DNA from: Fibrobacter sp.
Lineage (GTDB): Bacteria; Fibrobacterota; Fibrobacteria; Fibrobacterales; Fibrobacteraceae
Assembly: GCA_017526585.1 (NCBI GenBank)
Contig: JAFXRC010000003.1
Location: 1 to 64,000, forward strand
DNA length: 64,000 nt
Direction: 5' to 3'
The notes under the pieces were generated by a model. That model did no database searches. It saw nothing but the letters and a program-made list of their open reading frames with translations, and was not told where the DNA came from. Both the position numbers and the translations under genes were made by a program. This document shows positions 1-64,000 of the stretch, in pieces. Each line of letters opens with the position of its first letter. Position 1 is the stretch's first letter.

Positions 1-35
1 CTCGCTCTCGCAAAAGCGTGCAAAACGAGCGTCGC

Positions 36-57
36 GAAATTATGCTTGCATAATTTC
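36..57. repeat. Perfect 10-bp inverted repeat, unit A of a variable-palindrome family
   Basis: GAAATTATGC and GCATAATTTC are separated by two bases. Read on the minus strand, the palindrome is preceded by a CACTCGGTCATG-type flank and followed by CGCGACGCTCG. The same kind of flanks surround two palindromes of unrelated sequence near 33.0-33.1 kb. No gene can be assigned to positions 1-212 beyond this repeat and two hairpins. Confidence 0.6.
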
Positions 58-96
58 ATGACCGAGTGAAGCCGCGGACGCTGAAAGCGTCAACCG

Positions 97-120
97 CCCT
101 CGGTTAACACCCGAGGGCTT
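97..120 (+). terminator. Hairpin, possible weak terminator
   Basis: CCCTCGG (97-103) pairs with CCGAGGG (111-117) across a 7-nt loop, followed by a poor T-tract (CTTTGTTG). It could end a gene lying left of the window. Confidence 0.4.
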
Positions 121-162
121 TGTTGCTCACGGGAGACCACTGATCAAAGCAAAAAGCTTTAA

Positions 163-197
163 AGACCGCAAGGCGCAAGCCCTGCGGTCTCTTTTTT
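163..197. terminator. Intrinsic terminator, usable on both strands
   Basis: AGACCGCA (163-170) pairs with TGCGGTCT (183-190). An inner GGC/GCC helix is closed by a GCAA tetraloop. CTTTTTTA follows on the plus strand, and an A-rich stretch precedes the hairpin, so it can also end the minus-strand gene that stops at 213. Confidence 0.75.
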
Positions 198-212
198 ATT
201 CAACTCAAAGCA

Positions 213-1151
213 TCACTCCGTAAAGGTGAACGGGATGGTCACGGTCGTATTCCCCGACTTGACCTTGCTAAATTTCCAGCGACCGACCGTATTCTTGATT
301 TCATTGTCGAATTCGCTGTTGCCCGTTGTCGAAGAAACCGTCGCGATGCTGATGATTTCTCCACCCGGAGCAATGGTGAACTTCAAGGTGACCTTTCCCT
401 GGAATCCAGGAACCTTTTTCAGGTGCTTATTGTAGACGTGCCGAAGTCCCGGCGTTCTTTGGCGTACGACCTTCATGATATCGGCTGCGGAGCGCGATGC
501 AGGACCTGAGCCCCATTCGATTTCGTTATCCTTGGGAGGCTTTATGTTTCCCATCGCCTTGGTCGAAATCGCTCCAGCAGGACCACCAATCAAGTTGCTG
601 ATATCGTTACCGATACCGCCACTTCCGCCGGCAAACATTCCTTGGTTAAAGCCGCCATCTACTTTACCGCGGACTTCCCCAATTTTTGTTTTGCCAGTTA
701 CCTGCAGACCGTTCGTATTCTTGAGAACCTTATCAATATCCTTCGAGAACTTTTGGGTCAGCAAGTCATACGCCGCCGCAGAGGCATTCGCCGTTTGCGC
801 CTCGAGAGCACGTATAACGCCACGGTTGAGAGGAGCCCTGGGATTTCCCTTTCCTATGGATTTACCTCCCCCACCAGGCCTTCGGCGTGGAGTCTCTCTC
901 GGTTTATGTTCGGGTTTCTTGTCGACCCTCTTTTCCTCCTTTTTGTCGATGATGTTCATGGTTGCTTTTATTTCCGGGGTATTCGTCGGTTCAATGAAGA
1001 AATCGTCGACAACTACCTCGTACGCTGCAGCCCAGAAGCACAGAACAATCGCGACCAAAAGTGATACGCCAGCAATGCGTACCATCTTCTTGTCGGAATC
1101 CGGCATCAGGGATGCGACGAGTGCATCTTGATTTGGTGTTTTCGTTTTCAT
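213..1151 (-). CDS. AgmX/TonB-family C-terminal domain membrane protein
   Basis: 312 aa. A cytoplasmic N-terminus of about 25 residues is followed by one transmembrane helix (about 25-47), a charged Lys/Arg/Pro linker (about 70-110, with RRRPGGGGK), a Gly-rich middle, and a C-terminal domain (about 220-312). The last domain has the pattern RHVYNKHLKKVPGFQGKVTL...PGGEI...NTVGRWKF, which matches the AgmX/PglI-type or TonB-like C-terminal fold. The architecture is that of an energy-coupling or envelope-spanning protein anchored in the inner membrane. A strong GGAGG (1160-1164) lies 8 nt before the ATG. No ExbB/ExbD genes are visible here, so its partners are unknown. Family call fairly secure, function inferred. 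Confidence 0.75.
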   Translation of the reverse strand: MKTKTPNQDALVASLMPDSDKKMVRIAGVSLLVAIVLCFWAAAYEVVVDDFFIEPTNTPEIKATMNIIDKKEEKRVDKKPEHKPRETPRRRPGGGGKSIGKGNPRAPLNRGVIRALEAQTANASAAAYDLLTQKFSKDIDKVLKNTNGLQVTGKTKIGEVRGKVDGGFNQGMFAGGSGGIGNDISNLIGGPAGAISTKAMGNIKPPKDNEIEWGSGPASRSAADIMKVVRQRTPGLRHVYNKHLKKVPGFQGKVTLKFTIAPGGEIISIATVSSTTGNSEFDNEIKNTVGRWKFSKVKSGNTTVTIPFTFTE

Positions 1152-1715
1152 GATTTTATCCTCCCTTTGCAGGGTTTAGATGGATGTTTTTAGGTATAGG
1201 CAGGGACACCACCCTTTTGACGGGGCTTTATTCTTGCCAAGAAGATGACTTCGGAACGGGACTTTAAAAGCAAGCCCATTACACAAAGCCAAAGATGTCA
1301 GGATTTCAGAACGACAAAATAAAGGAATTAATTTATATGAACTTTTGTTCTATATTTATCCTTTAATAAATCGGCACAAGTAACTTCTTTATTCATCAGA
1401 AAACTACAAACAAATACAAGAAAAAGTTTCACCCTGGACAGTAAACAATTTTTCATCGTTTCAATTGTAAATTCAGACAAAATAACAGAAAGCTCGCCAT
1501 TACTAGGCTTAAGCAACATTTAATTTATTCAAAACGCTGTAACACTTTACAAAAAACTATTTCAAATTGATTTATTCCATATTAGACTACCGACAAGGCA
1601 GCAAGCTCTTTTGTTTACGAGCCGTTACAAAACAAGGCTGTTTTATCCTCTTTGTAGATAAAATTTTTACATATTTGCGACCAATTCCCAAAGAGTTACC
1701 TATATTTCACGCATC
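1152..1715. other. AT-rich intergenic region
   Basis: About 560 bp between the divergent AgmX-like and alr genes. It should hold both promoters. A TATATTT box at 1351-1357 has no ORF after it. A 63-codon minus-strand frame (1328-1519) has no convincing protein features. Nothing else is recognised. Confidence 0.5.
1701..1707 (+). promoter_or_regulatory. TAnnTTT promoter box of alr
   Basis: TATATTT ends 8 nt before the alr ATG, and no Shine-Dalgarno lies between, so the transcript should be nearly leaderless. Confidence 0.55.
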
Positions 1716-2939
1716 ATGAAACTTTTAGCGACTCCTCCCGATTTAAATAAGATAGCGCGCCCGAACTGGATTGAAATCAACTTAGACGCACTCTGCAACA
1801 ACATTCAATTTATCAGAAGCCAGATTCCGGCAAATACGAAGATTCTTTTGCCCGTAAAGGCGGACTCGTATGGTCACGGAAGCCTCGCCTGTTCCTTTGC
1901 CGCCAAGTTCGGCGGTGCTGACTACCTGGGCGTTGCCCACATTAGCGAAGGCATGCTGCTTCGCCAGTACGGAATGGACCTGCCGATTCTGGTTCTTGGT
2001 CCCTGCACTCCGGCGGACTTTGCCTACTTCGTTGAATTCCAGCTTACGGCAGCTATTACGGATATCCGTACCGCCATGAGCTTTGACCAGTTCCTACGCG
2101 ATACCGGAACCACCTGCAAGGCACACCTCGCGATAGACACCGGCATGAACCGCTATGGTTTCGACGCCGAGGACTTCAACAATATCCGCGCGGCCTTAAG
2201 CCTCAAGAACCTGCACTTCGAAGGCATGTTCACCCACTTGGCGACCGCCGACATGCCGGGCAATCCGAAGACCGAAATTCAGATTCAACGCTTTACGCGC
2301 TTGGTCGACGTGCTTGAAGCCGAAGGACTTCGCCCCGAAATTTGCCACTGCTCTAGTTCCGCTGGCACACTCACCCACCCAGAAAGCCACTTTGACATGG
2401 TGCGTCCAGGTCTCGCCCTTTACGGCTACAACTGCATGGGTGCAGCACCGTCCCCCTGGCCGATCAAGCCGGTCATGAGAATCAAGTCTACCATTCGCCA
2501 CATCCACGACGTAAAACCAGGTGAAACCGTTAGCTACGGCGGATACTGGATGGCGCAGCAACCGACGCGCATCGCGACAATTGCCATCGGTTACGGCGAC
2601 GGCTACCTGCGCGGCGAATACAACAAGGGATTCGTCTTTATCCGCGGACAGCTCTGCCCGATTCTTGGTCGCGTCTGCATGGACGCCACCATGGTCGACG
2701 TGAGCCACATTCCTGATGTTCAGGTTGGAGAAACCGTCGACGTCGTAAACGGCGAACTCGACTTCCGCATTTCCATGGAAAGCGTCGCCGATGACCACCA
2801 CACGATTCCGTACGAATTAACAAGCCGCGTGGCTCGTCGCCTGTATCGTAAGTATTATTGGAAGAATCGTCTGGTCCGTTGGGATTACCTGCGCAAGGAA
2901 TTCGGCGTCAAGGACTTCAAGGAATACCCGCTGCGATAG
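1716..2939 (+). CDS. alr: Alanine racemase
   Basis: 407 aa, somewhat longer than the usual 360-380. PLP-dependent enzyme interconverting L- and D-alanine for peptidoglycan. The PLP lysine is K48 in LLPVKADSYGHG. The second catalytic base is the tyrosine of VSYGGYW. The substrate-binding region is recognisable in ILGRVCMDATMVDV, and IPYELTSRVARR is the typical C-terminal signature. About 30 extra residues at the C-terminus (YRKYYWKNRLVRWDY...) are rich in basic and aromatic residues and are not part of the core fold. It stands alone with its own promoter and a terminator 24 nt after the stop. Confidence 0.95.
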   Translation: MKLLATPPDLNKIARPNWIEINLDALCNNIQFIRSQIPANTKILLPVKADSYGHGSLACSFAAKFGGADYLGVAHISEGMLLRQYGMDLPILVLGPCTPADFAYFVEFQLTAAITDIRTAMSFDQFLRDTGTTCKAHLAIDTGMNRYGFDAEDFNNIRAALSLKNLHFEGMFTHLATADMPGNPKTEIQIQRFTRLVDVLEAEGLRPEICHCSSSAGTLTHPESHFDMVRPGLALYGYNCMGAAPSPWPIKPVMRIKSTIRHIHDVKPGETVSYGGYWMAQQPTRIATIAIGYGDGYLRGEYNKGFVFIRGQLCPILGRVCMDATMVDVSHIPDVQVGETVDVVNGELDFRISMESVADDHHTIPYELTSRVARRLYRKYYWKNRLVRWDYLRKEFGVKDFKEYPLR

Positions 2940-2962
2940 CCAAAATCTATATAAACTAAAAG

Positions 2963-2987
2963 AGGTTCCCCAAAGGGAACCTTTTTT
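2963..2987. terminator. Intrinsic terminator between alr and rluD
   Basis: AGGTTCCC (2963-2970) and GGGAACCT (2975-2982) flank a CAAA loop, then T6. It lies between convergent genes. Confidence 0.85.
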
Positions 2988-3014
2988 GTAATCATTGGTC
3001 GAAGTCGCATTCAT

Positions 3015-4298
3015 TTAAAGCAAATCCGGGTCAATCGTCGGTTCGTAACCAGGCTGCACGAAATCTTCGGGTGCAATACCACGCTTGCGCGCCGCCTTTT
3101 CTTGCTTGATGCGTTTGCGTTCGGCAGCCTTAGCCTTGCGGTTAGCTGCACGGGCGGCACGTTCGGCGAAACGCTGGGCACGCGTCTTGCGCTCCTTCAA
3201 TTCCGGGAAAACACCTTCGTCAAACACATCCAGATTTTCAGATTCAGCTTCATCCGATTCGTAGCCTTCGCTAAAGCGCATTTCGGGATCAAAGTCGCGG
3301 AAGCCTTCATCTTCGTCATCAAAGACAGGAGCTTCAGCCGGGCATTCCTTCTTGAGGAGTTTAAGAACTTGTTCGAAAGGCTTTTCGAGAGGCACCTTGA
3401 ATTTCATCTTCTTGCCCGTAGTCGGGTGGATGAGTTCAATCTTAACCGCCTGCAAAAGCTGCGCCGGAGCAATTTCCAGGACCTTCGCCGCAATATCTTT
3501 CATCAGAGGCGAGACGCGGTTCAGGCAGCCGTCGCGACCATCGTAAAGCGGGTCACCAACTACAGGGTGTCCCATATAGCGGCTATGCACACGAATCTGG
3601 TGCGTACGGCCAGATTCCAGCTGCAATTCCAGAAGCGTCGCAAACGCAAAGAACTTCTTAGCCACAAAGTGCGTGCGGCTTTCCTTGCCGCCAGTCACGA
3701 CAGCCATCTTGAGGCGGTTCTTCGGGTTACGCCCGATGGGGGCATCAATAGTCCCTTCCAAGTCGCGAGGATGCCCCCACACCAGGGCATTATAGGTACG
3801 GTGCAGCGTACGAGTTTCGAGCTGGTGCGCCAAGTGCCTATGGGCAGCATCGTTCTTCGCCACCACCATAAGCCCTGGTGTATCCTTGTCCAGTCGATGG
3901 ACAATGCCCGGGCGTAACGGACCGTTCACTGCAGACAAGTTTTCTTTAAAGTGGTACAAGAGACCTGCAGCAAGCGTACCGTTCTGCACGCCGTTGCCCG
4001 GATGCACCACCAGGTTGCGCGGCTTGTTAAGCACCACGATGTCATCGTCTTCATAAACGATATCGAGGGGAATGTTTTCGGGTTCAAGCGTACTCGCTTC
4101 TTTCTCAGGAACCTTGTCCACCACTACGACCATACCCGCTTCGACGCGGAAATTCTTGGAGGACGCGACTCCGCCCACCTTGACTTCACCCGCAGCAATC
4201 AGCTTCTGGATATCGGTGCGGGAGACATTCTCCATGACCCCCACAAGGAACTTGTCGATGCGTTCGCCATTATGTTCTTCTTTAACGAGGTAGTTCAT
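3015..4298 (-). CDS. rluD: RluD-family 23S rRNA pseudouridine synthase with a Lys/Arg-rich tail
   Basis: 427 aa against about 320 for the family. An N-terminal S4 RNA-binding domain (about 1-65) precedes the catalytic domain. The catalytic Asp is D137 in GIVHRLDKDT, and LESGRTHQIRVH is the second conserved block. After about residue 325 the protein has an acidic stretch (DDEDEGFRDFD) and then a very basic tail (RAANRKAKAAERKRIKQEK), which is unusual for RluD and may add rRNA affinity. The ATG overlaps the lspA stop as TAATG, implying translational coupling. The exact target uridines cannot be told from sequence (RluA, RluC and RluD share motifs). Confidence 0.88.
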   Translation of the reverse strand: MNYLVKEEHNGERIDKFLVGVMENVSRTDIQKLIAAGEVKVGGVASSKNFRVEAGMVVVVDKVPEKEASTLEPENIPLDIVYEDDDIVVLNKPRNLVVHPGNGVQNGTLAAGLLYHFKENLSAVNGPLRPGIVHRLDKDTPGLMVVAKNDAAHRHLAHQLETRTLHRTYNALVWGHPRDLEGTIDAPIGRNPKNRLKMAVVTGGKESRTHFVAKKFFAFATLLELQLESGRTHQIRVHSRYMGHPVVGDPLYDGRDGCLNRVSPLMKDIAAKVLEIAPAQLLQAVKIELIHPTTGKKMKFKVPLEKPFEQVLKLLKKECPAEAPVFDDEDEGFRDFDPEMRFSEGYESDEAESENLDVFDEGVFPELKERKTRAQRFAERAARAANRKAKAAERKRIKQEKAARKRGIAPEDFVQPGYEPTIDPDLL

Positions 4299-4906
4299 TA
4301 TTTTTCCACCCCTTCTGTCTCTGCAGCAGGCTTCTGCGATTCATCCGAAACATTCTTCTTGGATTCTTTCTCGTCCTTAATCTGCTTATGAATTTTTTTC
4401 AGAAACACCGGAGAAAGAATGACAACGGCAACGCCGACCGTCACAAAGGAATCCGCCACATTGAATGTCGGAAAACGCGTCATAATGAAGTCCGGGAAAT
4501 CGCAATCGATGAAATCCACCACCATCGAAAGACGCATGCGGTCGATAAAGTTACCGATGGCTCCACCAAGAATCATCACAACGCCCAAGCGACTCATCCA
4601 GTCGCGCTTGTCGATGGACTTGTAGAACCAAAGCAGAACAACAGTCGCAATAATCGAAATCAACAAGAAGAAAAGCCAGGGCGGCAAGAAAGGCATCAAG
4701 TCCTGCGGACGGCTACTGAATGCAGCACCCTTGTTGAATACCAGCTGGAAGCGGACAAAATCGCCAATGACGTTAATATAGTCATGGTTGGGTGCTCCCG
4801 TCTCGTTCGTAAAACGCGCAAGAGCCCAGAGCTTTGTCAGCTGGTCTGCAACAATGCTAAATAGAATAAGGCACAGATGGAACGGCCACTTGTTATAAAA
4901 CTTCAT
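4298..4906 (-). CDS. lspA: Lipoprotein signal peptidase (signal peptidase II)
   Basis: 202 aa. Inner-membrane aspartic protease that cleaves the signal peptide of diacylglyceryl-modified prolipoproteins. The two catalytic aspartates are D122 (GNFIDR) and D152 (FNVADS). Four hydrophobic helices are visible (about 9-28, 72-95, 105-121, 153-170). A charged hydrophilic C-terminal tail of about 30 residues is an extension. The start overlaps the end of the preceding synthase gene by 4 nt, and the stop overlaps the rluD start. Its substrate-making partner lgt lies separately at 22.5 kb, and two probable lipoproteins are encoded in this window. Confidence 0.95.
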   Translation of the reverse strand: MKFYNKWPFHLCLILFSIVADQLTKLWALARFTNETGAPNHDYINVIGDFVRFQLVFNKGAAFSSRPQDLMPFLPPWLFFLLISIIATVVLLWFYKSIDKRDWMSRLGVVMILGGAIGNFIDRMRLSMVVDFIDCDFPDFIMTRFPTFNVADSFVTVGVAVVILSPVFLKKIHKQIKDEKESKKNVSDESQKPAAETEGVEK

Positions 4907-6036
4907 TCTCTTTCCTTTTGGTCATGGATTGCTTCGCCCTTCAATTTGGCGTAAGACTTTTCAATCCAACTATCCGAATAGAAATGCATCATGGTCTGCT
5001 TGATAATCCGCTTCACTGTATCGCGAGTAATTTTCACCTTTTTGTCTGAAGCGAAAAGACTGGAACCATCGCCGATTAACTTCATGTTTTCTGCCGCCAT
5101 GAAAAGCGGCCACAGGCAGAAAAGCCTCGTACGCATCTTCACATTCGGAATCAACTTCGTGTAGGCAATGGCGTCGTCCAAATGGCTCCATGCCTTACGC
5201 ACCAATTCTTCCATCACAGCGGCGCGGCGCTTGTCAAAGTCGGCGCGATTCCCGGCAGAAACATCCGTCGAGAACATTTCATAGGAATGCGCAAAACCAT
5301 GGCGACGGCAAATTTCTTCGGGAACAAAACATACCCTGCGGGTCGAATCTTCCACACAGTCCTTGACAATGTTTGCCACCTGCAAGGCAAGTCCGAAGCT
5401 TACATCCAGCTTCTGCATTTCCGCCTTGCGAGCATCCCCGATAAGGCAAGTGTCTGCGGCAAACAGGTTCGTCAAAAGCTTTCCAACGATACCCGCCACA
5501 TAGTAGCAGTATTCATCGAGATCGCCGACGGATTCGAGCGTAAACCAGCCTGAGCTGAGCGCAGCCTCTTGCCGAAGCGCAAACTTAGCCATACCGTGGC
5601 ACATTTCAATCGTCACATCGCGAACTGGGGCGGCATAAATTTCCGGGAGTTCCTTCAGCAAAGGGACTACCACATGCGTATGCAAGCACAAGTTCATGTA
5701 CGGGTGCTCGCACTTGCGCCAACTTTCGGGAAGCGCAGTCTCAAACTTCGCAATCGCTTCGTCGGGCAAATTGGCACTTCTGAAGATGTCCGCAAAAAGT
5801 CCCAGGACCACTTCCTTTTCGGAAGCCTTCATGTTGGGGTCGTCTTCCACCGTATCGGCAATGCGCAGGTACAAGTAAGCAAGAAGAATGCTCTTGTGGA
5901 GTTTTCCCTTCAAGACATTGATATTCAGCGCAAATGTCCTTGAAACCTGCAACAGAATTTCTTCGGCGTATTTCCACGCCGCACGCCCATCCAGGACGTT
6001 TTCGCCTAAACCTATGGAATCGAGAATGTTGGACAT
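4903..6036 (-). CDS. Squalene/phytoene synthase family protein
   Basis: 377 aa. Head-to-head (trans) isoprenyl diphosphate synthase family: condenses two prenyl diphosphates in an Mg-dependent reaction. The motif VSRTFALNI (about 31-39) marks the family. The first Asp-rich motif is D61-x3-D65 (RIADTVEDD) and the second is D226-x3-D230 (VKDCVED), so the active site looks intact. YCYYVAGIVG (about 176-185) is the conserved central helix. Length and the full-length C-terminus favour a squalene-synthase-like rather than HpnC/HpnD form, but product specificity (squalene, dehydrosqualene or phytoene) is not decidable. The stop of the upstream membrane protein is immediately adjacent, and lspA overlaps downstream. 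Confidence 0.85.
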   Translation of the reverse strand: MSNILDSIGLGENVLDGRAAWKYAEEILLQVSRTFALNINVLKGKLHKSILLAYLYLRIADTVEDDPNMKASEKEVVLGLFADIFRSANLPDEAIAKFETALPESWRKCEHPYMNLCLHTHVVVPLLKELPEIYAAPVRDVTIEMCHGMAKFALRQEAALSSGWFTLESVGDLDEYCYYVAGIVGKLLTNLFAADTCLIGDARKAEMQKLDVSFGLALQVANIVKDCVEDSTRRVCFVPEEICRRHGFAHSYEMFSTDVSAGNRADFDKRRAAVMEELVRKAWSHLDDAIAYTKLIPNVKMRTRLFCLWPLFMAAENMKLIGDGSSLFASDKKVKITRDTVKRIIKQTMMHFYSDSWIEKSYAKLKGEAIHDQKERE

Positions 6037-6594
6037 CTAGTACATCGTCTCCGCATAGATATCGCGCGGGATTTTCTTGGTCTTCGCCATCGCGTTCACG
6101 TATTTCCAAAGGCGGCCGTGCGCCTCTGCGTTCTTCAACTTCTTGGTAAAGCTCCAGATGGTGTGGTTATGGACATCCACCTCGTTTCTGAAGTTGCCCT
6201 TGCTCTCGGTTTCGTAGCGCACCCTGCGGTATTCAAGGAAATAAGCGGACTGGTAAAGTGCTGCCGTTTTCTTTTTGGCTGTACGGCAAAAGACCGGTCC
6301 CAAAGCAAAGAACAACGGCGACACGGCAAAGCCGTAATACCAGGGATAATCGAACCAATTATACAAAACCCAGATAGCAGGAAGCGCAGATGCTAGCGCC
6401 ATCAGAAGAGTGAACAAAAAATCGAGTGGAGCCCAATAGCTGCGCCAGGCGGGCACAAAGGCCCACTTGATGCCCTTGCGGACCAATTTCTTCATATAAC
6501 GCGGATAGGTGACCCGGTAAAACCAAAAATAGAGCCCTACCCAAAACAAGACGGGAATCCAAAACCAGTAATCCAAAGATTCAAGAATCTGCAT
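6037..6594 (-). CDS. Hypothetical membrane protein, first gene of the squalene-synthase-lspA-rluD operon
   Basis: 185 aa with the start at 6594. A longer frame exists to 6645, but a TACATTTG box lies 8 nt before this ATG, which decides the start. Hydrophobic helices at about 8-26, 58-78 and 82-100 precede a hydrophilic C-terminal half rich in Lys, Arg and Tyr (VRYETESKGNFRNEV). I recognise no family. Its stop is immediately followed by the synthase ATG, so it probably has a related membrane or lipid role, but this is inference from position only. Confidence 0.7.
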   Translation of the reverse strand: MQILESLDYWFWIPVLFWVGLYFWFYRVTYPRYMKKLVRKGIKWAFVPAWRSYWAPLDFLFTLLMALASALPAIWVLYNWFDYPWYYGFAVSPLFFALGPVFCRTAKKKTAALYQSAYFLEYRRVRYETESKGNFRNEVDVHNHTIWSFTKKLKNAEAHGRLWKYVNAMAKTKKIPRDIYAETMY

Positions 6595-6602
6595 ACGAGC
6601 CC

Positions 6603-6609
6603 AAATGTA
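6603..6609 (-). promoter_or_regulatory. TAnnTTT promoter box of the 6594-3015 operon
   Basis: TACATTT(G) on the minus strand ends 8 nt before the ATG at 6594 and would drive all four genes. Confidence 0.55.
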
Positions 6610-6690
6610 GAAAAAAACACGCATTTTTTTTGCGAAAAACGGCAATTCTCCCCTTAAACAGACAGTTAATTTGTTCTAAACAAAAGGCCG

Positions 6691-6877
6691 TTGTGAATAA
6701 AATTTTAAGGTCAGACTGCGGGGTGCCGTCCAACCTCACCGATTTCTATCTCATTAACAATCAACAAGTTATGAAGCGCTACCTCCCTAAAAAAGGGGCA
6801 TTCACTCCCCTATTGCCGCTAGGGACTTATCAACACTTTTTTCATTTTGCTAGATTTTATGGTCCAATTGTTGATAG
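6691..6877. other. Candidate replication origin (DnaA-box-like cluster)
   Basis: Upstream of dnaA lie TTGTGAATAA (6691-6700; complement TTATTCACAA), TTATCAACA (6827-6835) and TTGTTGATAG (6868-6877; complement CTATCAACAA). Each differs from the consensus TTATCCACA by one or two bases. The interval also has AT-rich tracts that could unwind. Placing oriC next to dnaA is common but not universal, and dnaN is not adjacent here. Confidence 0.4.
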
Positions 6878-6910
6878 ATTTTGCAAGCCTTTAGTGGAAG
6901 AGGAAGTGTA

Positions 6911-8233
6911 ATGCAAGCCGAATGGGAAAGATGTTTGAATTATCTCCGTGGAATGCTTTCGGACACGGTCTATAAGACTTACTTTGCGCAGACCAAGCTC
7001 TCTAGTCTTACGACCGGCCACGCCATCATTTCCGTTCCTCCCGGACTGGATACTGCAGTCTATTCCGCCTACAAAGAACTCATCCGCCTCGCCTGGAAAG
7101 AAGTCACTCACGACGAATCCGCCATGGACTTCGAATTCCAGCAACAGGAAACCGTCGTGCAACCCGCACCGACGAACAACAACTTCAAGGACTTCCTGAA
7201 GCCGAGCATTCCCCTTTCCGGATCGTTCCGTTTCGAGAACTTCGTGCCCGGCGACAAGGCGCTCCTCGCCTTTAACGCAGCCCTTGCCGTAGCTCGCAAT
7301 CCGGACGGTACGCAGTACAATCCGCTGTTCATTTACGGTTCTTCGGGACTGGGCAAGACGCACCTTCTGCAGGCCATCGGCAACTACATTCTGGAAGAAG
7401 ATCCGACCAAGCGCGTTTGCTACCTGACCTCGGAAGATTTCACGCAGCAGTACCTCAAGTGCCTGCGCGAACAGCGCATCACCGAGATGTCTGATTTCTA
7501 CAAGAACGAAGTCGACATTCTGCTGATTGACGATATCCAGAACTGGACCGGCAAATACGAAACGCAGAATGAATTCTTCCTCATCTTCAACGCGCTGCAC
7601 CAGGCAGGCAAGCAAATCGTGCTTACCTCCGATGCACCCGCCGCCGAAGTGAAGAACCTTTCCGACCGTCTCGTGAGTCGTTTCGCCTGGGGTCTCACCG
7701 TAGACATCCAGCCGCCCGACGTGGAAACTCGCGAAGCCATTCTGCACAAGAAGGCTGAAGAACGTCAGCTTGAAATCAGCGATGAAGTGTTGCACTACCT
7801 TGCCGAAAACATCGCAAGCAACGTGCGCTGCCTCGAAAGCGCCATCATCAAGCTCACGCTGCAATCGAGCCTGATGCGTCACGATATCGATATGAGCATC
7901 GCCCAGAAGGTGGTTGCCGAAATCGCCCCGACGCTGCGCCGCCGCGTAAGCCTCGACGCCGTGCTGCACACTGTGTCGAGACACTACGAAGTCCCCGAAT
8001 CCAAGCTCACCGAATCGGGTCGCGGCACCAAGGAAATTTCGAAGGCGCGCCAGGTCGCCATGTACCTGATGCGCGAATGCTCCCCCATCAGCCTGCAGTC
8101 TATCGGCTCTCGCTTTGGCGGCAAGGACCACTCCACCGTCGTCCACGCCATCAAGAGCGTCAAGAAGGAAATGGAAACCGATCCGAGCTTCGCAAGACTG
8201 ATCGAAAGTCTGAAGAACTCTATCCACGACTAA
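6911..8233 (+). CDS. dnaA: Chromosomal replication initiator DnaA
   Basis: 440 aa with the start at 6911, preceded by AGGAAG (6901-6906). An upstream TTG in frame is not preferred. Domain I (about 1-75) is followed by a short linker, the AAA+ domain with Walker A GSSGLGKT (143-150) and Walker B ILLIDDIQ (about 204-211), and a C-terminal DNA-binding helix-turn-helix with the signature FGGKDHSTVVHAIK. Binds DnaA boxes and opens oriC. The gene is single, between the divergent operon on the left and a strong bidirectional terminator on the right. Unlike many genes here, it has a real leader and a Shine-Dalgarno. Confidence 0.97.
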   Translation: MQAEWERCLNYLRGMLSDTVYKTYFAQTKLSSLTTGHAIISVPPGLDTAVYSAYKELIRLAWKEVTHDESAMDFEFQQQETVVQPAPTNNNFKDFLKPSIPLSGSFRFENFVPGDKALLAFNAALAVARNPDGTQYNPLFIYGSSGLGKTHLLQAIGNYILEEDPTKRVCYLTSEDFTQQYLKCLREQRITEMSDFYKNEVDILLIDDIQNWTGKYETQNEFFLIFNALHQAGKQIVLTSDAPAAEVKNLSDRLVSRFAWGLTVDIQPPDVETREAILHKKAEERQLEISDEVLHYLAENIASNVRCLESAIIKLTLQSSLMRHDIDMSIAQKVVAEIAPTLRRRVSLDAVLHTVSRHYEVPESKLTESGRGTKEISKARQVAMYLMRECSPISLQSIGSRFGGKDHSTVVHAIKSVKKEMETDPSFARLIESLKNSIHD

Positions 8234-8257
8234 ATTTCGAATTTATAAAAGCAAACA

Positions 8258-8296
8258 AAAATGCAAAATGGTCAAACCATTTTGCATTTTCTTTTT
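8258..8296. terminator. Strong bidirectional terminator
   Basis: A 15-bp stem (8258-8272 with 8276-8290) with a CAA triloop, then CTTTTT on the plus strand and A-rich sequence on the other side. It ends dnaA and the convergent gene stopping at 8312. Confidence 0.9.
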
Positions 8297-8311
8297 CAGC
8301 TGAAAAATCTC

Positions 8312-10207
8312 TTATTCGGACTTTTTCTTCTTAGACTTCTTTTTCTTTGCGGCGGCTTTTTTCTCGGCAGCAGCCTTTTTCTTGGCAGCTTTTTCCTGAC
8401 GCGCCTTTTCCTTTGCTTCGCGCTTCTTTTCCGCCTGTTCCGCCTTCTTCGCTTCGCGCTCCGCCTTTTCGGCATCTCGTTCTGCCTTCTTGGCTTCTTC
8501 TAGTGCCTTCTGGGCTTCCTGGAGAGCCTTCTGAGCCTCTAGCTTAGCCTGCTCTGCCTTCTGAACTTCAATGGACGCTGCTGAAGGCGGTTCTTCGGGT
8601 TCGGGCTTAGCACCCTTCTTAGCAGCCTTCTTTGCCGCCAAAGCCTTCTTGCCCTTCTGAATGGCGAGCGCCTCTTCTTCTTCGGGGGTAAGCTTCGGTG
8701 CCAAGGAGTCAGCCTCAGCCTTCTTCTTCGCCAAATCGTCCTCGGCATCCTTCATCGCCTCTTCGGCGCGTGCAATTTCCTTTTCCTTCTGGGCGATTTC
8801 GGCATCCATCGCAATTTTCTTGACGGCTGCGGAATCCAGGTCCGGACAGGTGAGATTCACATCACCCTTCTGTCCATTGGCGCATTCCATCTGCCCCACG
8901 AACTTACCCATTTTGTAAGTCCCCCACTGCTTCTTGGTCAGGCGTTCGGTATAGCACACCGATTCACCCGGCATCCACTGGTAGCAGGTATCGCGAGTCG
9001 TCCAGAAGGTGATGAGACCATTCGGAAGCCCCTTGTGGAAAACACCTCCAAAATCGCCGAAATCGACAAAGCCTTCAAGGCTGTTGGCGTTAAAGGTCAA
9101 GGCGACAGGCTTCTTCTTGAACGGGTTGTAAACCATCATGCGGCCGTGCAGAGCGTTACGCTTGTACGGGATTTCCGCCATCAGGAAGTTCTTGTCGGAA
9201 TACATGCGCACCGTACCGTTCACATAACCCTGCGTATAGGGTACTTCAAGGAACTTAAAGTAGTAGGTACTGTCGCCACGTCCATAAATTCGCTGGTCCA
9301 AGACGCTGGAACGGTAGAAAGTAGAAACACCTTCGCGCATGCCCATCTTGTGATTAGACTTCCAGAGAATGCCTCCCCATTCCGGTCCCTGCTTCTTCGG
9401 GTAAGTCGGATCGTTCATGTAGCCGATTTCTTCTCCGTAGACAAGACCGTTCGCATCGACATGACGGAGGTTTTCGAGGTACCCGTTATTTGCAAATCCG
9501 CTCAATTCACCCTTTTCGAGGCAGCGGATGTCGCTGTAGTCGGTAAAACGACCCGTACCACTCGGAACAAGCTTCTTGGGCATTCCCGAAAGGTGGAACA
9601 AGGCGGGATTGCGCCAGTCATTTTCTGCAGACGCGTCGGGACGGTTATGAACATTGACAAAGCAGTTGATCGAATCGGCGCGAGCCTTATTCTTTTCGGC
9701 GTATTCACCGAACGGAGTCTTTCCGCCATCTTCAAAGACGAGTGCCACCGCCCCTTCGTTAACGCCGCCCTTCGCAAAATCAGAAAGCATCGGAACGGAC
9801 TGCTTAATGTGGTCTACGCACTGAGCCACAAAAAAGTCCTGCGAGCAAGTCTGTCCTTGAGGGCAAGAAAGCAAACGCGGCTTGGGAACGTCCCAGACCT
9901 TGACAATTTTCTTGCCTTCGTCAGTGGCTCGCCAACCGAAACCGCCCTTTTCGCGGACAGTATAGCAACCACACACCTTCGCTTCGTCACGAATGGCGCC
10001 AATGCGACTGCGTTCCTTGGGAACAATGACCGTGGCTTCTTCTAGCCAGCAGTCCAAGTATTCAAAATGGTTGACATCGTACATGCCAGGTGCATTCGCC
10101 GCATCGAGAGAGTCGACCACGGCAATAGCATCTTCAAAGTCATCGGCGAATACAACAGGGGCCAAAAGCGCCACCGAAACAACAAACTTCAATACAAACG
10201 ATTTCAT
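8312..10207 (-). CDS. Exported protein with a long Lys/Ala-rich coiled-coil tail
   Basis: 631 aa. A signal peptide is present (about 1-21, ...ALLAPVVFADD). The middle region (about 25-450) is Cys-containing and includes stretches such as YVNGTVRMYSD, NALHGRMMVYN and GLPNGLITFW that resemble loose MORN-like repeats (the GxLxGxxxxY rhythm). From about 460 a charged coiled coil begins (EIAQKEKEIARAEEAMKDAE) and passes into a KAE-rich helix and a tail ending KKKKSKKKKSE. I do not recognise a named family. A cell-envelope role, with the basic tail binding an acidic polymer or peptidoglycan, is only a guess. It has its own TAGATTT box and a terminator. Confidence 0.7.
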   Translation of the reverse strand: MKSFVLKFVVSVALLAPVVFADDFEDAIAVVDSLDAANAPGMYDVNHFEYLDCWLEEATVIVPKERSRIGAIRDEAKVCGCYTVREKGGFGWRATDEGKKIVKVWDVPKPRLLSCPQGQTCSQDFFVAQCVDHIKQSVPMLSDFAKGGVNEGAVALVFEDGGKTPFGEYAEKNKARADSINCFVNVHNRPDASAENDWRNPALFHLSGMPKKLVPSGTGRFTDYSDIRCLEKGELSGFANNGYLENLRHVDANGLVYGEEIGYMNDPTYPKKQGPEWGGILWKSNHKMGMREGVSTFYRSSVLDQRIYGRGDSTYYFKFLEVPYTQGYVNGTVRMYSDKNFLMAEIPYKRNALHGRMMVYNPFKKKPVALTFNANSLEGFVDFGDFGGVFHKGLPNGLITFWTTRDTCYQWMPGESVCYTERLTKKQWGTYKMGKFVGQMECANGQKGDVNLTCPDLDSAAVKKIAMDAEIAQKEKEIARAEEAMKDAEDDLAKKKAEADSLAPKLTPEEEEALAIQKGKKALAAKKAAKKGAKPEPEEPPSAASIEVQKAEQAKLEAQKALQEAQKALEEAKKAERDAEKAEREAKKAEQAEKKREAKEKARQEKAAKKKAAAEKKAAAKKKKSKKKKSE

Positions 10208-10214
10208 ACGGGGT

Positions 10215-10221
10215 AAATCTA
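10215..10221 (-). promoter_or_regulatory. TAnnTTT promoter box of the 10207 gene
   Basis: TAGATTT on the minus strand ends 7 nt before the ATG. Confidence 0.5.
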
Positions 10222-10272
10222 TATTTATATGGAGTTTCTGTCTTGTAAAATAAATTTACAAGGGGTATATAA

Positions 10273-10300
10273 CGAAAAACCGCTTGCAAAAGCAAGCGGT
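10273..10300 (-). terminator. Terminator of the cyclophilin/zinc-finger operon
   Basis: ACCGCTTGC (10279-10287) pairs with GCAAGCGGT (10292-10300) over an AAAA loop. On the minus strand T5 follows. Confidence 0.85.
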
Positions 10301-10305
10301 CAATT

Positions 10306-11436
10306 TTAATCATCCATTTCGGCGAGATCTTCTTCGGCTTCCTTCAGGTCGTCGGCATCTGGCCCGATGATATCGTCATCTTCTTCATCGAGAGAGTCGC
10401 CGTCCATCGCTCCTAGCTGATATTCCACCTTGCGGGCTTCCTTGGACTGACCCAGCTTAAGGATAGCTGCACACTCTTCACAGAAACCGAGGTGTTTATC
10501 AACCCAGAACTCAGGAGATACGAGATTGCGGTTGCAACGCGTACACATCTGCGTGGCAACTTCGCGTTCAAACATTTTGTTCTGTTCTTCGAGTTCCTTC
10601 AGGATTCGTTCCGTCAGCTCCTCCTGCGTTTCTTCGGCAAGGGATGCCTTGTGGCGGAGGGCCGAAGTCGGCTTCATATCGAGATTCTTGACATCGCTCG
10701 ACATCTTCTTCTTGTTCGCACGGTCTTCGGATTCGTCCACCTTCACGAACATGATGGTCTTGGAAAGTCTCTTGACGCCCTGAAGCAGCACGGCATAAGC
10801 GTAGTCAGGAGCGTTCTTCTTGCGGTCTGCAGCCTTTTCTTCGGCAACCGGCTCTACAGGAGCGGCCTGGACTTCGACAGTCTCAGTCACCTTTGCCGTA
10901 GCAGCAGCCGCAGCCTTCTTGCCCTTGACCGCAGAGGTCTTTTCTTCGTTCTTCGATACGGGCTTCGATTCTGGCTTCACAGAAGGATTTGCCTTCGTGG
11001 CAGGAGAAGACTTTTCAACAGCCTTGCTGCTCTGCTTCGTAGCCGTTTTAGGCGACTGCTTTGCAGAAGTCTTTACCTGTTCCTTAGCCTTTGTCGCAAC
11101 TTTCTTTTCAGCAGCAGCCTTAGAAGTGTTTTTTGCCGGGGCTGCGGGCTTCTTAGCAGGAGCCACCTTCTTTGCCGGAGTTGCGGGCTTCTTTGCCGGA
11201 GCAACCTTCTTCACCGGGGCTGCAGGCTTCTTAGCAGGAGCCGACTTCTTTGCCGGGGCGACAGGCTTCTTGGCAGGAGCCGACTTCTTCACCGGGGCGG
11301 CAGACTTTGCAGCCGTTTTTGCAGCCGGCTTCTTTGCAGCGGACTTGGCTGCAGGCTTCGAAGCTTGCTTTGCAGCGGGCTTTGCGGGAGCCTTCTTGGA
11401 CTTGGTTTCCTTAGATGCGACTTTTTTGGAACTCAT
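10306..11436 (-). CDS. Histone-H1-like tail fused to a DksA/TraR-type zinc finger
   Basis: 376 aa. Residues 1 to about 200 are a low-complexity Lys/Ala/Pro region with repeated KKPAAPAKK-like units, as in bacterial histone-H1-like proteins and lysine-rich nucleoid proteins. The C-terminal part has a DksA-type finger C298-x2-C301-x17-C319-x2-C322, the exact spacing of the DksA/TraR zinc finger, preceded by a helical segment (EETQEELTERILKELEEQNKMFE) and followed by a very acidic tail (DEEDDDIIGPDADD). It may act on DNA or RNA polymerase in the cytoplasm. It starts 2 nt after the cyclophilin stop, so the two form an operon. Confidence 0.75.
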   Translation of the reverse strand: MSSKKVASKETKSKKAPAKPAAKQASKPAAKSAAKKPAAKTAAKSAAPVKKSAPAKKPVAPAKKSAPAKKPAAPVKKVAPAKKPATPAKKVAPAKKPAAPAKNTSKAAAEKKVATKAKEQVKTSAKQSPKTATKQSSKAVEKSSPATKANPSVKPESKPVSKNEEKTSAVKGKKAAAAATAKVTETVEVQAAPVEPVAEEKAADRKKNAPDYAYAVLLQGVKRLSKTIMFVKVDESEDRANKKKMSSDVKNLDMKPTSALRHKASLAEETQEELTERILKELEEQNKMFEREVATQMCTRCNRNLVSPEFWVDKHLGFCEECAAILKLGQSKEARKVEYQLGAMDGDSLDEEDDDIIGPDADDLKEAEEDLAEMDD

Positions 11437-11438
11437 AG

Positions 11439-11975
11439 TTACTTCTTTTCCACGATAGTGATGTTTATAATTTTGTCATCTTGTTCGATGCGGCAAACGA
11501 CATCTTCACCTTGAAGAACCTTGCCGAAAACCGTATGCTTGCCATCTAGGTGAGGCTGCGGAGTCTGCGTAATAAAGAACTGTGAACCGTTCGTATTCGG
11601 ACCACGGTTTGCCATCGAGATCACCCCCGCTTCATGCTTGAGCGAACTGAATTCATCGTCAATTGTATAGCCGGGACCACCCCTGCCATTACCTTCGGGA
11701 TCCCCTCCTTGGATCATGAATCCGGGAATCACGCGATGGAAGGTAAGCCCATTATAGAAGCCCTTGTTAGCAAGGTCCACAAAATTGGCTACCGTATTGG
11801 GAGCCGCCTTAAAGTCGAGATCCAGCACGATTTTACCTTCGTGCGTTTCAATCACAGCTTCGATAGACTTGACTCCGGAATAATCTTTATCAAAATGCTT
11901 ACCCTCGGCACAGCCGAAATGGAATATACCCAGTATAAGCACTATGGCAAATACAACTCTTGAATTCATATTCAT
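11439..11975 (-). CDS. Cyclophilin-type peptidyl-prolyl cis-trans isomerase, exported
   Basis: 178 aa. The N-terminal hydrophobic segment ends at FHFGC (Cys22), which may be a lipobox although positions -3 and -2 are unusual, so the protein is periplasmic or a lipoprotein. The cyclophilin core is clear: [15 protein letters not shown] with the catalytic Arg, [10 protein letters not shown], and [12 protein letters not shown]. Catalyses proline isomerisation during folding of exported proteins. Two possible starts exist (M1 or M3). First gene of a two-gene unit with the zinc-finger protein. Confidence 0.9.
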
Positions 11976-12023
11976 ACTATCGTTAATATAGCTATTTTTG
12001 TCAAATCAATTCTTTACTTTTTC

Positions 12024-12030
12024 TATATTT
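12024..12030 (+). promoter_or_regulatory. TAnnTTT promoter box of lepA
   Basis: TATATTT lies 43 nt before the lepA ATG, so this transcript has a real leader, unlike those of most genes with this box. Confidence 0.45.
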
Positions 12031-12073
12031 ACCCCCGAAAAAAGAATTCACTTCACGATAAAACACCCCTTGT

Positions 12074-13894
12074 ATGCCGCAAAACGACAATATCAGAAAC
12101 TTTAGCATTATCGCCCATATCGACCACGGCAAATCGACGCTTGCCGACCGCATGATCGAACTGACCAAGACTGTTTCGAAAAACGAGATGACGAACCAAC
12201 TCTTGGACGACATGGACCTTGAACGCGAACGCGGCATTACCATCAAGGCGCACGCCATCCGCATGGTGTACGAAAAGGATGGCAAGGAATACATCCTGAA
12301 TATGATTGACACGCCGGGGCACGTGGACTTTACTTACGAAGTCAGCCGTTCACTCGCCGCGTGTGAAGGCGCCATTCTGGTGGTGGATGCCAGCCAGGGT
12401 ATCGAAGCTCAGACGCTTTCGAACCTCTACCTCGCGCTTGAAAACGACTTGGAAATCATTCCGGTGCTCAACAAGGTGGACCTGCCGGGTGCACAGCCCG
12501 ACCATGTGGCACAGCTCGTAGGCGACCTGCTCGGTTACGATCCCGAAAAGATTCCACGCATATCCGCAAAGACTGGCCTGAATGTAGACCAGGTTCTCGA
12601 TAAAATCGTCGACGAGATTCCCGCCCCCAAGGGCGATACGGGAAACCCGCTCAAGGCGCTGATTTTTGACTCCGTGTACGATTCCTACCGCGGCGTGATC
12701 AACTACATCCGCGTCGTAGAAGGCTCCATCCGTGCCGGCATGAAGATCAAGATGATGAAGACCGGCGCCGAATACATGGTGACCGAAGTCGGCACCTTCA
12801 GCATGCGCCGCGACCCGCGCGAAGAACTCACCGAAGGCATGGTGGGCTATGTGCTCGCAAACGTCAAGACGATTAGTGACGTGAAAATCGGCGACACGCT
12901 GACCGATTCCGCCAATCCGGCGACCGAGCCGCTTCCGGGCTACAAGGATATTCTGCCGATGATTTATTCCGGCATCTATCCCATCAACCCGGAAGACTAC
13001 AAGGACTTGCGCGAAGCTTTGGAAAAGCTCCGTCTGAACGACTCCGCCATCAGCTGGGAACCGGAAACCTCCGAAGCGCTCGGCTTTGGATTCCGCACAG
13101 GGTTCCTTGGACTCTTGCACATGGAAATCGTGCAGGAACGCCTCGACCGCGAATTCAACGTGGACATCATCACGACCGTACCGAACGTGGAATACCACGT
13201 GTACATGAGTGACGGCACGATGGTGAAAATCGAAAGCCCCTCGAAGCTCCCGGACGCAAGCCGCTACGACCACATCGAAGAACCCTACGTGAAGGCGCAG
13301 ATCTTTACGCCCAAGGAATTCGTGGGCGCACTCATGACGCTCTGCGAAGAAAAGCGCGGCGAATTCGAGACCATGGAATACCTCGACGAAGAAAAGGTGA
13401 TTCTCAAGTACAACCTGCCGCTCGCCGAAATCATGTTCGACTTCTACGATCGACTGAAATCCGTGAGCCGCGGCTACGCGGGCCTCGACTACGCACCGAG
13501 CGAATACAGACGCAACAACCTGGTGAAGCTCGACATTCTTTTGAACGGCGACCCGGTGGACGCCTTCTCGGTGATTATCCACAAAGACAAGGCTCACACC
13601 TACGCCAACGCCATCTGTGTGAAGCTTAAGGACCTCATTCCGCGCCAGCAGTTCGATGTGGCCATCCAGGGAGCTATCGGCGGAAAAATCATCAGCCGTT
13701 CCACGGTGAAGGCCGTGCGTAAGGACGTGCTCGCCAAGTGCTACGGCGGTGACATCACCCGTAAGCGTAAGCTCCTTGAAAAGCAGAAAGAAGGTAAGAA
13801 GCGCATGAAGAGCATCGGCTCTGTCGAAGTGCCGCAGAAGGCGTTCCTCGCCGTACTTTCGCTTTCCGATAATTCCACTAGCAACGGGGACTAA
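12074..13894 (+). CDS. lepA: Elongation factor 4 (LepA)
   Basis: 606 aa, normal length. Ribosomal back-translocase GTPase. G1 is [10 protein letters not shown]3 is DTPGHVDF and G4 is NKVD. The LepA-specific C-terminus is present ([13 protein letters not shown]). It is followed 7 nt later by a signal-peptidase-I homologue, the classical lepA-lepB order. Confidence 0.97.
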
Positions 13895-13901
13895 TTAACC
13901 G

Positions 13902-15101
13902 ATGTCGGGACTTTCACGAAAAGTAAAGAGGCTGCAGCGGAGGAATTCCCAAAGCCACATCTTTTTGCTGTTCCTGTTGCTCCTGACAGTGCTTGCAATT
14001 TCGTTTGTAGCGCGACTCTACGCCCTTGCTCCGGTCAAAGTAATGGATACTTCGATGGTTCCGAAGTTCAAGGAGCGTTCCATTCACTGGATGTGCAAAT
14101 TGCCACAGTGCCTTGCCAAAATCAAGGACCAGGACATCGTATGGGTATCGCTCAAAAGTGGCGAAACCATGCTCCGCAATGTGCTTGCCATGCCGGGCGA
14201 CACCATCGAGATTACGGACAAGGGGCATGTTCGCACTCCGCACCGTAACTTCAAGTGGAAAGGCGAAGATGCGTTTATTCAAAGCAAGACCATCTATGTT
14301 CCCAAGGCCGGCGACACACTGTATTTCGACCAGCTGAATGAAGTCGAACAGGACTACGCGCTCGCCTACCTGCACACGCACGGACAAAAAGTCGCCGTCA
14401 AGTCGAGTCTCTGGCAGGGAGACCGAGAAATCAACATCGACAGAGTCGGAGCCACCAAAATTGCAAACCGCCAGGTGAGTCTCAAGGAAATCGACTTTTT
14501 GCCGTGGCAGGACCGCTACTTGATCGAGCTACAAATTCGCCAGAGTGAACCTGGAAACGACCACATCAAGATCAAGCGGCAGCTGTTTACGCTCAAGCCC
14601 AAGAGAATAGAGCTCTCTCCCCCGCCGACGCAGACCGATTCCGCAACAACCGTTGCTGATTCTGTCGCTGTGGCAGATTCCGTCGCCAAGGCAGATTCAA
14701 CTGAGAAGAAAGACTCCTCTCAGACCAAGGCAGCGGTCACTGAAGAAAAAGAAGAAGACGTCTTTGACGAGCCTATGAACCAAATCGTCATCGAAGAGGA
14801 CTGCTATTTCTTGACTTGTACCAAAGGCTCAAGCTGCCCCGACTCCCGTGAGCTAGGCTACTTCACTAAGAAAGACTTTATCGGCAAATACATCGAAGCT
14901 CCGGACCGCGTGATGAAAAAAGTTGTCGTTCCGATAAAACACTACGCAAGCATTGCTATCGACTACGCGATGTCGCTGCTATTCCCTGAAGAAGAACCCA
15001 AGACAGACGAAAATCAAACCGACGAAGTGAAAAGCGAAGCCCCTAAAAGTGACAACACTAAGGGCGAAAGCACGAAGAGCAGCGAACCCAAAAAAGAATA
15101 A
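13902..15101 (+). CDS. Signal peptidase I (LepB) homologue with the catalytic Lys replaced by Arg
   Basis: 399 aa. One membrane helix (about 18-40) is followed by an S26-type domain. Box B carries the nucleophile Ser51 (DTSMVP). Box D is LRNVLAMPGD, where the position of the general-base lysine (K145 of E. coli LepB, six residues before the Pro of PGD) is R92. Box E is retained as CPDSRELGYF...IGKY. A Ser/Thr/Asp/Lys-rich insert lies between about 240 and 285, and the C-terminus has a charged tail. The lepA neighbour supports orthology to lepB. The Arg could mean an inactive or altered enzyme, and a second leader peptidase elsewhere would then be needed. Confidence 0.8.
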   Translation: MSGLSRKVKRLQRRNSQSHIFLLFLLLLTVLAISFVARLYALAPVKVMDTSMVPKFKERSIHWMCKLPQCLAKIKDQDIVWVSLKSGETMLRNVLAMPGDTIEITDKGHVRTPHRNFKWKGEDAFIQSKTIYVPKAGDTLYFDQLNEVEQDYALAYLHTHGQKVAVKSSLWQGDREINIDRVGATKIANRQVSLKEIDFLPWQDRYLIELQIRQSEPGNDHIKIKRQLFTLKPKRIELSPPPTQTDSATTVADSVAVADSVAKADSTEKKDSSQTKAAVTEEKEEDVFDEPMNQIVIEEDCYFLTCTKGSSCPDSRELGYFTKKDFIGKYIEAPDRVMKKVVVPIKHYASIAIDYAMSLLFPEEEPKTDENQTDEVKSEAPKSDNTKGESTKSSEPKKE

Positions 15102-15141
15102 CGAAAAACAAAGTCCGAAACAAATAGATTTAAAGCAACAA

Positions 15142-15178
15142 AAAAGAGCCGTAAGGATTGTCCTTACAGCTCTTTTTT
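15142..15178. terminator. Bidirectional terminator
   Basis: AAAAGAGC and GTAAGGA pair with TCCTTAC and GCTCTTTT around a TTG loop (one internal mismatch), with T-runs on both strands. It separates the convergent lepB-like gene and the DUF2062/DUF1015 gene. Confidence 0.9.
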
Positions 15179-15228
15179 CTAATACCTAGAAACTATTGAC
15201 AAGTAACTGCGGCGAAGCCGCATGCCAC

Positions 15229-17070
15229 TTAGTCGAGCGAGTGAACCAGCAGACCGTCGCGGAGCTTGGGTTCAAACCAGGTGCTCTTCGGCGGCATGAT
15301 TTCGCCAGCGTCGGCGATGTTCATGAGCTGATCGAGAGTCGTCGGATACATAGCGAAGGCGCAGGCGCATTCACCGCTGTCGACGCGCTTCACGAGTTCG
15401 CCGAGACCGCGAATGCCACCGACAAAGTCGATGCGCTTGGAAGTACGCGGGTCGTCGATATCGAAGAGCGGCTTGAGGATAAGCTTCTGGAGGAGAGCCA
15501 CATCGAGGCTGTCGACCGGGCCGAGGTTCTTGAGGTATTCAGCCTTGAACGTGCAAGCGTACCAATGCCCGCCCATGTAGAAGTTCACCTGGTTCTGCTT
15601 GGCCGGGCTCTGCATCTTGTCGAGGGCAACGATATCGAACACCTTCTTCATTTCGTCCATGAGCTGTTCCGGAGTGCGGCCGTTCAGGTCCTTGAGAACG
15701 CGGTTGTAGTCAAGAATCTTGAGCTGAGTGCTCGGGAAGAGAATGGCGAGGTAACGGTTGTATTCTTCGTCACCGGTGTTGTTCGGGTTCTGTTCGGCGC
15801 GGTAGCTAGCGGCGCGAGCACCAGCAGCACTGCGGTGGTGACCGTCGGCAATGTAGCTCACCGGAACGGCTTCGAAAGACTTGCGGATGGCTTCGATTTC
15901 GGCGTCATCGTCGATGATCCAAACCGTGTGGCCGAATCCGTCGCCCTTGCTCACGAAATCGTAAACAGGCTTGCGCTTGGTCACGGCACCGAACACGTCG
16001 AACTGGCCCTGGTCGCGGTAGGTCAGGAACACCGGACCGGTGTTGGCGTTGGTGGCGAGCACATGGCGCAGACGGTCTTCTTCCTTGTCGGCGCGGGTCA
16101 GTTCGTGCTTCTTGATAATGCCGTTGAAATAGTCAGCAGCGGGCACGCAGCAAACGAGGCCGTACTGTTCGCGACCGTTCATGGTCTGGCGGTAAACGTA
16201 GAGGCAGGGCTTCTTGTCGTAGGCAATCACGCCGTCGGCAATCATCTTGTCCAAATTTTCACGAGCATGCGCATAGACTTTCGGGTCGTAAGCATCCACG
16301 GAATCAGGAAGTTCCAGCTCGGCACGGGTCACGCGCAAGTAGGAATGCGGGAGCCCTTCGGCCATGGCCTTAGCTTCGGCGCGGTTCATCACGTCGTACG
16401 GGAGGGCGGAAATCGTTTCGGCTTCGGCCGGATTCACCGGGCGCAGCGCCTTGAACGGGTAAATGTGCATCATAGGGTGTTTTCCTTTGTGTGCTTCTTT
16501 AATTAAAGCTTCGTCTTCAGCAATCAAGCTCTGGATGTAGCCGGTTTTCGCCTCCATCCATTTTTTCTTGCGATAATTTACAATAAAATAGGCCAGGAAA
16601 AAGAAAATAGCACCGCCAATGGCCGCCACAATCGTGATTCCTACCATAAAAGCCGCTAAATGCCCGGCAGCGTCCTGCCACAAATGAGAAATCAGGGAAA
16701 TGCAGTTTTTAAACGAAAGACCCTCAAATTCCTCAAGAAAGTCAAAGTTGATTTTTTCGGGGTTTAAAAGCTTGCAACCGATGGCGTAACCGGTCGGGTA
16801 AAAGAAACCGAACTGAGTGAGAGGGTTCGCCACGAAGGAAGACACGATTCCCGGCACCTTCGGGAGCCTGAACAGGGCGCAGAAAGCGACCGTCAAAATG
16901 ATGGCGACACCAATAGTCGGCCAAATGCCGATAAACACACCGGCGGCAACCGACCAAGCCACCTTGAGCGCATCCTGGCGCTTGGGGAACATGCGGTTGT
17001 AATAGATGCGACTCAGTCTCTTGTACTTGGACTCAGACTTGTCGATAGGCTTATGCTTAAAACGAATCAT
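15229..17070 (-). CDS. DUF2062 membrane domain fused to DUF1015
   Basis: 613 aa. Residues about 30-170 form a DUF2062-like membrane domain (VAAGVFIGIWPTIG, FVANPLTQFGFFYPTGYAIG, helices about 38-66 and 140-165). From residue 200 the protein reads MMHIYPFKALRP...LPYDV, exactly the start of a stand-alone DUF1015 protein, which continues to the end (ADGHHRSAAG motif). An AAGGA (16483-16487) lies 9 nt before the in-frame ATGATG at 16473, so a soluble DUF1015 form may also be made from the same mRNA. The gene's own start is set by TAAATTTG 8 nt upstream. The function of both domains is unknown to me. Confidence 0.8.
   Translation of the reverse strand: MIRFKHKPIDKSESKYKRLSRIYYNRMFPKRQDALKVAWSVAAGVFIGIWPTIGVAIILTVAFCALFRLPKVPGIVSSFVANPLTQFGFFYPTGYAIGCKLLNPEKINFDFLEEFEGLSFKNCISLISHLWQDAAGHLAAFMVGITIVAAIGGAIFFFLAYFIVNYRKKKWMEAKTGYIQSLIAEDEALIKEAHKGKHPMMHIYPFKALRPVNPAEAETISALPYDVMNRAEAKAMAEGLPHSYLRVTRAELELPDSVDAYDPKVYAHARENLDKMIADGVIAYDKKPCLYVYRQTMNGREQYGLVCCVPAADYFNGIIKKHELTRADKEEDRLRHVLATNANTGPVFLTYRDQGQFDVFGAVTKRKPVYDFVSKGDGFGHTVWIIDDDAEIEAIRKSFEAVPVSYIADGHHRSAAGARAASYRAEQNPNNTGDEEYNRYLAILFPSTQLKILDYNRVLKDLNGRTPEQLMDEMKKVFDIVALDKMQSPAKQNQVNFYMGGHWYACTFKAEYLKNLGPVDSLDVALLQKLILKPLFDIDDPRTSKRIDFVGGIRGLGELVKRVDSGECACAFAMYPTTLDQLMNIADAGEIMPPKSTWFEPKLRDGLLVHSLD
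16468..16487 (-). promoter_or_regulatory. Internal Shine-Dalgarno and start pair at the domain boundary
   Basis: AAGGA at 16487-16483 and two in-frame ATG codons (16473 and 16470) sit precisely where the DUF1015 domain begins inside the longer gene. In-frame internal initiation would give a 414-residue soluble protein. Confidence 0.45.
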
Positions 17071-17078
17071 TGCGAGCC

Positions 17079-17085
17079 AAATTTA
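17079..17085 (-). promoter_or_regulatory. TAnnTTT promoter box of the DUF2062-DUF1015 gene
   Basis: TAAATTT(G) ends 8 nt before the ATG at 17070. Confidence 0.55.
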
Positions 17086-17138
17086 GAAAAAATTACATAG
17101 CATCTGCAATAGAAATAACTAAAAGATACGATAAATTC

Positions 17139-17145
17139 TACATTT
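17139..17145 (+). promoter_or_regulatory. TAnnTTT promoter box of greA
   Basis: TACATTT ends 6 nt before the ATG at 17152. Confidence 0.55.
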
Positions 17146-17151
17146 AAAACG

Positions 17152-17619
17152 ATGAAACACCTTATCTCGAAAGATGGCTTTGAAAAATTCAAGGCGGAAT
17201 GGGAACACCTGAAATACGTGGAACGCCCGGCGATGATTAACCAGGTGCAAGCGGCAGCAGCCGAGGGCGACCGCAGCGAAAATGCGGCCTACACGTACGG
17301 ACGCATGCGCGTGCGCGAAATCGACCGCAGGCTCCGCGAACTGGACCGCATTCTGGACGGCGCGCAGGTAGTGGAATCACAGGCAAGTGACGACGGTACA
17401 GTCCGTTTTGGCGCCACGGTCAAGATGAAGGACATCAAGACCAAGCGCGAACGCACCTACAGCATCGTAGGCGAAAAAGAAATCGACCCGTTGCAAGGCC
17501 GCATCAGCATGAAATCCCCCGTTGGCGAAGCCCTAATGGGCAAGAAGAAAGGCGACCAGGTGCAAGTTCAGGCACCCAAGGGACTAATTACGTACGAAAT
17601 CGTCGAGGTTTCATACTAG
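17152..17619 (+). CDS. greA: Transcription elongation factor GreA/GreB family
   Basis: 155 aa, the family's usual length. An N-terminal coiled coil (about 1-75) carries the acidic-tip region (AEGDRSENAAYTYGR, whose D/E residues enter the RNA polymerase secondary channel). A C-terminal FKBP-like domain follows (FGATVKMKDIK...ISMKSPVGEALMGKKKGD). Rescues backtracked polymerase by transcript cleavage. GreA and GreB cannot be separated with certainty; the ENAAYTYGR form leans to GreB-like. Confidence 0.92.
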   Translation: MKHLISKDGFEKFKAEWEHLKYVERPAMINQVQAAAAEGDRSENAAYTYGRMRVREIDRRLRELDRILDGAQVVESQASDDGTVRFGATVKMKDIKTKRERTYSIVGEKEIDPLQGRISMKSPVGEALMGKKKGDQVQVQAPKGLITYEIVEVSY

Positions 17620-17655
17620 ATCCTTCGACTCCGTTACACTACGCTCAGGATGACA
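17620..17655. repeat. Small palindromic intergenic repeat (CCTTCGACT...CTCAGGATGAC type)
   Basis: ATCCTTCGACTCCG and CGCTCAGGATGAC flank an 8-nt centre, with TCCT (17621-17624) opposing AGGA (17647-17650). From general knowledge this resembles a dispersed small repeat seen in many bacterial genomes. It directly follows the greA stop. Confidence 0.5.
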
Positions 17656-17675
17656 CTTCCTACAGTCTACTGAAA

Positions 17676-18479
17676 ATGTTCATCGACACGCACTGTCATT
17701 TGGATTCTTACGAACAGCATTCCGGCGAAGCCGTCGGCGATCTGTTTTCACGCCTCGCCCACGACGCGGATCAAAAAGTCCAGGCTCCCGAAGCTTATAT
17801 CCATGTGGCATGCGACCCGGCGGATTTTGAACGCGCCAAAGAACTTTCCGAAAAGTACCCGAATATCTACACCGCCTACGGGATTCATCCGGAATATGTT
17901 CTGACCGAAACGGCCGAAGACGAAGCCCGCATGCTGGAATACCTGAAGCACCCCAAGTGCGTTGCCTGCGGCGAATTCGGACTCGACTACCACTACGGTT
18001 CTGACACCAAGGTCGAACAGGTCAAGCTTTTCGAGCGCCACCTGGAACTCGGCCTCGCTTCTAAAAAGCCACTTGTACTGCACCTACGCGAAGCAGATGA
18101 CGATGCGCTCGCCGTACTCCGAAACGCCGACCTTCGCGGAAGCAAAATTCATGTACATTGCTTTACGGGTTCGCCCAAATTCTGCGCCCAGCTCCTCGAC
18201 TTAAAGTACCGCGGAGCAAGCATCTTTGTGGGCTTTACGGGAATCGTGACTTTCAAAAATGCGCAAAACGTGCGCGATGCCGCGGCGCTCGTACCCATGG
18301 ACCAGATGCTCCTGGAGACCGACGCCCCTTACATGGCACCCATCCCCTACCGCGGAAAACCTTGCCATTCGGGATATATTCCTTACATTGCGCAGGCACT
18401 CGCCCAGGTAAAAGAAATCCCCGTAGAGCAACTCTACAGGGACTGTCGTGAAAATACGCGCCGCTGCTACGGCATTTAG
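17676..18479 (+). CDS. tatD: TatD-family metal-dependent hydrolase/DNase
   Basis: 267 aa. TIM-barrel amidohydrolase fold with metal ligands in DTHCHLD (residues 4-10), E in CGEFGLDYH, H in VLHLREADDD, H in HVHCFTG and D in LLETDAPYMAP. Family members are 3'-5' DNases or deacylases. The last four bases overlap the end of the convergent EAL gene. Confidence 0.92.
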   Translation: MFIDTHCHLDSYEQHSGEAVGDLFSRLAHDADQKVQAPEAYIHVACDPADFERAKELSEKYPNIYTAYGIHPEYVLTETAEDEARMLEYLKHPKCVACGEFGLDYHYGSDTKVEQVKLFERHLELGLASKKPLVLHLREADDDALAVLRNADLRGSKIHVHCFTGSPKFCAQLLDLKYRGASIFVGFTGIVTFKNAQNVRDAAALVPMDQMLLETDAPYMAPIPYRGKPCHSGYIPYIAQALAQVKEIPVEQLYRDCRENTRRCYGI

Positions 18480-20467
18480 GCACCAACTTCTGCGACCTTC
18501 TTTTTGGCGTGGTAATGTTTCGCCAAGTATTCATGGGTATCGTTCACCGAGAGTGGCTTGCTGAAGTAGAAGCCCTGAATCAATCGGCAACCTTCCGACC
18601 TTAAGAAGTCGAGCTGCGCTTCGGTTTCCACACCTTCGGCAATCAGGTCGAGATTCAAGGACTTCGCAAGGCCAATTACCATGCGCGCGAAGGAGGCATC
18701 TTCCTCATCGTCGACCACATGGTCCACAAAGGACTTGTCCATCTTGAGCGTATGAATCGGGAACTGCTTCAAGTGAGAAAGACTGCTATAACCCGTACCG
18801 AAGTCGTCAATCGAAATCTGGATGCCCATTCCCGAGAGCGCACGCATCACGGCAATGGTCTTGTCCGCTTCGCAAACAGCGGTATATTCGGTAATTTCGA
18901 GCTTCAGATTTTTCGGGTTCAGATGGGTTTCTAAAAGCACCTGTTTAAGATCATCAACCAGGTTATCCAGCGCAAACTGCTTTGCCGAGAAATTCACCGC
19001 CACCTGCAAGTCGGTGTAGCCATCGTCGACCCACTTTTTAGCCTGTAGACACGCCATCTTGAGAATCTGAGCGCCCATAGGAATGATGAGCCCGGTCTCT
19101 TCGGCAATAGGGATGAATTCCGCAGGAGAAATAAAGCCATTTTCGGACTGGTTCCAGCGGACAAGCGCTTCGAGCGCCACCACTCGGTTTCCATTGGCAA
19201 TATCAACGATGGGCTGGTAGAAAAGCACAAATTCCTGTGCCTGGATCGCCTTGCGGATATCGAATTCCAGCTTGTAGAGCTTCATCGCCTTTTCGCGGAT
19301 ACCGCCGCTAAAGAACTGGATTCCTCCCTGCTGAGCCCCCTTCTTCATTTCACGCAGGCTGGAAGTCACGTTCGCCATGATGTCTTCGACACAATCCACT
19401 TCGCGGTTCAGGGCCACCGCCATCGAAACGCCAATGTAGAGTTCACGACCTTCCAGCTGGATGGGCAGCTTGACGGCATTGTGAATGCGACGGACAATCG
19501 CCTTGACATCGCTGTCATCGTCTCCCGACTGGATATCATGCAGCACGATGGCAAATACGTCGGGACCAATGCGTGCAATCGTATCGTTAGCGCGGCATTG
19601 CGACTTGATTCTATCGGCAACCACGCGCAAAACCCTGTCACCCACGTTGATTGAGTAAGAGGTGTTGATGGCTCCAAAACGGTTGATGTCCAGGAGAGCC
19701 ACGGCAAACAGGTAGTCTGGGCGCTGCAAAGCCATATCCACATCGACTTTGAGCTTTTCCAGGAAGAACTTTCTATTATAGACACCCGTCAGGGCATCTT
19801 GGTAAGCATAATAGTAGCTCTGCTTTTCTTGGTCCTGCTTGTCGGAAGCATCGTTCAGGGCTCCGATAATACGGATGGGCCTACCATCGGCGTTCAACTG
19901 CACATGCCCCGAAACGACAAGCCGAACATCTTTCGAAGAACCGCCCTGCAGCGTAACCACGGTGCTGAACTTTTCGCCAGAAGCAAGGGATGCCGCCAGC
20001 TCATCCTTGAAATTGAGCCAATCGCTTTCGACGATACGGGACTTAAGCAGCTCGAACGAATCAGGCGCATCATTCGAACTTGCACGCAAGAGCTTAATAG
20101 CACGCTGCGACCAATAGACCTTTCCGGTCACCACATCGAAGGTCCAAAAACCGTTCGACGAAATATCGACCATCATCTGGAACAGCTCATCGCGTTCCAT
20201 CAAATCCTTCTTGAAATCACGAATAGGCACCGCAGCCGTCGCAGGAGGAGCGATGTTTACATCTTCTCTCATGCGTTTTCTATTTCCGATGATCGGAAAC
20301 CTATACAGGACCGCAACGACCACCAGGAAGAAATCTGCCAAAATGTAAGGAATAGACCAGAAGATATATTCTTTGTTGGAAAGAATTTCTGGTATAAATA
20401 ACGCAAAAAAGATACTTGCCATTACCAGCAAGAATCGTAGAACCACTTTTTCGTCAAATAATCTCAT
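18476..20467 (-). CDS. PAS-GGDEF(degenerate)-EAL c-di-GMP phosphodiesterase, membrane-bound
   Basis: 663 aa. Two N-terminal helices (about 8-25 and 35-55), a PAS-like sensor (about 90-195), then a GGDEF domain. Its signature is degenerate (RIGPDVFAIVL in place of RxGGDEF), so cyclase activity is unlikely. The EAL domain has the signature VVALEALVRW and the loop DDFGTGYSSLSHL, with the C-terminal LIAEGVET, so the phosphodiesterase site looks intact. The protein most likely hydrolyses c-di-GMP, with the dead GGDEF perhaps sensing GTP. Its 3' end overlaps tatD by 4 nt. Confidence 0.9.
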   Translation of the reverse strand: MRLFDEKVVLRFLLVMASIFFALFIPEILSNKEYIFWSIPYILADFFLVVVAVLYRFPIIGNRKRMREDVNIAPPATAAVPIRDFKKDLMERDELFQMMVDISSNGFWTFDVVTGKVYWSQRAIKLLRASSNDAPDSFELLKSRIVESDWLNFKDELAASLASGEKFSTVVTLQGGSSKDVRLVVSGHVQLNADGRPIRIIGALNDASDKQDQEKQSYYYAYQDALTGVYNRKFFLEKLKVDVDMALQRPDYLFAVALLDINRFGAINTSYSINVGDRVLRVVADRIKSQCRANDTIARIGPDVFAIVLHDIQSGDDDSDVKAIVRRIHNAVKLPIQLEGRELYIGVSMAVALNREVDCVEDIMANVTSSLREMKKGAQQGGIQFFSGGIREKAMKLYKLEFDIRKAIQAQEFVLFYQPIVDIANGNRVVALEALVRWNQSENGFISPAEFIPIAEETGLIIPMGAQILKMACLQAKKWVDDGYTDLQVAVNFSAKQFALDNLVDDLKQVLLETHLNPKNLKLEITEYTAVCEADKTIAVMRALSGMGIQISIDDFGTGYSSLSHLKQFPIHTLKMDKSFVDHVVDDEEDASFARMVIGLAKSLNLDLIAEGVETEAQLDFLRSEGCRLIQGFYFSKPLSVNDTHEYLAKHYHAKKKVAEVGA

Positions 20468-20589
20468 TTACCCATCCGTATAGGGGCAATATATATTTTT
20501 TTTTACGATAGGCGGTTCTGTTTTTTTTGTTTTTTTTAGATACAAAAGATATTTTTTGGGGCTTTTTCCGCGAAATTCTTCAAACTTTC

Positions 20590-20596
20590 TAAATTT
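20590..20596 (+). promoter_or_regulatory. TAnnTTT promoter box of orn
   Basis: TAAATTT ends 8 nt before the ATG at 20605. Upstream lie unusually long T-runs (about 20504-20560). Confidence 0.5.
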
Positions 20597-20604
20597 TCCA
20601 TGCT

Positions 20605-21150
20605 ATGGCTAGAATTAAAAGCGCACCGAACCTTGTCTGGATGGACCTCGAAATGTCGGGGCTAGAACCAGAAAGGGATGTTATCTTGGAAATCGCGACC
20701 ATTGTGACCGACCCAAACCTGAATATCCTTGCCGAAGGCCCCGTTTTGGCAATTCATCAGACCGAAAACGTTTTTGAAGGCATGGATGACTGGAATAAGC
20801 GGCACCATACGCAAAGTGGACTTGTCGATCGATGCCGAAAGTCGACTCTTTCGATGGCCGATGCAGATAAAATGACACTCGACTTCATCAAGCCCTTCAC
20901 CACCGAACGCGGAAACGTGCTCTGCGGTAATTCCATTACGCAGGACAGGCGTTTTCTGTACAAGTACATGCCGCTTTTGACCGGCTGGCTGAACTACAGG
21001 AACATCGACGTGAGCTCCATCAAGGAACTGACCTTCCGCTGGTACCCCGACTTACCGGAATTCCAGAAGATGGAAAAGCACCAGGCCCTGGACGATATCC
21101 GCGAAAGCATTGCCGAACTACAGTACTACCGCAAGACGATTTTTAAGTAA
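20605..21150 (+). CDS. orn: Oligoribonuclease
   Basis: 181 aa, family length. DEDDh 3'-5' exonuclease degrading 2-5-nt RNA and pGpG. VWMDLEMSGLEPERD carries the first Asp/Glu pair, the second Asp is in NSITQDRRFL, and HQALDDIRESIAEL carries the terminal His and Asp. pGpG is the product of EAL-domain enzymes, and an EAL gene lies just upstream on the other strand; the functional link is inferred. Confidence 0.95.
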   Translation: MARIKSAPNLVWMDLEMSGLEPERDVILEIATIVTDPNLNILAEGPVLAIHQTENVFEGMDDWNKRHHTQSGLVDRCRKSTLSMADADKMTLDFIKPFTTERGNVLCGNSITQDRRFLYKYMPLLTGWLNYRNIDVSSIKELTFRWYPDLPEFQKMEKHQALDDIRESIAELQYYRKTIFK

Positions 21151-21164
21151 GTTATTCAGTTACG

Positions 21165-22535
21165 ATGGATTTTAACAACTATCAACCGAGAAAAAGACTC
21201 CCCTACGCCGTTCGCATTCGCAACAGGATTATTGTTTTCGCCGTTCTTATGGGAATTTGCGCCCTGATGGGCACTTGCATCTTTGGCGAGAAGGAAGAGT
21301 CAAAACCGGCTAAAGATGCAGACGAATATGTAGAAGCAATCGATTCCGCAGCCGCAACCGACGCTACCCAACAAGCCGGACAACTAAGCGAAGCGGGGGC
21401 GCCCAAAACAGAAATGTTCCCGAAGGCGGATTCCGAAGATATAGCGAACATGCAGGCAAGTGTTGCCGCCGCAGTAGCCCCCACCGAGATGCCGCCCGAA
21501 GTCGAGGTCATCGACAGCACCCACATCAAGGCGCAGACCGACGTATTCCTTGCCGAAAAGATCGACAACCTGCTTCGTCGATTCCGCCCCGAACACGCGG
21601 TCATACTGATGGTGGACCCGAAGAGCAACGAGATTATCGCCTGGGGTGAACGCCGCGACAACCGTGTGCAGGAAAAGCCCGACTATTTCATCAAGAACAC
21701 CTTCCCCGCCGCGTCGCTTGCGAAGACCATTACGATTGCCGCCGCGATGGAGTCCAACCGCTACTCACTCACGAGCGAAATTCCGATGATTGGCGCAAGC
21801 CACACCCTTTACAGGAACCAGCTGCGCGTGAAGGAAGGATTCAAGGGACCATTCATCCAGATGCAGGACGCCTACGCGAAGTCCGCAAACCCGCCGCTTG
21901 CTCTTATCGGCATAAATGTGGGGGCAGACCGCCTGAAGTCCGCCGCGAAAAAGCTCGGCTACAATATGAACTTCCCCGCCGGACTCCCCGGACGCTCCGT
22001 ATATGCTCCGCCTGACACCGGCTATGGGCTCGCCGAGGCTAGCTGCGGATTCACCGAAGCGACGACTCTTACGCCGCTTCTTGCCGCCGCGCAGGTACGC
22101 GCCATCCTCACCAAGAAACCTCTCGAAATTCCCTGGGCCTCGAACCTCGACGGCTACGCCCCCAAGTCCCGCATCGCCCTTGATGTCGGCAAGTTCACCG
22201 ACAATACCTACTACGGGCTCCGCGAAGCGATGATACGAAGCGTAACGAACGGAACCGCCCGCAAGAACATTTCAACCAAGCACATGGCCCGCAAGAACTA
22301 CGAAGCACTCGCTATCGGCGGAAAGACGGGCTCACTCGACGGACACGACCCGTATGGTCGCTACGAATGGTTCATGGGCTTTGCACAGTCCAAAGAAGAC
22401 CCGAACAAGGCCGTGGTGCTTGTGATCATGCAGGTCCACGACCTGCAGGGCATGCGCTCGCAGCCTGCAACCCAGGTGGCAGGAATGCTATTCAACTACT
22501 GGGCACACCAGAATCTACCTAAAAAAGGAAAGTAA
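21165..22535 (+). CDS. Penicillin-binding-protein-type transpeptidase (no glycosyltransferase domain)
   Basis: 456 aa. One N-terminal membrane helix (about 22-38), an Ala/Glu-rich linker (about 45-115), then a transpeptidase domain with S184-x2-K187 (AASLAKT), S240-A-N242 and K387-T-G389, so the acyl-serine site is complete. It has neither a glycosyltransferase domain nor a clear class-B dimerisation domain, and is shorter than usual PBPs. It cross-links or trims peptidoglycan in the periplasm. lgt begins one base after its stop, so the two are co-transcribed. Confidence 0.85.
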   Translation: MDFNNYQPRKRLPYAVRIRNRIIVFAVLMGICALMGTCIFGEKEESKPAKDADEYVEAIDSAAATDATQQAGQLSEAGAPKTEMFPKADSEDIANMQASVAAAVAPTEMPPEVEVIDSTHIKAQTDVFLAEKIDNLLRRFRPEHAVILMVDPKSNEIIAWGERRDNRVQEKPDYFIKNTFPAASLAKTITIAAAMESNRYSLTSEIPMIGASHTLYRNQLRVKEGFKGPFIQMQDAYAKSANPPLALIGINVGADRLKSAAKKLGYNMNFPAGLPGRSVYAPPDTGYGLAEASCGFTEATTLTPLLAAAQVRAILTKKPLEIPWASNLDGYAPKSRIALDVGKFTDNTYYGLREAMIRSVTNGTARKNISTKHMARKNYEALAIGGKTGSLDGHDPYGRYEWFMGFAQSKEDPNKAVVLVIMQVHDLQGMRSQPATQVAGMLFNYWAHQNLPKKGK

Positions 22536-22536
22536 A

Positions 22537-23412
22537 ATGGAACTCTCTTGGTGGAACCTGATTCCGACATACTTCGACGGTACCGCATTTACGCTGGGCA
22601 GTTTCCCAGTACGCTGGTACGGCATCATGTACATTTTCGCCTTTGTCACCGGCTACCTGACGCTCATGCATGTGAACAAGAAGGAAAAGCTGGGCTATAC
22701 TAAGGACCAGTTCGACAGCCTGTTCACCTGGATTATCGCAGGCATCATTATCGGTGCACGACTCGGCTATGTGTTCTTCTACAAGCCGGGCTACTACCTG
22801 GCGAACCCGACCGAAATCATTTTCCCGATGACCCACGATGCACTCGGCTACCACTTTACGGGCATTTCGGGCATGAGCTACCACGGTGGCATGATTCTCG
22901 GCACGATTTTCACCTACATCGGCCTGAAGCGCAACAAGATGAACGTGTGGGAAGGCCTGAACCTCTGCTTTATGCTGGCACCGCTCGCCTACACTTGGGG
23001 CCGCTGGGGTAACTTCATTAACGGTGAACTCTTTGGCGAAGTCACCACGAGTGCCATCGGCATGTACTTTCCTCTCGCACACGACAGCCCCATCACAAAC
23101 CCGATTCTGCACCACCCCAGCCAGCTTTACGAAATGCTGTTCGAAGGCGTTATACTGTTTGCGGTGCTGTACAACTTAAGACGCATCCCGCTGCTGCGCG
23201 ACAAGATGCCTTGCCTGTACCTGATGGGCTACGGGCTGTTTAGATTCTTCATCGAATTTTTCCGCAGACCCGATGCGCACCTCGGTCGCGTAGACTTGTT
23301 CGGCATGAGCCGCGGACAGACGCTCTGCAGCATCATGTTCCTGACCGGCTTAATTTGGCTGATCGTGCTGATTTACAGACAGAAAAAACAATTAGCAGCC
23401 AATAAACAATAG
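22537..23412 (+). CDS. lgt: Prolipoprotein diacylglyceryl transferase
   Basis: 291 aa. Polytopic inner-membrane enzyme transferring diacylglycerol from phosphatidylglycerol to the lipobox Cys. The Lgt signature WGRWGNFINGELFG is present, with the conserved SYHGGMILG and HPSQLYEM segments. At least six hydrophobic helices are visible. It makes the substrate of LspA at 4.3-4.9 kb and would act on the FISUMP and 62.3-kb lipoproteins. Confidence 0.97.
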   Translation: MELSWWNLIPTYFDGTAFTLGSFPVRWYGIMYIFAFVTGYLTLMHVNKKEKLGYTKDQFDSLFTWIIAGIIIGARLGYVFFYKPGYYLANPTEIIFPMTHDALGYHFTGISGMSYHGGMILGTIFTYIGLKRNKMNVWEGLNLCFMLAPLAYTWGRWGNFINGELFGEVTTSAIGMYFPLAHDSPITNPILHHPSQLYEMLFEGVILFAVLYNLRRIPLLRDKMPCLYLMGYGLFRFFIEFFRRPDAHLGRVDLFGMSRGQTLCSIMFLTGLIWLIVLIYRQKKQLAANKQ

Positions 23413-23427
23413 GCTGTTATAAAAAAG

Positions 23428-23450
23428 AGTCCCCGAAGGGGACTTTTTTA
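23428..23450. terminator. Intrinsic terminator of the PBP-lgt unit
   Basis: AGTCCCC (23428-23434) and GGGGACT (23438-23444) with a GAA loop, then T5-6. A6 on the left makes it usable from the other side too. Confidence 0.9.
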
Positions 23451-24776
23451 ACAGCTGACAGAAAGTTCGCTAATGGCGAGAGCAGGAACTTTCACGTGGG
23501 AGAACGGATTGTAGTATTCGTTGCCCACTCCGACCACATTCTGAATAATATCAAAGTAGTTGCCGGACAAAGTGACACCGTCGACGGGGTGTTGAATCAC
23601 GCCGTTTTCGCACCAGAAGCCGTGGGCACCGATGCTGAGTTCGCCACTCACGGAGCTGCAACCGGAACCACCTTCAAGGCGCACCACCAATAGACACTTG
23701 GGGAACAGCTTCAAGAGTTCCGCAGACGAGTACTCCCCTGCCGGAACGAGAAAGTTCCAGAATGCGGTAGACATCTTGGAGCCAAAATCGCGGGCTCCGT
23801 TACCCGTCGTAGCACGCCCCGCCTTGGAGGCAGTTTCCAAATTGTAAAGCGCTTCGTTAAAGACGCCATCCTTGATAACTTCGACGCGGCGAGTCAAGCT
23901 GCCTTCGGAATCAAAGAATATCCTATGGCAGAAATTTTCACCCAGCGGATCGCTCCACAGCGAAAGCTTCTCGGAAGCAATCTTCTGACCTTCCTTACCG
24001 GCAAGGCGCGAAGTTCCCTTCTGCATCGATTCGGCGATGTAGGGCGATGAGTACATACCCATGACTCTGCTCGAAATGCGTTCCGAGAACACGACCGGAA
24101 TTTTGCCGCCTTCGATTTTCTTCGCTCCGAAAAGTTCGGTCGCATAAGTGGCAGCCTTGTCTGCAATTTCAGCGACCGTGAATTCACTCCAGTCGCGACT
24201 AGTCTTGACAAAGTTGCCGAGCTTGCTCACACCATCGCGTACAGCGACGGCACCTGCTCCGACCGACACGGAATTGTCCTTTTCGGTATAGAAAAGTCCC
24301 TTGTGGTTTGCGACAATCGAAAAATCACTGTTCAGGTCAGCTCCCAAGTACGGAATGTTCTTGATATCGGCAGAACGAGCAAAGGTTTCTTTTTCAAGTT
24401 CGATGCAAAAGTCCTTGATTTCCGCTAGCGAAAGCTTTTCCAACGCCGGATTGTAATCGTGGCAGTCTTCCGGAAGCTTAGCCGGTGCCGGAAGTTCAAA
24501 GTCGACCTTCTCAGTCCATTGCGTATGACAAACCGCATCCTTGATGGTTTGCGCAATCGCTTCCTTGGTCAAGCGTTCAGTATGGGCATAGCCCGGATGA
24601 CCATCCTTAATGACGCGGATACCAAGCCCAACCGAGTCCGAAATTTCGGTATTCTGCACCTGTCCTTGGAACACGGACAATCCCTCGGAATGGGAATTCG
24701 AGGCAATCACGTCGAACTGTTCCGCCTCGCCCTTTGCGAGGTCGCACATACAATTTACAGCATCAACTATATTCAT
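23448..24776 (-). CDS. pmbA: PmbA/TldD-family protein (PmbA type)
   Basis: 442 aa. TldD/TldE (PmbA) proteins form a heterodimeric protease that trims peptides such as microcin precursors and some antitoxins. The PmbA-type N-terminal domain (GLSVFQGQVQNTEISDSVGLGIRV) and the C-terminal barrel (VRLEGGSGCSSVSGELSIGA.GFWCENG) are recognisable. PmbA lacks the metal-binding HEXXXH of TldD, and none is seen here. tldD itself is not in the window. The ATG overlaps the stop of the upstream HigA-like gene (TAATG). Confidence 0.9.
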   Translation of the reverse strand: MNIVDAVNCMCDLAKGEAEQFDVIASNSHSEGLSVFQGQVQNTEISDSVGLGIRVIKDGHPGYAHTERLTKEAIAQTIKDAVCHTQWTEKVDFELPAPAKLPEDCHDYNPALEKLSLAEIKDFCIELEKETFARSADIKNIPYLGADLNSDFSIVANHKGLFYTEKDNSVSVGAGAVAVRDGVSKLGNFVKTSRDWSEFTVAEIADKAATYATELFGAKKIEGGKIPVVFSERISSRVMGMYSSPYIAESMQKGTSRLAGKEGQKIASEKLSLWSDPLGENFCHRIFFDSEGSLTRRVEVIKDGVFNEALYNLETASKAGRATTGNGARDFGSKMSTAFWNFLVPAGEYSSAELLKLFPKCLLVVRLEGGSGCSSVSGELSIGAHGFWCENGVIQHPVDGVTLSGNYFDIIQNVVGVGNEYYNPFSHVKVPALAISELSVSC

Positions 24777-25012
24777 TATACATTCCTCTTTGCCTTGCTA
24801 GCGAGCATGCGCCAATAAGCGGCAGGGCTGCCTGTCACGGATTCAAGCGCTTCGGCGAGTTCGCGGGTGATTTCAACCGTTCCCGCAATCAGTCCTTCGA
24901 GCGTTTCCATCGGAACTCCGATGCGACGGGCAAATTCAGCCTTGTCCATCTTGAGCCATTCAATGCCGTCTAAAATCGCCTGCCCTGGAGTGGGAGTTCC
25001 ATGCCTTGCCAT
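24776..25012 (-). CDS. HigA-like XRE-family helix-turn-helix protein (orphan)
   Basis: 78 aa with the ATG at 25012, preceded by AGGA (25020-25023) at a 7-nt spacing. The pattern PGQAILDGIEWLKMDKAEFA...IGVPMETLEGLIAGTVEITRELAEALESVTG...YW matches the HigA/VapI antitoxin helix-turn-helix. No HigB-type toxin gene is adjacent. It is sandwiched between an AlgJ-like gene (stop about 9 nt upstream) and pmbA (overlapping), so it may have become a regulator or a peptidase-controlled factor. Confidence 0.8.
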   Translation of the reverse strand: MARHGTPTPGQAILDGIEWLKMDKAEFARRIGVPMETLEGLIAGTVEITRELAEALESVTGSPAAYWRMLASKAKRNV

Positions 25013-25021
25013 AGTCAATTC

Positions 25022-26614
25022 CTAAAATTCAATCGTTTTCCAACCTTCAGCGCCAAAGCGAAGATCGCGTTCCACAAATTCCCAAATCAGGAGCTTCTTG
25101 CCCTTGAGCACGCCCGCCTTGCGAGCTAGCTTTTCACGCACCAGCGTAGAAGCACCGCCATCGCTCACGATAGACGACACCGGTCGGCTGATATTCTTTG
25201 CAAAATGAGCGATCCAGCCCGCATTCACGGGCGCATCGGTCTGATAAATGCGACTGAAGCTGTCTCCCAAAATCAAAATCTTCGACTTGCGGAAGTCATC
25301 CTTGAAAGGCGTTTTGGTCGTATCGCGCACCACTGTAGAATCCGAAAGCGAATCTGTCGGAGCTTCCGTGCGTTCCGAAATTTCCTGCTGTAAAACCACG
25401 TGGCCGGTCACCTGTTGTACCTTGAACACGTTGAACTTGTTGAGTCCACTCATTTCGCCAATGTCGCCCATACGACCCGCCAATGAATCCGATGCCACAT
25501 AATCCATGGACGGTTCCCCGATATCAATCAAGCCCGCATCCACCATCGAATTCACCTTCTTCGCGATTTCACCGGCAGCAAGTTCAGCGCCACGCGGAGT
25601 CCAGTGCGTATCATCATCCAAATAAAGCGCACCCTGGTTTGCATCATCCGCCTTTGCCGCAAGGAGTGGCGTATACAGGTCCACCGTATTTAGCCCAAGA
25701 ATCGCAAGCGAATCCAGAATCGCCTTGCCATGTCCGGCAAGCTTCAAGCCATCGACTCCAGTCAAGCGTTCCGGATAAATGCTCGGCTTACCAGGCACCA
25801 CCACCACCAATAGTTCTACGCCTTTTGCCTTGAGCTGGTCGCGGAACTTAAGAATCGCCTGCACCGGATTGTCAAGTTTTGCACTGCGCACATCCAGCGG
25901 CGACGGCTGCACCAAGAATTCCACATCTTGGCGGTAGAAAAGCCAACGGCCCGGACGACCTGCGCAACCCGACTCATCTTGACAATTTGCGCCCAGCACC
26001 ACTTTTTCACCGGGATCATTGAAAACATTCCATACCGCCAACTGGTACTTGGGGCGGAACGCAAGCACAAGGGCGTTTTCGTCTTCAACCTTGTTTTCGA
26101 ACGCACGCAGGTAACGACTCGTCCACACGCCGTAATGCTTAATGCCACAAAGCGCACGCCAAACGGAGAAATGTCCAAATTCAGCCTCCACCGCCTTCAG
26201 CGTCGAATCCACCGACTTGAATGTTTCCGGTTCGTCTTCAAGTGCCGCAACCAAGGTGTCAGCAAGCTTCAGCAGCTTGTAATCCGCCTCTGCCGTATCT
26301 AGTTCAGCATAGCTGTTCACCGAAAGCGCAACAGATTCCAAATCCGATAGCGCGCTGACCACGCCTTCCAGCGACTCGCCCACCTCGGCTCCACCGGCAA
26401 TCGATTCACGCGCAGCAAACCAGGCATCGTTCAACTTTGCCGCCGACTCCGCCATTTTGGATTCACGCTTAAACGGCGTATAAACGACATCTTTGAAAAT
26501 ATCTAAGCTAACAAAACGCTTTTCACCACGCAGGTCCGCCACCGTCTGCACTGTAAACGGCAGCAATAACAAGACCGCAAAAAAGACAATAAAGGCTATA
26601 TAGAGTTTCTTCAC
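25022..26614 (-). CDS. AlgJ/AlgX-like SGNH-fold protein (putative O-acetyltransferase)
   Basis: 530 aa. An N-terminal signal anchor (about 4-27) is followed by a large domain of AlgJ/AlgX type. Recognisable elements are LYLDDDTHWTPRGAELAA (the DxHW catalytic block) and LILGDSFSR (GDSF nucleophile block), with KAKGVELLVVVVPGK between. AlgJ/AlgX proteins move acetyl groups onto exported polysaccharides with an MBOAT partner, but no MBOAT gene is seen here. It heads the operon with the HigA-like gene and pmbA. The acceptor is unknown. Confidence 0.75.
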   Translation of the reverse strand: MKKLYIAFIVFFAVLLLLPFTVQTVADLRGEKRFVSLDIFKDVVYTPFKRESKMAESAAKLNDAWFAARESIAGGAEVGESLEGVVSALSDLESVALSVNSYAELDTAEADYKLLKLADTLVAALEDEPETFKSVDSTLKAVEAEFGHFSVWRALCGIKHYGVWTSRYLRAFENKVEDENALVLAFRPKYQLAVWNVFNDPGEKVVLGANCQDESGCAGRPGRWLFYRQDVEFLVQPSPLDVRSAKLDNPVQAILKFRDQLKAKGVELLVVVVPGKPSIYPERLTGVDGLKLAGHGKAILDSLAILGLNTVDLYTPLLAAKADDANQGALYLDDDTHWTPRGAELAAGEIAKKVNSMVDAGLIDIGEPSMDYVASDSLAGRMGDIGEMSGLNKFNVFKVQQVTGHVVLQQEISERTEAPTDSLSDSTVVRDTTKTPFKDDFRKSKILILGDSFSRIYQTDAPVNAGWIAHFAKNISRPVSSIVSDGGASTLVREKLARKAGVLKGKKLLIWEFVERDLRFGAEGWKTIEF

Positions 26615-26656
26615 ACTAGAAAAATAACAATAAACTTCGAATCAAAATTCCCATTT

Positions 26657-26685
26657 TTGACAATTCAAACACATATTGCTATATT
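26657..26685 (+). promoter_or_regulatory. Canonical -35/-10 promoter of tRNA-Arg
   Basis: TTGACA (26657-26662), a 17-nt spacer, and TATATT (26680-26685). The tRNA 5' end is 11 nt after the -10 box. Confidence 0.75.
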
Positions 26686-26696
26686 ACGCGCCACTC

Positions 26697-26769
26697 GCCT
26701 GGGTAATTTAACGGGATAAAATACGTCCCTCCTAAGGATGATATCCGCGTTCGAGTCGCGGCCCGGGTA
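26697..26769 (+). tRNA. tRNA-Arg (anticodon CCU, reads AGG)
   Basis: 73 nt. Acceptor GCCTGGG (26697-26703) pairs with CCCGGGT (26762-26768) with two G-U pairs. Anticodon stem CGTCC/GGATG encloses loop CTCCTAA, giving anticodon CCT. T-arm CCGCG-TTCGAGT-CGCGG (26745-26761). The discriminator is A, and CCA is not encoded. A strong terminator follows. Confidence 0.9.
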
Positions 26770-26773
26770 TAGT

Positions 26774-26807
26774 AAAGGTCTCCTGCTTTGCAGGGGACCT
26801 TTCTTTT
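26774..26807 (+). terminator. Terminator of tRNA-Arg
   Basis: AAAGGTC...CCTG pairs with CAGG...GACCTTT (26774-26785 with 26791-26802), then CTTTT. Confidence 0.85.
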
Positions 26808-26998
26808 GGGAGTTCAGAGACTAGCCAAAATACGCAAAAATCATTCCATATTGGAATATCGTTTTACCTTTAATTTAGGGATTTCTTCGTTTATTTCGAA
26901 CAAAATTTCAACTTTTTGTAAAAAAATTACACCTTTTTGAAATTTTGGAGTTATCTTTAAAGCGAAATAGAGTTTTTGCTCTTGTTCTCTGTGTGAAA

Positions 26999-27209
26999 TC
27001 TCGACCATTTCCTTAGACGAGAACGAGGCGAACGCTCACGCAGACATGCCGTTTTACGGCGTGTTTCAGTTTGCTATACCGACACATTGTCGGTCTTTGG
27101 TCGTACGACCAAGGGCAACAGCCCTTTGGGGGCGTGGGTCGTTTGCGTTTATCGTCTAAAGGCTGTCGAGAGCCCCACACAGATAAATGCAACGACTTAC
27201 GCCTTTTTT
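26999..27209 (+). promoter_or_regulatory. Structured leader RNA with two mutually exclusive folds (candidate riboswitch/attenuator)
   Basis: Fold 1 (antiterminator). P1 pairs 26999-27005 with 27165-27171 (7 bp) and 27011-27020 with 27152-27162 (10 bp, one bulge). P2 pairs 27028-27034 with 27140-27146 and 27037-27041 with 27132-27136. Inside P2 are hairpins at 27044-27064 (8 bp), 27078-27094 (7 bp, CAT loop), 27097-27112 (TTGGTC/GACCAA) and 27113-27124 (GGGC/GCCC). Fold 2 is the terminator entry below, which uses the P1 and P2 3' strands. A TATCTTT box at 26952-26958 could be the promoter. I recognise no known riboswitch or T-box consensus. An independent small RNA with its own terminator is the main alternative. 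Confidence 0.7.
27131..27209 (+). terminator. Leader terminator competing with the antiterminator helices
   Basis: 27131-27153 pairs with 27182-27203: 22 bp with three G-U pairs and a single bulged T (27144), followed by T6 (27204-27209). The loop holds a small GGCT/AGCC hairpin (27161-27164 with 27171-27174). It ends 74 nt before the lipoprotein ATG. Confidence 0.85.
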
Positions 27210-27255
27210 GTATTCACACAAAAATTCGGCTTAAATCTTTATCGGCAGGGGCGAA

Positions 27256-27278
27256 CTCCGGATTTTTAAACACGGAGG
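27256..27278 (+). promoter_or_regulatory. Shine-Dalgarno with a facing anti-SD hairpin
   Basis: The GGAGG (27274-27278) lies 5 nt before the ATG at 27284. CTCCG (27256-27260) can pair with CGGAG (27273-27277) across a 12-nt loop, masking most of the ribosome binding site. Confidence 0.45.
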
Positions 27279-27283
27279 CTGTC

Positions 27284-29929
27284 ATGGCTACAAATCATGC
27301 ATCCAGGGTTATCGCGAGTGTCGCGATTGGGTTTATCTTCTTCCTCGCCGCTTGCGGTGACGAAGAAGCATCTGGGTATGTCACAAATATCAACCAGACG
27401 GGTGTGGATGTGGTGGCATCTGTGGATGAACTCCCCAAGTGTCAAAAGGATAACGAGGGTTATCTGGTCTTTGTGAAGGGAGAAAACACTGCGCGAATTT
27501 GCGTAGACGGCAAGTGGTTTTCTATAAAGGACTCTTCGGACAACGGCGACATTAGCTGCTCCACCAAGGAACTAAAGGATGGTTCAGGGCTTAAAATTGT
27601 ATGCAATGGCGACAGTATTGGCGTGGTGCTGAACGGCGCGGCAGGCAAGGATGGTACAGATGGTAAAAATGGAACCGATGGCAAGAACGGTGATGATGGA
27701 GCAAGTTGTGCCGTTACGGAACAGACTGATTCTTATGTCAACATCAAATGCGGTGACAAGAACTTGACTCTGAATCTGGGCGAGGGTGACGGTGTGGTGA
27801 GCGTTGATACGAGTGGACTTGATTCCGAAAAGATTGCTATTTCGCTCGACACCTTGTCCGGTGTTTCGCAGAAGGGGCCATTCCTGAAGGGCTCCATGGT
27901 TTACTTGTATGAACTTTCTGATGGTCGCACCCTTAAGCAGACGAATGGAAACTTTATGAGTGAAATTACGAGCGATGACGGTCGTTTTGGGTTTGCTGCT
28001 CGTAATTTGATGAGTCAGTACGCCCTAATCATGGTGGACGGCAAGTACCGTAACGAAGTGACTGGTGATCCGACGACTACGACGATTCGCCTGCAAGCGT
28101 ATACGGATGTGCTCAGTCGCAAGAAGGCGAATGTGAACTTGTTGACACACCTAGAGAAGAATCGTGTGTATTACCTAGTAACGCAAGAAAAGAAACGCTT
28201 CAAGGTGGCGAAACACCAGGCTCAGATGGAGATTCTTGACGCATTCCATATCGATACGACGGGAATCAACAAGTCGTCGGAGGATTTGAATGTATTCGGC
28301 AGTTCCGATGCAGATGCGGCTCTTCTTGCTATCTCTATATTATTACAGCGGGATTCCAGTGAGACGGAACTTTCCGTGCTGCTGACCGACATGGCAAGCG
28401 ACATGGAAAAGGACGGCAAATGGGATAACTCGGTGACAAAGGCAAGTGTTGCAGAATGGGCGGCAACAATGGATTCTTCCGTTTCTACATCAACAAGTAA
28501 ACTAGCGGATTTCCGTAGCCATGTGAAAGACTGGAAACTCGGTGGCGATAATGTTCCCAACTTTGAGAAGTTTATCCGAAAGTTTTGGAGTAAGGAACTC
28601 GGCCTTGGCGTGTGTGGCGACAAGGATAATCCTGTCGGAACAATGAAGAATGTGTCAAACCCAAAGGCTTCCAGATACTACGCGTCGGGCTACACCGATG
28701 CGGGCAACAAGGTTCGCTTCATCTGTGATGACGCAAGCCTTTCCAGGTGGCGCGCTGCGACAGACATTGAGAAAGATACTATGGGATGGGCTAGAGAATT
28801 CAAGAACGCCAAGGATGGTGATGTCCATAACGGCAAGGTGAACTCTAATGTGACTTATGTCTATGAAAACAAGAACTGGCGCTTGGGAACGGAAGTAGAT
28901 AGTCTGTTGTTCAATGCCGGTGGCAAGGGGTGCATTAAAAATGGCGATACCTCAACCGTCAAATACAACGATGAGTATTATGTTTGTACAGCGCAGTCGA
29001 ACGGCAGTATACCGCACAAGTGGGTAGTAGCTCCGCCTTTCTATAACGATACTTACGAGTCGCGAGACAGTTGTTCGAAGAATGGCAAGTACAGTGATGG
29101 TACAATCCTTGTGGGCCGTGTGAATACGGGGAATAAGTATGTATGTGACAATGGAGAATTTAGGGTAGCAAAAAAACTTGAAATCGATGGAGGCAAGGGG
29201 TGTACGAGTTATAATCCTAGAGAATTATATGTTCTAAAGCATCAATATTCTTACTACAAGTGTACAGAATCTGGCTGGGAGTTTACTCTAGAAAAACTGA
29301 ACATAGATTCGATTTCCTATGGCGGTCAAACCTACAGGACAATTGGCATCAAGACTCAGAACTGGATGGCGGAAAACTTGAATTATGAAGTCGCAAACAG
29401 CTATTGCTATGATGGTTTTGCCGACAGCTGTGCGAAGTATGGCCGCCTTTATACCTGGGCTGCGGCGGTAGGCAAGTCCGAAGAAGAATGCGGTTATGGT
29501 AAAGTTTGCGGCCTCTCCGGTGTGGTGCGTGGAATTTGTCCCGAAGGTTGGCATCTGCCTAGCAGCAGCGAATGGGAAACCCTGTATTCTGCCATAGGCG
29601 GCAGCCCATATGCGATGCAGGCGAAGAATGTAACCGAATGGCCTTATGCGACAGATGCCTATGGTTTTTCCGCCCTCCCAGCCGGAACCCGTGCTGGACA
29701 AGAATGCATATGGGATAATACCTGTAATTTCGAAGACATTTCTAATTTTTACTTCTATGGCATTGGCTCTTTATCTGTCTTCTTGGCTACAACAACTGAT
29801 GACTATGATGTTCCCTTCTCGTGTAAATTGTATTCTACAAGAGCGAAACTCTCCTACTGGGAAGACGATGGCTGGGCTGTTCCCAAATCTTCCGGATTTT
29901 CTGTTCGTTGTCTCCAAGATGAACCATAA
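27284..29929 (+). CDS. FISUMP-domain surface lipoprotein
   Basis: 881 aa. The start at 27284 is set by GGAGG and by the signal peptide; frames extending upstream run through the structured leader. The lipobox is LAAC with Cys24. Residues 121-141 are seven collagen-like G-X-Y triplets (GKDGTDGKNGTDG...). A large middle part (about 160-500) has a repeat-free domain starting SGVSQKGPFLKGSMVYLYEL. Cys-rich short repeats follow (about 510-670). Residues 679-881 are the FISUMP domain (TIGR02145 type): YRTIGIKTQNWMAENLNY, CPEGWHLPSSSEWETL and DAYGFSALPAGTR. Probably a cell-surface protein; the ligand is unknown. It is the first gene of the accessory block. Confidence 0.9.
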   Translation: MATNHASRVIASVAIGFIFFLAACGDEEASGYVTNINQTGVDVVASVDELPKCQKDNEGYLVFVKGENTARICVDGKWFSIKDSSDNGDISCSTKELKDGSGLKIVCNGDSIGVVLNGAAGKDGTDGKNGTDGKNGDDGASCAVTEQTDSYVNIKCGDKNLTLNLGEGDGVVSVDTSGLDSEKIAISLDTLSGVSQKGPFLKGSMVYLYELSDGRTLKQTNGNFMSEITSDDGRFGFAARNLMSQYALIMVDGKYRNEVTGDPTTTTIRLQAYTDVLSRKKANVNLLTHLEKNRVYYLVTQEKKRFKVAKHQAQMEILDAFHIDTTGINKSSEDLNVFGSSDADAALLAISILLQRDSSETELSVLLTDMASDMEKDGKWDNSVTKASVAEWAATMDSSVSTSTSKLADFRSHVKDWKLGGDNVPNFEKFIRKFWSKELGLGVCGDKDNPVGTMKNVSNPKASRYYASGYTDAGNKVRFICDDASLSRWRAATDIEKDTMGWAREFKNAKDGDVHNGKVNSNVTYVYENKNWRLGTEVDSLLFNAGGKGCIKNGDTSTVKYNDEYYVCTAQSNGSIPHKWVVAPPFYNDTYESRDSCSKNGKYSDGTILVGRVNTGNKYVCDNGEFRVAKKLEIDGGKGCTSYNPRELYVLKHQYSYYKCTESGWEFTLEKLNIDSISYGGQTYRTIGIKTQNWMAENLNYEVANSYCYDGFADSCAKYGRLYTWAAAVGKSEEECGYGKVCGLSGVVRGICPEGWHLPSSSEWETLYSAIGGSPYAMQAKNVTEWPYATDAYGFSALPAGTRAGQECIWDNTCNFEDISNFYFYGIGSLSVFLATTTDDYDVPFSCKLYSTRAKLSYWEDDGWAVPKSSGFSVRCLQDEP

Positions 29930-29991
29930 GGCACTTGCGCATCACGAAAACTTATAACACACCCAACAACCCAAAAACAAAGGAGCTAAAA

Positions 29992-30912
29992 ATGTTTTTT
30001 TATTTTTTTCCTTTTTATCAGAATAAAGAAACAATTCCAAGCACCTTCTATAAGTTTGTCAAAGACGATGATGGACATAAGGCGTTAAAGAGCATTTGTG
30101 AAGGGTTCGTAAAATTTTCCCGAATTACGGATATGAATGATTCCTCTGAGGAATGTGCCTTTGCAAATTATGAAGAGTATTGTAAGACAGTAAGGAAAAT
30201 TTTTAATGAAGGTTGTTCTCAAGACGATTTTCAAATGCTGAGCAAACATTATGACTTGATTGACAAGATTTTCCCTGAATTAAAAATGAAGGATAGAAAG
30301 AATTTCTTTATGCAATGGGCTAGGGTTTTGTGTGGAAAAGATCTGCCAAGCATAATTGGTGGTAGAATTGACACTCAATTGATTCAAAATGCTGACTTTT
30401 TTGACAATTTGGAAAATCTTTTTAAACTTGTCCATAAAAACATCTTGAATAAGGTTGGTGCCTTTTGCGTCACATCCCTATTAGATAATTATCCGATGTG
30501 GACTCATTATGCTGATTATGCACAAGGCTTTGCTGTTGAATTTAAAAATCTACATCAACGCTTCAATGGCGATGGTACAGGTATTTTGCATCAGTTGGAT
30601 GCGGTCCATTATTTTGATGAAAGAAAGTCGACCCCTACAAAACCATCCGATTTATCGGAAATTTTCCGTACGAAATTGACAGACTGGAAACATGAAAAAG
30701 AATACAGAATAGTCGAATGTCTTTCAGAGTGTGAAAAAGGCGACAAATCACAGTATTTTTATCCAGTTGGTCGCGAATATATCAGTCGCATCATTGTTGG
30801 TTGGAAATGTTCAGATGTCCGTTTTAAGGAAATCAAAAGAATCACTGACGAAGCCGGCATTGAAGTTATTCGATTGAAAATCGATGAACACGGAAAAATT
30901 GTCCCAGCATAA
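29992..30912 (+). CDS. DUF2971 protein
   Basis: 306 aa. The start at 29992 is supported by AGGAG (29981-29985). The DUF2971 pattern is visible: an early FYKFVK...FVKFSRITDMNDSSEE block, then FCVTSLLDNYPMWTHYADYAQGFAVEF, then KLTDWKHEKEYRIVE. No catalytic role is established for the family. The coding sequence is much richer in AT than the housekeeping genes around it (frequent TTT, GAT, ATT and AAA codons), which suggests recent transfer. It follows the FISUMP lipoprotein by 62 nt. Confidence 0.85.
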   Translation: MFFYFFPFYQNKETIPSTFYKFVKDDDGHKALKSICEGFVKFSRITDMNDSSEECAFANYEEYCKTVRKIFNEGCSQDDFQMLSKHYDLIDKIFPELKMKDRKNFFMQWARVLCGKDLPSIIGGRIDTQLIQNADFFDNLENLFKLVHKNILNKVGAFCVTSLLDNYPMWTHYADYAQGFAVEFKNLHQRFNGDGTGILHQLDAVHYFDERKSTPTKPSDLSEIFRTKLTDWKHEKEYRIVECLSECEKGDKSQYFYPVGREYISRIIVGWKCSDVRFKEIKRITDEAGIEVIRLKIDEHGKIVPA

Positions 30913-30940
30913 AAAAGCGAGACAAAAATCTTGTCTCGCT
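30911..30940 (-). terminator. Terminator for the minus-strand Rpn fragment
   Basis: AGCGAGACAA (30916-30925) pairs with TTGTCTCGCT (30931-30940). On the minus strand T6 follows. The plus strand has no T-tract after it. Confidence 0.75.
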
Positions 30941-30960
30941 ATAGGTCTGTAGAGATGTTA

Positions 30961-30986
30961 GGGAATCCCGCCTGCACGGGAATGAC
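30961..30986. repeat. Small palindromic repeat (TCCCGCCTGCACGGGAATGAC type)
   Basis: TCCCG (30966-30970) and CGGGA (30977-30981) flank CCTGCA, then ATGAC. From general knowledge similar short elements are dispersed in many bacterial genomes. It separates the DUF2971 gene from the Rpn remnant. Confidence 0.5.
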
Positions 30987-31000
30987 ATTAATTACTAAGA

Positions 31001-31504
31001 CTACTTTTTAAGAGCATCGAGCCTAGCCTTTGCCTCGGCAATCTTTTCCGGCGGAAGGCCCATGTCTTTCAACACGCTGATTGCATCAGCGTGACCTTCG
31101 TCTTTGCCTTCAAATTTTCCTTCATCACGAGCTTTTTCGGCTTTTTTCTCTGCTTCAGCAATCTGCTTACGGAAATAGTCTCCGGCACTTTCAAAGCCGT
31201 ATTTTTGTCCAATGCTTACGAATGCCATGTCTAGCTCCTTGAAAATGTCCCTGCCGAGATACTCCATCAAATATATATTTATTTTCTGCCAAAGGCAAGA
31301 CGCCTCGTCGCGGGGCAATTTTCGCAATTTTTCGTTGAATTGCGGTAGAGTTTCAAGCAATTTGTCTTTGTTGTACGCGTATTTCATTGCAATAATCCCC
31401 ATACCGGTAGCGATATCTTCGCAAGCGAGACAATCGCTGTCGGGAATATCCGCCATGTTCACAAAGGCATGCATGAACGGCAGCATGGAAGGCTGGTAGT
31501 CTTC
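31001..31504 (-). pseudogene. 5'-truncated Rpn-family nuclease (PD-(D/E)XK transposase-like) remnant
   Basis: The readable frame (about 168 residues) matches only the C-terminal half of Rpn/YhgA-like proteins. MLPFMHAFVNMADIPDSDCL and IATGMGIIAMKYAYNKDKL correspond to the YPFKVEFLDV and FTLVALTAMKYIWN segments of the intact copy at 31876-32880. It ends with a Lys/Glu-rich coiled tail (AEAEKKAEKARDEGKFEGKDEGHADA) and VLKDMGLPPEKI. The catalytic N-terminal half is missing. Homology stops at about 31505, close to where a FISUMP fragment on the other strand begins. Confidence 0.75.
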
Positions 31505-31519
31505 AATTCTGTTATGAAG

Positions 31520-31783
31520 AACAGCGCCAACATGATGCAAGCGATGGGCTTTGCTGGCGAGACCAGTGCGAAAGACGCTTACGGATTTTCAGCGCTTCCT
31601 GCCGGTCGATTCGATGGTCAAATCGACATTGGTCTCTCCGCCCATTTCTGGAGTTCTTCTGAGTCTAGTATTCGTTTAGCCAATGTCTGGAGCATGACTG
31701 CGAGCGCAGCGCTTCTCAGCGAAATCCAGAAACACTACGGGATATCAGTTCGATGCATAAAGGATAAACCCGAAGCCCCCTAG
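31520..31783 (+). pseudogene. 5'-truncated FISUMP-domain gene remnant
   Basis: The frame reads NMMQAMG...DAYGFSALPAGRFDGQ...AHFWSSSESS...YGISVRCIKDKPEAP. This is the last third of a FISUMP domain and closely parallels the C-terminus of the intact lipoprotein at 29.6-29.9 kb, with a normal stop. The signal peptide, lipobox and the start of the domain are gone. Confidence 0.75.
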
Positions 31784-31825
31784 CCATCATTATACCAAAA
31801 GGCGGGCCTCCGTAGAACTTAACAT

Positions 31826-31860
31826 AAAAACTGGCCCCATAAGGACCAGTTTTTCTTTTT
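31826..31860. terminator. Bidirectional terminator
   Basis: AAAAACTGG (31826-31834) and CCAGTTTTT (31846-31854) with an 11-nt loop and further T residues. It serves the FISUMP remnant and the Rpn gene. Confidence 0.85.
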
Positions 31861-31875
31861 TGAATATCTGTAGGC

Positions 31876-32880
31876 TTATTTAATTGCCCGCATTGCAGCA
31901 ATCACGTCTTCCGGGATGTTCTGAGAACGGAGATAATCCTCCCTTCTTGAGTCACGAGCTGCAATCTCTGCTTCGCTCTTTTCGCGTTCTTGCTTAGCAC
32001 CTTTTTCGATACCAACATTCACGAAGTGCTCGGCGAATGTCTCGTATCCCTTGTTCGCGACAATTTCAGGTCTGTCCATCTTGAGGTTCCCCCGCTTGTA
32101 AGGCCACTTCCACAGGAAATATGAAAGCGCCTGCTTGATGAAATCCCTTCCCTTGTCCGTATTCTGCCACTTGAGCAGACGCATCGCAGCCTCGCGGAAG
32201 GTAGCCGAGAACTGCTCCGCATTCCAAATATACTTCATCGCAGTAAGTGCGACAAGAGTAAACGGCGAAAAATCCTTCAGTTCCTTGTCATCAATTGCAT
32301 GCCCCACATCCAAGAATTCCACCTTGAAGGGGTATCCGATGTCGTGATAGAATTCGGGATATTCGGCATAGTGCGTCTCCGAAAGCGGATTCCAATCGTT
32401 TTCGCCGTTATAAACGATGAAGGCAACCACCGGCACATCTTTCTTGCGTTCCAGATACAAATGATGGTAGTATTCCGATATTTGCTTCATCACTTCGCTG
32501 TCCTCGCTGGACTTGTGTTCGGCAATAATACCCACATAGAGCGCCGCGGTACCACCGTCCTTGATTTGCGCTTCAAATACAAGGTCGGAGTAGCCCACAT
32601 GCTTGTCACTGGAGAAGTTCTCGCTTGCGCCATGGAGCGTCGACAGATCGATGGTGTCGAGGAAAGCCTTGAGCGTCGGGTTATGGCGCGAGAATAGAGT
32701 CAATAGTTCCGCCATGCGCTCCGGGTCCGCAAACGCAAAGCGCAAAAAACGGTCATGAGTGAAGTTGCTTTCGCCCTCGACAGAATCCAAAATGACCTGG
32801 AATTCGTGAGCAATATCGCGAATGACGGAATCCGGAGACTCCTGCGGGGTGTTGTTTTCAATACTTTCTTTTTCTGACAT
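31876..32880 (-). CDS. Rpn-family recombination-promoting nuclease / putative transposase
   Basis: 334 aa. PD-(D/E)XK fold: D99 (GYSDLVFEAQ) and E121-x-K123 (IIAEHKSS) give an intact catalytic triad. Rpn proteins of E. coli are DNA endonucleases linked to RecA-independent recombination, and the family is also annotated as transposase_31. The C-terminal region ends with a charged coil (EKGAKQEREKSEAEIAARDSRRED) and IPEDVIAAMRAIK. No terminal repeats or target duplications of an insertion sequence are obvious. A second, truncated family member lies 0.4 kb away. Confidence 0.88.
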   Translation of the reverse strand: MSEKESIENNTPQESPDSVIRDIAHEFQVILDSVEGESNFTHDRFLRFAFADPERMAELLTLFSRHNPTLKAFLDTIDLSTLHGASENFSSDKHVGYSDLVFEAQIKDGGTAALYVGIIAEHKSSEDSEVMKQISEYYHHLYLERKKDVPVVAFIVYNGENDWNPLSETHYAEYPEFYHDIGYPFKVEFLDVGHAIDDKELKDFSPFTLVALTAMKYIWNAEQFSATFREAAMRLLKWQNTDKGRDFIKQALSYFLWKWPYKRGNLKMDRPEIVANKGYETFAEHFVNVGIEKGAKQEREKSEAEIAARDSRREDYLRSQNIPEDVIAAMRAIK

Positions 32881-33162
32881 TAGCGTGTCCTTGTTTTAGA
32901 GAGGTTCTATATACCTTACACGCTTTTTTGGGGGTATTTGTTGCCATTTTTCGGAAATATTTTTTTCTTTTTACATTGCTTTTTGACGCCTCCGGCGTCC
33001 GTGACTGCGGCTCAAATATGCGAAACCAAGGTTTCGCGCATTGCTCGCCTTGCACTCTTTTACTAAATTGGCGCTCCTTCAGAGCGCATTTAGTACGGCT
33101 CGGCCATGTCAAAGTAACAAGTTACTTTGCCGCGGCGCTCGCCTTTTACTAAATTTGTGGCC
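32881..33162. repeat. Intergenic block with variable-palindrome units B1 and B2
   Basis: B1: CGAAACC-AA-GGTTTCG (33021-33036). B2: CAAAGTAAC-AA-GTTACTTTG (33110-33129). Both are preceded by CGGCTC...ATG and followed by GCTCGCC and TTTTACTAAATT(T)G, but the palindrome arms share no sequence. Between them a long imperfect hairpin (33061-33095) pairs TACTAAAT with ATTTAGTA and GCGCTC with GAGCGC. The block ends in the metG promoter box. Confidence 0.65.
33150..33156 (+). promoter_or_regulatory. TAnnTTT promoter box of metG
   Basis: TAAATTT(G) ends 6 nt before the ATG. A TTTG at 33126-33129 sits 20 nt upstream, the Bacteroidetes -33/-7 geometry, and forms the end of palindrome B2. Confidence 0.6.
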
Positions 33163-35232
33163 ATGAAAAATTTTTACGTTACAACGCCGATTTATTACGT
33201 TAACGACGCCCCGCATATCGGGCACTCCTACACCACCGTCCTCGCGGACATCCTCACCCGTTTCCACAAGATCCTGGGCTACCAGACGTTCTTCTTGACC
33301 GGTACCGACGAACACGGCCAGAAGGTGCAGCGCGCCGCCGAAAAGCGCGGCGTGACCCCGCAGGAACACGTGGATGAATACTACCACCGTTTCGAAGACC
33401 TGTGGAAGAAGATGGGTATCGGTAACGACTTCTTTATCCGCACCACCATGCCCGAGCACAAGGCCTTTGTGCAGGAATGTCTGCAGAAACTCTGGGACAA
33501 GGGTGAAATTTACTCGAAGGAATATGAAGGCTGGTACTCCGTGGGCGAAGAACGCTTCTTCAGCGAAGACGAGCTCGACGAGAACAAGTGCGACCCCATC
33601 AGCCACCGCCCGGTGGAATGGCTCAAGGAAAAGAACTACTTCTTCAAGATGGGTTCTTACCAGCAGAAGCTGATTGACTTCCTCGAAAGCCACAAGGACT
33701 GGATTGTGCCGGACTACCGCTGGAACGAAATCCGCGGATTCCTGCGCCAGCCGCTGAACGACCTGTGCATCAGTCGCCCGAAGGCACGCCTCAGCTGGGG
33801 CATTCCGCTGCCGTTCGACACCGACTACGTGACCTACGTGTGGTTCGACGCCCTGCTCAACTACGTAAGCGCCTCCACCGCCTTCCACAAGACTTATGCC
33901 GACGGCACGCCGATCTGGCCTGCCACCTACCACCTCATCGGCAAGGACATCTTGACGACTCACAGCGTGTACTGGCCGACCATGCTCATGGCCCTCGACA
34001 TTCCGCTCCCGCAGCACATCCTCGCCCACGGCTGGTGGCTCGTGAACGGCGGCGAAAAGATGAGCAAGTCCGCTGGCAACGTCGTGAACCCGATGGACTA
34101 CATGGAAAAGTACGGCATCGACGCGTTCCGCTACTTCCTCGCCCGCGAAATGGTGGTGGGCCAGGACGCAAACTTCACCCACGACGCCTTCGTGCGCCGC
34201 ATCAACAGCGACCTCGCCAACGACCTGGGCAACGTGCTGAATCGCGTGCACCGTCTGGTCATCACGAACTTTGAAGGCAAGCTCCCTGCCGCCACCTCCA
34301 TCGGTGACGCCGAAAAGGAAGTCATCGACCTTGCGAACAAGGTGATTGCCGAAATCAAGGAAGGCCTGCCGCAGGCCCGCCTCTCCCAGTCCATCGAGAC
34401 CATCATGCAGCTCGTGCGTAGCATCAACCGCTACCTTGAAGTCAAGGCCCCGTGGAAGCTCGCGAAGGACCCCGCCCTCAAGGACGAACTCGCGACCGTG
34501 CTCTATGTTTCTGCAGAAGCCGTACGTCTCTCGCTCTGCCTGCTATGGCCGGTAATTCCGGGCAAGGCGGAAGAAGGCCTCGCCATGATCGGTTCCAAGT
34601 TCCAGAGTGCCGACGACCTCGCCTGGGGAATCCTCAAGGGTGGAGAAGCATTCGGCGAAGGCAAACCGCTCTTCCCGCGTATCGAAGAAGAAGTCAAGAA
34701 GCAGGAACCGCAGCAGAAGCCCAAGCAGAACAAGCCGCTGATGGCTGCCGACGTGCCTGCCGCCATGGATATGCGCGTGGCCCAGATTAAGGAAGTGGCC
34801 GACCATCCGGATGCCACGAGCCTCTACGTGCTCAAGGTGGACGCCGGCGAAGGCGAACTCCGCACCATCTGCAGCGGCCTCAAGAGCAGCTACAAGGCCG
34901 AAGAACTCCAGGATCGCAAGATCCTCCTGTTCGCAAACTTGAAGCCGAGCGCTCTCCGCGGCATCATGAGTCAGGGTATGCTCTTTGCGGGCGACCTCGA
35001 TGCCGAAGCTCACACCTGCCGCCTCGTCTCTGTTCCTGAAGACGCCAAGCCCGGTGACCGAGCCCTCTTCAAGGGTGTGGCACCCAGCGAACCGCGCGAA
35101 CTCAAGGTGAAGGATTTCGAGAAGATCGCGCTCTCCGTGAAGGGTGGCGCCGTTTTCTGCGATGCCCTCGCTCTCGAAGTGAACGGCAAGCCGGTGACCT
35201 GCGACGTCGCCGACGGCAACGGAGTACATTAA
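33163..35232 (+). CDS. metG: Methionyl-tRNA synthetase with C-terminal tRNA-binding domain
   Basis: 689 aa with the start at 33163. A frame open from 33127 would run through the promoter box. Class I synthetase: the HIGH motif is HIGH in NDAPHIGHSYTT and KMSKS is in GGEKMSKSAGN. The connective domain lacks the CxxC zinc pairs, so it is a zinc-less type. A Lys/Gln-rich linker (VKKQEPQQKPKQNKP) leads to an EMAP-II/Trbp111-like domain from about residue 535 (MRVAQIKEVADHPDATSLYVLKVD...GLKSSY...LRGIMSQGM). Charges tRNA-Met. Convergent with trmJ, with no clear terminator between them. Confidence 0.97.
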   Translation: MKNFYVTTPIYYVNDAPHIGHSYTTVLADILTRFHKILGYQTFFLTGTDEHGQKVQRAAEKRGVTPQEHVDEYYHRFEDLWKKMGIGNDFFIRTTMPEHKAFVQECLQKLWDKGEIYSKEYEGWYSVGEERFFSEDELDENKCDPISHRPVEWLKEKNYFFKMGSYQQKLIDFLESHKDWIVPDYRWNEIRGFLRQPLNDLCISRPKARLSWGIPLPFDTDYVTYVWFDALLNYVSASTAFHKTYADGTPIWPATYHLIGKDILTTHSVYWPTMLMALDIPLPQHILAHGWWLVNGGEKMSKSAGNVVNPMDYMEKYGIDAFRYFLAREMVVGQDANFTHDAFVRRINSDLANDLGNVLNRVHRLVITNFEGKLPAATSIGDAEKEVIDLANKVIAEIKEGLPQARLSQSIETIMQLVRSINRYLEVKAPWKLAKDPALKDELATVLYVSAEAVRLSLCLLWPVIPGKAEEGLAMIGSKFQSADDLAWGILKGGEAFGEGKPLFPRIEEEVKKQEPQQKPKQNKPLMAADVPAAMDMRVAQIKEVADHPDATSLYVLKVDAGEGELRTICSGLKSSYKAEELQDRKILLFANLKPSALRGIMSQGMLFAGDLDAEAHTCRLVSVPEDAKPGDRALFKGVAPSEPRELKVKDFEKIALSVKGGAVFCDALALEVNGKPVTCDVADGNGVH

Positions 35233-35240
35233 GAGATTAA

Positions 35241-36005
35241 TTATTTTTCAGCGGCTTTAGCGGCCGCAGCTTTATCGGCAGCCTGCTCCAAGCGAGCGGG
35301 CTTTTTAGCAAGGTTTCGGATAAGTCCGAACAATGCCGAGAGTTCATTACGAGTCGGGTGCAGACGCTGCAAAAGCGTGTTCAAGAAATTGTCTCGCCAC
35401 GACTGGTCGTGGTATTGTCCGGTCAGGTAGCGATCCAAGAACTTCTTGAAGCTGTCGATTTGTTCGATGGTCGCAGGAGCCGTTTCGCAAGCGCCCTTGC
35501 TCCCCCGCTTTGCACGACCTTCGCCGTTCGCAAGTGCACCGCTGCGGCAAAGTTCGTAAAGTCCCACCGTAACCGCCTGCGCAAGATTCAGGCTCATGAG
35601 ACCCGGCACCGGGATTTCGCACTGGTAAGTGCAAGCGTTCACTTCTTCCGTTTCGAGCCCGCAAGATTCGCGACCGAACACGAGCGCTATCGTCCCCTCT
35701 TCGGGCAACAATTCAGAAAGCCCAGGCATCATCGTGTGCTTAATTGCAGAGCCGTAAATGCGACGGCTGAACGCAACGGCACAGGCGCAATCGCCAATGG
35801 CGTCTTCGAACTTATGCACGATGGTCGCCTTATCCAGAACCTCGTGGCTATTCGGAGCCGTGTGGTATGAATTTTCGATAACCTTATCGCGCCGTGGATA
35901 GACGATATAAAGTTCATCGAGCGCGTAGCAATGCATGGCGCGAGCCACAAAACCCACATTGTGCGGGTGTTCCGGTTCTACAAGTACAACTCTGAATTTG
36001 CGCAT
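35241..36005 (-). CDS. trmJ: SpoU/TrmH-family RNA 2'-O-methyltransferase (TrmJ-like)
   Basis: 254 aa. SPOUT fold with the knotted SAM site: VEPEHPHNVGFVARAM (motif 1), VFGRESCGLETEE (motif 2) and IPVPGLMSLNLAQAVTVGLYEL (motif 3). The pattern and C-terminal helical extension resemble TrmJ, which methylates tRNA position 32. The tail ends in an Ala/Lys-rich stretch (AADKAAAAKAAEK). It lies 3 nt downstream of the nucleotidyltransferase gene, so the two are co-transcribed. Target RNA not certain. Confidence 0.85.
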   Translation of the reverse strand: MRKFRVVLVEPEHPHNVGFVARAMHCYALDELYIVYPRRDKVIENSYHTAPNSHEVLDKATIVHKFEDAIGDCACAVAFSRRIYGSAIKHTMMPGLSELLPEEGTIALVFGRESCGLETEEVNACTYQCEIPVPGLMSLNLAQAVTVGLYELCRSGALANGEGRAKRGSKGACETAPATIEQIDSFKKFLDRYLTGQYHDQSWRDNFLNTLLQRLHPTRNELSALFGLIRNLAKKPARLEQAADKAAAAKAAEK

Positions 36006-36008
36006 AAA

Positions 36009-36881
36009 CTAAACCTTCCAGGAGAAACCGCGACCGCGGATCTCATTTTCAATCACTTCGCCAGCCTTCATCTCGGCTCCGGCATAAATCACAGAATGTT
36101 TGATGGTTACACCAGCGGGAATTTCCACGCCCGGTTCGATGACGGATTCGTTCACATCGCGACCAAGCTCCTTCAAGCGGGCTTCCACCGCCGCCATCAA
36201 GCCTTCGGGCGACCCCATATCAATCCAGGTCGCATGCAGCTGCGTCATGTCCACGAACGGAGCACGATCCGCCGCAATTTCCTGCTTCCAAAATTCACGA
36301 ATGTCAAATTCCCCGTCGCGAATACGCGAAAGAGCGTCATCGCTATACCACGATACGCCGGAGAATGTCGCGGGCGCCCCCACTTCACTTCCAAAGCGAC
36401 CAACCACGCCCGCCAAGCGTCCATCAGCACCCACACGGAACGTATTCACCTTCGGAAAATCGACGGCGAGCAGAGCCACCTGCGGACCGTTCGGCTGAGC
36501 CGCCAAAGCCTGCGCATTTCGTACAAACGCACCCAAATCGAAATTGCAGTAGGCATCCCCATTCATCACCAAGAGTCCACCGCGGTATCCTGCGGCAAAA
36601 ATACGGCGCAAGGGTCCCGCCGTTCCAAGGATTTCAGGCAATTCCACCCAAACTTTTTCAAAGCCGAGAGTTTCACCCGCCGATACCACCTGATCCGCCA
36701 GATAATGGGCATTTACGTGTAAACGAACTTTCCCGATTGAACGCACCTTCCGAGCCTGCAAATCCAAAATCGAGGCATCCACCACAGGTACAAGCGGCTT
36801 CGGAACGTCATTTGTAAGCGGACGTAAACGAGTGCCAAGCCCAGCTGCCAAAATCAACACATTTAGGGAATCATTTTCCAT
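36009..36881 (-). CDS. Sugar-phosphate nucleotidyltransferase (MurU/GlmU-N-like)
   Basis: 290 aa with the ATG at 36881. A TTG-initiated extension would overlap the promoter box. The signature LILAAGLGTRLRPLTNDVPKPLVPV is a pyrophosphorylase motif; LLVMNGDAYCNFDL contains the metal Asp. The C-terminal segment (VIEPGVEIPAGVTIKHSVIYAGAEMKAGEVIENEI) is a short left-handed beta-helix of hexapeptide type. It forms an NDP-sugar from a sugar-1-phosphate; MurNAc-1-phosphate or a mannose/glucose-type sugar are possible. Confidence 0.85.
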   Translation of the reverse strand: MENDSLNVLILAAGLGTRLRPLTNDVPKPLVPVVDASILDLQARKVRSIGKVRLHVNAHYLADQVVSAGETLGFEKVWVELPEILGTAGPLRRIFAAGYRGGLLVMNGDAYCNFDLGAFVRNAQALAAQPNGPQVALLAVDFPKVNTFRVGADGRLAGVVGRFGSEVGAPATFSGVSWYSDDALSRIRDGEFDIREFWKQEIAADRAPFVDMTQLHATWIDMGSPEGLMAAVEARLKELGRDVNESVIEPGVEIPAGVTIKHSVIYAGAEMKAGEVIENEIRGRGFSWKV

Positions 36882-36888
36882 TATAAAC

Positions 36889-36895
36889 AAAGATA
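36889..36895 (-). promoter_or_regulatory. TAnnTTT promoter box of the nucleotidyltransferase-trmJ unit
   Basis: TATCTTT(G) on the minus strand ends 7 nt before the ATG at 36881. Confidence 0.55.
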
Positions 36896-36945
36896 GAAAA
36901 AGGCGTCCTAAAAAAATTTAACATACATCAGCAAAACAACAATTC

Positions 36946-36952
36946 TATTTTT
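36946..36952 (+). promoter_or_regulatory. TAnnTTT promoter box of the AsmA/DUF748 gene
   Basis: TATTTTT ends 5 nt before the ATG at 36958. Confidence 0.5.
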
Positions 36953-36957
36953 AGGAC

Positions 36958-39300
36958 ATGAAGAAACGCTATATCGTCCTTATCGTTCTCGCGGCTCTGA
37001 TCGTCCTCGTCATCGCCGCCATCAACGCAGCACCGGGAATCGTCAAGAACTACATCGTCGACCACTCCGAAGAGCTCATCGGTCGAAAGATGAAAATCGA
37101 AAATGTGGAATTCAGCCCGCTTTCGTTCACAGTCTCCGTCGACGACTTCGCCATCTACGAAACCGACGGTACCACACCCTTCGTCGCCTTTGAAAAGTTC
37201 CGCATCAACATAAATCCGACGCACCTTATCCATAAAGAAATCAGCGTGAGCGAAATCTACTTGAAGGGACTCTACACCCGCGTCACGCAGAAGGGCGACC
37301 AATTCAACTTCAGCGACATCCTCGACAAGTTCAGCGCAGACTCCAGCGCAAGCGCCGACACCACAAAGAAATCTTCTGATAAGTCAGCCAAGGGCGCAAA
37401 GGCAAGCTCCGACACTGCCCAGGCACTGAACCTCGATCCGACCGAAGCCCTCTACGGATTCAGCGTCGCCATCGAAAACATCTCGCTCGAAAAAGGCAAC
37501 ATCATCTACGAAGACTTGAAGGTCGGCTCCAAGATTCACCTGCAGGACTTCTCGGTCGCCATCCCGGCTGTCTACTTCAGCAATAAGAACACCGACATCG
37601 GCGTCAATCTCAAGTTCGCAAACGGCGGCGACTTGGGAGTCCATGTTCAGTTCAACATGAAGACGCAGGATTTCGGCGTGAACGTGACACTCAACAAACT
37701 CGCCCTTGCCGTGGCAAAGCCGTACCTGAAGGACTTTATCAACTACAAGGACTTCGAAGGTCTGCTCGGCGCAAACCTCAATGTCGCGGGCAACATCAAC
37801 CACATCCTTTCGTCAAACATCAGCGGAACCGCCGCCATCGACAAAATCAAGCTCACCGAAACTAGCGGCAAGGCGATTGACATTTCGCACATCGGCGTGG
37901 GCATCAACAAGGCGAACCTGGACGCCATGGATTTCCGCATCGACTCCGTCATCGTAGATGGTGTTTCCGCCAACATTGAACTCTTCAAGGACGGCAAGAC
38001 GAACATCGACGTGCTGATTGAGCCGCTGATGAAGCCCGCCAAGGAAACCGCACAAAAAGAACCGGAACCGAAGAAAGAAGAAAAGTCCAAGCCGCTGAAG
38101 GCAATCGTCAACAAGCTGCAGGTGGCAAACACCACCGTGACCGCAACTGACCACACGCCCAAGCAGCCGTTCAACTACAAGGTAAGTTCCATCGCCGTCA
38201 ATGGTGAAAACATCAACTTCAACAACCCCTGCACCATCAATGTTTCCGCCGCATTCCCCGAAGGCGGAACCATGAAGCTCAAGTACAAGGGTGCGCTCTC
38301 CGACATCGGCACCATGAACGCCTACATCAGCGTGAAGAACCTGGCACTCAAGCATTTCTCGCCGTACAGCCACCACTTCACCGGCTACCCCATCAGTTCC
38401 GGCACAATGGCATTCGCAAGCGAAAATGCAATGAGCAACTGGAACATCGAAAGCAAGAACACCATCGACATCTACAACATCAATGTCGGCGACAAGGATG
38501 GCAGCACCGATCCGGAATACATCGTCCCGATGAAGGTCGGTCTCTACATTCTCAAGGACAAGGATGACAAAATCCAGTTCGACGTTCCCGTGAAAGGTAA
38601 TGTAAAGGACCCGGAATTTTCCTATGTGAAAATCGTATGGCAGACGGTCATGAACCTGCTGATCAAGGTCGCACTCTCCCCCCTCAAGGTTGTCGGCAAT
38701 GTTGCTGCAACCGGTGCTGGCGCTGTAGGACTTGACCTTGGCAAGAACGACGAAATCCTCATCGACCCGCTTGCAACATCGTTCACCAGCGAACAGTATG
38801 CTAAGGCGCAAAAGATGGTCGAAGCTCTCGCCAAGGACAAGAAGCTCAAGATGAACTTCGTGCAGAACTTCAACATGAAAAAGACGGTCGATGCCTACAA
38901 GACACTCAAGTTGAAGACGGAATTCTACAAGGCCACGCAGAACAAGACGACGCTCAACGAACTCGACGAAAAAGCCATCCAAGCCATCGCCGACAAGGAC
39001 AGCGCCTATGCCGCCTACGCAAGCGAACACGCCAAGGAACTCGACGAAAAAGCCATCCAAGCCATCGCCGACAAGGACAGCGCCTATGCCGCCTACGCAA
39101 GCGAACACGCCAAGGAACTCGACCGCAAGACGCTCGAAAAGGAAATCCTCGCCATGGCGGACACCCGCAACCAGGAACTGCTCAAAGTCCTGCAACAGCA
39201 GCCCGGTGTGACCAAGAAGAACGTGACCGTTACGACAGCCCCGCGCGGCTCCTTGACCCAGCGCAAGGCAATGTACAAGGTGCAAATCGACATTCAGTAA
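36958..39300 (+). CDS. DUF748/AsmA-like envelope protein
   Basis: 780 aa. An N-terminal helix (about 5-24) anchors it in the inner membrane. The rest is periplasmic with AsmA/DUF748 features: VEFSPLSFTVSVDDFAIYE near the start, NINPTHLIHKEISVSEIYL, and a late FTGYPISSGTMAFASE...VPVKGNVKDPEFSYVKIVWQTVMNLLIKVALSP block. Such proteins are thought to bridge or move lipids between membranes. Residues 669-694 and 695-720 are identical, coded by an exact 78-bp tandem duplication (38962-39117). Two Lys/Glu/Pro linkers interrupt the fold. It is transcribed alone. Confidence 0.85.
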   Translation: MKKRYIVLIVLAALIVLVIAAINAAPGIVKNYIVDHSEELIGRKMKIENVEFSPLSFTVSVDDFAIYETDGTTPFVAFEKFRININPTHLIHKEISVSEIYLKGLYTRVTQKGDQFNFSDILDKFSADSSASADTTKKSSDKSAKGAKASSDTAQALNLDPTEALYGFSVAIENISLEKGNIIYEDLKVGSKIHLQDFSVAIPAVYFSNKNTDIGVNLKFANGGDLGVHVQFNMKTQDFGVNVTLNKLALAVAKPYLKDFINYKDFEGLLGANLNVAGNINHILSSNISGTAAIDKIKLTETSGKAIDISHIGVGINKANLDAMDFRIDSVIVDGVSANIELFKDGKTNIDVLIEPLMKPAKETAQKEPEPKKEEKSKPLKAIVNKLQVANTTVTATDHTPKQPFNYKVSSIAVNGENINFNNPCTINVSAAFPEGGTMKLKYKGALSDIGTMNAYISVKNLALKHFSPYSHHFTGYPISSGTMAFASENAMSNWNIESKNTIDIYNINVGDKDGSTDPEYIVPMKVGLYILKDKDDKIQFDVPVKGNVKDPEFSYVKIVWQTVMNLLIKVALSPLKVVGNVAATGAGAVGLDLGKNDEILIDPLATSFTSEQYAKAQKMVEALAKDKKLKMNFVQNFNMKKTVDAYKTLKLKTEFYKATQNKTTLNELDEKAIQAIADKDSAYAAYASEHAKELDEKAIQAIADKDSAYAAYASEHAKELDRKTLEKEILAMADTRNQELLKVLQQQPGVTKKNVTVTTAPRGSLTQRKAMYKVQIDIQ
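38962..39117 (+). repeat. Exact 78-bp tandem duplication (2 copies)
   Basis: Copy 1 is 38962-39039 and copy 2 is 39040-39117, identical at every base, and in frame (26 residues each, LDEKAIQAIADKDSAYAAYA...). A diverged third start (CTCGACCGCAAG) follows. Confidence 0.95.
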
Positions 39301-39302
39301 TC

Positions 39303-39413
39303 GATAGAGTCGAACGATCTATTGTGAGTCACAAGCGGCTCATATCAATGAGCCGTGGTGACGAGAGTGAGGCGATATCACATTTTGTAATCTACGATAG
39401 AGCCGAACGGTCT
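39303..39413. repeat. Direct repeats of 18 nt flanking a hairpin
   Basis: GATAGAG-T-CGAACG-A-TCT (39303-39320) and GATAGAG-C-CGAACG-G-TCT (39396-39413) match at 16 of 18 positions. Between them CGGCTCAT (39336-39343) pairs with ATGAGCCG (39348-39355), extended by GTCAC/GTGAC (39328-39332 with 39358-39362). Confidence 0.55.
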
Positions 39414-39442
39414 GTAAAGGGGGAAGAATCCCCCTCACTACA

Positions 39443-39476
39443 AAAAAGGACGAGCGAAAAAGCTCGTCTTTTTTTT
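39443..39476. terminator. Bidirectional terminator
   Basis: GACGAGC (39449-39455) and GCTCGTC (39462-39468) with T8 after and A6 before. It ends the DUF748 gene and the thi genes. Confidence 0.9.
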
Positions 39477-39517
39477 CGTTACCCCTTCGCCTAGGGGCAA
39501 AGCCCCTAACACCCCGT

Positions 39518-40285
39518 TTAATCGCGGAGGAAACCCGTCAGCGGGTCCGAAGCGGAAGCGCCGCGAGTCAGCACGCGACCAAGCCCCGCCAGGTACGCCT
39601 TGCGGCCCGCTTCAATCGCAAGCTTAAAGCTCTGCGCCATGAGAGGCAAGTCGCCGGCAGTCGCAAGTGCAGTATTCGCCATAATCGCAGCGGCCCCCAT
39701 TTCCATCGCAGCACAAGCTTCAGACGGCTTGCCGATACCCGCATCCACGATAATCGGCAAATCAATTTCATCGATAAGAATCTGGATGAATTCGCGAGTA
39801 GAAAGCCCCTTATTGCTTCCAATCGGAGCTGCAAGCGGCATCACGGCTGCGGCACCCGCGTTCGCGAGGTCGCGCGCCACGTTCAAATCCGGGTACATGT
39901 AAGGCATCACCACGAAACCTTCCTTCGACAAAGTTTCAGTCGCCTTGATGGTTTCGTAGTTGTCGGGCAGAAGGTACTTCGTGTCGCGCATGATTTCGAT
40001 TTTCACGAAATCACCGCAGCCGAGTTCGCGGGAAAGTCGCGCGATGCGGACCGCCTCTTCGGCGGTGCGGGCGCCGGACGTATTCGGCAACAGCGTCACA
40101 CCCTTCGGGATATAGTCCAAGATATTCTCGTGATCCTTGGTATTTGCACGGCGCACCGCAAGGGTCACAATCTGTGCCCCCGCATCGCGCACAGCAGCTT
40201 CAATCAACTTGAGAGAATACTTTCCAGAACCCAAAATAAAGCGGGAACTGAATTCGTGACCACCGATAACCAGTTTGTCTTCCAT
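39518..40285 (-). CDS. thiG: Thiazole synthase ThiG
   Basis: 255 aa with the ATG at 40285. The longer upstream frame would run through the promoter and into thiF. TIM-barrel enzyme that condenses deoxyxylulose phosphate, dehydroglycine and ThiS thiocarboxylate. The Schiff-base lysine lies in [10 protein letters not shown]. Conserved blocks are [44 protein letters not shown] and [12 protein letters not shown]. It has its own TATATTTG box just after the thiF stop. thiH and thiC are not in the window. Confidence 0.95.
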
Positions 40286-40310
40286 AAAGCCTTCTTTTTT
40301 ATACGAAGCC

Positions 40311-40317
40311 AAATATA
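40311..40317 (-). promoter_or_regulatory. TAnnTTT promoter box of thiG
   Basis: TATATTT(G) on the minus strand lies in the 35-nt gap after thiF. The leader would be about 20 nt and includes GAAGG before the ATG. Confidence 0.5.
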
Positions 40318-40320
40318 GAA

Positions 40321-40986
40321 TTATTCCAATCCTAAAATCAGGCGAATAACAACCAATGCCTGGTGCGCGGCGCAAAGCATTACACGCGGGGCAATCAATC
40401 CAATTCCATCGCCCACATCGCTTTGACCGTCACCGCAAACATAAAAACGCTTCGTCACCTTGCGGGTCGCAATCGAGTTCCCGCTATCGTAGCCAGCCAT
40501 GCCGGAAGCCGCGACCAAAAACTTTTCGGGCATCGTTTCAAGCACCGTATTCACAAGCATCGCCTTCGCTTCGGCATTGTCGAACGCCTCGCAAATCACA
40601 TCGGCATTCGCAAGCAGCGGAACCGCATTCTCTGCAGTCACCTTCTCGGAATGTGTTTCAAAATCCGTGTATGGGGCAATCTCTTTCAAGTTCGCAAGCA
40701 AAGCCTCAGGCTTTGGCAAGCCTACCTGGCACGCCTTGTACTGCTGACGATGCAGATTCGTGACATCGACACGGTCAAAATCAACCAGAATCAGCTTACC
40801 GACACCGGCACGCGCCAAGGATATCGCAATATTCGAGCCCAACCCGCCAAGACCGCAAACCGCAACAGTAGCCGCCTGCAACTTGCGTACCGCATCTTCT
40901 CCCTGCCGCTTCTCAAGCGCAGCAAGCATCTCCTCGCGAGAGGGAACGCAGGAATCACGCATCTGCGAACAAGTGTCAGCCATCAC
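40321..40986 (-). CDS. thiF: ThiF-family adenylyltransferase (ThiS activating)
   Basis: 221 aa, the short ThiF type. The nucleotide-binding motif is [30 protein letters not shown], with the Arg/Gln pair in LHRQQY. The usual C-terminal zinc CxxC pairs are not apparent, in line with the short form. Adenylates the ThiS C-terminus before sulfur transfer. The first codons overlap the end of thiS. Confidence 0.9.
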
Positions 40987-41177
40987 CCGCCGCCTACAAA
41001 GTTTACAACCTCGACGACATCGCCGTCAGCAAGCACCGTCTCGGCATATTTCGCCTTCGGAACAATCATCTCGTTGCGTTCAACGGCAATGCGCACCGTA
41101 TTGTACCCTGCTTCTACAAGGTATTCGGCAACGGTCTTGCGTGCCGCATCGACGCTCTGTCCATTTATTGTCACCAT
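40983..41177 (-). CDS. thiS: Sulfur carrier protein ThiS
   Basis: 64 aa with the ATG at 41177. A longer antisense frame to 41582 overlaps fabF and is rejected. The C-terminus EVVNFVGGG ends in Gly-Gly(-Gly), the ubiquitin-like sulfur-carrying end (one Gly more than usual). IAVERNEMIVPKAKYAETVLADGDVVEVV is the typical ThiS core. The promoter box TATATTTG ends 4 nt before the ATG, so the mRNA is very likely leaderless and there is no room for a TPP riboswitch. Confidence 0.92.
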   Translation of the reverse strand: MVTINGQSVDAARKTVAEYLVEAGYNTVRIAVERNEMIVPKAKYAETVLADGDVVEVVNFVGGG

Positions 41178-41182
41178 ACCCC

Positions 41183-41189
41183 AAATATA
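41183..41189 (-). promoter_or_regulatory. TAnnTTT promoter box of thiS
   Basis: TATATTT(G) ends 5 nt before the thiS ATG, one of the shortest distances in the window. Confidence 0.6.
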
Positions 41190-41213
41190 AGAAAATCGGC
41201 ACCCAAAAGTTGC

Positions 41214-41220
41214 TATATTT
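41214..41220 (+). promoter_or_regulatory. TAnnTTT promoter box of fabF
   Basis: TATATTT(G) ends 6 nt before the ATG at 41227. It lies only 24 bp from the oppositely oriented thiS box. Confidence 0.6.
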
Positions 41221-41226
41221 GGCACC

Positions 41227-42477
41227 ATGACTAAAAGACGCGTAGTAATCACTGGTATGGGAGCCGTGACTCCCGTTGGCAAGAACATCAACGATTTTTG
41301 GGCAGCCATTCGCGAAGGCAAGTGCGGTGTGGGTCCCATCACGCTTTTTGACGCAAGCAACTGCCCGGTAAAAATTGCGGCCGAAGTCAAGGACTTCAAG
41401 CCCGAAGAACACGATATCGACCCCAAGGAAGCCCGCCGCATGGCCCGCTTCACGCAATTCCTGCTCGCCGCCTCCAAAGAAGCGGTCAAAGACGCAAGCC
41501 TTACGCCCGAAGACCTGGCTGCTGACACCACAGGCATCGTGGCTGGTACGGGTCTCGGCGGCATGGACATTGTCGATTCCACCTACACGCAGTACATGAA
41601 CGGCGGCAAGCGCAAGGTTTCGCCCCTCGCCATGCCGCAGCTGATTCCGAACGAAGCGGGCGCAAATGTATCCATCGCCCTCGGCATTACGGGCCAGGCC
41701 CACACGGTCTGCACGGCATGCGCTTCGGGCACCGACGCCATCGGTGTCGCCCTCGACGCCATCCGCTCGGGTCGCCTGGATATCTGCCTTGCAGGGGGCT
41801 CCGAAAGCGGCATTACCGATTACAGCATCAAGAGCTTTGCCGGCATGCACGCCCTTACAGACAAATTTAACGACTGCCCGGAAAAGGCAAGCCGCCCGTT
41901 CGACTTGAACCGCTCCGGATTCGTGATGGGTGAAGGCGGTGCCGTGCTCATTCTCGAAGAACTGGAACATGCCAAGGCACGCGGCGCAAAAATTTACGCC
42001 GAACTCGCTGGCTACGGAGCTTCTGCCGATGCCTACCACATCACCAGCCCGCGCCCAGGTGGAGAAACCTGCGCGAAGGCTCTCACCCGCGCCATCAAGG
42101 ACGCTGGTATTGCCCCGACGGACATTGACTACTACAACGCACACGGAACCTCGACGCACCTGAACGATGCGACCGAAACAGCAATGCTCAAGGTTGCCCT
42201 CGGTGAACACGCCTACAAGATCAAGGTGTCGAGCACCAAGAGCATGACGGGCCACTGCGTAGGTGCCGCCGGCGTATGCGAAGCCATCGTCTCGACTCTT
42301 GCGATTCGCGACTCGTTCTACCCCGCCACAATCAACTACGAGACTCCGGATCCGGAATGCGACCTGGATTATGTCCCAAACAAGGGTGTCGAAGGCAACA
42401 TCGACGTCGCCGCGTCCGCCTCACTCGGCTTCGGCGGTCACAATGGCGTCGTGATTATTAAGAAATATAGAGAGTAG
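41227..42477 (+). CDS. fabF: Beta-ketoacyl-ACP synthase II
   Basis: 416 aa, family length. Thiolase-fold condensing enzyme of fatty-acid elongation. The nucleophile is C165 (VCTACASGTD), and the two histidines lie in YNAHGTSTHLND and KSMTGHCVGAAG. Conserved endings are ANSLGFGGHN-like (SASLGFGGHNGVVI). No acpP is adjacent. Confidence 0.95.
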   Translation: MTKRRVVITGMGAVTPVGKNINDFWAAIREGKCGVGPITLFDASNCPVKIAAEVKDFKPEEHDIDPKEARRMARFTQFLLAASKEAVKDASLTPEDLAADTTGIVAGTGLGGMDIVDSTYTQYMNGGKRKVSPLAMPQLIPNEAGANVSIALGITGQAHTVCTACASGTDAIGVALDAIRSGRLDICLAGGSESGITDYSIKSFAGMHALTDKFNDCPEKASRPFDLNRSGFVMGEGGAVLILEELEHAKARGAKIYAELAGYGASADAYHITSPRPGGETCAKALTRAIKDAGIAPTDIDYYNAHGTSTHLNDATETAMLKVALGEHAYKIKVSSTKSMTGHCVGAAGVCEAIVSTLAIRDSFYPATINYETPDPECDLDYVPNKGVEGNIDVAASASLGFGGHNGVVIIKKYRE

Positions 42478-42509
42478 GAAGTAGACAGTAGGCAGTAGGA
42501 AGTAGACAG
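42473..42509. repeat. 16-nt direct repeats overlapping the fabF stop
   Basis: AGTAGGAAGTAGACAG occurs at 42473-42488 and 42494-42509, separated by TAGGC. The first copy includes the fabF stop codon. Confidence 0.75.
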
Positions 42510-42564
42510 GATTTGCTCTTCTTAACGTCATCGCAAGGGGGCTTAAAGCCCCGAAGCGATCCAT

Positions 42565-42978
42565 TTAAACTTGTTCATCCAACCATCTTTGTAGAATTAT
42601 GGCGGCAGCGAGTTGATCGATGACCGCCTTATTCTTTTGCTTTTTCTTCTTGCTAAAGTAAGAGGTTTTTTCCTGCGCCTGCACGCTGGAATACGATTCA
42701 TCCTGCGTGTACACAGGCATGCCCGAGAAACGCGTTTTCAAGTCTTCGATGAACTTTTCCACCACCACGTTCTTGCCGTCTTTACGGCCATCAGGGTGAT
42801 ACGGCATCCCCACCACAAAGGCGTCTACCTTATTGATTTTCACCAGCTCGTCGAGCCGTACAAACAGATTCGTCGTCTTCTGGTCAATCGTTTCTCGCGA
42901 AAATGCCATACGGAATTCAGAGTCGGCAAATGCGACCCCGACGCGGTGCTCACCATAGTCTAAAGCAAGGTAGTTCAT
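42565..42978 (-). CDS. ruvX: Holliday-junction resolvase-like RuvX/YqgF
   Basis: 137 aa with the ATG at 42978, set by a TATATTTC box 6 nt upstream; a longer frame is not favoured. RNase-H-like fold: LALDYGEHRVGVAFAD with the first Asp, VVGMPYHPDG and YTQDESYSS with the middle Glu, and a C-terminal Asp in VIDQLAAAIILQRWL. Works in 16S rRNA 5'-end processing in E. coli. Confidence 0.92.
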   Translation of the reverse strand: MNYLALDYGEHRVGVAFADSEFRMAFSRETIDQKTTNLFVRLDELVKINKVDAFVVGMPYHPDGRKDGKNVVVEKFIEDLKTRFSGMPVYTQDESYSSVQAQEKTSYFSKKKKQKNKAVIDQLAAAIILQRWLDEQV

Positions 42979-42984
42979 AGAGCG

Positions 42985-42991
42985 AAATATA
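42985..42991 (-). promoter_or_regulatory. TAnnTTT promoter box of ruvX
   Basis: TATATTT ends 6 nt before the ATG. Confidence 0.55.
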
Positions 42992-43121
42992 GCAATAAAG
43001 AATAGCGGTAGACTCGGCGAAAAAATGGTCGCCAAGCGCGGGAAAATTTTCCCTTTTTACATTTTCTTGATTTTCGGCAATTTCAGCCGATAAAAAGCAG
43101 TTTAAAAAGTTTACAATTTTC

Positions 43122-43128
43122 TATCTTT
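43122..43128 (+). promoter_or_regulatory. TAnnTTT promoter box of the activase gene
   Basis: TATCTTT(G) ends 9 nt before the ATG at 43138. Confidence 0.55.
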
Positions 43129-43137
43129 GAGCCCACT

Positions 43138-46100
43138 ATGAGCAATATGAAGAATGATTTATGGGTCGGTGTGGACGTCGGTTCCACCACCGTGAAGATT
43201 GCGGTTGTCGATCCAGAGACCAACAAGCTTTTGCATTATACCTACCAGCGCCACAACGCCATGCAGGCACAGAAGGTTTTCGAGGTGCTGCGTGAGGCCC
43301 ACGGACTTTTCCCCGATAAGAATTTCAGGGTCGCTTTCTGCGGTAGCGGCGGTCAGCCGTTTGCCGAGGCTACCCATGCCTTCTTTGTGCAAGAAGTGGT
43401 GGCAAACGCCCTTGCGGTGCGTGCAACTTATCCGGAATCCAGGGTCGCCATTGAACTCGGCGGACAAGATGCAAAGGTGGTGTTCTTCGAAAAAGACAAG
43501 ACCACCGGCAAGCTCATTGCCTCTGACATGCGTATGAACGGCGTGTGCGCCGGCGGTACGGGTGCATTTATCGACCAGGTGGCCGAACTTTTGCGCATCA
43601 AGACCGAAGCCTTCGAAGGCTTTGCCAAGCGTGGCCAAAAGGTCTACGAAATTTCGGGCCGTTGCGGCGTGTTCGCCAAGACCGACATCCAGCCGATGCT
43701 GAACAACGGCATCGCCAAGGAAGACATCGCCCTTTCCAGCTTCCATGCCATCGCGAAACAGACCATTGGTGGCCTTGCCCAGGGTATGGAAATCAAACCG
43801 CCCGTGATCTTCGAAGGTGGCCCGCTCACGTTCAACCCGACGCTTGTCCGCGCCTTCAAGGAACGTCTGGGCATTAACGACGAACAGGCCATTGTGCCGG
43901 AACACTCCGAAGTGCTCGTAGCCATGGGTGCAGCCCTGTCTCTCGGCTCCATGTTCGCCGACCAGGAATGCTTCTACCGCAAGGAAGGCTCCCTGGACGC
44001 GCTCATCCACTTTAACGAAACCCGCCAGGCCGAAAACAAGGCCAAGGCTGCAGCCGACCTGTTCTTCAAGAACGAAGCCGAATACAAGATGTTCCTCGAA
44101 GAACACAAGATGGCCGGCAACCACTACCCGCAGCCCGTATCGGGCACCACGCTCAACGTGTATCTGGGTATCGACGCGGGCTCTACCACCACGAAGTTCG
44201 TGCTCATGGACGAGCAGGAAAATATCGTGGACGGTTTCTATGCCAGCAACAACGGCGAACCACTGCAGGTGCTCAAGAACGCCCTCAACGAACTCAGCGA
44301 CCGTTACGAAGAATACGGCTGCAAGCTCAACATTCTCGGTGTCGGTACCACCGGTTACGGCGAACAGCTCTTTGCGAAGGCCGTGCATGCCGACTTCCAC
44401 ACAGTGGAAACGGTCGCACACGCCAACGCCGCCCAGAAGATTTGCCCTGACGTAAGCTTCATCCTCGACATCGGTGGCCAGGACATGAAGGCCATCTCCG
44501 TGCAAGACGGCGTGGTCACGGGTATCATTCTGAACGAAGCATGCTCTTCCGGTTGCGGTTCGTTCATCGAAACCTACGCTCGCAGCCTCGGCATTCCGAT
44601 GGAAAAGATTGCGGAACTTGCGTTCAACGCGAAGAGTCCCTCTCAGCTGGGTTCCCGCTGCACCGTGTTCATGAATAGCTCCATCATCACGGAACAGCGC
44701 GACGGCAAGCAGCCTGAAGACATTATCGCAGGTATCTGCCGCTCCATTATCAACAACGTGTTTACGAAGGTGATTCGTATCCGTAACCTGAACACGCTCG
44801 GCAAGAAGGTCGTGGTGCAGGGCGGTACGTTCAAGAACAATGCCGTTCTCCGCGCCTTCGAACAGTACACCGGCCTCAAGCCCATCCGTCCGGAACGTCC
44901 GGGCGAAATGGGTGCTATCGGTATAGCTCTCCTGACCAAGAAGTTCATGGAAGAAAAGCGCAAGACCGAACCGGAACTCAAGAGCCGATTTATCGGGCTT
45001 GACGCCATGAAGACCTTCAGCTGGCACAACCAGCCGGGTCAGCTCTGCCAGTACTGCACCAACCATTGCTCCCGCACCATCGTGACCTTTAGCGACGGCC
45101 AGAGCTTCGTGACGGGTAACCGCTGCGAACGCGGCGAAGTCACCGCAGACCCGAACGATCCGAAGACCAAGGCACTCATCGCCGAAATCAACAAGAAGAT
45201 GCAGGCCGTGCCCGACATGATCAAGCGCACGAACCAGCTCTTGGTGAAGGACTACGCTCCGGCGAAGCTCGTCGAAAACAACGGCAAGACCATCGGTATT
45301 CCGCGCGTGCTGGAATTCTGGGCCTCGCTCCCGTTCTGGAAGGCCTTCTTTACAAGCCTCGGCTACACCGTCGTGGTAAGCCGCCAGAGCGACTACAAGA
45401 TGTTCGAAGCGGGTCTCCACAGCGTGCCCTCCGACACCGTGTGCTTCCCGGCAAAGCTTGTGCACGGCCACGTGCTCAGCCTCATTGAAAAGAAGGTCGA
45501 CCGCATCTTCTTCCCGATGATGGTTGCAATCCCGAGTGACCACACCAAGTTCACGGCAACGTCCGTTTGCCCCGTGGTGCAGGCCTACCCGAACGTGTGC
45601 AAGAACACCGACGAGCCCGAAAAGAATTACGGCGTTCCCATGGACCAGCCGATTTTCCACTGGTTCAACGCCAAGCTCCGCAGAAGCCAGACCATCGACT
45701 GGTTCCACGAAAACTGGAAACTCGACAAGAAGCTTTTGGACAAGGCTGTTACCGAAGGCGAAAAGGCGCTCAACAACTACCGCACCACGCTTTTGGAAGA
45801 AGGCCAGAAGATCCTCGACGACGTACGCGCGAAGAACTCCTTTGCCGTGGTGATTGCAGGCCGCCCCTACCATGCGGACACGCTCATCAACCACAACATC
45901 GCAAGCCACTTTACCGCCATGGGCATTCCGGTGCTCACCACCGAATCGCTCCCCGGCGTGTACGACCAGGATGTGCCGAGCCACACCCGTATCGAAATCA
46001 AGAACACCTTCCACTTGCGCATGATTGGTGCCACCATGATTGCCGCGAAGGATCCGAACATCGAACTTGCACAGATCGTAAGCTTCGGTTGCGGACACGA

Positions 46101-47571
46101 CTCGATTTTGACCGACGAAATGATGCGCATGCTGCACCTTGATTCCAACAAGGAAATGCTCATGCTCAAGCTCGACGAAGGCGATGCCCGCGGCCCCGTG
46201 GGAATCCGCGTCAAGAGCTTTATCGAAACGGTGAAGGCCCGCCGTGCAGCAAACCTGCCCGACAAGCCCGAAAGCAACGAACCGCTGTTCCATACGCCGT
46301 TTGTGGCCGAAGACAAGAAGCGCCGTCGCATTCTGACGCCGAACCTCTCCCCCGCCTTCTCCGTGCTCGCCAGCGAATACATGAAGCGCGAAGGATTCAT
46401 CGCCGAATACCTGCCCGTGGCAGACAAAAAGGCCATCGAACTCGGCAAGAAGTACGTGCACAACGACATCTGCTTCCCCTGCCAGGTGAACATCGGCGAA
46501 GCGCTCCACTGGCTCGTAGACCACCCCGAAGTTCCGCAGAACCAGGTTTCCATGTGCCTTGCCAAGAACTGCGAAAACTGCCGCGCCGTGCAGTACGCCG
46601 TACTCGCCCGTAAGGCTTTGGACGAAGCCGGTTTCAAGGACGTGACCATCATTACGACCGGTGTCGACTACAAGGGAATGCACCCGGGCTTCCAGCTGGG
46701 TTTGGACTTCCGCCTTCACATGCTGTGGGGCCTTGTGACCATGGACGCTATCGAAACCATGTACCGTGCCGTTCGCCCGTACGAAGTGAACGCCGGCGAC
46801 ACCCAGAAGGTTTACGACGAATGGATGCCGAAGGTGATTGGCGTTGCAGGCCACCTCTCCACCATGCAACTCGTGCGCCCCTCCAAGCTGATCGAAGTCT
46901 TTGAACAGTGCATCGAAGCATTCAACGGTATCGAAATCACCGAAGAACGCAAGAAGGGCATCCGCAAGCCGCGCGTTGCCGTGCTTGGCGAAATCTTGAT
47001 GAACTACCACCCGAGTGCAAACGGATTTGTGGAAAACTACCTGATGAACAACGGCATGGAAGTCTACCTGCCGGGTATGACAGACTTCTTCCGTGTGGAC
47101 GAAGTGGTGCGCGAAGAAAAGCTGAAGCGCGGATTCTCTGCAAACCCGGTGATGGACCGTCTGGAAGGCGGCGTGACCTCCAAGGTCTACACGCACGCTG
47201 TTGAAACCGCCCGCAAGTCCATGCACAAGTTCAAGCTGTACGAACATCACGCCGACTGCGTGGAACTCAAGGACTACGTCTCCGATATCATCGACCCCAC
47301 CTACAACACGGGTGAAGGTTGGATGATTCCGGGCGAAATCCTGTACAACTCGAAGCACGGAATCAACAGCTACATCATTCTGCAGCCGTTCGCATGCCTT
47401 GCCAACCACATCTCTGGCCGCGGCCTCACCAAGGCTGTGAAGGAACGTTGCCCGCACATCCAGGTGCTGAGCCTCGACTACGACCCGGATACGAGCTTCG
47501 CGAACATCGAAAACCGCCTGCAGATGCTGATTATCAACGCACGTGAACTAGAAAAAGCAAATCAAGCCTAA
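43138..47571 (+). CDS. Giant acyl-CoA dehydratase activase-type protein (BadF/BadG domains + DUF2229)
   Basis: 1477 aa. Two tandem ASKHA ATPase domains of the BadF/BadG/HgdC type. The first has VGVDVGSTTVKIAVVD, a CAGGTGAFIDQ cluster loop and GRCGVFAKTD. The second has GIDAGSTTTKFVLMD, EACSSGCGSFIE and GSRCTVFMNSS. Each ends with a Cys that could ligate the shared 4Fe-4S cluster. They are followed by a DUF2229 region (IGIPRVLEFWASLPFWKAFFTSLGY) and a long Cys-rich C-terminal part similar to dehydratase HgdB-like subunits (CLAKNCENCRAVQY, DICFPCQVNIGEALHWL). The fused protein could be both activator and redox partner. Substrate unknown. An ABC-F gene follows 17 nt later. Confidence 0.9.
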   Translation: MSNMKNDLWVGVDVGSTTVKIAVVDPETNKLLHYTYQRHNAMQAQKVFEVLREAHGLFPDKNFRVAFCGSGGQPFAEATHAFFVQEVVANALAVRATYPESRVAIELGGQDAKVVFFEKDKTTGKLIASDMRMNGVCAGGTGAFIDQVAELLRIKTEAFEGFAKRGQKVYEISGRCGVFAKTDIQPMLNNGIAKEDIALSSFHAIAKQTIGGLAQGMEIKPPVIFEGGPLTFNPTLVRAFKERLGINDEQAIVPEHSEVLVAMGAALSLGSMFADQECFYRKEGSLDALIHFNETRQAENKAKAAADLFFKNEAEYKMFLEEHKMAGNHYPQPVSGTTLNVYLGIDAGSTTTKFVLMDEQENIVDGFYASNNGEPLQVLKNALNELSDRYEEYGCKLNILGVGTTGYGEQLFAKAVHADFHTVETVAHANAAQKICPDVSFILDIGGQDMKAISVQDGVVTGIILNEACSSGCGSFIETYARSLGIPMEKIAELAFNAKSPSQLGSRCTVFMNSSIITEQRDGKQPEDIIAGICRSIINNVFTKVIRIRNLNTLGKKVVVQGGTFKNNAVLRAFEQYTGLKPIRPERPGEMGAIGIALLTKKFMEEKRKTEPELKSRFIGLDAMKTFSWHNQPGQLCQYCTNHCSRTIVTFSDGQSFVTGNRCERGEVTADPNDPKTKALIAEINKKMQAVPDMIKRTNQLLVKDYAPAKLVENNGKTIGIPRVLEFWASLPFWKAFFTSLGYTVVVSRQSDYKMFEAGLHSVPSDTVCFPAKLVHGHVLSLIEKKVDRIFFPMMVAIPSDHTKFTATSVCPVVQAYPNVCKNTDEPEKNYGVPMDQPIFHWFNAKLRRSQTIDWFHENWKLDKKLLDKAVTEGEKALNNYRTTLLEEGQKILDDVRAKNSFAVVIAGRPYHADTLINHNIASHFTAMGIPVLTTESLPGVYDQDVPSHTRIEIKNTFHLRMIGATMIAAKDPNIELAQIVSFGCGHDSILTDEMMRMLHLDSNKEMLMLKLDEGDARGPVGIRVKSFIETVKARRAANLPDKPESNEPLFHTPFVAEDKKRRRILTPNLSPAFSVLASEYMKREGFIAEYLPVADKKAIELGKKYVHNDICFPCQVNIGEALHWLVDHPEVPQNQVSMCLAKNCENCRAVQYAVLARKALDEAGFKDVTIITTGVDYKGMHPGFQLGLDFRLHMLWGLVTMDAIETMYRAVRPYEVNAGDTQKVYDEWMPKVIGVAGHLSTMQLVRPSKLIEVFEQCIEAFNGIEITEERKKGIRKPRVAVLGEILMNYHPSANGFVENYLMNNGMEVYLPGMTDFFRVDEVVREEKLKRGFSANPVMDRLEGGVTSKVYTHAVETARKSMHKFKLYEHHADCVELKDYVSDIIDPTYNTGEGWMIPGEILYNSKHGINSYIILQPFACLANHISGRGLTKAVKERCPHIQVLSLDYDPDTSFANIENRLQMLIINARELEKANQA

Positions 47572-47588
47572 CCCCAATTAAGTAATAC

Positions 47589-49181
47589 ATGCTCAACGTT
47601 TCCAATGTCAGTCTTCAATACGGTAGCCGCGTCCTCTTCAAAGAAGTGAACCTTTCGTTCAAGCGCGGCAACTGCTACGGAGTCATCGGTGCTAACGGCG
47701 CCGGAAAGTCCACCTTCCTGAAAATCCTTTCGGGCGAACTCGAACCCAACACCGGTGAAGTCACCAAGGACCCGGGCGAACGCATCGCCGTCCTCAAGCA
47801 GGACCACTTCGCCTACGAACAGAACACCGTTCTCGAAACGGTGATGATGGGTTTCCCCGAACTCTACGAGCTGGGCAAGAAACGCGACGAACTCTATGCG
47901 CTCCCCGAAATGACGGAAGAACAGGGCATGCAGGCCATGGAAATCGAGACCCGCTTCGGTGAAATCGGTGGTTACGAAGCCGACTCCAACGCGGCCGTGC
48001 TTCTGAAGGGCCTCGGCATTCCCGAAGAATTCCACTACAGCCTCATGGCCGACTTGGACGCGGGCCTCAAGGTACGCGTGCTCCTCGCCCAGGCACTGTT
48101 CGGCAACCCCGACATTCTGTTGCTCGACGAACCGACGAACCACTTGGACTTGGAAACCGTCGGCTGGCTCGAAGATTACCTGGAACGCTTCGAAAACATC
48201 GTGATCGTGGTGAGCCACGACCGTCACTTCCTCAATGCGGTCTGCACCCACACTTGCGATATCGACTACGGCAAGATCAACATTTACGGTGGTAACTACG
48301 AATTCTGGTATGCAGCTAGCCAGCTCGCCCAGAAGCAGCGCAAGGACCAGAACCGCCGCGCCGAAGAAAAGATCGAAGAACTCAAGGCGTTCATCCGCCG
48401 TTTCGCCTCTAACGCCGCCAAGGCCAAGCAGGCCACCAGCCGTAAGAAACTCCTCGACAAGATGACCGTCGAAGAAATGCCGGCCTCTAGCCGTAAGTTC
48501 CCGTGGGTCAACTTCAAGATGGACCGCGAACCGGGCAAAATCGTGCTCGAAGTCAAGAATGCCACTATCGATGGCGGCGACGGCATCATTTGCAAGGGTC
48601 TCGACTTTAGCCTGAACAGCGGCGACAAGGTCGCCCTGGTCGGTGAATACGACACGCTCAAGACAGCCTTCTTCCAGCTCATTGCCGAAGAAACCAAGTG
48701 CCCCGAAGGCGTGCTCAAGTGGGGCAACACCATCAGCTACAGCTACTTCCCGAAGAATAACGACGCCTACTTTGGTACGGACCTCTCCCTCGTGGATTGG
48801 CTCCGCCAGTACAGCAAGGAACAGGACGAAACATTCATCCGCGGATTCCTCGGCCGTATGCTCTTTACCGGCGAAGAAGCCCTCAAGAGCGCAAACGTGC
48901 TTAGCGGTGGTGAAAAAGTGCGCTGCATGCTCAGCCGCATGATGCTCAGCAACGCGAACTGCCTCTTGCTCGACGAACCCACCGCCCACCTCGACTTGGA
49001 GGCCATCACGGCCCTCAACAACGGCCTTACCGCTTTCCAGGGCCCGATCATCTTCTGTTCGCAGGACCACGAATTCGTGCAGACTGTTGCAAACCGCGTG
49101 CTCGAACTGACCCCGAACGGCGTCATCGACCGCAGCATCACCTTCGACGAATGGCTCGAAAGCAAGAAGAAAAAGAAGTAA
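47589..49181 (+). CDS. ybiT: ABC-F family ATPase (YbiT-like)
   Basis: 530 aa. Two nucleotide-binding domains without membrane segments, acting on the ribosome. NBD1 has Walker A GANGAGKS, the Walker B LLLDEPTNHLD and a signature in the altered form LDAGLKVRV. The linker is charged (KQRKDQNRRAEEKIEELKAF). NBD2 has an atypical Walker A, GEYDTLKT, a good signature LSGGEKVRC and Walker B LLLDEPTAHLD, but its switch region reads CSQDHEF, with Gln where the H-loop His normally sits. Similar degenerate P-loops are, to my knowledge, common in YbiT. Ends in a KKKKK tail. Confidence 0.9.
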   Translation: MLNVSNVSLQYGSRVLFKEVNLSFKRGNCYGVIGANGAGKSTFLKILSGELEPNTGEVTKDPGERIAVLKQDHFAYEQNTVLETVMMGFPELYELGKKRDELYALPEMTEEQGMQAMEIETRFGEIGGYEADSNAAVLLKGLGIPEEFHYSLMADLDAGLKVRVLLAQALFGNPDILLLDEPTNHLDLETVGWLEDYLERFENIVIVVSHDRHFLNAVCTHTCDIDYGKINIYGGNYEFWYAASQLAQKQRKDQNRRAEEKIEELKAFIRRFASNAAKAKQATSRKKLLDKMTVEEMPASSRKFPWVNFKMDREPGKIVLEVKNATIDGGDGIICKGLDFSLNSGDKVALVGEYDTLKTAFFQLIAEETKCPEGVLKWGNTISYSYFPKNNDAYFGTDLSLVDWLRQYSKEQDETFIRGFLGRMLFTGEEALKSANVLSGGEKVRCMLSRMMLSNANCLLLDEPTAHLDLEAITALNNGLTAFQGPIIFCSQDHEFVQTVANRVLELTPNGVIDRSITFDEWLESKKKKK

Positions 49182-49224
49182 TATAAAAGGGGGAAGTCTC
49201 CCCCTCGCTTCATAAAAAAGACTT

Positions 49225-49259
49225 AAAAAGACGAAAGAACTGTTCTTTCGTCTTTTTTA
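49225..49259. terminator. Bidirectional terminator
   Basis: AAAAAGACGAAAGAA (49225-49239) pairs with TTCTTTCGTCTTTTT (49243-49257) with a CTG loop: a 15-bp stem between convergent genes. Confidence 0.92.
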
Positions 49260-49320
49260 TTACGCGACCCTCTCAAGCGGGGGGGGGACCCCGCAACGCC
49301 CCCTATTTAAACGAGGAATT

Positions 49321-52194
49321 TTACTTTGTCACAATCACGCGATTTGCAAACAGCACCTTCTTGCCATTATCGACGCGGACAAAGTAACTTCCCTTCGCCT
49401 TCACAAGTTCCTTGAGCGAAACCGATGTAGAGCTGCTGTAATAGCGGCTAGAAATCTTCTTGCCCTTCATGTCGAACACGCTAACTCGGGCAACGGTTGC
49501 ATTCAAGTGCAGTTCCAGGTTTCCGTTCGCATAGGTTACCGAGGCCGAAGCTATCGCCTTTGCAGACGGAGCAACCTTTGTCGTGCCATCGGAATTGGAT
49601 GTCCCCATTTCCCAATTGCTCGGCACGCGGGCAGCAATGCCGCGGCCCGCCGTACTCATGTACACAACGCCATAGGTGTTCATATCGCCCATCACGAATT
49701 CGCCGTTTGCAAGGCCGCCGTATTCGTGACCGTCGTCATTCACGCGAGTCCAGGTTTTACCCTTGTCATCGGAGCCGAACACGCCCGTTACCTTACCGAC
49801 CGTTGCAAAGACATAAATTGCCGGATAGCCGCCCTTTTCCTTGGGGGCACCGTAGCCCACCGCTTCGCAGTAGCCGACTCCTTCAACCGTAGCCCAAGTG
49901 GCACCGCCATCGGTCGAATGCAAGAGCTTTCCACTAGCGGGCGTACCATTCGACGGATCCTGAATCGCCACCGGAAGCCACAAGTCACCTTCGTAACCCG
50001 GAATGGCACGGAACTTCTTGAACGCGCTTTCGCCCGGCGTACTGACAGCCTTGAAGCTTGCGCCCGCATCGGAACTCTTGTAGAACTTGCCGTCCGCCTT
50101 GGTGTAGGCGTAGAACACGTCGTCGTTTTCAGGGTCGCCCACCACGTAGGCCGTGTTGTCGATACCCGTTACCTTTTCCCAGGTCGTGCCGTTGTAATTG
50201 CGGTAGACATCGGTCGTTCCTTCCATCGGAACCCAGATGGTATAAGTACCTTTTGCCGAAAGAGCCACCGTACCCTTGGCAGCGTTCTTGTCAGGTCCTG
50301 TATAAGTTTCGACCGTCCATGTCTTACCCGAATCAAGAGAATACTGTACCGGAGCGATGGGAATGTCATTGTACTGGCCCTCGTAGGCGCGCTTGTCAGC
50401 CACCTTTGCAAGCTTACCGCTCTTGGGAGCGTAAGCGAGGCCCTGCGTCGTGCCCAGCGATACATTAGAGCCGCCCACATTCGTCTGATGCCTAAAGGCG
50501 GGGAATTTCGCGATGTCGTCGTGACGGAATCCGTCGTAGTCACCGATAATCGAAATCATCGGGCCGCCCGGAATGCTCACTACTTCAAAGGGAACCGTTT
50601 CTTCGACACCCTGCGCCGAGAAATGCCACACCTGGTTCATGGTGAGCTGCGGTTCTTCCCAGGAGTTTTCCGCTTCCTTGTACACATAGTCGCTCAAGTT
50701 ATCGCAGCGGAATATACCGTTACCCGAAGTCACAAAGACGCGGTTGTTGTCGAATGGATCCATGGCAACGCTACCGGACCAGTGAATAGAACCGTTATGC
50801 ATCCAGCCTACGCCATTGGCATCCATCTGCTGGGTAGTCGGATACACGCCGCCTTCCATCCAGTAATACTTGAAGCTTGCAATCCAGGTTTTTCCGCCGT
50901 CGGTCGTGTGGTAAATGTTGCTCCCCCACTGGTCGCTCCACTTGCCGCTGGTGTCGCTTGTCGCCGTGTACCAGAACTGCGGGCCACGATAGCCTTCGGT
51001 CGTCACCACCATTTCGTTTGCATTTTTCGGATTGATGGCTATGCCACCATAAGGGGCAATGTAGGGGTAATATTCTTCGCAAGTCTTGCCGGTGCCGCCT
51101 GCGGCTTCGCAGTCGACCATACCTTTCACGTCCACTTTGTCGTACTTGGCGTCACCGCCTTCGTCCAGGAAGTTTTCCGGAGAAACGTCGGACCAAGTCG
51201 CCGACGCCACATCAAGCTGCAGCACCGCACCGCGACCAAAACCGTCGTAGATCATGCCCCAGCCTTCGTCCCACATCATGGAATGCGGGCCTGCGCCGTC
51301 GGCAAAGGTCACCGTCATCGTCTTCCCGTCGCCCGAAATCACCGCACGCTGCGGCATCAGGCGCACAATGCTCCCGCCGGCCGTGCTGCGCAATTTGTCA
51401 GGAATCGGGAGCGCCTTCCAGCTTGCACCGCCGTCGGTCGAAGTGAACACGTTTTCAAACGTGCCCTTGGCCGTCGTCCCTTCGCGCAAGAATCCGGCGT
51501 ACATCACCTTCGAGCTTCCCGGAGCATACTGCACAAAGCTGAACCCTGAACCATTCCAAGTCGTATCGCTCCCAGCGGCCTTGGTCCATGCATCCACATG
51601 GCTCCAGTTCGAGCCATTGTCCGTCGATTTCCAGAGGCCCTTATTCTTGGAGCCATAGAACATAATCTTCGAATCGTTCGGGTCGACCGCCAAGGCCTCA
51701 CCGTTTCCGCGGCCCATGCCGTTGCCATGCGCACCGAAACGCGCCACCTTCGTCCCCTTGGTTCCGTCTTCGTCCCAGGTGTAAAGCACCGTCCAAGACT
51801 CACCCTTGTCGCTACTGCGGAGGAATGCCGTGCGGCCGTTGTTCCAGTAGCTGGTTCCTGCCATCATGTAAACTACGCCCGATTCCTGCGGGTCAACGGC
51901 AATGGCTTCAATTCCCAAAAGACCGCGCTCGGAAACATCGACCCAGTCCATCATCGATTCCCAGCGCTCCGTCGATTCGTTCCAGCGGTACGCGCCGCCC
52001 ACGTCGGTGCGGGCGTAGAACAATCCCTTGTCTATAGGAGATGCAATCACAGCGGAGACGAATCCGCCCCCGCCCATGCTCACGTTGCTCCAGCTGAAAT
52101 CAGCCGCCTTTTCGGCAGCATAAACGGCTGTCGCCTGTATGCCGACAAAAGCGGCCAGGCTAAGTCCAAAGGCACCAAACAATCCTTTTTTCAT
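49321..52194 (-). CDS. GH74-family xyloglucanase with T9SS-type C-terminal domain
   Basis: 957 aa counted from the ATG at 52194 (a frame to 52215 adds 7 residues). Signal peptide MKKGLFGAFGLSLAAFVG...VYAA. Two seven-bladed propellers of GH74 type carry Asp-box-like repeats (SSDKGESW, STDNGSNW, TTDGGKTW, STDGGATW). The catalytic Asp pair is in FYARTDVGGAYRW and in SGSVAMDPFDNNRVF. The last about 70 residues (VSVFDMKGKKISS...GSYFVRVDNGKKVLFANRVIVTK) look like a type IX secretion sorting domain. It hydrolyses the beta-1,4-glucan backbone of xyloglucan, suiting a plant-fibre degrader. Confidence 0.92.
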   Translation of the reverse strand: MKKGLFGAFGLSLAAFVGIQATAVYAAEKAADFSWSNVSMGGGGFVSAVIASPIDKGLFYARTDVGGAYRWNESTERWESMMDWVDVSERGLLGIEAIAVDPQESGVVYMMAGTSYWNNGRTAFLRSSDKGESWTVLYTWDEDGTKGTKVARFGAHGNGMGRGNGEALAVDPNDSKIMFYGSKNKGLWKSTDNGSNWSHVDAWTKAAGSDTTWNGSGFSFVQYAPGSSKVMYAGFLREGTTAKGTFENVFTSTDGGASWKALPIPDKLRSTAGGSIVRLMPQRAVISGDGKTMTVTFADGAGPHSMMWDEGWGMIYDGFGRGAVLQLDVASATWSDVSPENFLDEGGDAKYDKVDVKGMVDCEAAGGTGKTCEEYYPYIAPYGGIAINPKNANEMVVTTEGYRGPQFWYTATSDTSGKWSDQWGSNIYHTTDGGKTWIASFKYYWMEGGVYPTTQQMDANGVGWMHNGSIHWSGSVAMDPFDNNRVFVTSGNGIFRCDNLSDYVYKEAENSWEEPQLTMNQVWHFSAQGVEETVPFEVVSIPGGPMISIIGDYDGFRHDDIAKFPAFRHQTNVGGSNVSLGTTQGLAYAPKSGKLAKVADKRAYEGQYNDIPIAPVQYSLDSGKTWTVETYTGPDKNAAKGTVALSAKGTYTIWVPMEGTTDVYRNYNGTTWEKVTGIDNTAYVVGDPENDDVFYAYTKADGKFYKSSDAGASFKAVSTPGESAFKKFRAIPGYEGDLWLPVAIQDPSNGTPASGKLLHSTDGGATWATVEGVGYCEAVGYGAPKEKGGYPAIYVFATVGKVTGVFGSDDKGKTWTRVNDDGHEYGGLANGEFVMGDMNTYGVVYMSTAGRGIAARVPSNWEMGTSNSDGTTKVAPSAKAIASASVTYANGNLELHLNATVARVSVFDMKGKKISSRYYSSSTSVSLKELVKAKGSYFVRVDNGKKVLFANRVIVTK

Positions 52195-52355
52195 AAATTC
52201 ATCCCTATACAACAACGAGCAACAGGCCCTTGTTTCCTACTCAAAAATATAATTCAGGGGCAAAAAAAAAGCAAAAAAAAGGCATCCGCTGAATTTTTCC
52301 GTTTTGAACATTTCAACACCCAACAACCATTTTGGGAGCAAAAATCCCATAAAAA

Positions 52356-52390
52356 CCAAAAAGTCCCGCTCATCGAGCGGGACTTTTTAT
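52356..52390 (-). terminator. Terminator after the giant Ig-like gene
   Basis: AAGTCCCGCTC and GAGCGGGACTT with an ATC loop. T-runs on both sides make it bidirectional. It separates the giant gene from the GH74 promoter region. Confidence 0.9.
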
Positions 52391-52443
52391 TTAAACGCTA
52401 ATTCAAAATTCGAAGAATAAGCGAGCAAGAGCTCGGCCACTTA

Positions 52444-55400
52444 TTAGCGGCGCTTGCCCTTCTTGCGCTTACCCTTCGCCGGGGCCTTTTCTTCTTCCTT
52501 CGGCTCTTCCTTCTTCGGTTCAGCCTTCTTTTCACCGCCGCGGAGGTCCTTCATCTTGAAGGAGACGTTGATTTCGGCAGTCGTCACCTGAGAAGAGAGT
52601 CCACCCGGATCCTTCACCTTGAAGCTGAACTCATCGAGGCCGCTGAAGCCCTTGTTCGGCATGTAGGTGAAGGAACCATCGCGTTCATTCAGGTTGATCT
52701 TACCGTTGCGCGGCTTCTGGACGAGCTGCACAGACACCGGCTTTTCGCCATCGGCATCCGTCACGCCGGACATCAAGCCTTCGGAAGCGCTAACCTTAAG
52801 TTCTTCGCCTTCCTGGGTCATGTAAGTCTGGGCGCTTGCAACCGGCGGGTCATTCACAGCAATCACCGTGAACAGAGCCGTCTTGGAAGCCTTTGCACCT
52901 TCAGGGTCGGTCACCGTGAACGTAATGCGTTCCGGCTTGCCAGCCCAGTTCGGGTGCGGCTGGGCAACCGTGGCGGTCTTCTTGTTCTTGTCGTACTTCA
53001 CGGTCAGGAACTTGTTTCCGGTGAAGCTCCACTTGAGTTCATCGAAACGGTGGTCCTTATCGCGGGCAAACTGGTCAAGCTTGATGACTGCAACGACACC
53101 ATTGTTATCGTCTTCCTTAATCGTGTAGTCCTGAATGTCGCGCATAATCGGAGCAGCGTTCACATGCTTCACAGTGAACTTCACCATGGCCTTGTCAGAA
53201 GCACCAGCCGGGTCCTTAGCGGTAAAGATCAAGGTTTCTTCACCAAACCAGTCAGCCTTCTTCGGCTTCACGATAGCTTCGCGGCTTCCATTAATCTGCA
53301 CAGCAAGATTCTTGGCACCGGCAGCAGCCCATCTAATTTCGGCATTCTTGTGATCCGGGTCAGAAACATACTGGTCGAGCTTGATCGGCTTGAAGGTAGA
53401 GCCCTGCAGGGTTTCCTGGTCAGGAATCTTCTTCACGACCGGCGGGTCGTTCACGGGCTTCACTGTGAACTTCACAGGAACAGAAGCCTTTTCGCCAGCC
53501 GGGTCGAACACATTCACCGTCACGGTTTCGGTACCGTTCCAGTACGGGTTCGGAGTTTCGGCCTGGAGCAAGCCCTTTTCGTTAATCATGAAGTTAATTT
53601 CATGCTTCACAGCCGGACCAGAAGCGTTCTTACCCTTCTTGCCCTTCACATTCGGAACTTCGTTGTCGAGAGTCCAGGTGAGTTCTTCGAGCTTGTTATC
53701 CGGGTCATTCACCATCTTGCTGAAGTCAACCGGAGCAAAAGCCTTCTTTTCGTCGATGACGAACGGCTGCACCGGCTTGAGGGTCGGCGGGTCATTCACC
53801 GGAGTGACTTCGAAGGTCGCCTTAGCGGAGGCAGAAGCACCAGCGATATCCTTCACGGTGAAGGTCAGGGTTTCCTTACCGAACCAGTTCGGATTCGGAG
53901 TCAGAATCTGAGCACGAGAACCCTTGATATCAACCTTGAGGTCCTTGTTACCTGTAACAGTCCAGTGGAGTTCATTGGGCTTGTTATCCGGGTCTTCTGC
54001 AGCCTTGGAGAGGTCGACAATTTCGAACTTTTCCTTTTCCTTGATCTTCTGACCAGCAATATGCTTGATGACCGGAGGATCGTTCACTGGAACCACTTCG
54101 TAGGTAATCTGCTGAGTAGCACGGGCGCCTTCCGGGTCGTACACGTCAATCTTGATCTTTTCAGTACCACTCCAGAACTTATCCGGAGTAGAAACGATGA
54201 GTTCCTTCTTGGCATTGACCGACGCCTTGAGGGCACGCGGCTGAGCCACTTCAATCTTCAGAGAGTTGAACGAATGATCCGGATCAGAGATGAACTGAGA
54301 CAGATCAAGCGGCTTGAAATGTTCCTTTTCCTGGATGCTCTGGATAGCAATCGGCTTGATTTCCGGAGCGTCGTTCACGGATTCCACCTTGAAGTTCACC
54401 GTCTTGGAGTCGCTAGCGCCTTCGGGGTCCTTCACGGTGAAGGTCACGTTGCGTTCGCCATTCCAGTACTTATTAGCAATCTTCACGCGGGCAATGTTCT
54501 TGCTGTCGATTTCCACCTGGAATTCGTCAACCGGAGCCGGAGCAGGCTCTTCAGCCACTTCTTCCTTGGCACCCTTCTTGCCCTTCTTACCAGCCTTCTT
54601 AGCCGGCTTCTTGGCAGCCTTTGCCGGAGCAGCACCGACCTTGTCCACCTTCACGGTCCAGACAAGTTCAGAAAGCTTGTGGTCGGGGTCGTGCACAAAC
54701 TTATTCAGGTCAATTTCCTTGAACGTGCCCTTTTCCTTGATCTTCTGGTCAGGAATGTTCTTGAGCACCGGAGCGTCGTTCACGGAGGTGATTTCGAAGG
54801 TCACCGTCTGAGAGTTTTCGGCACCATCCGGGTCCTTCACGATGAGGACCATCGTTTCAGGAGCACACCAGAAATTCTTGTCCGGGGCGGTCACAGTAAG
54901 CACGCGGCTCGGAGAAATTTCAGCCTTGAGCTGCTTGTTGCCGGTCACCTTCCAAGTAAGTTCGCTCGGCTTGTTATCCGGGTCCTTCACATATTCGTCA
55001 AGCTTAATCTGCTTGAAGAGTTCCTTTTCCTTAATCTTCTGGTCAGGAACCTTCTTGGCAATGACCGGAGCGTCGTTCACGCGGGTCACTTCGAAGAGCA
55101 TCTTGTGATGTGCAGAAGCGCCTTCCGGGTCGGTCACCGTGAAGGTCACGGTTTCCTTGCCGTTCCACTGCGGATCCGGAACAGCCACCTGGACGGTGTT
55201 GTCCTTACGCATATTCACCTTCAGGAACTTGTTACCAGACACGCTCCACTTGAGCTGAGCAGCCTTGTGGTCGGGGTCTGTAGCAAGGTTAGAAAGATCG
55301 ATGGTCCTGAACACGCCGTTTTCGCGGATGGTCTCGCCCTTCGGAGCGTTCGAAGAAATAACCGGCGGGTCATTGATAGAACGCACTTCGTAATGAGCAG

Positions 55401-58400
55401 TCTTGGATGCCTTGGCACCTTCAGGGTCGGTCACCGTGAAGGTAATGTCGGCAGCACCATTCCAGTACTTGTTCGGAATCACAATCGTAGCAACGTGGTT
55501 GTTGTCCACCTTAACGCTCAGGCCATCCTTAGAAGACGGAGCCGGTTCGGCAGAGCCCTTCTTGCCCTTAGCAGGAGCAGCGGCAGACTTAGCCTTCACG
55601 TCGAAGCTCCACTTGAGTTCGCTATTCTTGTGATCCGGGTCCTTAACGAGGTCATCGAGCTTAATCTGCTGGAACTGCTTCTTTTCGTCGATGGACTGAT
55701 CCTTGAGTTCGCGCACGAACTGCGGAGCGTCGTTCACCGATTCCACCGTGAAGGTCACGGAACGGCTATCGGAAGCGCCTTCCGGGTCGGTCACCGTGAA
55801 CTTGATAGTTTCGGCACCGTGCCAGTTCGGGTTCGGAGTCATCACGGAAACATTGTGGCTAGCATCCATGGCGACCTTGAGTTCCTTGGCGCCTTCGATC
55901 TTCCACTTGAGCTTGTTCTTCGGATGGTCGAGGTCTTCGACAAAGTTGTCGAGAGCGATCGACTTGAAGCTACCCTTTTCCTTGATGGTCTGGCTAGCAA
56001 TATCCTTCATGACCGGAGGATCGTTGATGGACTGCACTGCGAATGCGGCCGTAGCCTTAGCAGAAGCGCCTTCCGGGTCCGTCACCGTGAAGGTGATCTT
56101 CTCGTTGCCGTTCCAGAGAGGGTTCGGAGCCTTGATGGACACTTCGCCGTCCTTGCCAATATTCACCTTCAGGTCCTTGTTGCCACTCACTTCAATCTTG
56201 AGCTTTTCGTAGGCATGGTCAGGATCCTTGATGAGCTGCTTCAGGTTGAAGGACTTGAATTCTTCCTTTTCCTTGACAGTCTGGTCATTGATCTTGCCAA
56301 TCGTCGGGGCATCGTTCACGGACTGCACCGTGAAGGTTGCCGTGCAAGAAGCCTTGCCGCCATCCGGGTCTTCCACCTTGAAGGTGATTTCTTCGGAGCC
56401 GTTCCAGAACTTGTCCGGAATCACGACCTTGGCCATGCGCTGACCGTCGACAGTCACCTTGAGCTGCGGAGTGTAACCCTTCGGGGCACCCTTCGCCGGC
56501 TTCACATCAAAGCTCCAGGAGAGCTGTTCAGGCTTGTGGTCGGCATCCTTTACGATGTCGTTCAGGTTGATGATTGCAAATTCACGCTTTTCGGGGATGC
56601 TCTGATCCTTGATCGGCTTCACGAATTCCGGCAGGTCGTTCACGGATTCTACCGTAAACTTCACCGTACGCTTATCAGAAGCGCCTTCCGGGTCCGTCAC
56701 CGTAAAGGTGATGTCTTCAGAACCGTTCCAGTACTTGTTCGGAGCCGTAACCGTAGCCACATGCTTCGGGTCAATCACGACCTTGAGCTGCTTGTTACCG
56801 GAAACGGTCCACTTGAGCTTAGACTGTTCGTGGTCTTCGTCGCTTGCATACTTGTCAAGTTCGATAGGCTTGAATTCGGACTTTTCCTTGATAGTCTGGT
56901 TAGCAATGTCCTTCATGACCGGAGGATCGTTGATGGACTTCACCGTGAACACGGCATCGGACTTTGCCGAAGCGCCTTCCGGATCGGTCACCGTGAAGGT
57001 CACCTTTTCAGAACCATTCCAATTCTTTGCCGGCATCTTGATGGTTGCAATACCATCCTTCGAAATATCAATCTTCAGCTGCTTGTTGCCAGAAACAGTC
57101 CACTTCAAATCCTTAAAGGCGTGGTCGGGATCAGAGGCAAATTCAGTGAGGTTAATCTGGGCAAATTCATGCTTTTCTTCAATCATCTGATCCGGAATCT
57201 TCTTGAGCACCGGCACATCGTTCACAGACTGCACCGTGAAGAGAGCCTTAGAAGAAGCCTTAGCACCTTCGGGGTCCGTAACCGTGAAGGTAATTTCGGC
57301 AGCACCGTTCCAGAACTTATTCGGGATCTTGATGTTCGCCACATGCTGGGCATCGATTTCTACAGAGAGTTCACCATCCTTGCTACCCTTAGTCGTCGGC
57401 TTAACATCAACCGTGAACTGGAGATCAGAAAGCTTGTTGTCGAGGTCGCGAACCATTTCGCCAAGCTTAATCGGATTAAACTGAGCCTTTTCCTTGATGG
57501 TCTGCGGAGCAACCTGCTTCGTGAATTCCGGCACGTCGTTCACGGATTCGACCGTGTAAGCGACAGAGCGTTCGTCAGTTGCGCCTTCCGGGTCGGTCAC
57601 CTTGATGGTGAGCGTTTCAGAACCGTTCCACTGCGGAGAAGGCGGAGTCACCTTCATCACGCGGTTGCCGTCAACAGTGACCTTGAGTTCGCGGTTGCCC
57701 GTCACGGTCCACTTCAGTTTACCCTTTTCGTGGTCCAAATCTTCCACATACTTGTCAAGTTCAACAGGCTTGAATTCGCCCTTTTCCTTGATGTTCTGTT
57801 CGGGGATGTCCTTCATGGTCGGAGGGTCGTTAATGGACTTGATAGAAAGCTTCATTTGGGTAGAAGCCTTACCACCTTCGGGGTCTGTAGCCGTAAAGGT
57901 AAGGGTTTCAGAACCGTTCCAGAGTTCGCTCGGTGTCTTGAAAGTAACTTCGCGGGTCTTGTTATTCAGGTTGACCTTGATGTCCTTGTTACCCGTGATG
58001 TCGATCTTCAACTGGGAGAGATCGTGGTCGGCATCAGAGAGGTAATCGTCGAGCATCACAGATGCAAATTCGTTCTTTTCTTCGATAGCCTGGTCCGGAA
58101 TCTTCTTGAACACAGGCAGGTCGTTGATGGACTTCACCGTGAAGGTCACCGGCTGCTTCACCGAGGCGCCTTCCGGGTCAGACACCGTGAAGGTCACGAC
58201 AGCAGAGCCGTTCCAGCTCGGGTCCGGAATTTCGATAGAAGCAACATGGTCATCACCGATGTTTACAGACAAAGTACCGGACTGCGGTTCCTTGCCCTGG
58301 TGCTTCACGTCGGCTTCCCAGGAGAGTTCAGAATTCTTGTGGTCAGCATCCTTCACATATTCGTCGAGCTTGATCTTAGCGAAGGTCTTCTTTTCGTCGA

Positions 58401-59715
58401 TAGTCTGGTTCGGAATCTGCTTCACGAGCTGCGGAACGTCGTTCACGGAGTTCACCGTGAAGCTGTTCTCGGATTCGGCGCAAGCACCGGCCGGGTCGCA
58501 GACCTTGAACTTGATGGATTCAGAGCCGTTCCACATCTTGGACGGAATCTTGATGGTGGCGGTCTTGCCGGCAATGTTTACAGCAAGATCCTTGTTGCCA
58601 GAAACAGTCCACTTAAGTTGTTCGAAAGGATGGTCGGGATCCTTGACCAGCTTGTCCAGTTCGATAGGCTTGAATTCCTGCTTTTCATCGATGGTCTGGT
58701 CTTGGACTTCCTGAACGAACTCAGGAGCGTCGTTGATGGACTTCACCGTGAACTTGGCGGTCGTCTTGGCGGACGCACCGGCAGGGTCGGTCACCGTGAA
58801 GGTCACGGTTTCAGAGCCATTCCAGAATTCGTTCGGGATCTTGATATTTGCAGAACCATACTTGTCGATGTCGAACTTCAGGTCCTTGTTGCCCGAAATG
58901 CTCCACTTGAGCTTCATGACATCGTCATCCACGTCGGCAACGAAATCAGTGAGGCTAATGGATTCAAATTCGTTCTTTTCTTCGATGGTCTGGTCAGGAA
59001 TCTTCTGCAGCACCGGAGCATCGTTGATCGGCTTCACAACAAAGTTTGCCGTCTTGGAATCAGAGGCGTATTCACCGTCGGTCGCCGTAAACTTGATCTT
59101 TGCAGCGCCATACCAGTTCTGGTCAGGAATAATCACCGTCGCCACGCGGTTCGGGTCGATTTCCACATTCAGGTCGCCTTCAGCCTGGTCCTTGCCCACC
59201 GGAGAGATATCAAATTCCCACAGAATCTGGTTCTTCGGATGGTCCGGGTCGGTCACATAATCATCGAGCTTGATTTTTGCGAAAGTCTTACCTTCATCAA
59301 CGGTCTGGTCCGGAATCTGCTTCACTTCGGGAGGATTGTTCACAGATTCCACATTGAAGTTCACCGTTTCAGAACCCGAAGCCCCCTTGGAGTCCGTCGC
59401 GATAAAGGTGATGTCTTCGGCACCGTTCCAATACGGCCCCGGAATTTCAATCGTCGCTACGCGATCCGGAGAAATAGAAACCTTGAGCTGCTTGTTGCCG
59501 GATACGGACCACTTGATTTTCTCGGGTTTGTCCAAATCATCGGTAACATACTTGTCCAACTTAATCGGAGCGAATTTTTTGCCTTCATCAATGGATTCAC
59601 CAGGAATACCCATCACGGACGGCGGAGTATTTTCAGCCTCCTGAGCAACACCCATAGATGCAAGCAATCCAGCAGACGCCATTAGGGCTGCTACAGACCA
59701 ATTTTTTCGTTTCAT
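52444..59715 (-). CDS. Giant tandem Ig/cadherin-like repeat protein (23 domains)
   Basis: 2423 aa. A signal peptide (about 1-24, ending GVAQ) is followed by 23 domains of about 95-125 residues. Each begins at an (I/V)N(D)xP junction and has PDQTIxEKxxF, DPDHxxxxLKW, SGNKxLKV, WNGSExITFTVTDPEGAS and FTVxSVND in order. The last domain (from VNDPPVASAQTYMTQEGEEL) is of the tandem-95 cadherin type. Counting from zero, domains 1, 4, 7, 10, 13, 16 and 19 carry a longer insert, so the unit of duplication is three domains. The inserts of 13, 16 and 19 are Lys/Ala/Pro-rich. The protein ends KGKRKKGKRR without a T9SS or membrane anchor. Possibly a long surface or periplasmic fibre; ligand unknown. Confidence 0.85.
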   Translation of the reverse strand: MKRKNWSVAALMASAGLLASMGVAQEAENTPPSVMGIPGESIDEGKKFAPIKLDKYVTDDLDKPEKIKWSVSGNKQLKVSISPDRVATIEIPGPYWNGAEDITFIATDSKGASGSETVNFNVESVNNPPEVKQIPDQTVDEGKTFAKIKLDDYVTDPDHPKNQILWEFDISPVGKDQAEGDLNVEIDPNRVATVIIPDQNWYGAAKIKFTATDGEYASDSKTANFVVKPINDAPVLQKIPDQTIEEKNEFESISLTDFVADVDDDVMKLKWSISGNKDLKFDIDKYGSANIKIPNEFWNGSETVTFTVTDPAGASAKTTAKFTVKSINDAPEFVQEVQDQTIDEKQEFKPIELDKLVKDPDHPFEQLKWTVSGNKDLAVNIAGKTATIKIPSKMWNGSESIKFKVCDPAGACAESENSFTVNSVNDVPQLVKQIPNQTIDEKKTFAKIKLDEYVKDADHKNSELSWEADVKHQGKEPQSGTLSVNIGDDHVASIEIPDPSWNGSAVVTFTVSDPEGASVKQPVTFTVKSINDLPVFKKIPDQAIEEKNEFASVMLDDYLSDADHDLSQLKIDITGNKDIKVNLNNKTREVTFKTPSELWNGSETLTFTATDPEGGKASTQMKLSIKSINDPPTMKDIPEQNIKEKGEFKPVELDKYVEDLDHEKGKLKWTVTGNRELKVTVDGNRVMKVTPPSPQWNGSETLTIKVTDPEGATDERSVAYTVESVNDVPEFTKQVAPQTIKEKAQFNPIKLGEMVRDLDNKLSDLQFTVDVKPTTKGSKDGELSVEIDAQHVANIKIPNKFWNGAAEITFTVTDPEGAKASSKALFTVQSVNDVPVLKKIPDQMIEEKHEFAQINLTEFASDPDHAFKDLKWTVSGNKQLKIDISKDGIATIKMPAKNWNGSEKVTFTVTDPEGASAKSDAVFTVKSINDPPVMKDIANQTIKEKSEFKPIELDKYASDEDHEQSKLKWTVSGNKQLKVVIDPKHVATVTAPNKYWNGSEDITFTVTDPEGASDKRTVKFTVESVNDLPEFVKPIKDQSIPEKREFAIINLNDIVKDADHKPEQLSWSFDVKPAKGAPKGYTPQLKVTVDGQRMAKVVIPDKFWNGSEEITFKVEDPDGGKASCTATFTVQSVNDAPTIGKINDQTVKEKEEFKSFNLKQLIKDPDHAYEKLKIEVSGNKDLKVNIGKDGEVSIKAPNPLWNGNEKITFTVTDPEGASAKATAAFAVQSINDPPVMKDIASQTIKEKGSFKSIALDNFVEDLDHPKNKLKWKIEGAKELKVAMDASHNVSVMTPNPNWHGAETIKFTVTDPEGASDSRSVTFTVESVNDAPQFVRELKDQSIDEKKQFQQIKLDDLVKDPDHKNSELKWSFDVKAKSAAAPAKGKKGSAEPAPSSKDGLSVKVDNNHVATIVIPNKYWNGAADITFTVTDPEGAKASKTAHYEVRSINDPPVISSNAPKGETIRENGVFRTIDLSNLATDPDHKAAQLKWSVSGNKFLKVNMRKDNTVQVAVPDPQWNGKETVTFTVTDPEGASAHHKMLFEVTRVNDAPVIAKKVPDQKIKEKELFKQIKLDEYVKDPDNKPSELTWKVTGNKQLKAEISPSRVLTVTAPDKNFWCAPETMVLIVKDPDGAENSQTVTFEITSVNDAPVLKNIPDQKIKEKGTFKEIDLNKFVHDPDHKLSELVWTVKVDKVGAAPAKAAKKPAKKAGKKGKKGAKEEVAEEPAPAPVDEFQVEIDSKNIARVKIANKYWNGERNVTFTVKDPEGASDSKTVNFKVESVNDAPEIKPIAIQSIQEKEHFKPLDLSQFISDPDHSFNSLKIEVAQPRALKASVNAKKELIVSTPDKFWSGTEKIKIDVYDPEGARATQQITYEVVPVNDPPVIKHIAGQKIKEKEKFEIVDLSKAAEDPDNKPNELHWTVTGNKDLKVDIKGSRAQILTPNPNWFGKETLTFTVKDIAGASASAKATFEVTPVNDPPTLKPVQPFVIDEKKAFAPVDFSKMVNDPDNKLEELTWTLDNEVPNVKGKKGKNASGPAVKHEINFMINEKGLLQAETPNPYWNGTETVTVNVFDPAGEKASVPVKFTVKPVNDPPVVKKIPDQETLQGSTFKPIKLDQYVSDPDHKNAEIRWAAAGAKNLAVQINGSREAIVKPKKADWFGEETLIFTAKDPAGASDKAMVKFTVKHVNAAPIMRDIQDYTIKEDDNNGVVAVIKLDQFARDKDHRFDELKWSFTGNKFLTVKYDKNKKTATVAQPHPNWAGKPERITFTVTDPEGAKASKTALFTVIAVNDPPVASAQTYMTQEGEELKVSASEGLMSGVTDADGEKPVSVQLVQKPRNGKINLNERDGSFTYMPNKGFSGLDEFSFKVKDPGGLSSQVTTAEINVSFKMKDLRGGEKKAEPKKEEPKEEEKAPAKGKRKKGKRR

Positions 59716-60139
59716 TTATGATCTCCCATAAAATCTTCTTCCAATTACACCTTTTGCTTTCACAAAAATTAGAACCGCACCCGGCAGTCCGAGCACAATT
59801 TTACGAGGTCAAATATAATGTTTTTAGGACCAAAATTCCGTTATTTTGCAAAAAAAAGCCAAAAAAAGCCTTTTACAAAAAAATGATTTATTCCGTTGTT
59901 TTTCGCTAACTTATTGATAGACAACGAGTTAGATTAAGAATGCAGAAAAAGGTTGAAAAACGGCGATTTTAAAGTTTTTCAGGCGTTTTTTAGGAAACTT
60001 CAAGATTTTACAAAAAATTTACATAAAAGCGGAACAAAAAGTTCCGATTTTTCACTTTTAGGAGTGTCAGAAAAATGACAGGGCATTGACAAAAAACTAT
60101 TTTTAACCTAAACCACCAAAACAAAAAGCTAGGTAAAAT
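59716..60139. other. AT-rich intergenic region between divergent genes
   Basis: About 420 bp with the promoters of the giant gene and of the 60140 gene. A hairpin followed by ATTTTT lies at 60030-60052, and TGTCA-6 nt-TGACA follows. A TTGACA occurs near 60087 without a clear -10. No gene of convincing quality is seen. Confidence 0.45.
60030..60052 (+). terminator. Terminator-like hairpin in the leader of the 60140 gene
   Basis: CGGAAC (60030-60035) and GTTCCG (60041-60046) around AAAAA, then ATTTTT. No plus-strand gene lies upstream, so it may be an attenuator or end a small RNA. Confidence 0.5.
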
Positions 60140-60550
60140 ATGAAATTCGTATTCCTCTGCGACGCCAACTATCTCAAGGGCGACATGGCAAACTTCGTGA
60201 ACAACTTCCCCAGAAACCATGAACTGGTAACCATGAGCTCCGATGAACTGCTCCAGACGAAGTCCATTTTCGAAGGCACCTTCGCCGTGCTCGCCGAACG
60301 CACCACCTGGCAGAAGAACTTCAGCCTGTTCCGCTACTTCGGTCTGCTCCCGCTGTTGGAAGTGCTCCCCCTCGGTATCGTTAGCCGTTCTCGCCGCAGC
60401 GAACCCCTCAAGGGCCGCACCCAGAACAGGAACCAGGAAATCTACTTCAACCCTGCCGCTACTGCAGAAGAACTCTACATGCAGATCGACAAGTTTGTCG
60501 CAGCTCCCCCCGCAGGTTTCACCTATCCTCGCGGCTCCCAGAAGGCATAA
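60140..60550 (+). CDS. Hypothetical 136-residue protein
   Basis: 136 aa, no signal peptide or membrane helix. It begins MKFVFLCDANYLKGDM, resembling the first strand and helix of a Rossmann-like domain. It has a central hydrophobic stretch (FGLLPLLEVLPLGIVSR) and a basic segment (SRSRRSEPLKGRTQNR). I recognise no family. It is 9 nt upstream of the M23 peptidase gene and surely co-transcribed, so a role with that protein is likely but unproven. Confidence 0.7.
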   Translation: MKFVFLCDANYLKGDMANFVNNFPRNHELVTMSSDELLQTKSIFEGTFAVLAERTTWQKNFSLFRYFGLLPLLEVLPLGIVSRSRRSEPLKGRTQNRNQEIYFNPAATAEELYMQIDKFVAAPPAGFTYPRGSQKA

Positions 60551-60559
60551 CTTCAACTT

Positions 60560-62092
60560 ATGCAGCGGAAGGTCCTAAACGACCTGTATAAGCAAGGTGG
60601 GGTGACCTGCTTTGCTTTCCCTGGGGAAAGCGAGATTCCTCTTGCGCCCCTGCAAAATCTTGCGCTGGCACTCAACGCCGGCGCTCGTTTTTTGCTGATA
60701 GACTTTTCCGGGAAAAATACCTTTAAGGGGAACGCCCCTATCGAGGCGAAGGACCTTATCGAAAGTCCTCTTTCTCCGGCATCTCTTGAAAAGCTAAAAA
60801 ACGATACCGAAAGCTGGACGGTTACGGGAATCCGGAGTTTTCCAAAGGATGACAACCAGTTCCGTAATCTGTACCACAATTTGCAACAGATCAAGGGCGT
60901 CATTCCGCAAATCATCGCGGTTATTCCTCTGGATATAAGTGACCAGGAAGCCTACTACGCGAAGCTGATTTCCAGGCTCGTTGTCATAGATGGGGAAAGC
61001 GTCGAGGAAGCCTCTGCGTTCCTAGAAGATCTCCCCCACTTCAACAAGTCGGACATGCTTTGGCTTTTACCGCAGAAGCCAAACAAAAAACGTTTCTACC
61101 ACGCCTACAGGGCCGTGTGCAAGAGCAATTCCTTTTTCAAGGAAATTCGAAACTCCGACTGGAAAAAGAATCCGGAATCTTTCGCAACGGTTATCGAGAA
61201 TCTGCACAAGATCGTCATCGTCCAGAAGAATCCCCTCGACGGAAGCTCCAAAGCATTCAGAACCTTTTTCCCGATTCTGCTTTTATTCGCTTTAGCTCTC
61301 CCCTTCTTTTTCTCTACGCAGACAGAACCTGTTATTTCGAATATTCGCAACCGCATTCACGAGCGCGACAAGCTTTCTGTCGCTCCGTCGTTCGAATACA
61401 CCTTCGACGGCAAGGAGCCTCTGCAGCGCATCGCAAGGTACGCCATCGGACGATTCAGCGCCATCATCACCAACGACCAGATGATACGCAAGTACGTGAA
61501 CGTGACGCTCGAAGAAAACGGCTACAAGAAGAATTCCTGGGAAAAGAACAACCTGAATTTCCCGCCAGAGGGAACGACCATCAAGTTCTCTCGTCCCGAC
61601 TATATCGGAACCACAGCCACCGACTCCATCGGAGCTGCATGGAAGTACTGGACATCTATCGTATCTGACAGCGTCGCCTACATCACTGAATTCTACCACG
61701 CGCAGGCAACCGCCAACTACAGGCAACATAACGGCATCGACGTTGCTAGCCGCCAAGGCGCCCGTATTCTCGCCCCGTTCGCCGCAAAGGCTTGGACAAC
61801 CCGCGACGAGCGTGGCGGCATTGTGATAGGACTTGTCCGCAAAAAAGATGTCGTTCTCTTTATGCATTGCGACCAGTTACTTTATCTGGACGGACAAGAA
61901 GTCATGGCAGGTGACCCCATTGCAACCGTCGGACTTACTGGACACACAACGGGTCCGCATGCCCACGTAGTTACGGGGCTCATCGACAAAAACGGACCCA
62001 AGTATATCGGCAACGTTCGGTACAAAGTAATTGACCCGATAAAGTGGTTCTACATGTTCAAACCGACGGCAGATGCAGTAAGAAGCAGATAA
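60560..62092 (+). CDS. Membrane-anchored M23 (LytM) peptidase with a cytoplasmic MinD/ParA-like domain
   Basis: 510 aa. Residues 1 to about 230 are cytoplasmic and reminiscent of a MinD/ParA fold lacking the P-loop (VTCFAFPGESE...NLALALNAGARFLLIDFS; ...VIPLDISDQEAYYAKLISRLVVIDGES). A membrane helix spans about 234-252. The periplasmic part has a LysM-like or linker region (about 280-345, ...PLQRIARYAIGRFS) and an M23 domain with zinc ligands H390-x3-D394 (HNGID) and H467-A-H469 (PHAHV). The site is complete, so it probably cleaves peptidoglycan. The fusion could couple a cytoplasmic signal to wall cleavage, as FtsEX does for EnvC; this is inference. Confidence 0.8.
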   Translation: MQRKVLNDLYKQGGVTCFAFPGESEIPLAPLQNLALALNAGARFLLIDFSGKNTFKGNAPIEAKDLIESPLSPASLEKLKNDTESWTVTGIRSFPKDDNQFRNLYHNLQQIKGVIPQIIAVIPLDISDQEAYYAKLISRLVVIDGESVEEASAFLEDLPHFNKSDMLWLLPQKPNKKRFYHAYRAVCKSNSFFKEIRNSDWKKNPESFATVIENLHKIVIVQKNPLDGSSKAFRTFFPILLLFALALPFFFSTQTEPVISNIRNRIHERDKLSVAPSFEYTFDGKEPLQRIARYAIGRFSAIITNDQMIRKYVNVTLEENGYKKNSWEKNNLNFPPEGTTIKFSRPDYIGTTATDSIGAAWKYWTSIVSDSVAYITEFYHAQATANYRQHNGIDVASRQGARILAPFAAKAWTTRDERGGIVIGLVRKKDVVLFMHCDQLLYLDGQEVMAGDPIATVGLTGHTTGPHAHVVTGLIDKNGPKYIGNVRYKVIDPIKWFYMFKPTADAVRSR

Positions 62093-62296
62093 CCGAACGT
62101 GTTGTAAAAACAGCAACGCACCTTGTAAAGTGAGCCATATCACAAAGCACTTTAAAAAGTGTTCTCAAAGCGTTTTTTTAGGGCTGTTGTAAGCTATTTG
62201 TTACATCTTGACCCTCGCCAAAGTGAGCACATTTAAATAATTTTGTTCATGGAATTAGGGATTTGGCATCAACAAAGAAAAAAGGATAAAAAGCAG

Positions 62297-62746
62297 ATGA
62301 AGTTTAGAGTTTTGACTCTTGCAACCATTACCGCCGCCCTTCTTACCGGATGCTCCGGTGTCGTCACTCCCAAAGCAGAATTAGCAAGCCACGATTCAGA
62401 CCACAACATTCCCGCCATCGATGAAATGATCATCGCCTACAAGACGGATTACATCAACAAGTGCTACATGCCGATCGCCAAGAGGCATCCGCCTGAGAAC
62501 GCTTGCCAGTCAGAACTCTTCCAGATGCTCGAACGCCGCTATCACTTGGATTACAACCAGAACCATGTGGCAATGGCATCTAACACGTTGCTATTCAAGG
62601 ACATAGACGCAAAGATCATCGAAATGTCCCGCAACGATCCTGAAGTCCGCAACGCCATTCGTGCAGGCGCGTTCACAAGCACCAGCGAAATGCTCGCCTA
62701 CTACCACGAAAAATACCAGTTCGACACTCAGGTGGAACAGTTCTAA
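62297..62746 (+). CDS. Small lipoprotein of unknown function
   Basis: 149 aa with the ATG at 62297. AAGGA (62282-62286) supports it over a frame opening at 62243. The signal peptide is followed by the lipobox LLTGC (Cys19). The mature part is helical and hydrophilic (IDEMIIAYKTDYINKCYMPIAKRHPPENACQ...). Two further cysteines could form a disulfide. No family recognised. It would be processed by Lgt and LspA encoded in this window. The 150 bp before it contain only an 8-bp hairpin (62146-62163). Confidence 0.75.
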   Translation: MKFRVLTLATITAALLTGCSGVVTPKAELASHDSDHNIPAIDEMIIAYKTDYINKCYMPIAKRHPPENACQSELFQMLERRYHLDYNQNHVAMASNTLLFKDIDAKIIEMSRNDPEVRNAIRAGAFTSTSEMLAYYHEKYQFDTQVEQF

Positions 62747-62771
62747 GCATAAACCGATTTTATGAGAGAGA

Positions 62772-62807
62772 AAGCCCGTAGCGCTAAGCGCTACGGGCTT
62801 AATTTTT
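62772..62807 (+). terminator. Terminator of the small lipoprotein gene
   Basis: A 13-bp stem (62772-62784 with 62788-62800, AGCCCGTAGCGC/GCGCTACGGGCT) with a TAA loop, then AATTTTTA. Confidence 0.92.
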
Positions 62808-62809
62808 AC

Positions 62810-62816
62810 TATATTT
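62810..62816 (+). promoter_or_regulatory. TAnnTTT promoter box of leuC
   Basis: TATATTT begins 3 nt after the T-tract of the previous terminator and 60 nt before the leuC ATG. The short leader has no leucine-rich leader peptide. Confidence 0.5.
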
Positions 62817-62876
62817 ACGCCGCAATTAATCAGCCTTGGAGAATAATTCAAAAAGGCATAAAAAAGAGACAAAATC

Positions 62877-64000
62877 ATGGGAAAATCACTCTATCAGAAG
62901 ATTTTTGAAAGCCACACGGTAGCTAAGCTCCCGAGCGGCCAGTGCCAGCTCTTTATCGGGCTCCACCTCTGCCACGAAGTCACGAGCCCGCAGGCTTTTG
63001 CGCAGCTCCGCGAAGAAGGCCAGAAGGTGCTGTTCCCGGAACGCACGTTCGCCACGGTGGACCACATCATTCCGACCACGTTCCCGGAACGTAACCGCCC
63101 GCTCCAGGACGGCATTTCCGAAGAGATGTTCTCCCATATCGAAAACAACACCAAGAACAACGGCATCAAGTTCTTTGGCCCCGCTACCGCCGAACAGGGC
63201 GTGATCCACATCGTGGGCCCCGAAGAAGGCGTGACCCAGCCGGGCATGACCATTGCCTGCGGTGACTCCCACACGGCAACGCACGGTGCATTCGGTGCTA
63301 TCGCGTTCGGTATCGGCACGAGCCAGGTGGCAGACGTTCTCGCCACCCAGACGCTCGCCATGAGCCCGCTCAAGACCCGCCGCATCAAGTTCACCGGCAA
63401 GCTGAAGCCGGGTGTGACCGCCAAGGACGTGGCACTTGCCTACATCGCTAAGCTCGGCGTGAACGGTGGCGTTGGCTACGCTTACGAATTTGCCGGCCCC
63501 GTCATCGAAGAAATGGGCATGGAAGGCCGTATGACGGTCTGCAACATGGCTATCGAAGGCGGCGCCCGCGTCGGTTACTGTAACCCCGACGAAAAGACGT
63601 TCGAATACCTCAAGGGCCGTCCGTACGCCCCGAAGGCCGACAAGTGGGACGAAGCCGTCGCTTACTGGAAGTCCGTGGCTACCGACGCCGACGCCCAGTT
63701 TGATGACGAAGTCGAAATCAACTGCGACAACCTCGAACCGATGGTTACCTGGGGCATTACGCCTGCCCAGGCCATCCCGCTGAACGGCAACATGCCGAAG
63801 ATCGACGAATTTACCGGCAGCGAAAAGAAGGTCATCTCCGAAGCTTACGAATACATGGGCTGGGAAGAAGGTTCCAAGATGATTGGCCGCCCCATCGACA
63901 TCGCCTTCGTGGGTAGCTGCACCAACGGCCGCTTGAGCGACTTGCAGGCCGCCGCCGAAATCATCAAGGGCCACAAGGTCGCCCCGACCGTCAAGATGTG
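62877..64000 (+). CDS. leuC: 3-isopropylmalate dehydratase large subunit (partial, 3' end beyond the window)
   Basis: 374 codons visible. Aconitase-superfamily enzyme of leucine synthesis (2-isopropylmalate to 3-isopropylmalate). It begins MGKSLYQKIFESHTV. Conserved blocks are DHIIPTTFPERN, TIACGDSHTATHGAFGAIAFGIGTSQVADVLATQ and AFVGSCTNGRLSDL, where Cys of GSCTNG is a 4Fe-4S ligand; the other two cluster cysteines would lie downstream. leuD probably follows outside the window. Confidence 0.95.
   Translation, partial: MGKSLYQKIFESHTVAKLPSGQCQLFIGLHLCHEVTSPQAFAQLREEGQKVLFPERTFATVDHIIPTTFPERNRPLQDGISEEMFSHIENNTKNNGIKFFGPATAEQGVIHIVGPEEGVTQPGMTIACGDSHTATHGAFGAIAFGIGTSQVADVLATQTLAMSPLKTRRIKFTGKLKPGVTAKDVALAYIAKLGVNGGVGYAYEFAGPVIEEMGMEGRMTVCNMAIEGGARVGYCNPDEKTFEYLKGRPYAPKADKWDEAVAYWKSVATDADAQFDDEVEINCDNLEPMVTWGITPAQAIPLNGNMPKIDEFTGSEKKVISEAYEYMGWEEGSKMIGRPIDIAFVGSCTNGRLSDLQAAAEIIKGHKVAPTVKM

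Follow-up and report, generated by a model that had tools for sequence, protein, structure and literature searches.

A multi-copy leader RNA of Fibrobacterota with two mutually exclusive folds, a probable transcription attenuator upstream of restriction-modification and surface-protein genes

The leader at about 26969-27209 of the window (the whole 64,000-nt stretch of Fibrobacter sp. DNA analysed here, contig JAFXRC010000003.1) very probably belongs to a class of cis-acting transcription attenuators that occurs in multiple copies in Fibrobacterota and through which one signal would act on restriction-modification (R-M), defence-type and surface or exported genes. The two folds of this RNA and their nearly equal energies, the covariation, the copy number, the distribution and the gene context described below were all computed directly. 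The structure, the exclusivity of the folds and the U-tract support transcription attenuation as the predicted mode of action.

Results

Parts of the leader

The leader had been noticed in a first-pass annotation of the DNA letters, and the antiterminator helices, hairpins and terminator named there were all confirmed, none lying more than 1-2 nt from its stated position. That annotation lacked three parts, P1, helix A and the P0 hairpin; P1 and helix A were missed because its region began at 26999. All features given here are on the plus strand.

At the 5' end, the small hairpin P0 (AGAG-UUUUUG-CUCU, 26969-26982, arms 26969-26972 and 26979-26982) was read from the sequence; its 3' arm doubles as helix A sequence, and its motif, AGAG...CTCTT, is present 5' of most of the long-form leaders listed. 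Helix A (26981-27027) pairs CUUGUUCUC at 26981-26989 with GAGAACGAG at 27019-27027, as indicated by folding and by a G-C to A-U double change between the long and short forms at column pair 6-51. The 5' strands of P1-P3 sit in its loop, and it opposes the antiterminator. The outermost antiterminator helix, P1 (26990-26995 with 27176-27181), and the helices P2 (26999-27005 with 27165-27171) and P3 (27013-27019 with 27153-27159) were recognised by covariation. The antiterminator stem P4 (27028-27034 with 27140-27146 and 27035-27041 with 27132-27138, with one bulged U) was predicted by folding and is conserved in sequence; the terminator uses the P4 3' strand as its own 5' strand. Inside P4 lies an insert domain (27043-27131), which has its own covariation and is missing from the short form of the RNA; it consists of a hairpin at 27044-27064, a unit closed by UUGC/GCAA that holds two hairpins, and then a CCC/GGG helix. 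The four consecutive hairpins of the first-pass annotation were located in the apical loop of P4.

Two small hairpins belong to the same core. The loop of H5 (GAAAU/AUUUC, 26995-26999 with 27007-27011) is most of the P2 5' strand and that of H3 (GGC/GCC, 27161-27163 with 27172-27174) is the P2 3' strand; P2 is possibly a loop-loop contact between H5 and H3. The GAAA..UUUC element of H5 is conserved across the RNA family as judged by eye, unscored, and AGG/CCU, GGG/CCC and UGG/CCA variants of H3 were seen among homologues, likewise by eye. The intrinsic terminator (27130-27153 with 27182-27204) was identified by folding and in 29 homologues and ends in a U-tract (T6) at 27204-27209. Past the terminator, a GGAGG ribosome-binding site, read from the sequence at 27274-27278, precedes the ATG at 27284 of a gene (27284-29929) for an 881-aa lipoprotein. 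Its C-terminal FISUMP/Fib_succ_major domain matched PF09603 (E 7e-18) and TIGR02145 (E 4e-39), in agreement with the annotated FISUMP lipoprotein.

Two exclusive folds of nearly equal energy

The leader takes either of two mutually exclusive folds, the P1-P4 antiterminator (fold 1) or helix A plus the terminator (fold 2), so that one of the two is an intrinsic terminator with a U-tract, and both folds are kept in homologues. The leader folded more stably than its shuffles (z -7.1; 0 of 200 shuffles as stable). Soft-constraint folding gave -107.1 kcal/mol for fold 1 and -108.5 kcal/mol for fold 2, a gap of 1.4 kcal/mol in predicted energies that leave pseudoknots and proteins out of account; the two long, exclusive folds proposed earlier are thereby borne out. 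When helix A was left out of the folding the antiterminator appeared dominant, and with helix A included the folds were near balance. The energy difference between the folds averaged -1.3 +/- 3.6 over 31 long copies and -8.0 +/- 4.9 over 120 short copies. When the helix-A loop was exchanged between loci, the difference was +4.7 and the balance was lost. Along the growing transcript, the predicted minimum passed from helix A to helix A with P4, then to P1-P4, and to helix A with the terminator only when the U-tract was complete. The window terminator was absent from the list of a simple terminator scan, whose pattern does not allow a loop of this length.

Covariation and conservation

Compensatory changes had been expected in both sets of helices; they were strong in the antiterminator helices P1-P3, whereas the terminator and helix A showed few double changes. 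In the 29 long-form homologues, 5 of the 6 pairs of P1 changed on both sides, with 100% of cells paired, and double changes were found at 5 of 7 pairs in P2 and at 6 of 7 in P3. Over the whole of fold 1, 99.4% of cells were paired in the 29 long-form sequences and 147 cells were double-changed, against 38.9 in shuffles; the short form, with 45 sequences, gave 196 against 50.8. The same pairing emerged from an alignment-free test, where the best partner of the helix-A loop was its own terminator loop at each of 56 non-redundant loci (duplex energies averaged -28.7 kcal/mol for own loops and -10.0 kcal/mol for mismatched loci). The insert domain was paired in 97.1% of cells, with 41 double-changed cells.

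Fold 2 was paired in 99.5% of cells and mostly invariant, and the terminator stem, which has many G-U pairs, in 99.7% of cells in the 29 homologues. Because the terminator and helix A are conserved at the sequence level, covariation supports the antiterminator far more than the terminator, for which the evidence is conservation, tolerance of G-U pairs and the U-tract. The many G-U pairs and the U-tract argue for an element that works as RNA rather than DNA; a DNA-level hairpin serving as a recombination site is disfavoured by the same G-U pairs.

The resulting pattern is one in which the strands of helix A, P4 and the terminator are conserved in sequence and P1-P3 drift freely. We considered whether P1-P3 might act as orthogonal barcodes, with selection against cross-pairing of copies in the same genome, and rejected this, as strong cross-pairs made up 4.9% within genomes and 6.1% between them. 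Since the copies show no avoidance of cross-talk, P1 and P3 behave as ordinary, freely drifting helices.

A leader peptide was likewise rejected. Some ATG ORF of at least 8 codons occurs in 90 of 120 short leaders, and 41 of the 120 have an ORF with a Shine-Dalgarno-like site. No conserved short ORF overlapping the switch was found in the 120 short leaders, no start is common to all of them, and leader lengths spread over all three frame classes (52/48/35).

Distribution and forms of the RNA family

A DNA search found relatives of the leader in 75 of 80 Fibrobacter genomes. When 26 sequences were used to build covariance model R1, the model located 13 copies in the window's own genome. It also matched 79 of those 80 genomes, usually with several copies each, and further genera of Fibrobacteraceae. 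Ten genomes were then picked among known carriers and every copy was taken, whatever its target; they held 6 to 16 copies each, 107 in total after split matches were merged.

The class is not confined to Fibrobacteraceae. Models R2 and R3 found it in three other families of Fibrobacterota, with up to six copies per genome, and most genomes of these families had no match. By eye, the distant copies keep the order P1, GAAA-P2-UUUC, P3, P4, P3', GG(G)U-P2'-ACC(U)C, P1', U-tract. The training set of R3 included five distant loci, and its other distant copies are independent of the model; this architecture and the further copies found with R3 rule out chance as the source of the R1 matches in distant genomes. 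Outside Fibrobacterota, coverage was by an exact-motif scan of a public genome collection alone, in which the matches listed belonged to Fibrobacter, Fibrobacteraceae or Fibrobacterales bar three contigs (L316, L323 and L329). These three, among the matches listed, are filed as Bacteroidales MAGs and may be mis-binned or reflect transfer. The exact core motif was unmatched in viral contigs, and phage carriage or phage decoys were accordingly discarded.

Two forms occur. The long form, to which the window copy belongs, is about 230 nt and carries the structured four-hairpin insert inside P4; in the short form, of about 150-165 nt, a small loop replaces it. Many short forms also carry, about 64 nt upstream of helix A, a TATATT-like element, together with a GACATAG sequence and a further hairpin.

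At several loci, leader copies lie in tandem within a few kb, each with its own gene (L136:1201-1358 and 3009-3165; also L142, L116, L111, L168, L110, L126 and others); at one such locus the genes are a DUF4417-like gene and then a 793-aa gene without a Pfam match. In two copies, L148:6001-6153 (minus strand) and L142:3307-3460, the 5' and 3' halves are mismatched in P1, and in L148 also in P3, as if they were products of recombination or gene conversion between copies.

Genes downstream of the leader

In the ten genomes, 93 copies were examined, and for 91 of them a same-strand ORF of 45 codons or more begins no further than 450 nt downstream. Genes for DNA methyltransferases of Types I, II, III and ISP, both m6A and m5C, follow at least 40 of the 107 copies. 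Of the 107, 28 have a PF02384 or PF01555 methyltransferase domain no more than 5 kb downstream, and for 26 of these the distance is about 1.2 kb or less. C5 (8), EcoRI-type (3), D12 (2) or MmeI-like (1) methyltransferases follow another 14 copies or more, some of them identified through a scanned protein of the same cluster. Seen from the genes, a copy stands upstream of 16 of 43 PF02384 genes and 12 of 24 PF01555 genes, and the chance expectation, estimated from copy density, is well under 1-2%. About 20 of the 107 copies precede lipoproteins and about 8 more precede other exported proteins, with signal sequences judged by eye.

The proposal of a new class controlling a Fibrobacter surface-protein family therefore held in one half: the class is plausibly new, attenuator-like and outside Rfam, but FISUMP genes are a minority of its targets and the largest functional group is that of DNA methyltransferase and R-M genes. 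Short-form targets identified with Pfam, NCBIfam and PADLOC include Type I HsdM and HsdR, Type III Mod, Type ISP and MmeI-type IIG enzymes, EcoRI-type and D12 methylases and a DISARM DrmD-like helicase; further members of the family precede C5-cytosine methylases. The long forms are found chiefly before genes for FISUMP lipoproteins and for other proteins, exported or unknown; an OLD-like ATPase and one N6_N4 methylase are also among their targets. In the distant families, two copies stand before N6_N4 (PF01555) methylases, one before a weak UDG match and several before exported proteins. As judged from these domain assignments, the targets fall mainly into DNA-methylation/restriction (anti-phage) genes and surface-protein genes.

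Some recurrent neighbours deserve mention. At eight loci (L213, L232, L239, L247, L252, L255, L261 and L270) copies lie 226-390 nt from the start of a C5-cytosine methyltransferase gene, several of them with an insert. A protein family of about 800 aa (MSLFEKLQ..., exemplified by L201:3505-5955 on the minus strand) is a recurrent target with a weak PADLOC match to a type II methyltransferase and no match in Pfam or NCBIfam; it is likely an undescribed R-M-like enzyme. Small EndoU-nuclease genes in R-M loci are also preceded by copies (L120:1951-2694, minus strand; L110, L101 and L168).

Comparison with known RNA families

A search of the whole window against Rfam 15 (4227 families, gathering score) returned tRNA only, the leader alone gave nothing credible up to E 10, and five homologous loci, including some from other families, gave no match. 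The T-box models were unmatched by the window, the leader and the same five loci. The earlier reading, in which no T-box, SAM, TPP, lysine, cobalamin or c-di-GMP-I consensus was recognised, agrees with these searches. In the open-access literature, subscription papers being outside the scope, we found no structured RNA like this leader class in Fibrobacter and no RNA leader of R-M genes; an RNA switch tied to several unrelated R-M types appears to have no earlier description there.

Discussion

We infer the following order of events. Helix A would be made first by RNA polymerase, then P4, in the window form together with the insert domain. The P3', P2' and P1' strands would, as they emerge, pair with the helix A loop; this would open helix A and keep the P4 3' strand engaged, and with no terminator formed the polymerase would read on into the gene (fold 1). 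Should P1-P4 fail to be held, helix A would re-form and the P4 3' strand would pair with the strand before the U-tract (fold 2), stopping transcription at about 27205-27210. A common cellular signal acting on the conserved core (the H5/H3 junction, helix A, P4 and, in the long form, the insert) would tip the balance; a common trigger is suggested because the core is conserved and is shared by unrelated accessory genes. We tentatively propose, as a reading a little less likely than not, that this switch could put unrelated R-M systems, other defence-type genes and surface proteins of several Fibrobacterota families under one signal, so that defences and surface are raised or lowered together.

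The nature of the signal divides the alternatives. It is quite possible, even if we lean the other way, that the leader is a riboswitch in the strict sense, with the H5/H3 junction and the long-form insert forming an aptamer whose small-molecule ligand reports on infection or growth state. A junction-like core whose GAAA..UUUC and AGG..CCU(C) elements are kept across families of the phylum, an insert with covariation of its own and folds of equal energy would all suit such a sensor; the short form, however, has few conserved unpaired nucleotides, and Rfam holds no matching aptamer. The R-M, lipoprotein and hypothetical genes downstream have no pathway in common, which is unusual for a metabolite riboswitch, and we found no single-metabolite regulon among them; such a set of targets speaks against any metabolic riboswitch whose ligand would be obvious.

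Rather more doubtful is control in trans, in which a protein or RNA regulator would bind helix A, P4 and the terminator stem and set termination at all copies. Recognition in trans would be expected to conserve the sequence of just these parts and leave P1-P3 free to drift, which is the pattern found, but a single strand that needs two partners, P4 and the terminator, would explain the conservation as well.

We consider it unlikely that the leader is bistable without any signal, keeping accessory genes that are costly or toxic to the cell itself at a low, noisy or mixed level of expression: the long-form folds lie within a few kcal/mol and the targets (restriction systems, surface proteins) are accessory, but the strong conservation of the extra domain of the long form and of the core motifs suggests that something is recognised. 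A mobile repeat (MITE-like or a recombination site) structured by happenstance, with no regulatory role, is very improbable when judged on copy orientation and context, since the copies, multiple, sometimes tandem and in two cases resembling inter-copy recombination products, almost all precede an ORF in the same orientation and show locus-specific compensatory pairing, G-U pairs and a U-tract.

As a cis-acting attenuator, our preferred reading, the leader is of a known mechanistic kind, and the RNA class, its inverted conservation pattern and its targets appear to be new. Like transcription-terminating riboswitches (SAM, purine, c-di-GMP), it has a 5' position, a complex fold competing with an intrinsic terminator and many unlinked genes per genome; unlike them, its upstream helices vary and its terminator is conserved in sequence, the reverse of the usual pattern, and its R-M and surface genes share no metabolic pathway and its RNA has no Rfam match. 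T-box leaders also choose between terminator and antiterminator, with several stems and multiple copies, whereas the targets here are not amino-acid genes. Attenuators of the trp/his leader-peptide type share the mutually exclusive terminator and antiterminator, but the present class has no conserved start codon or reading frame. R-M genes are known to be regulated by C proteins and antisense RNAs, which are likewise dedicated to the expression of methyltransferase or restriction genes; here, by contrast, a common cis RNA stands before unrelated R-M types. Processive antitermination leaders (ops/RfaH, LoaP, EAR, put) reuse one RNA or DNA element before many accessory operons, as this class does, but in this class a terminator and an antiterminator competing with it are both part of the element.

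The class offers a handle on the control of DNA modification and surface genes in gut Fibrobacter and relatives, with about ten natural copies per genome to compare; with a conserved core and helices that drift freely but are compensated, it is also well suited to the study of how attenuators evolve. Any trigger common to the copies, should there be one, would provide a signal for anti-phage or surface regulation that can be tested.

Surroundings of the leader in the window

A tRNA-Arg (CCT) gene at 26697-26769 lies directly 5' of the leader on the same strand. Elements often insert at the 3' ends of tRNAs, so this may be how the leader and its gene reached the site. Further downstream, the ORF at 31469-31783 ends in a FISUMP-like sequence (AYGFSALPAG...SVRCIKD) and is apparently a fragment of a second FISUMP gene; on either side of it, the minus-strand ORFs at 31001-31540 and 31876-32880 look like relatives of Rpn/PD-(D/E)XK-type nucleases.
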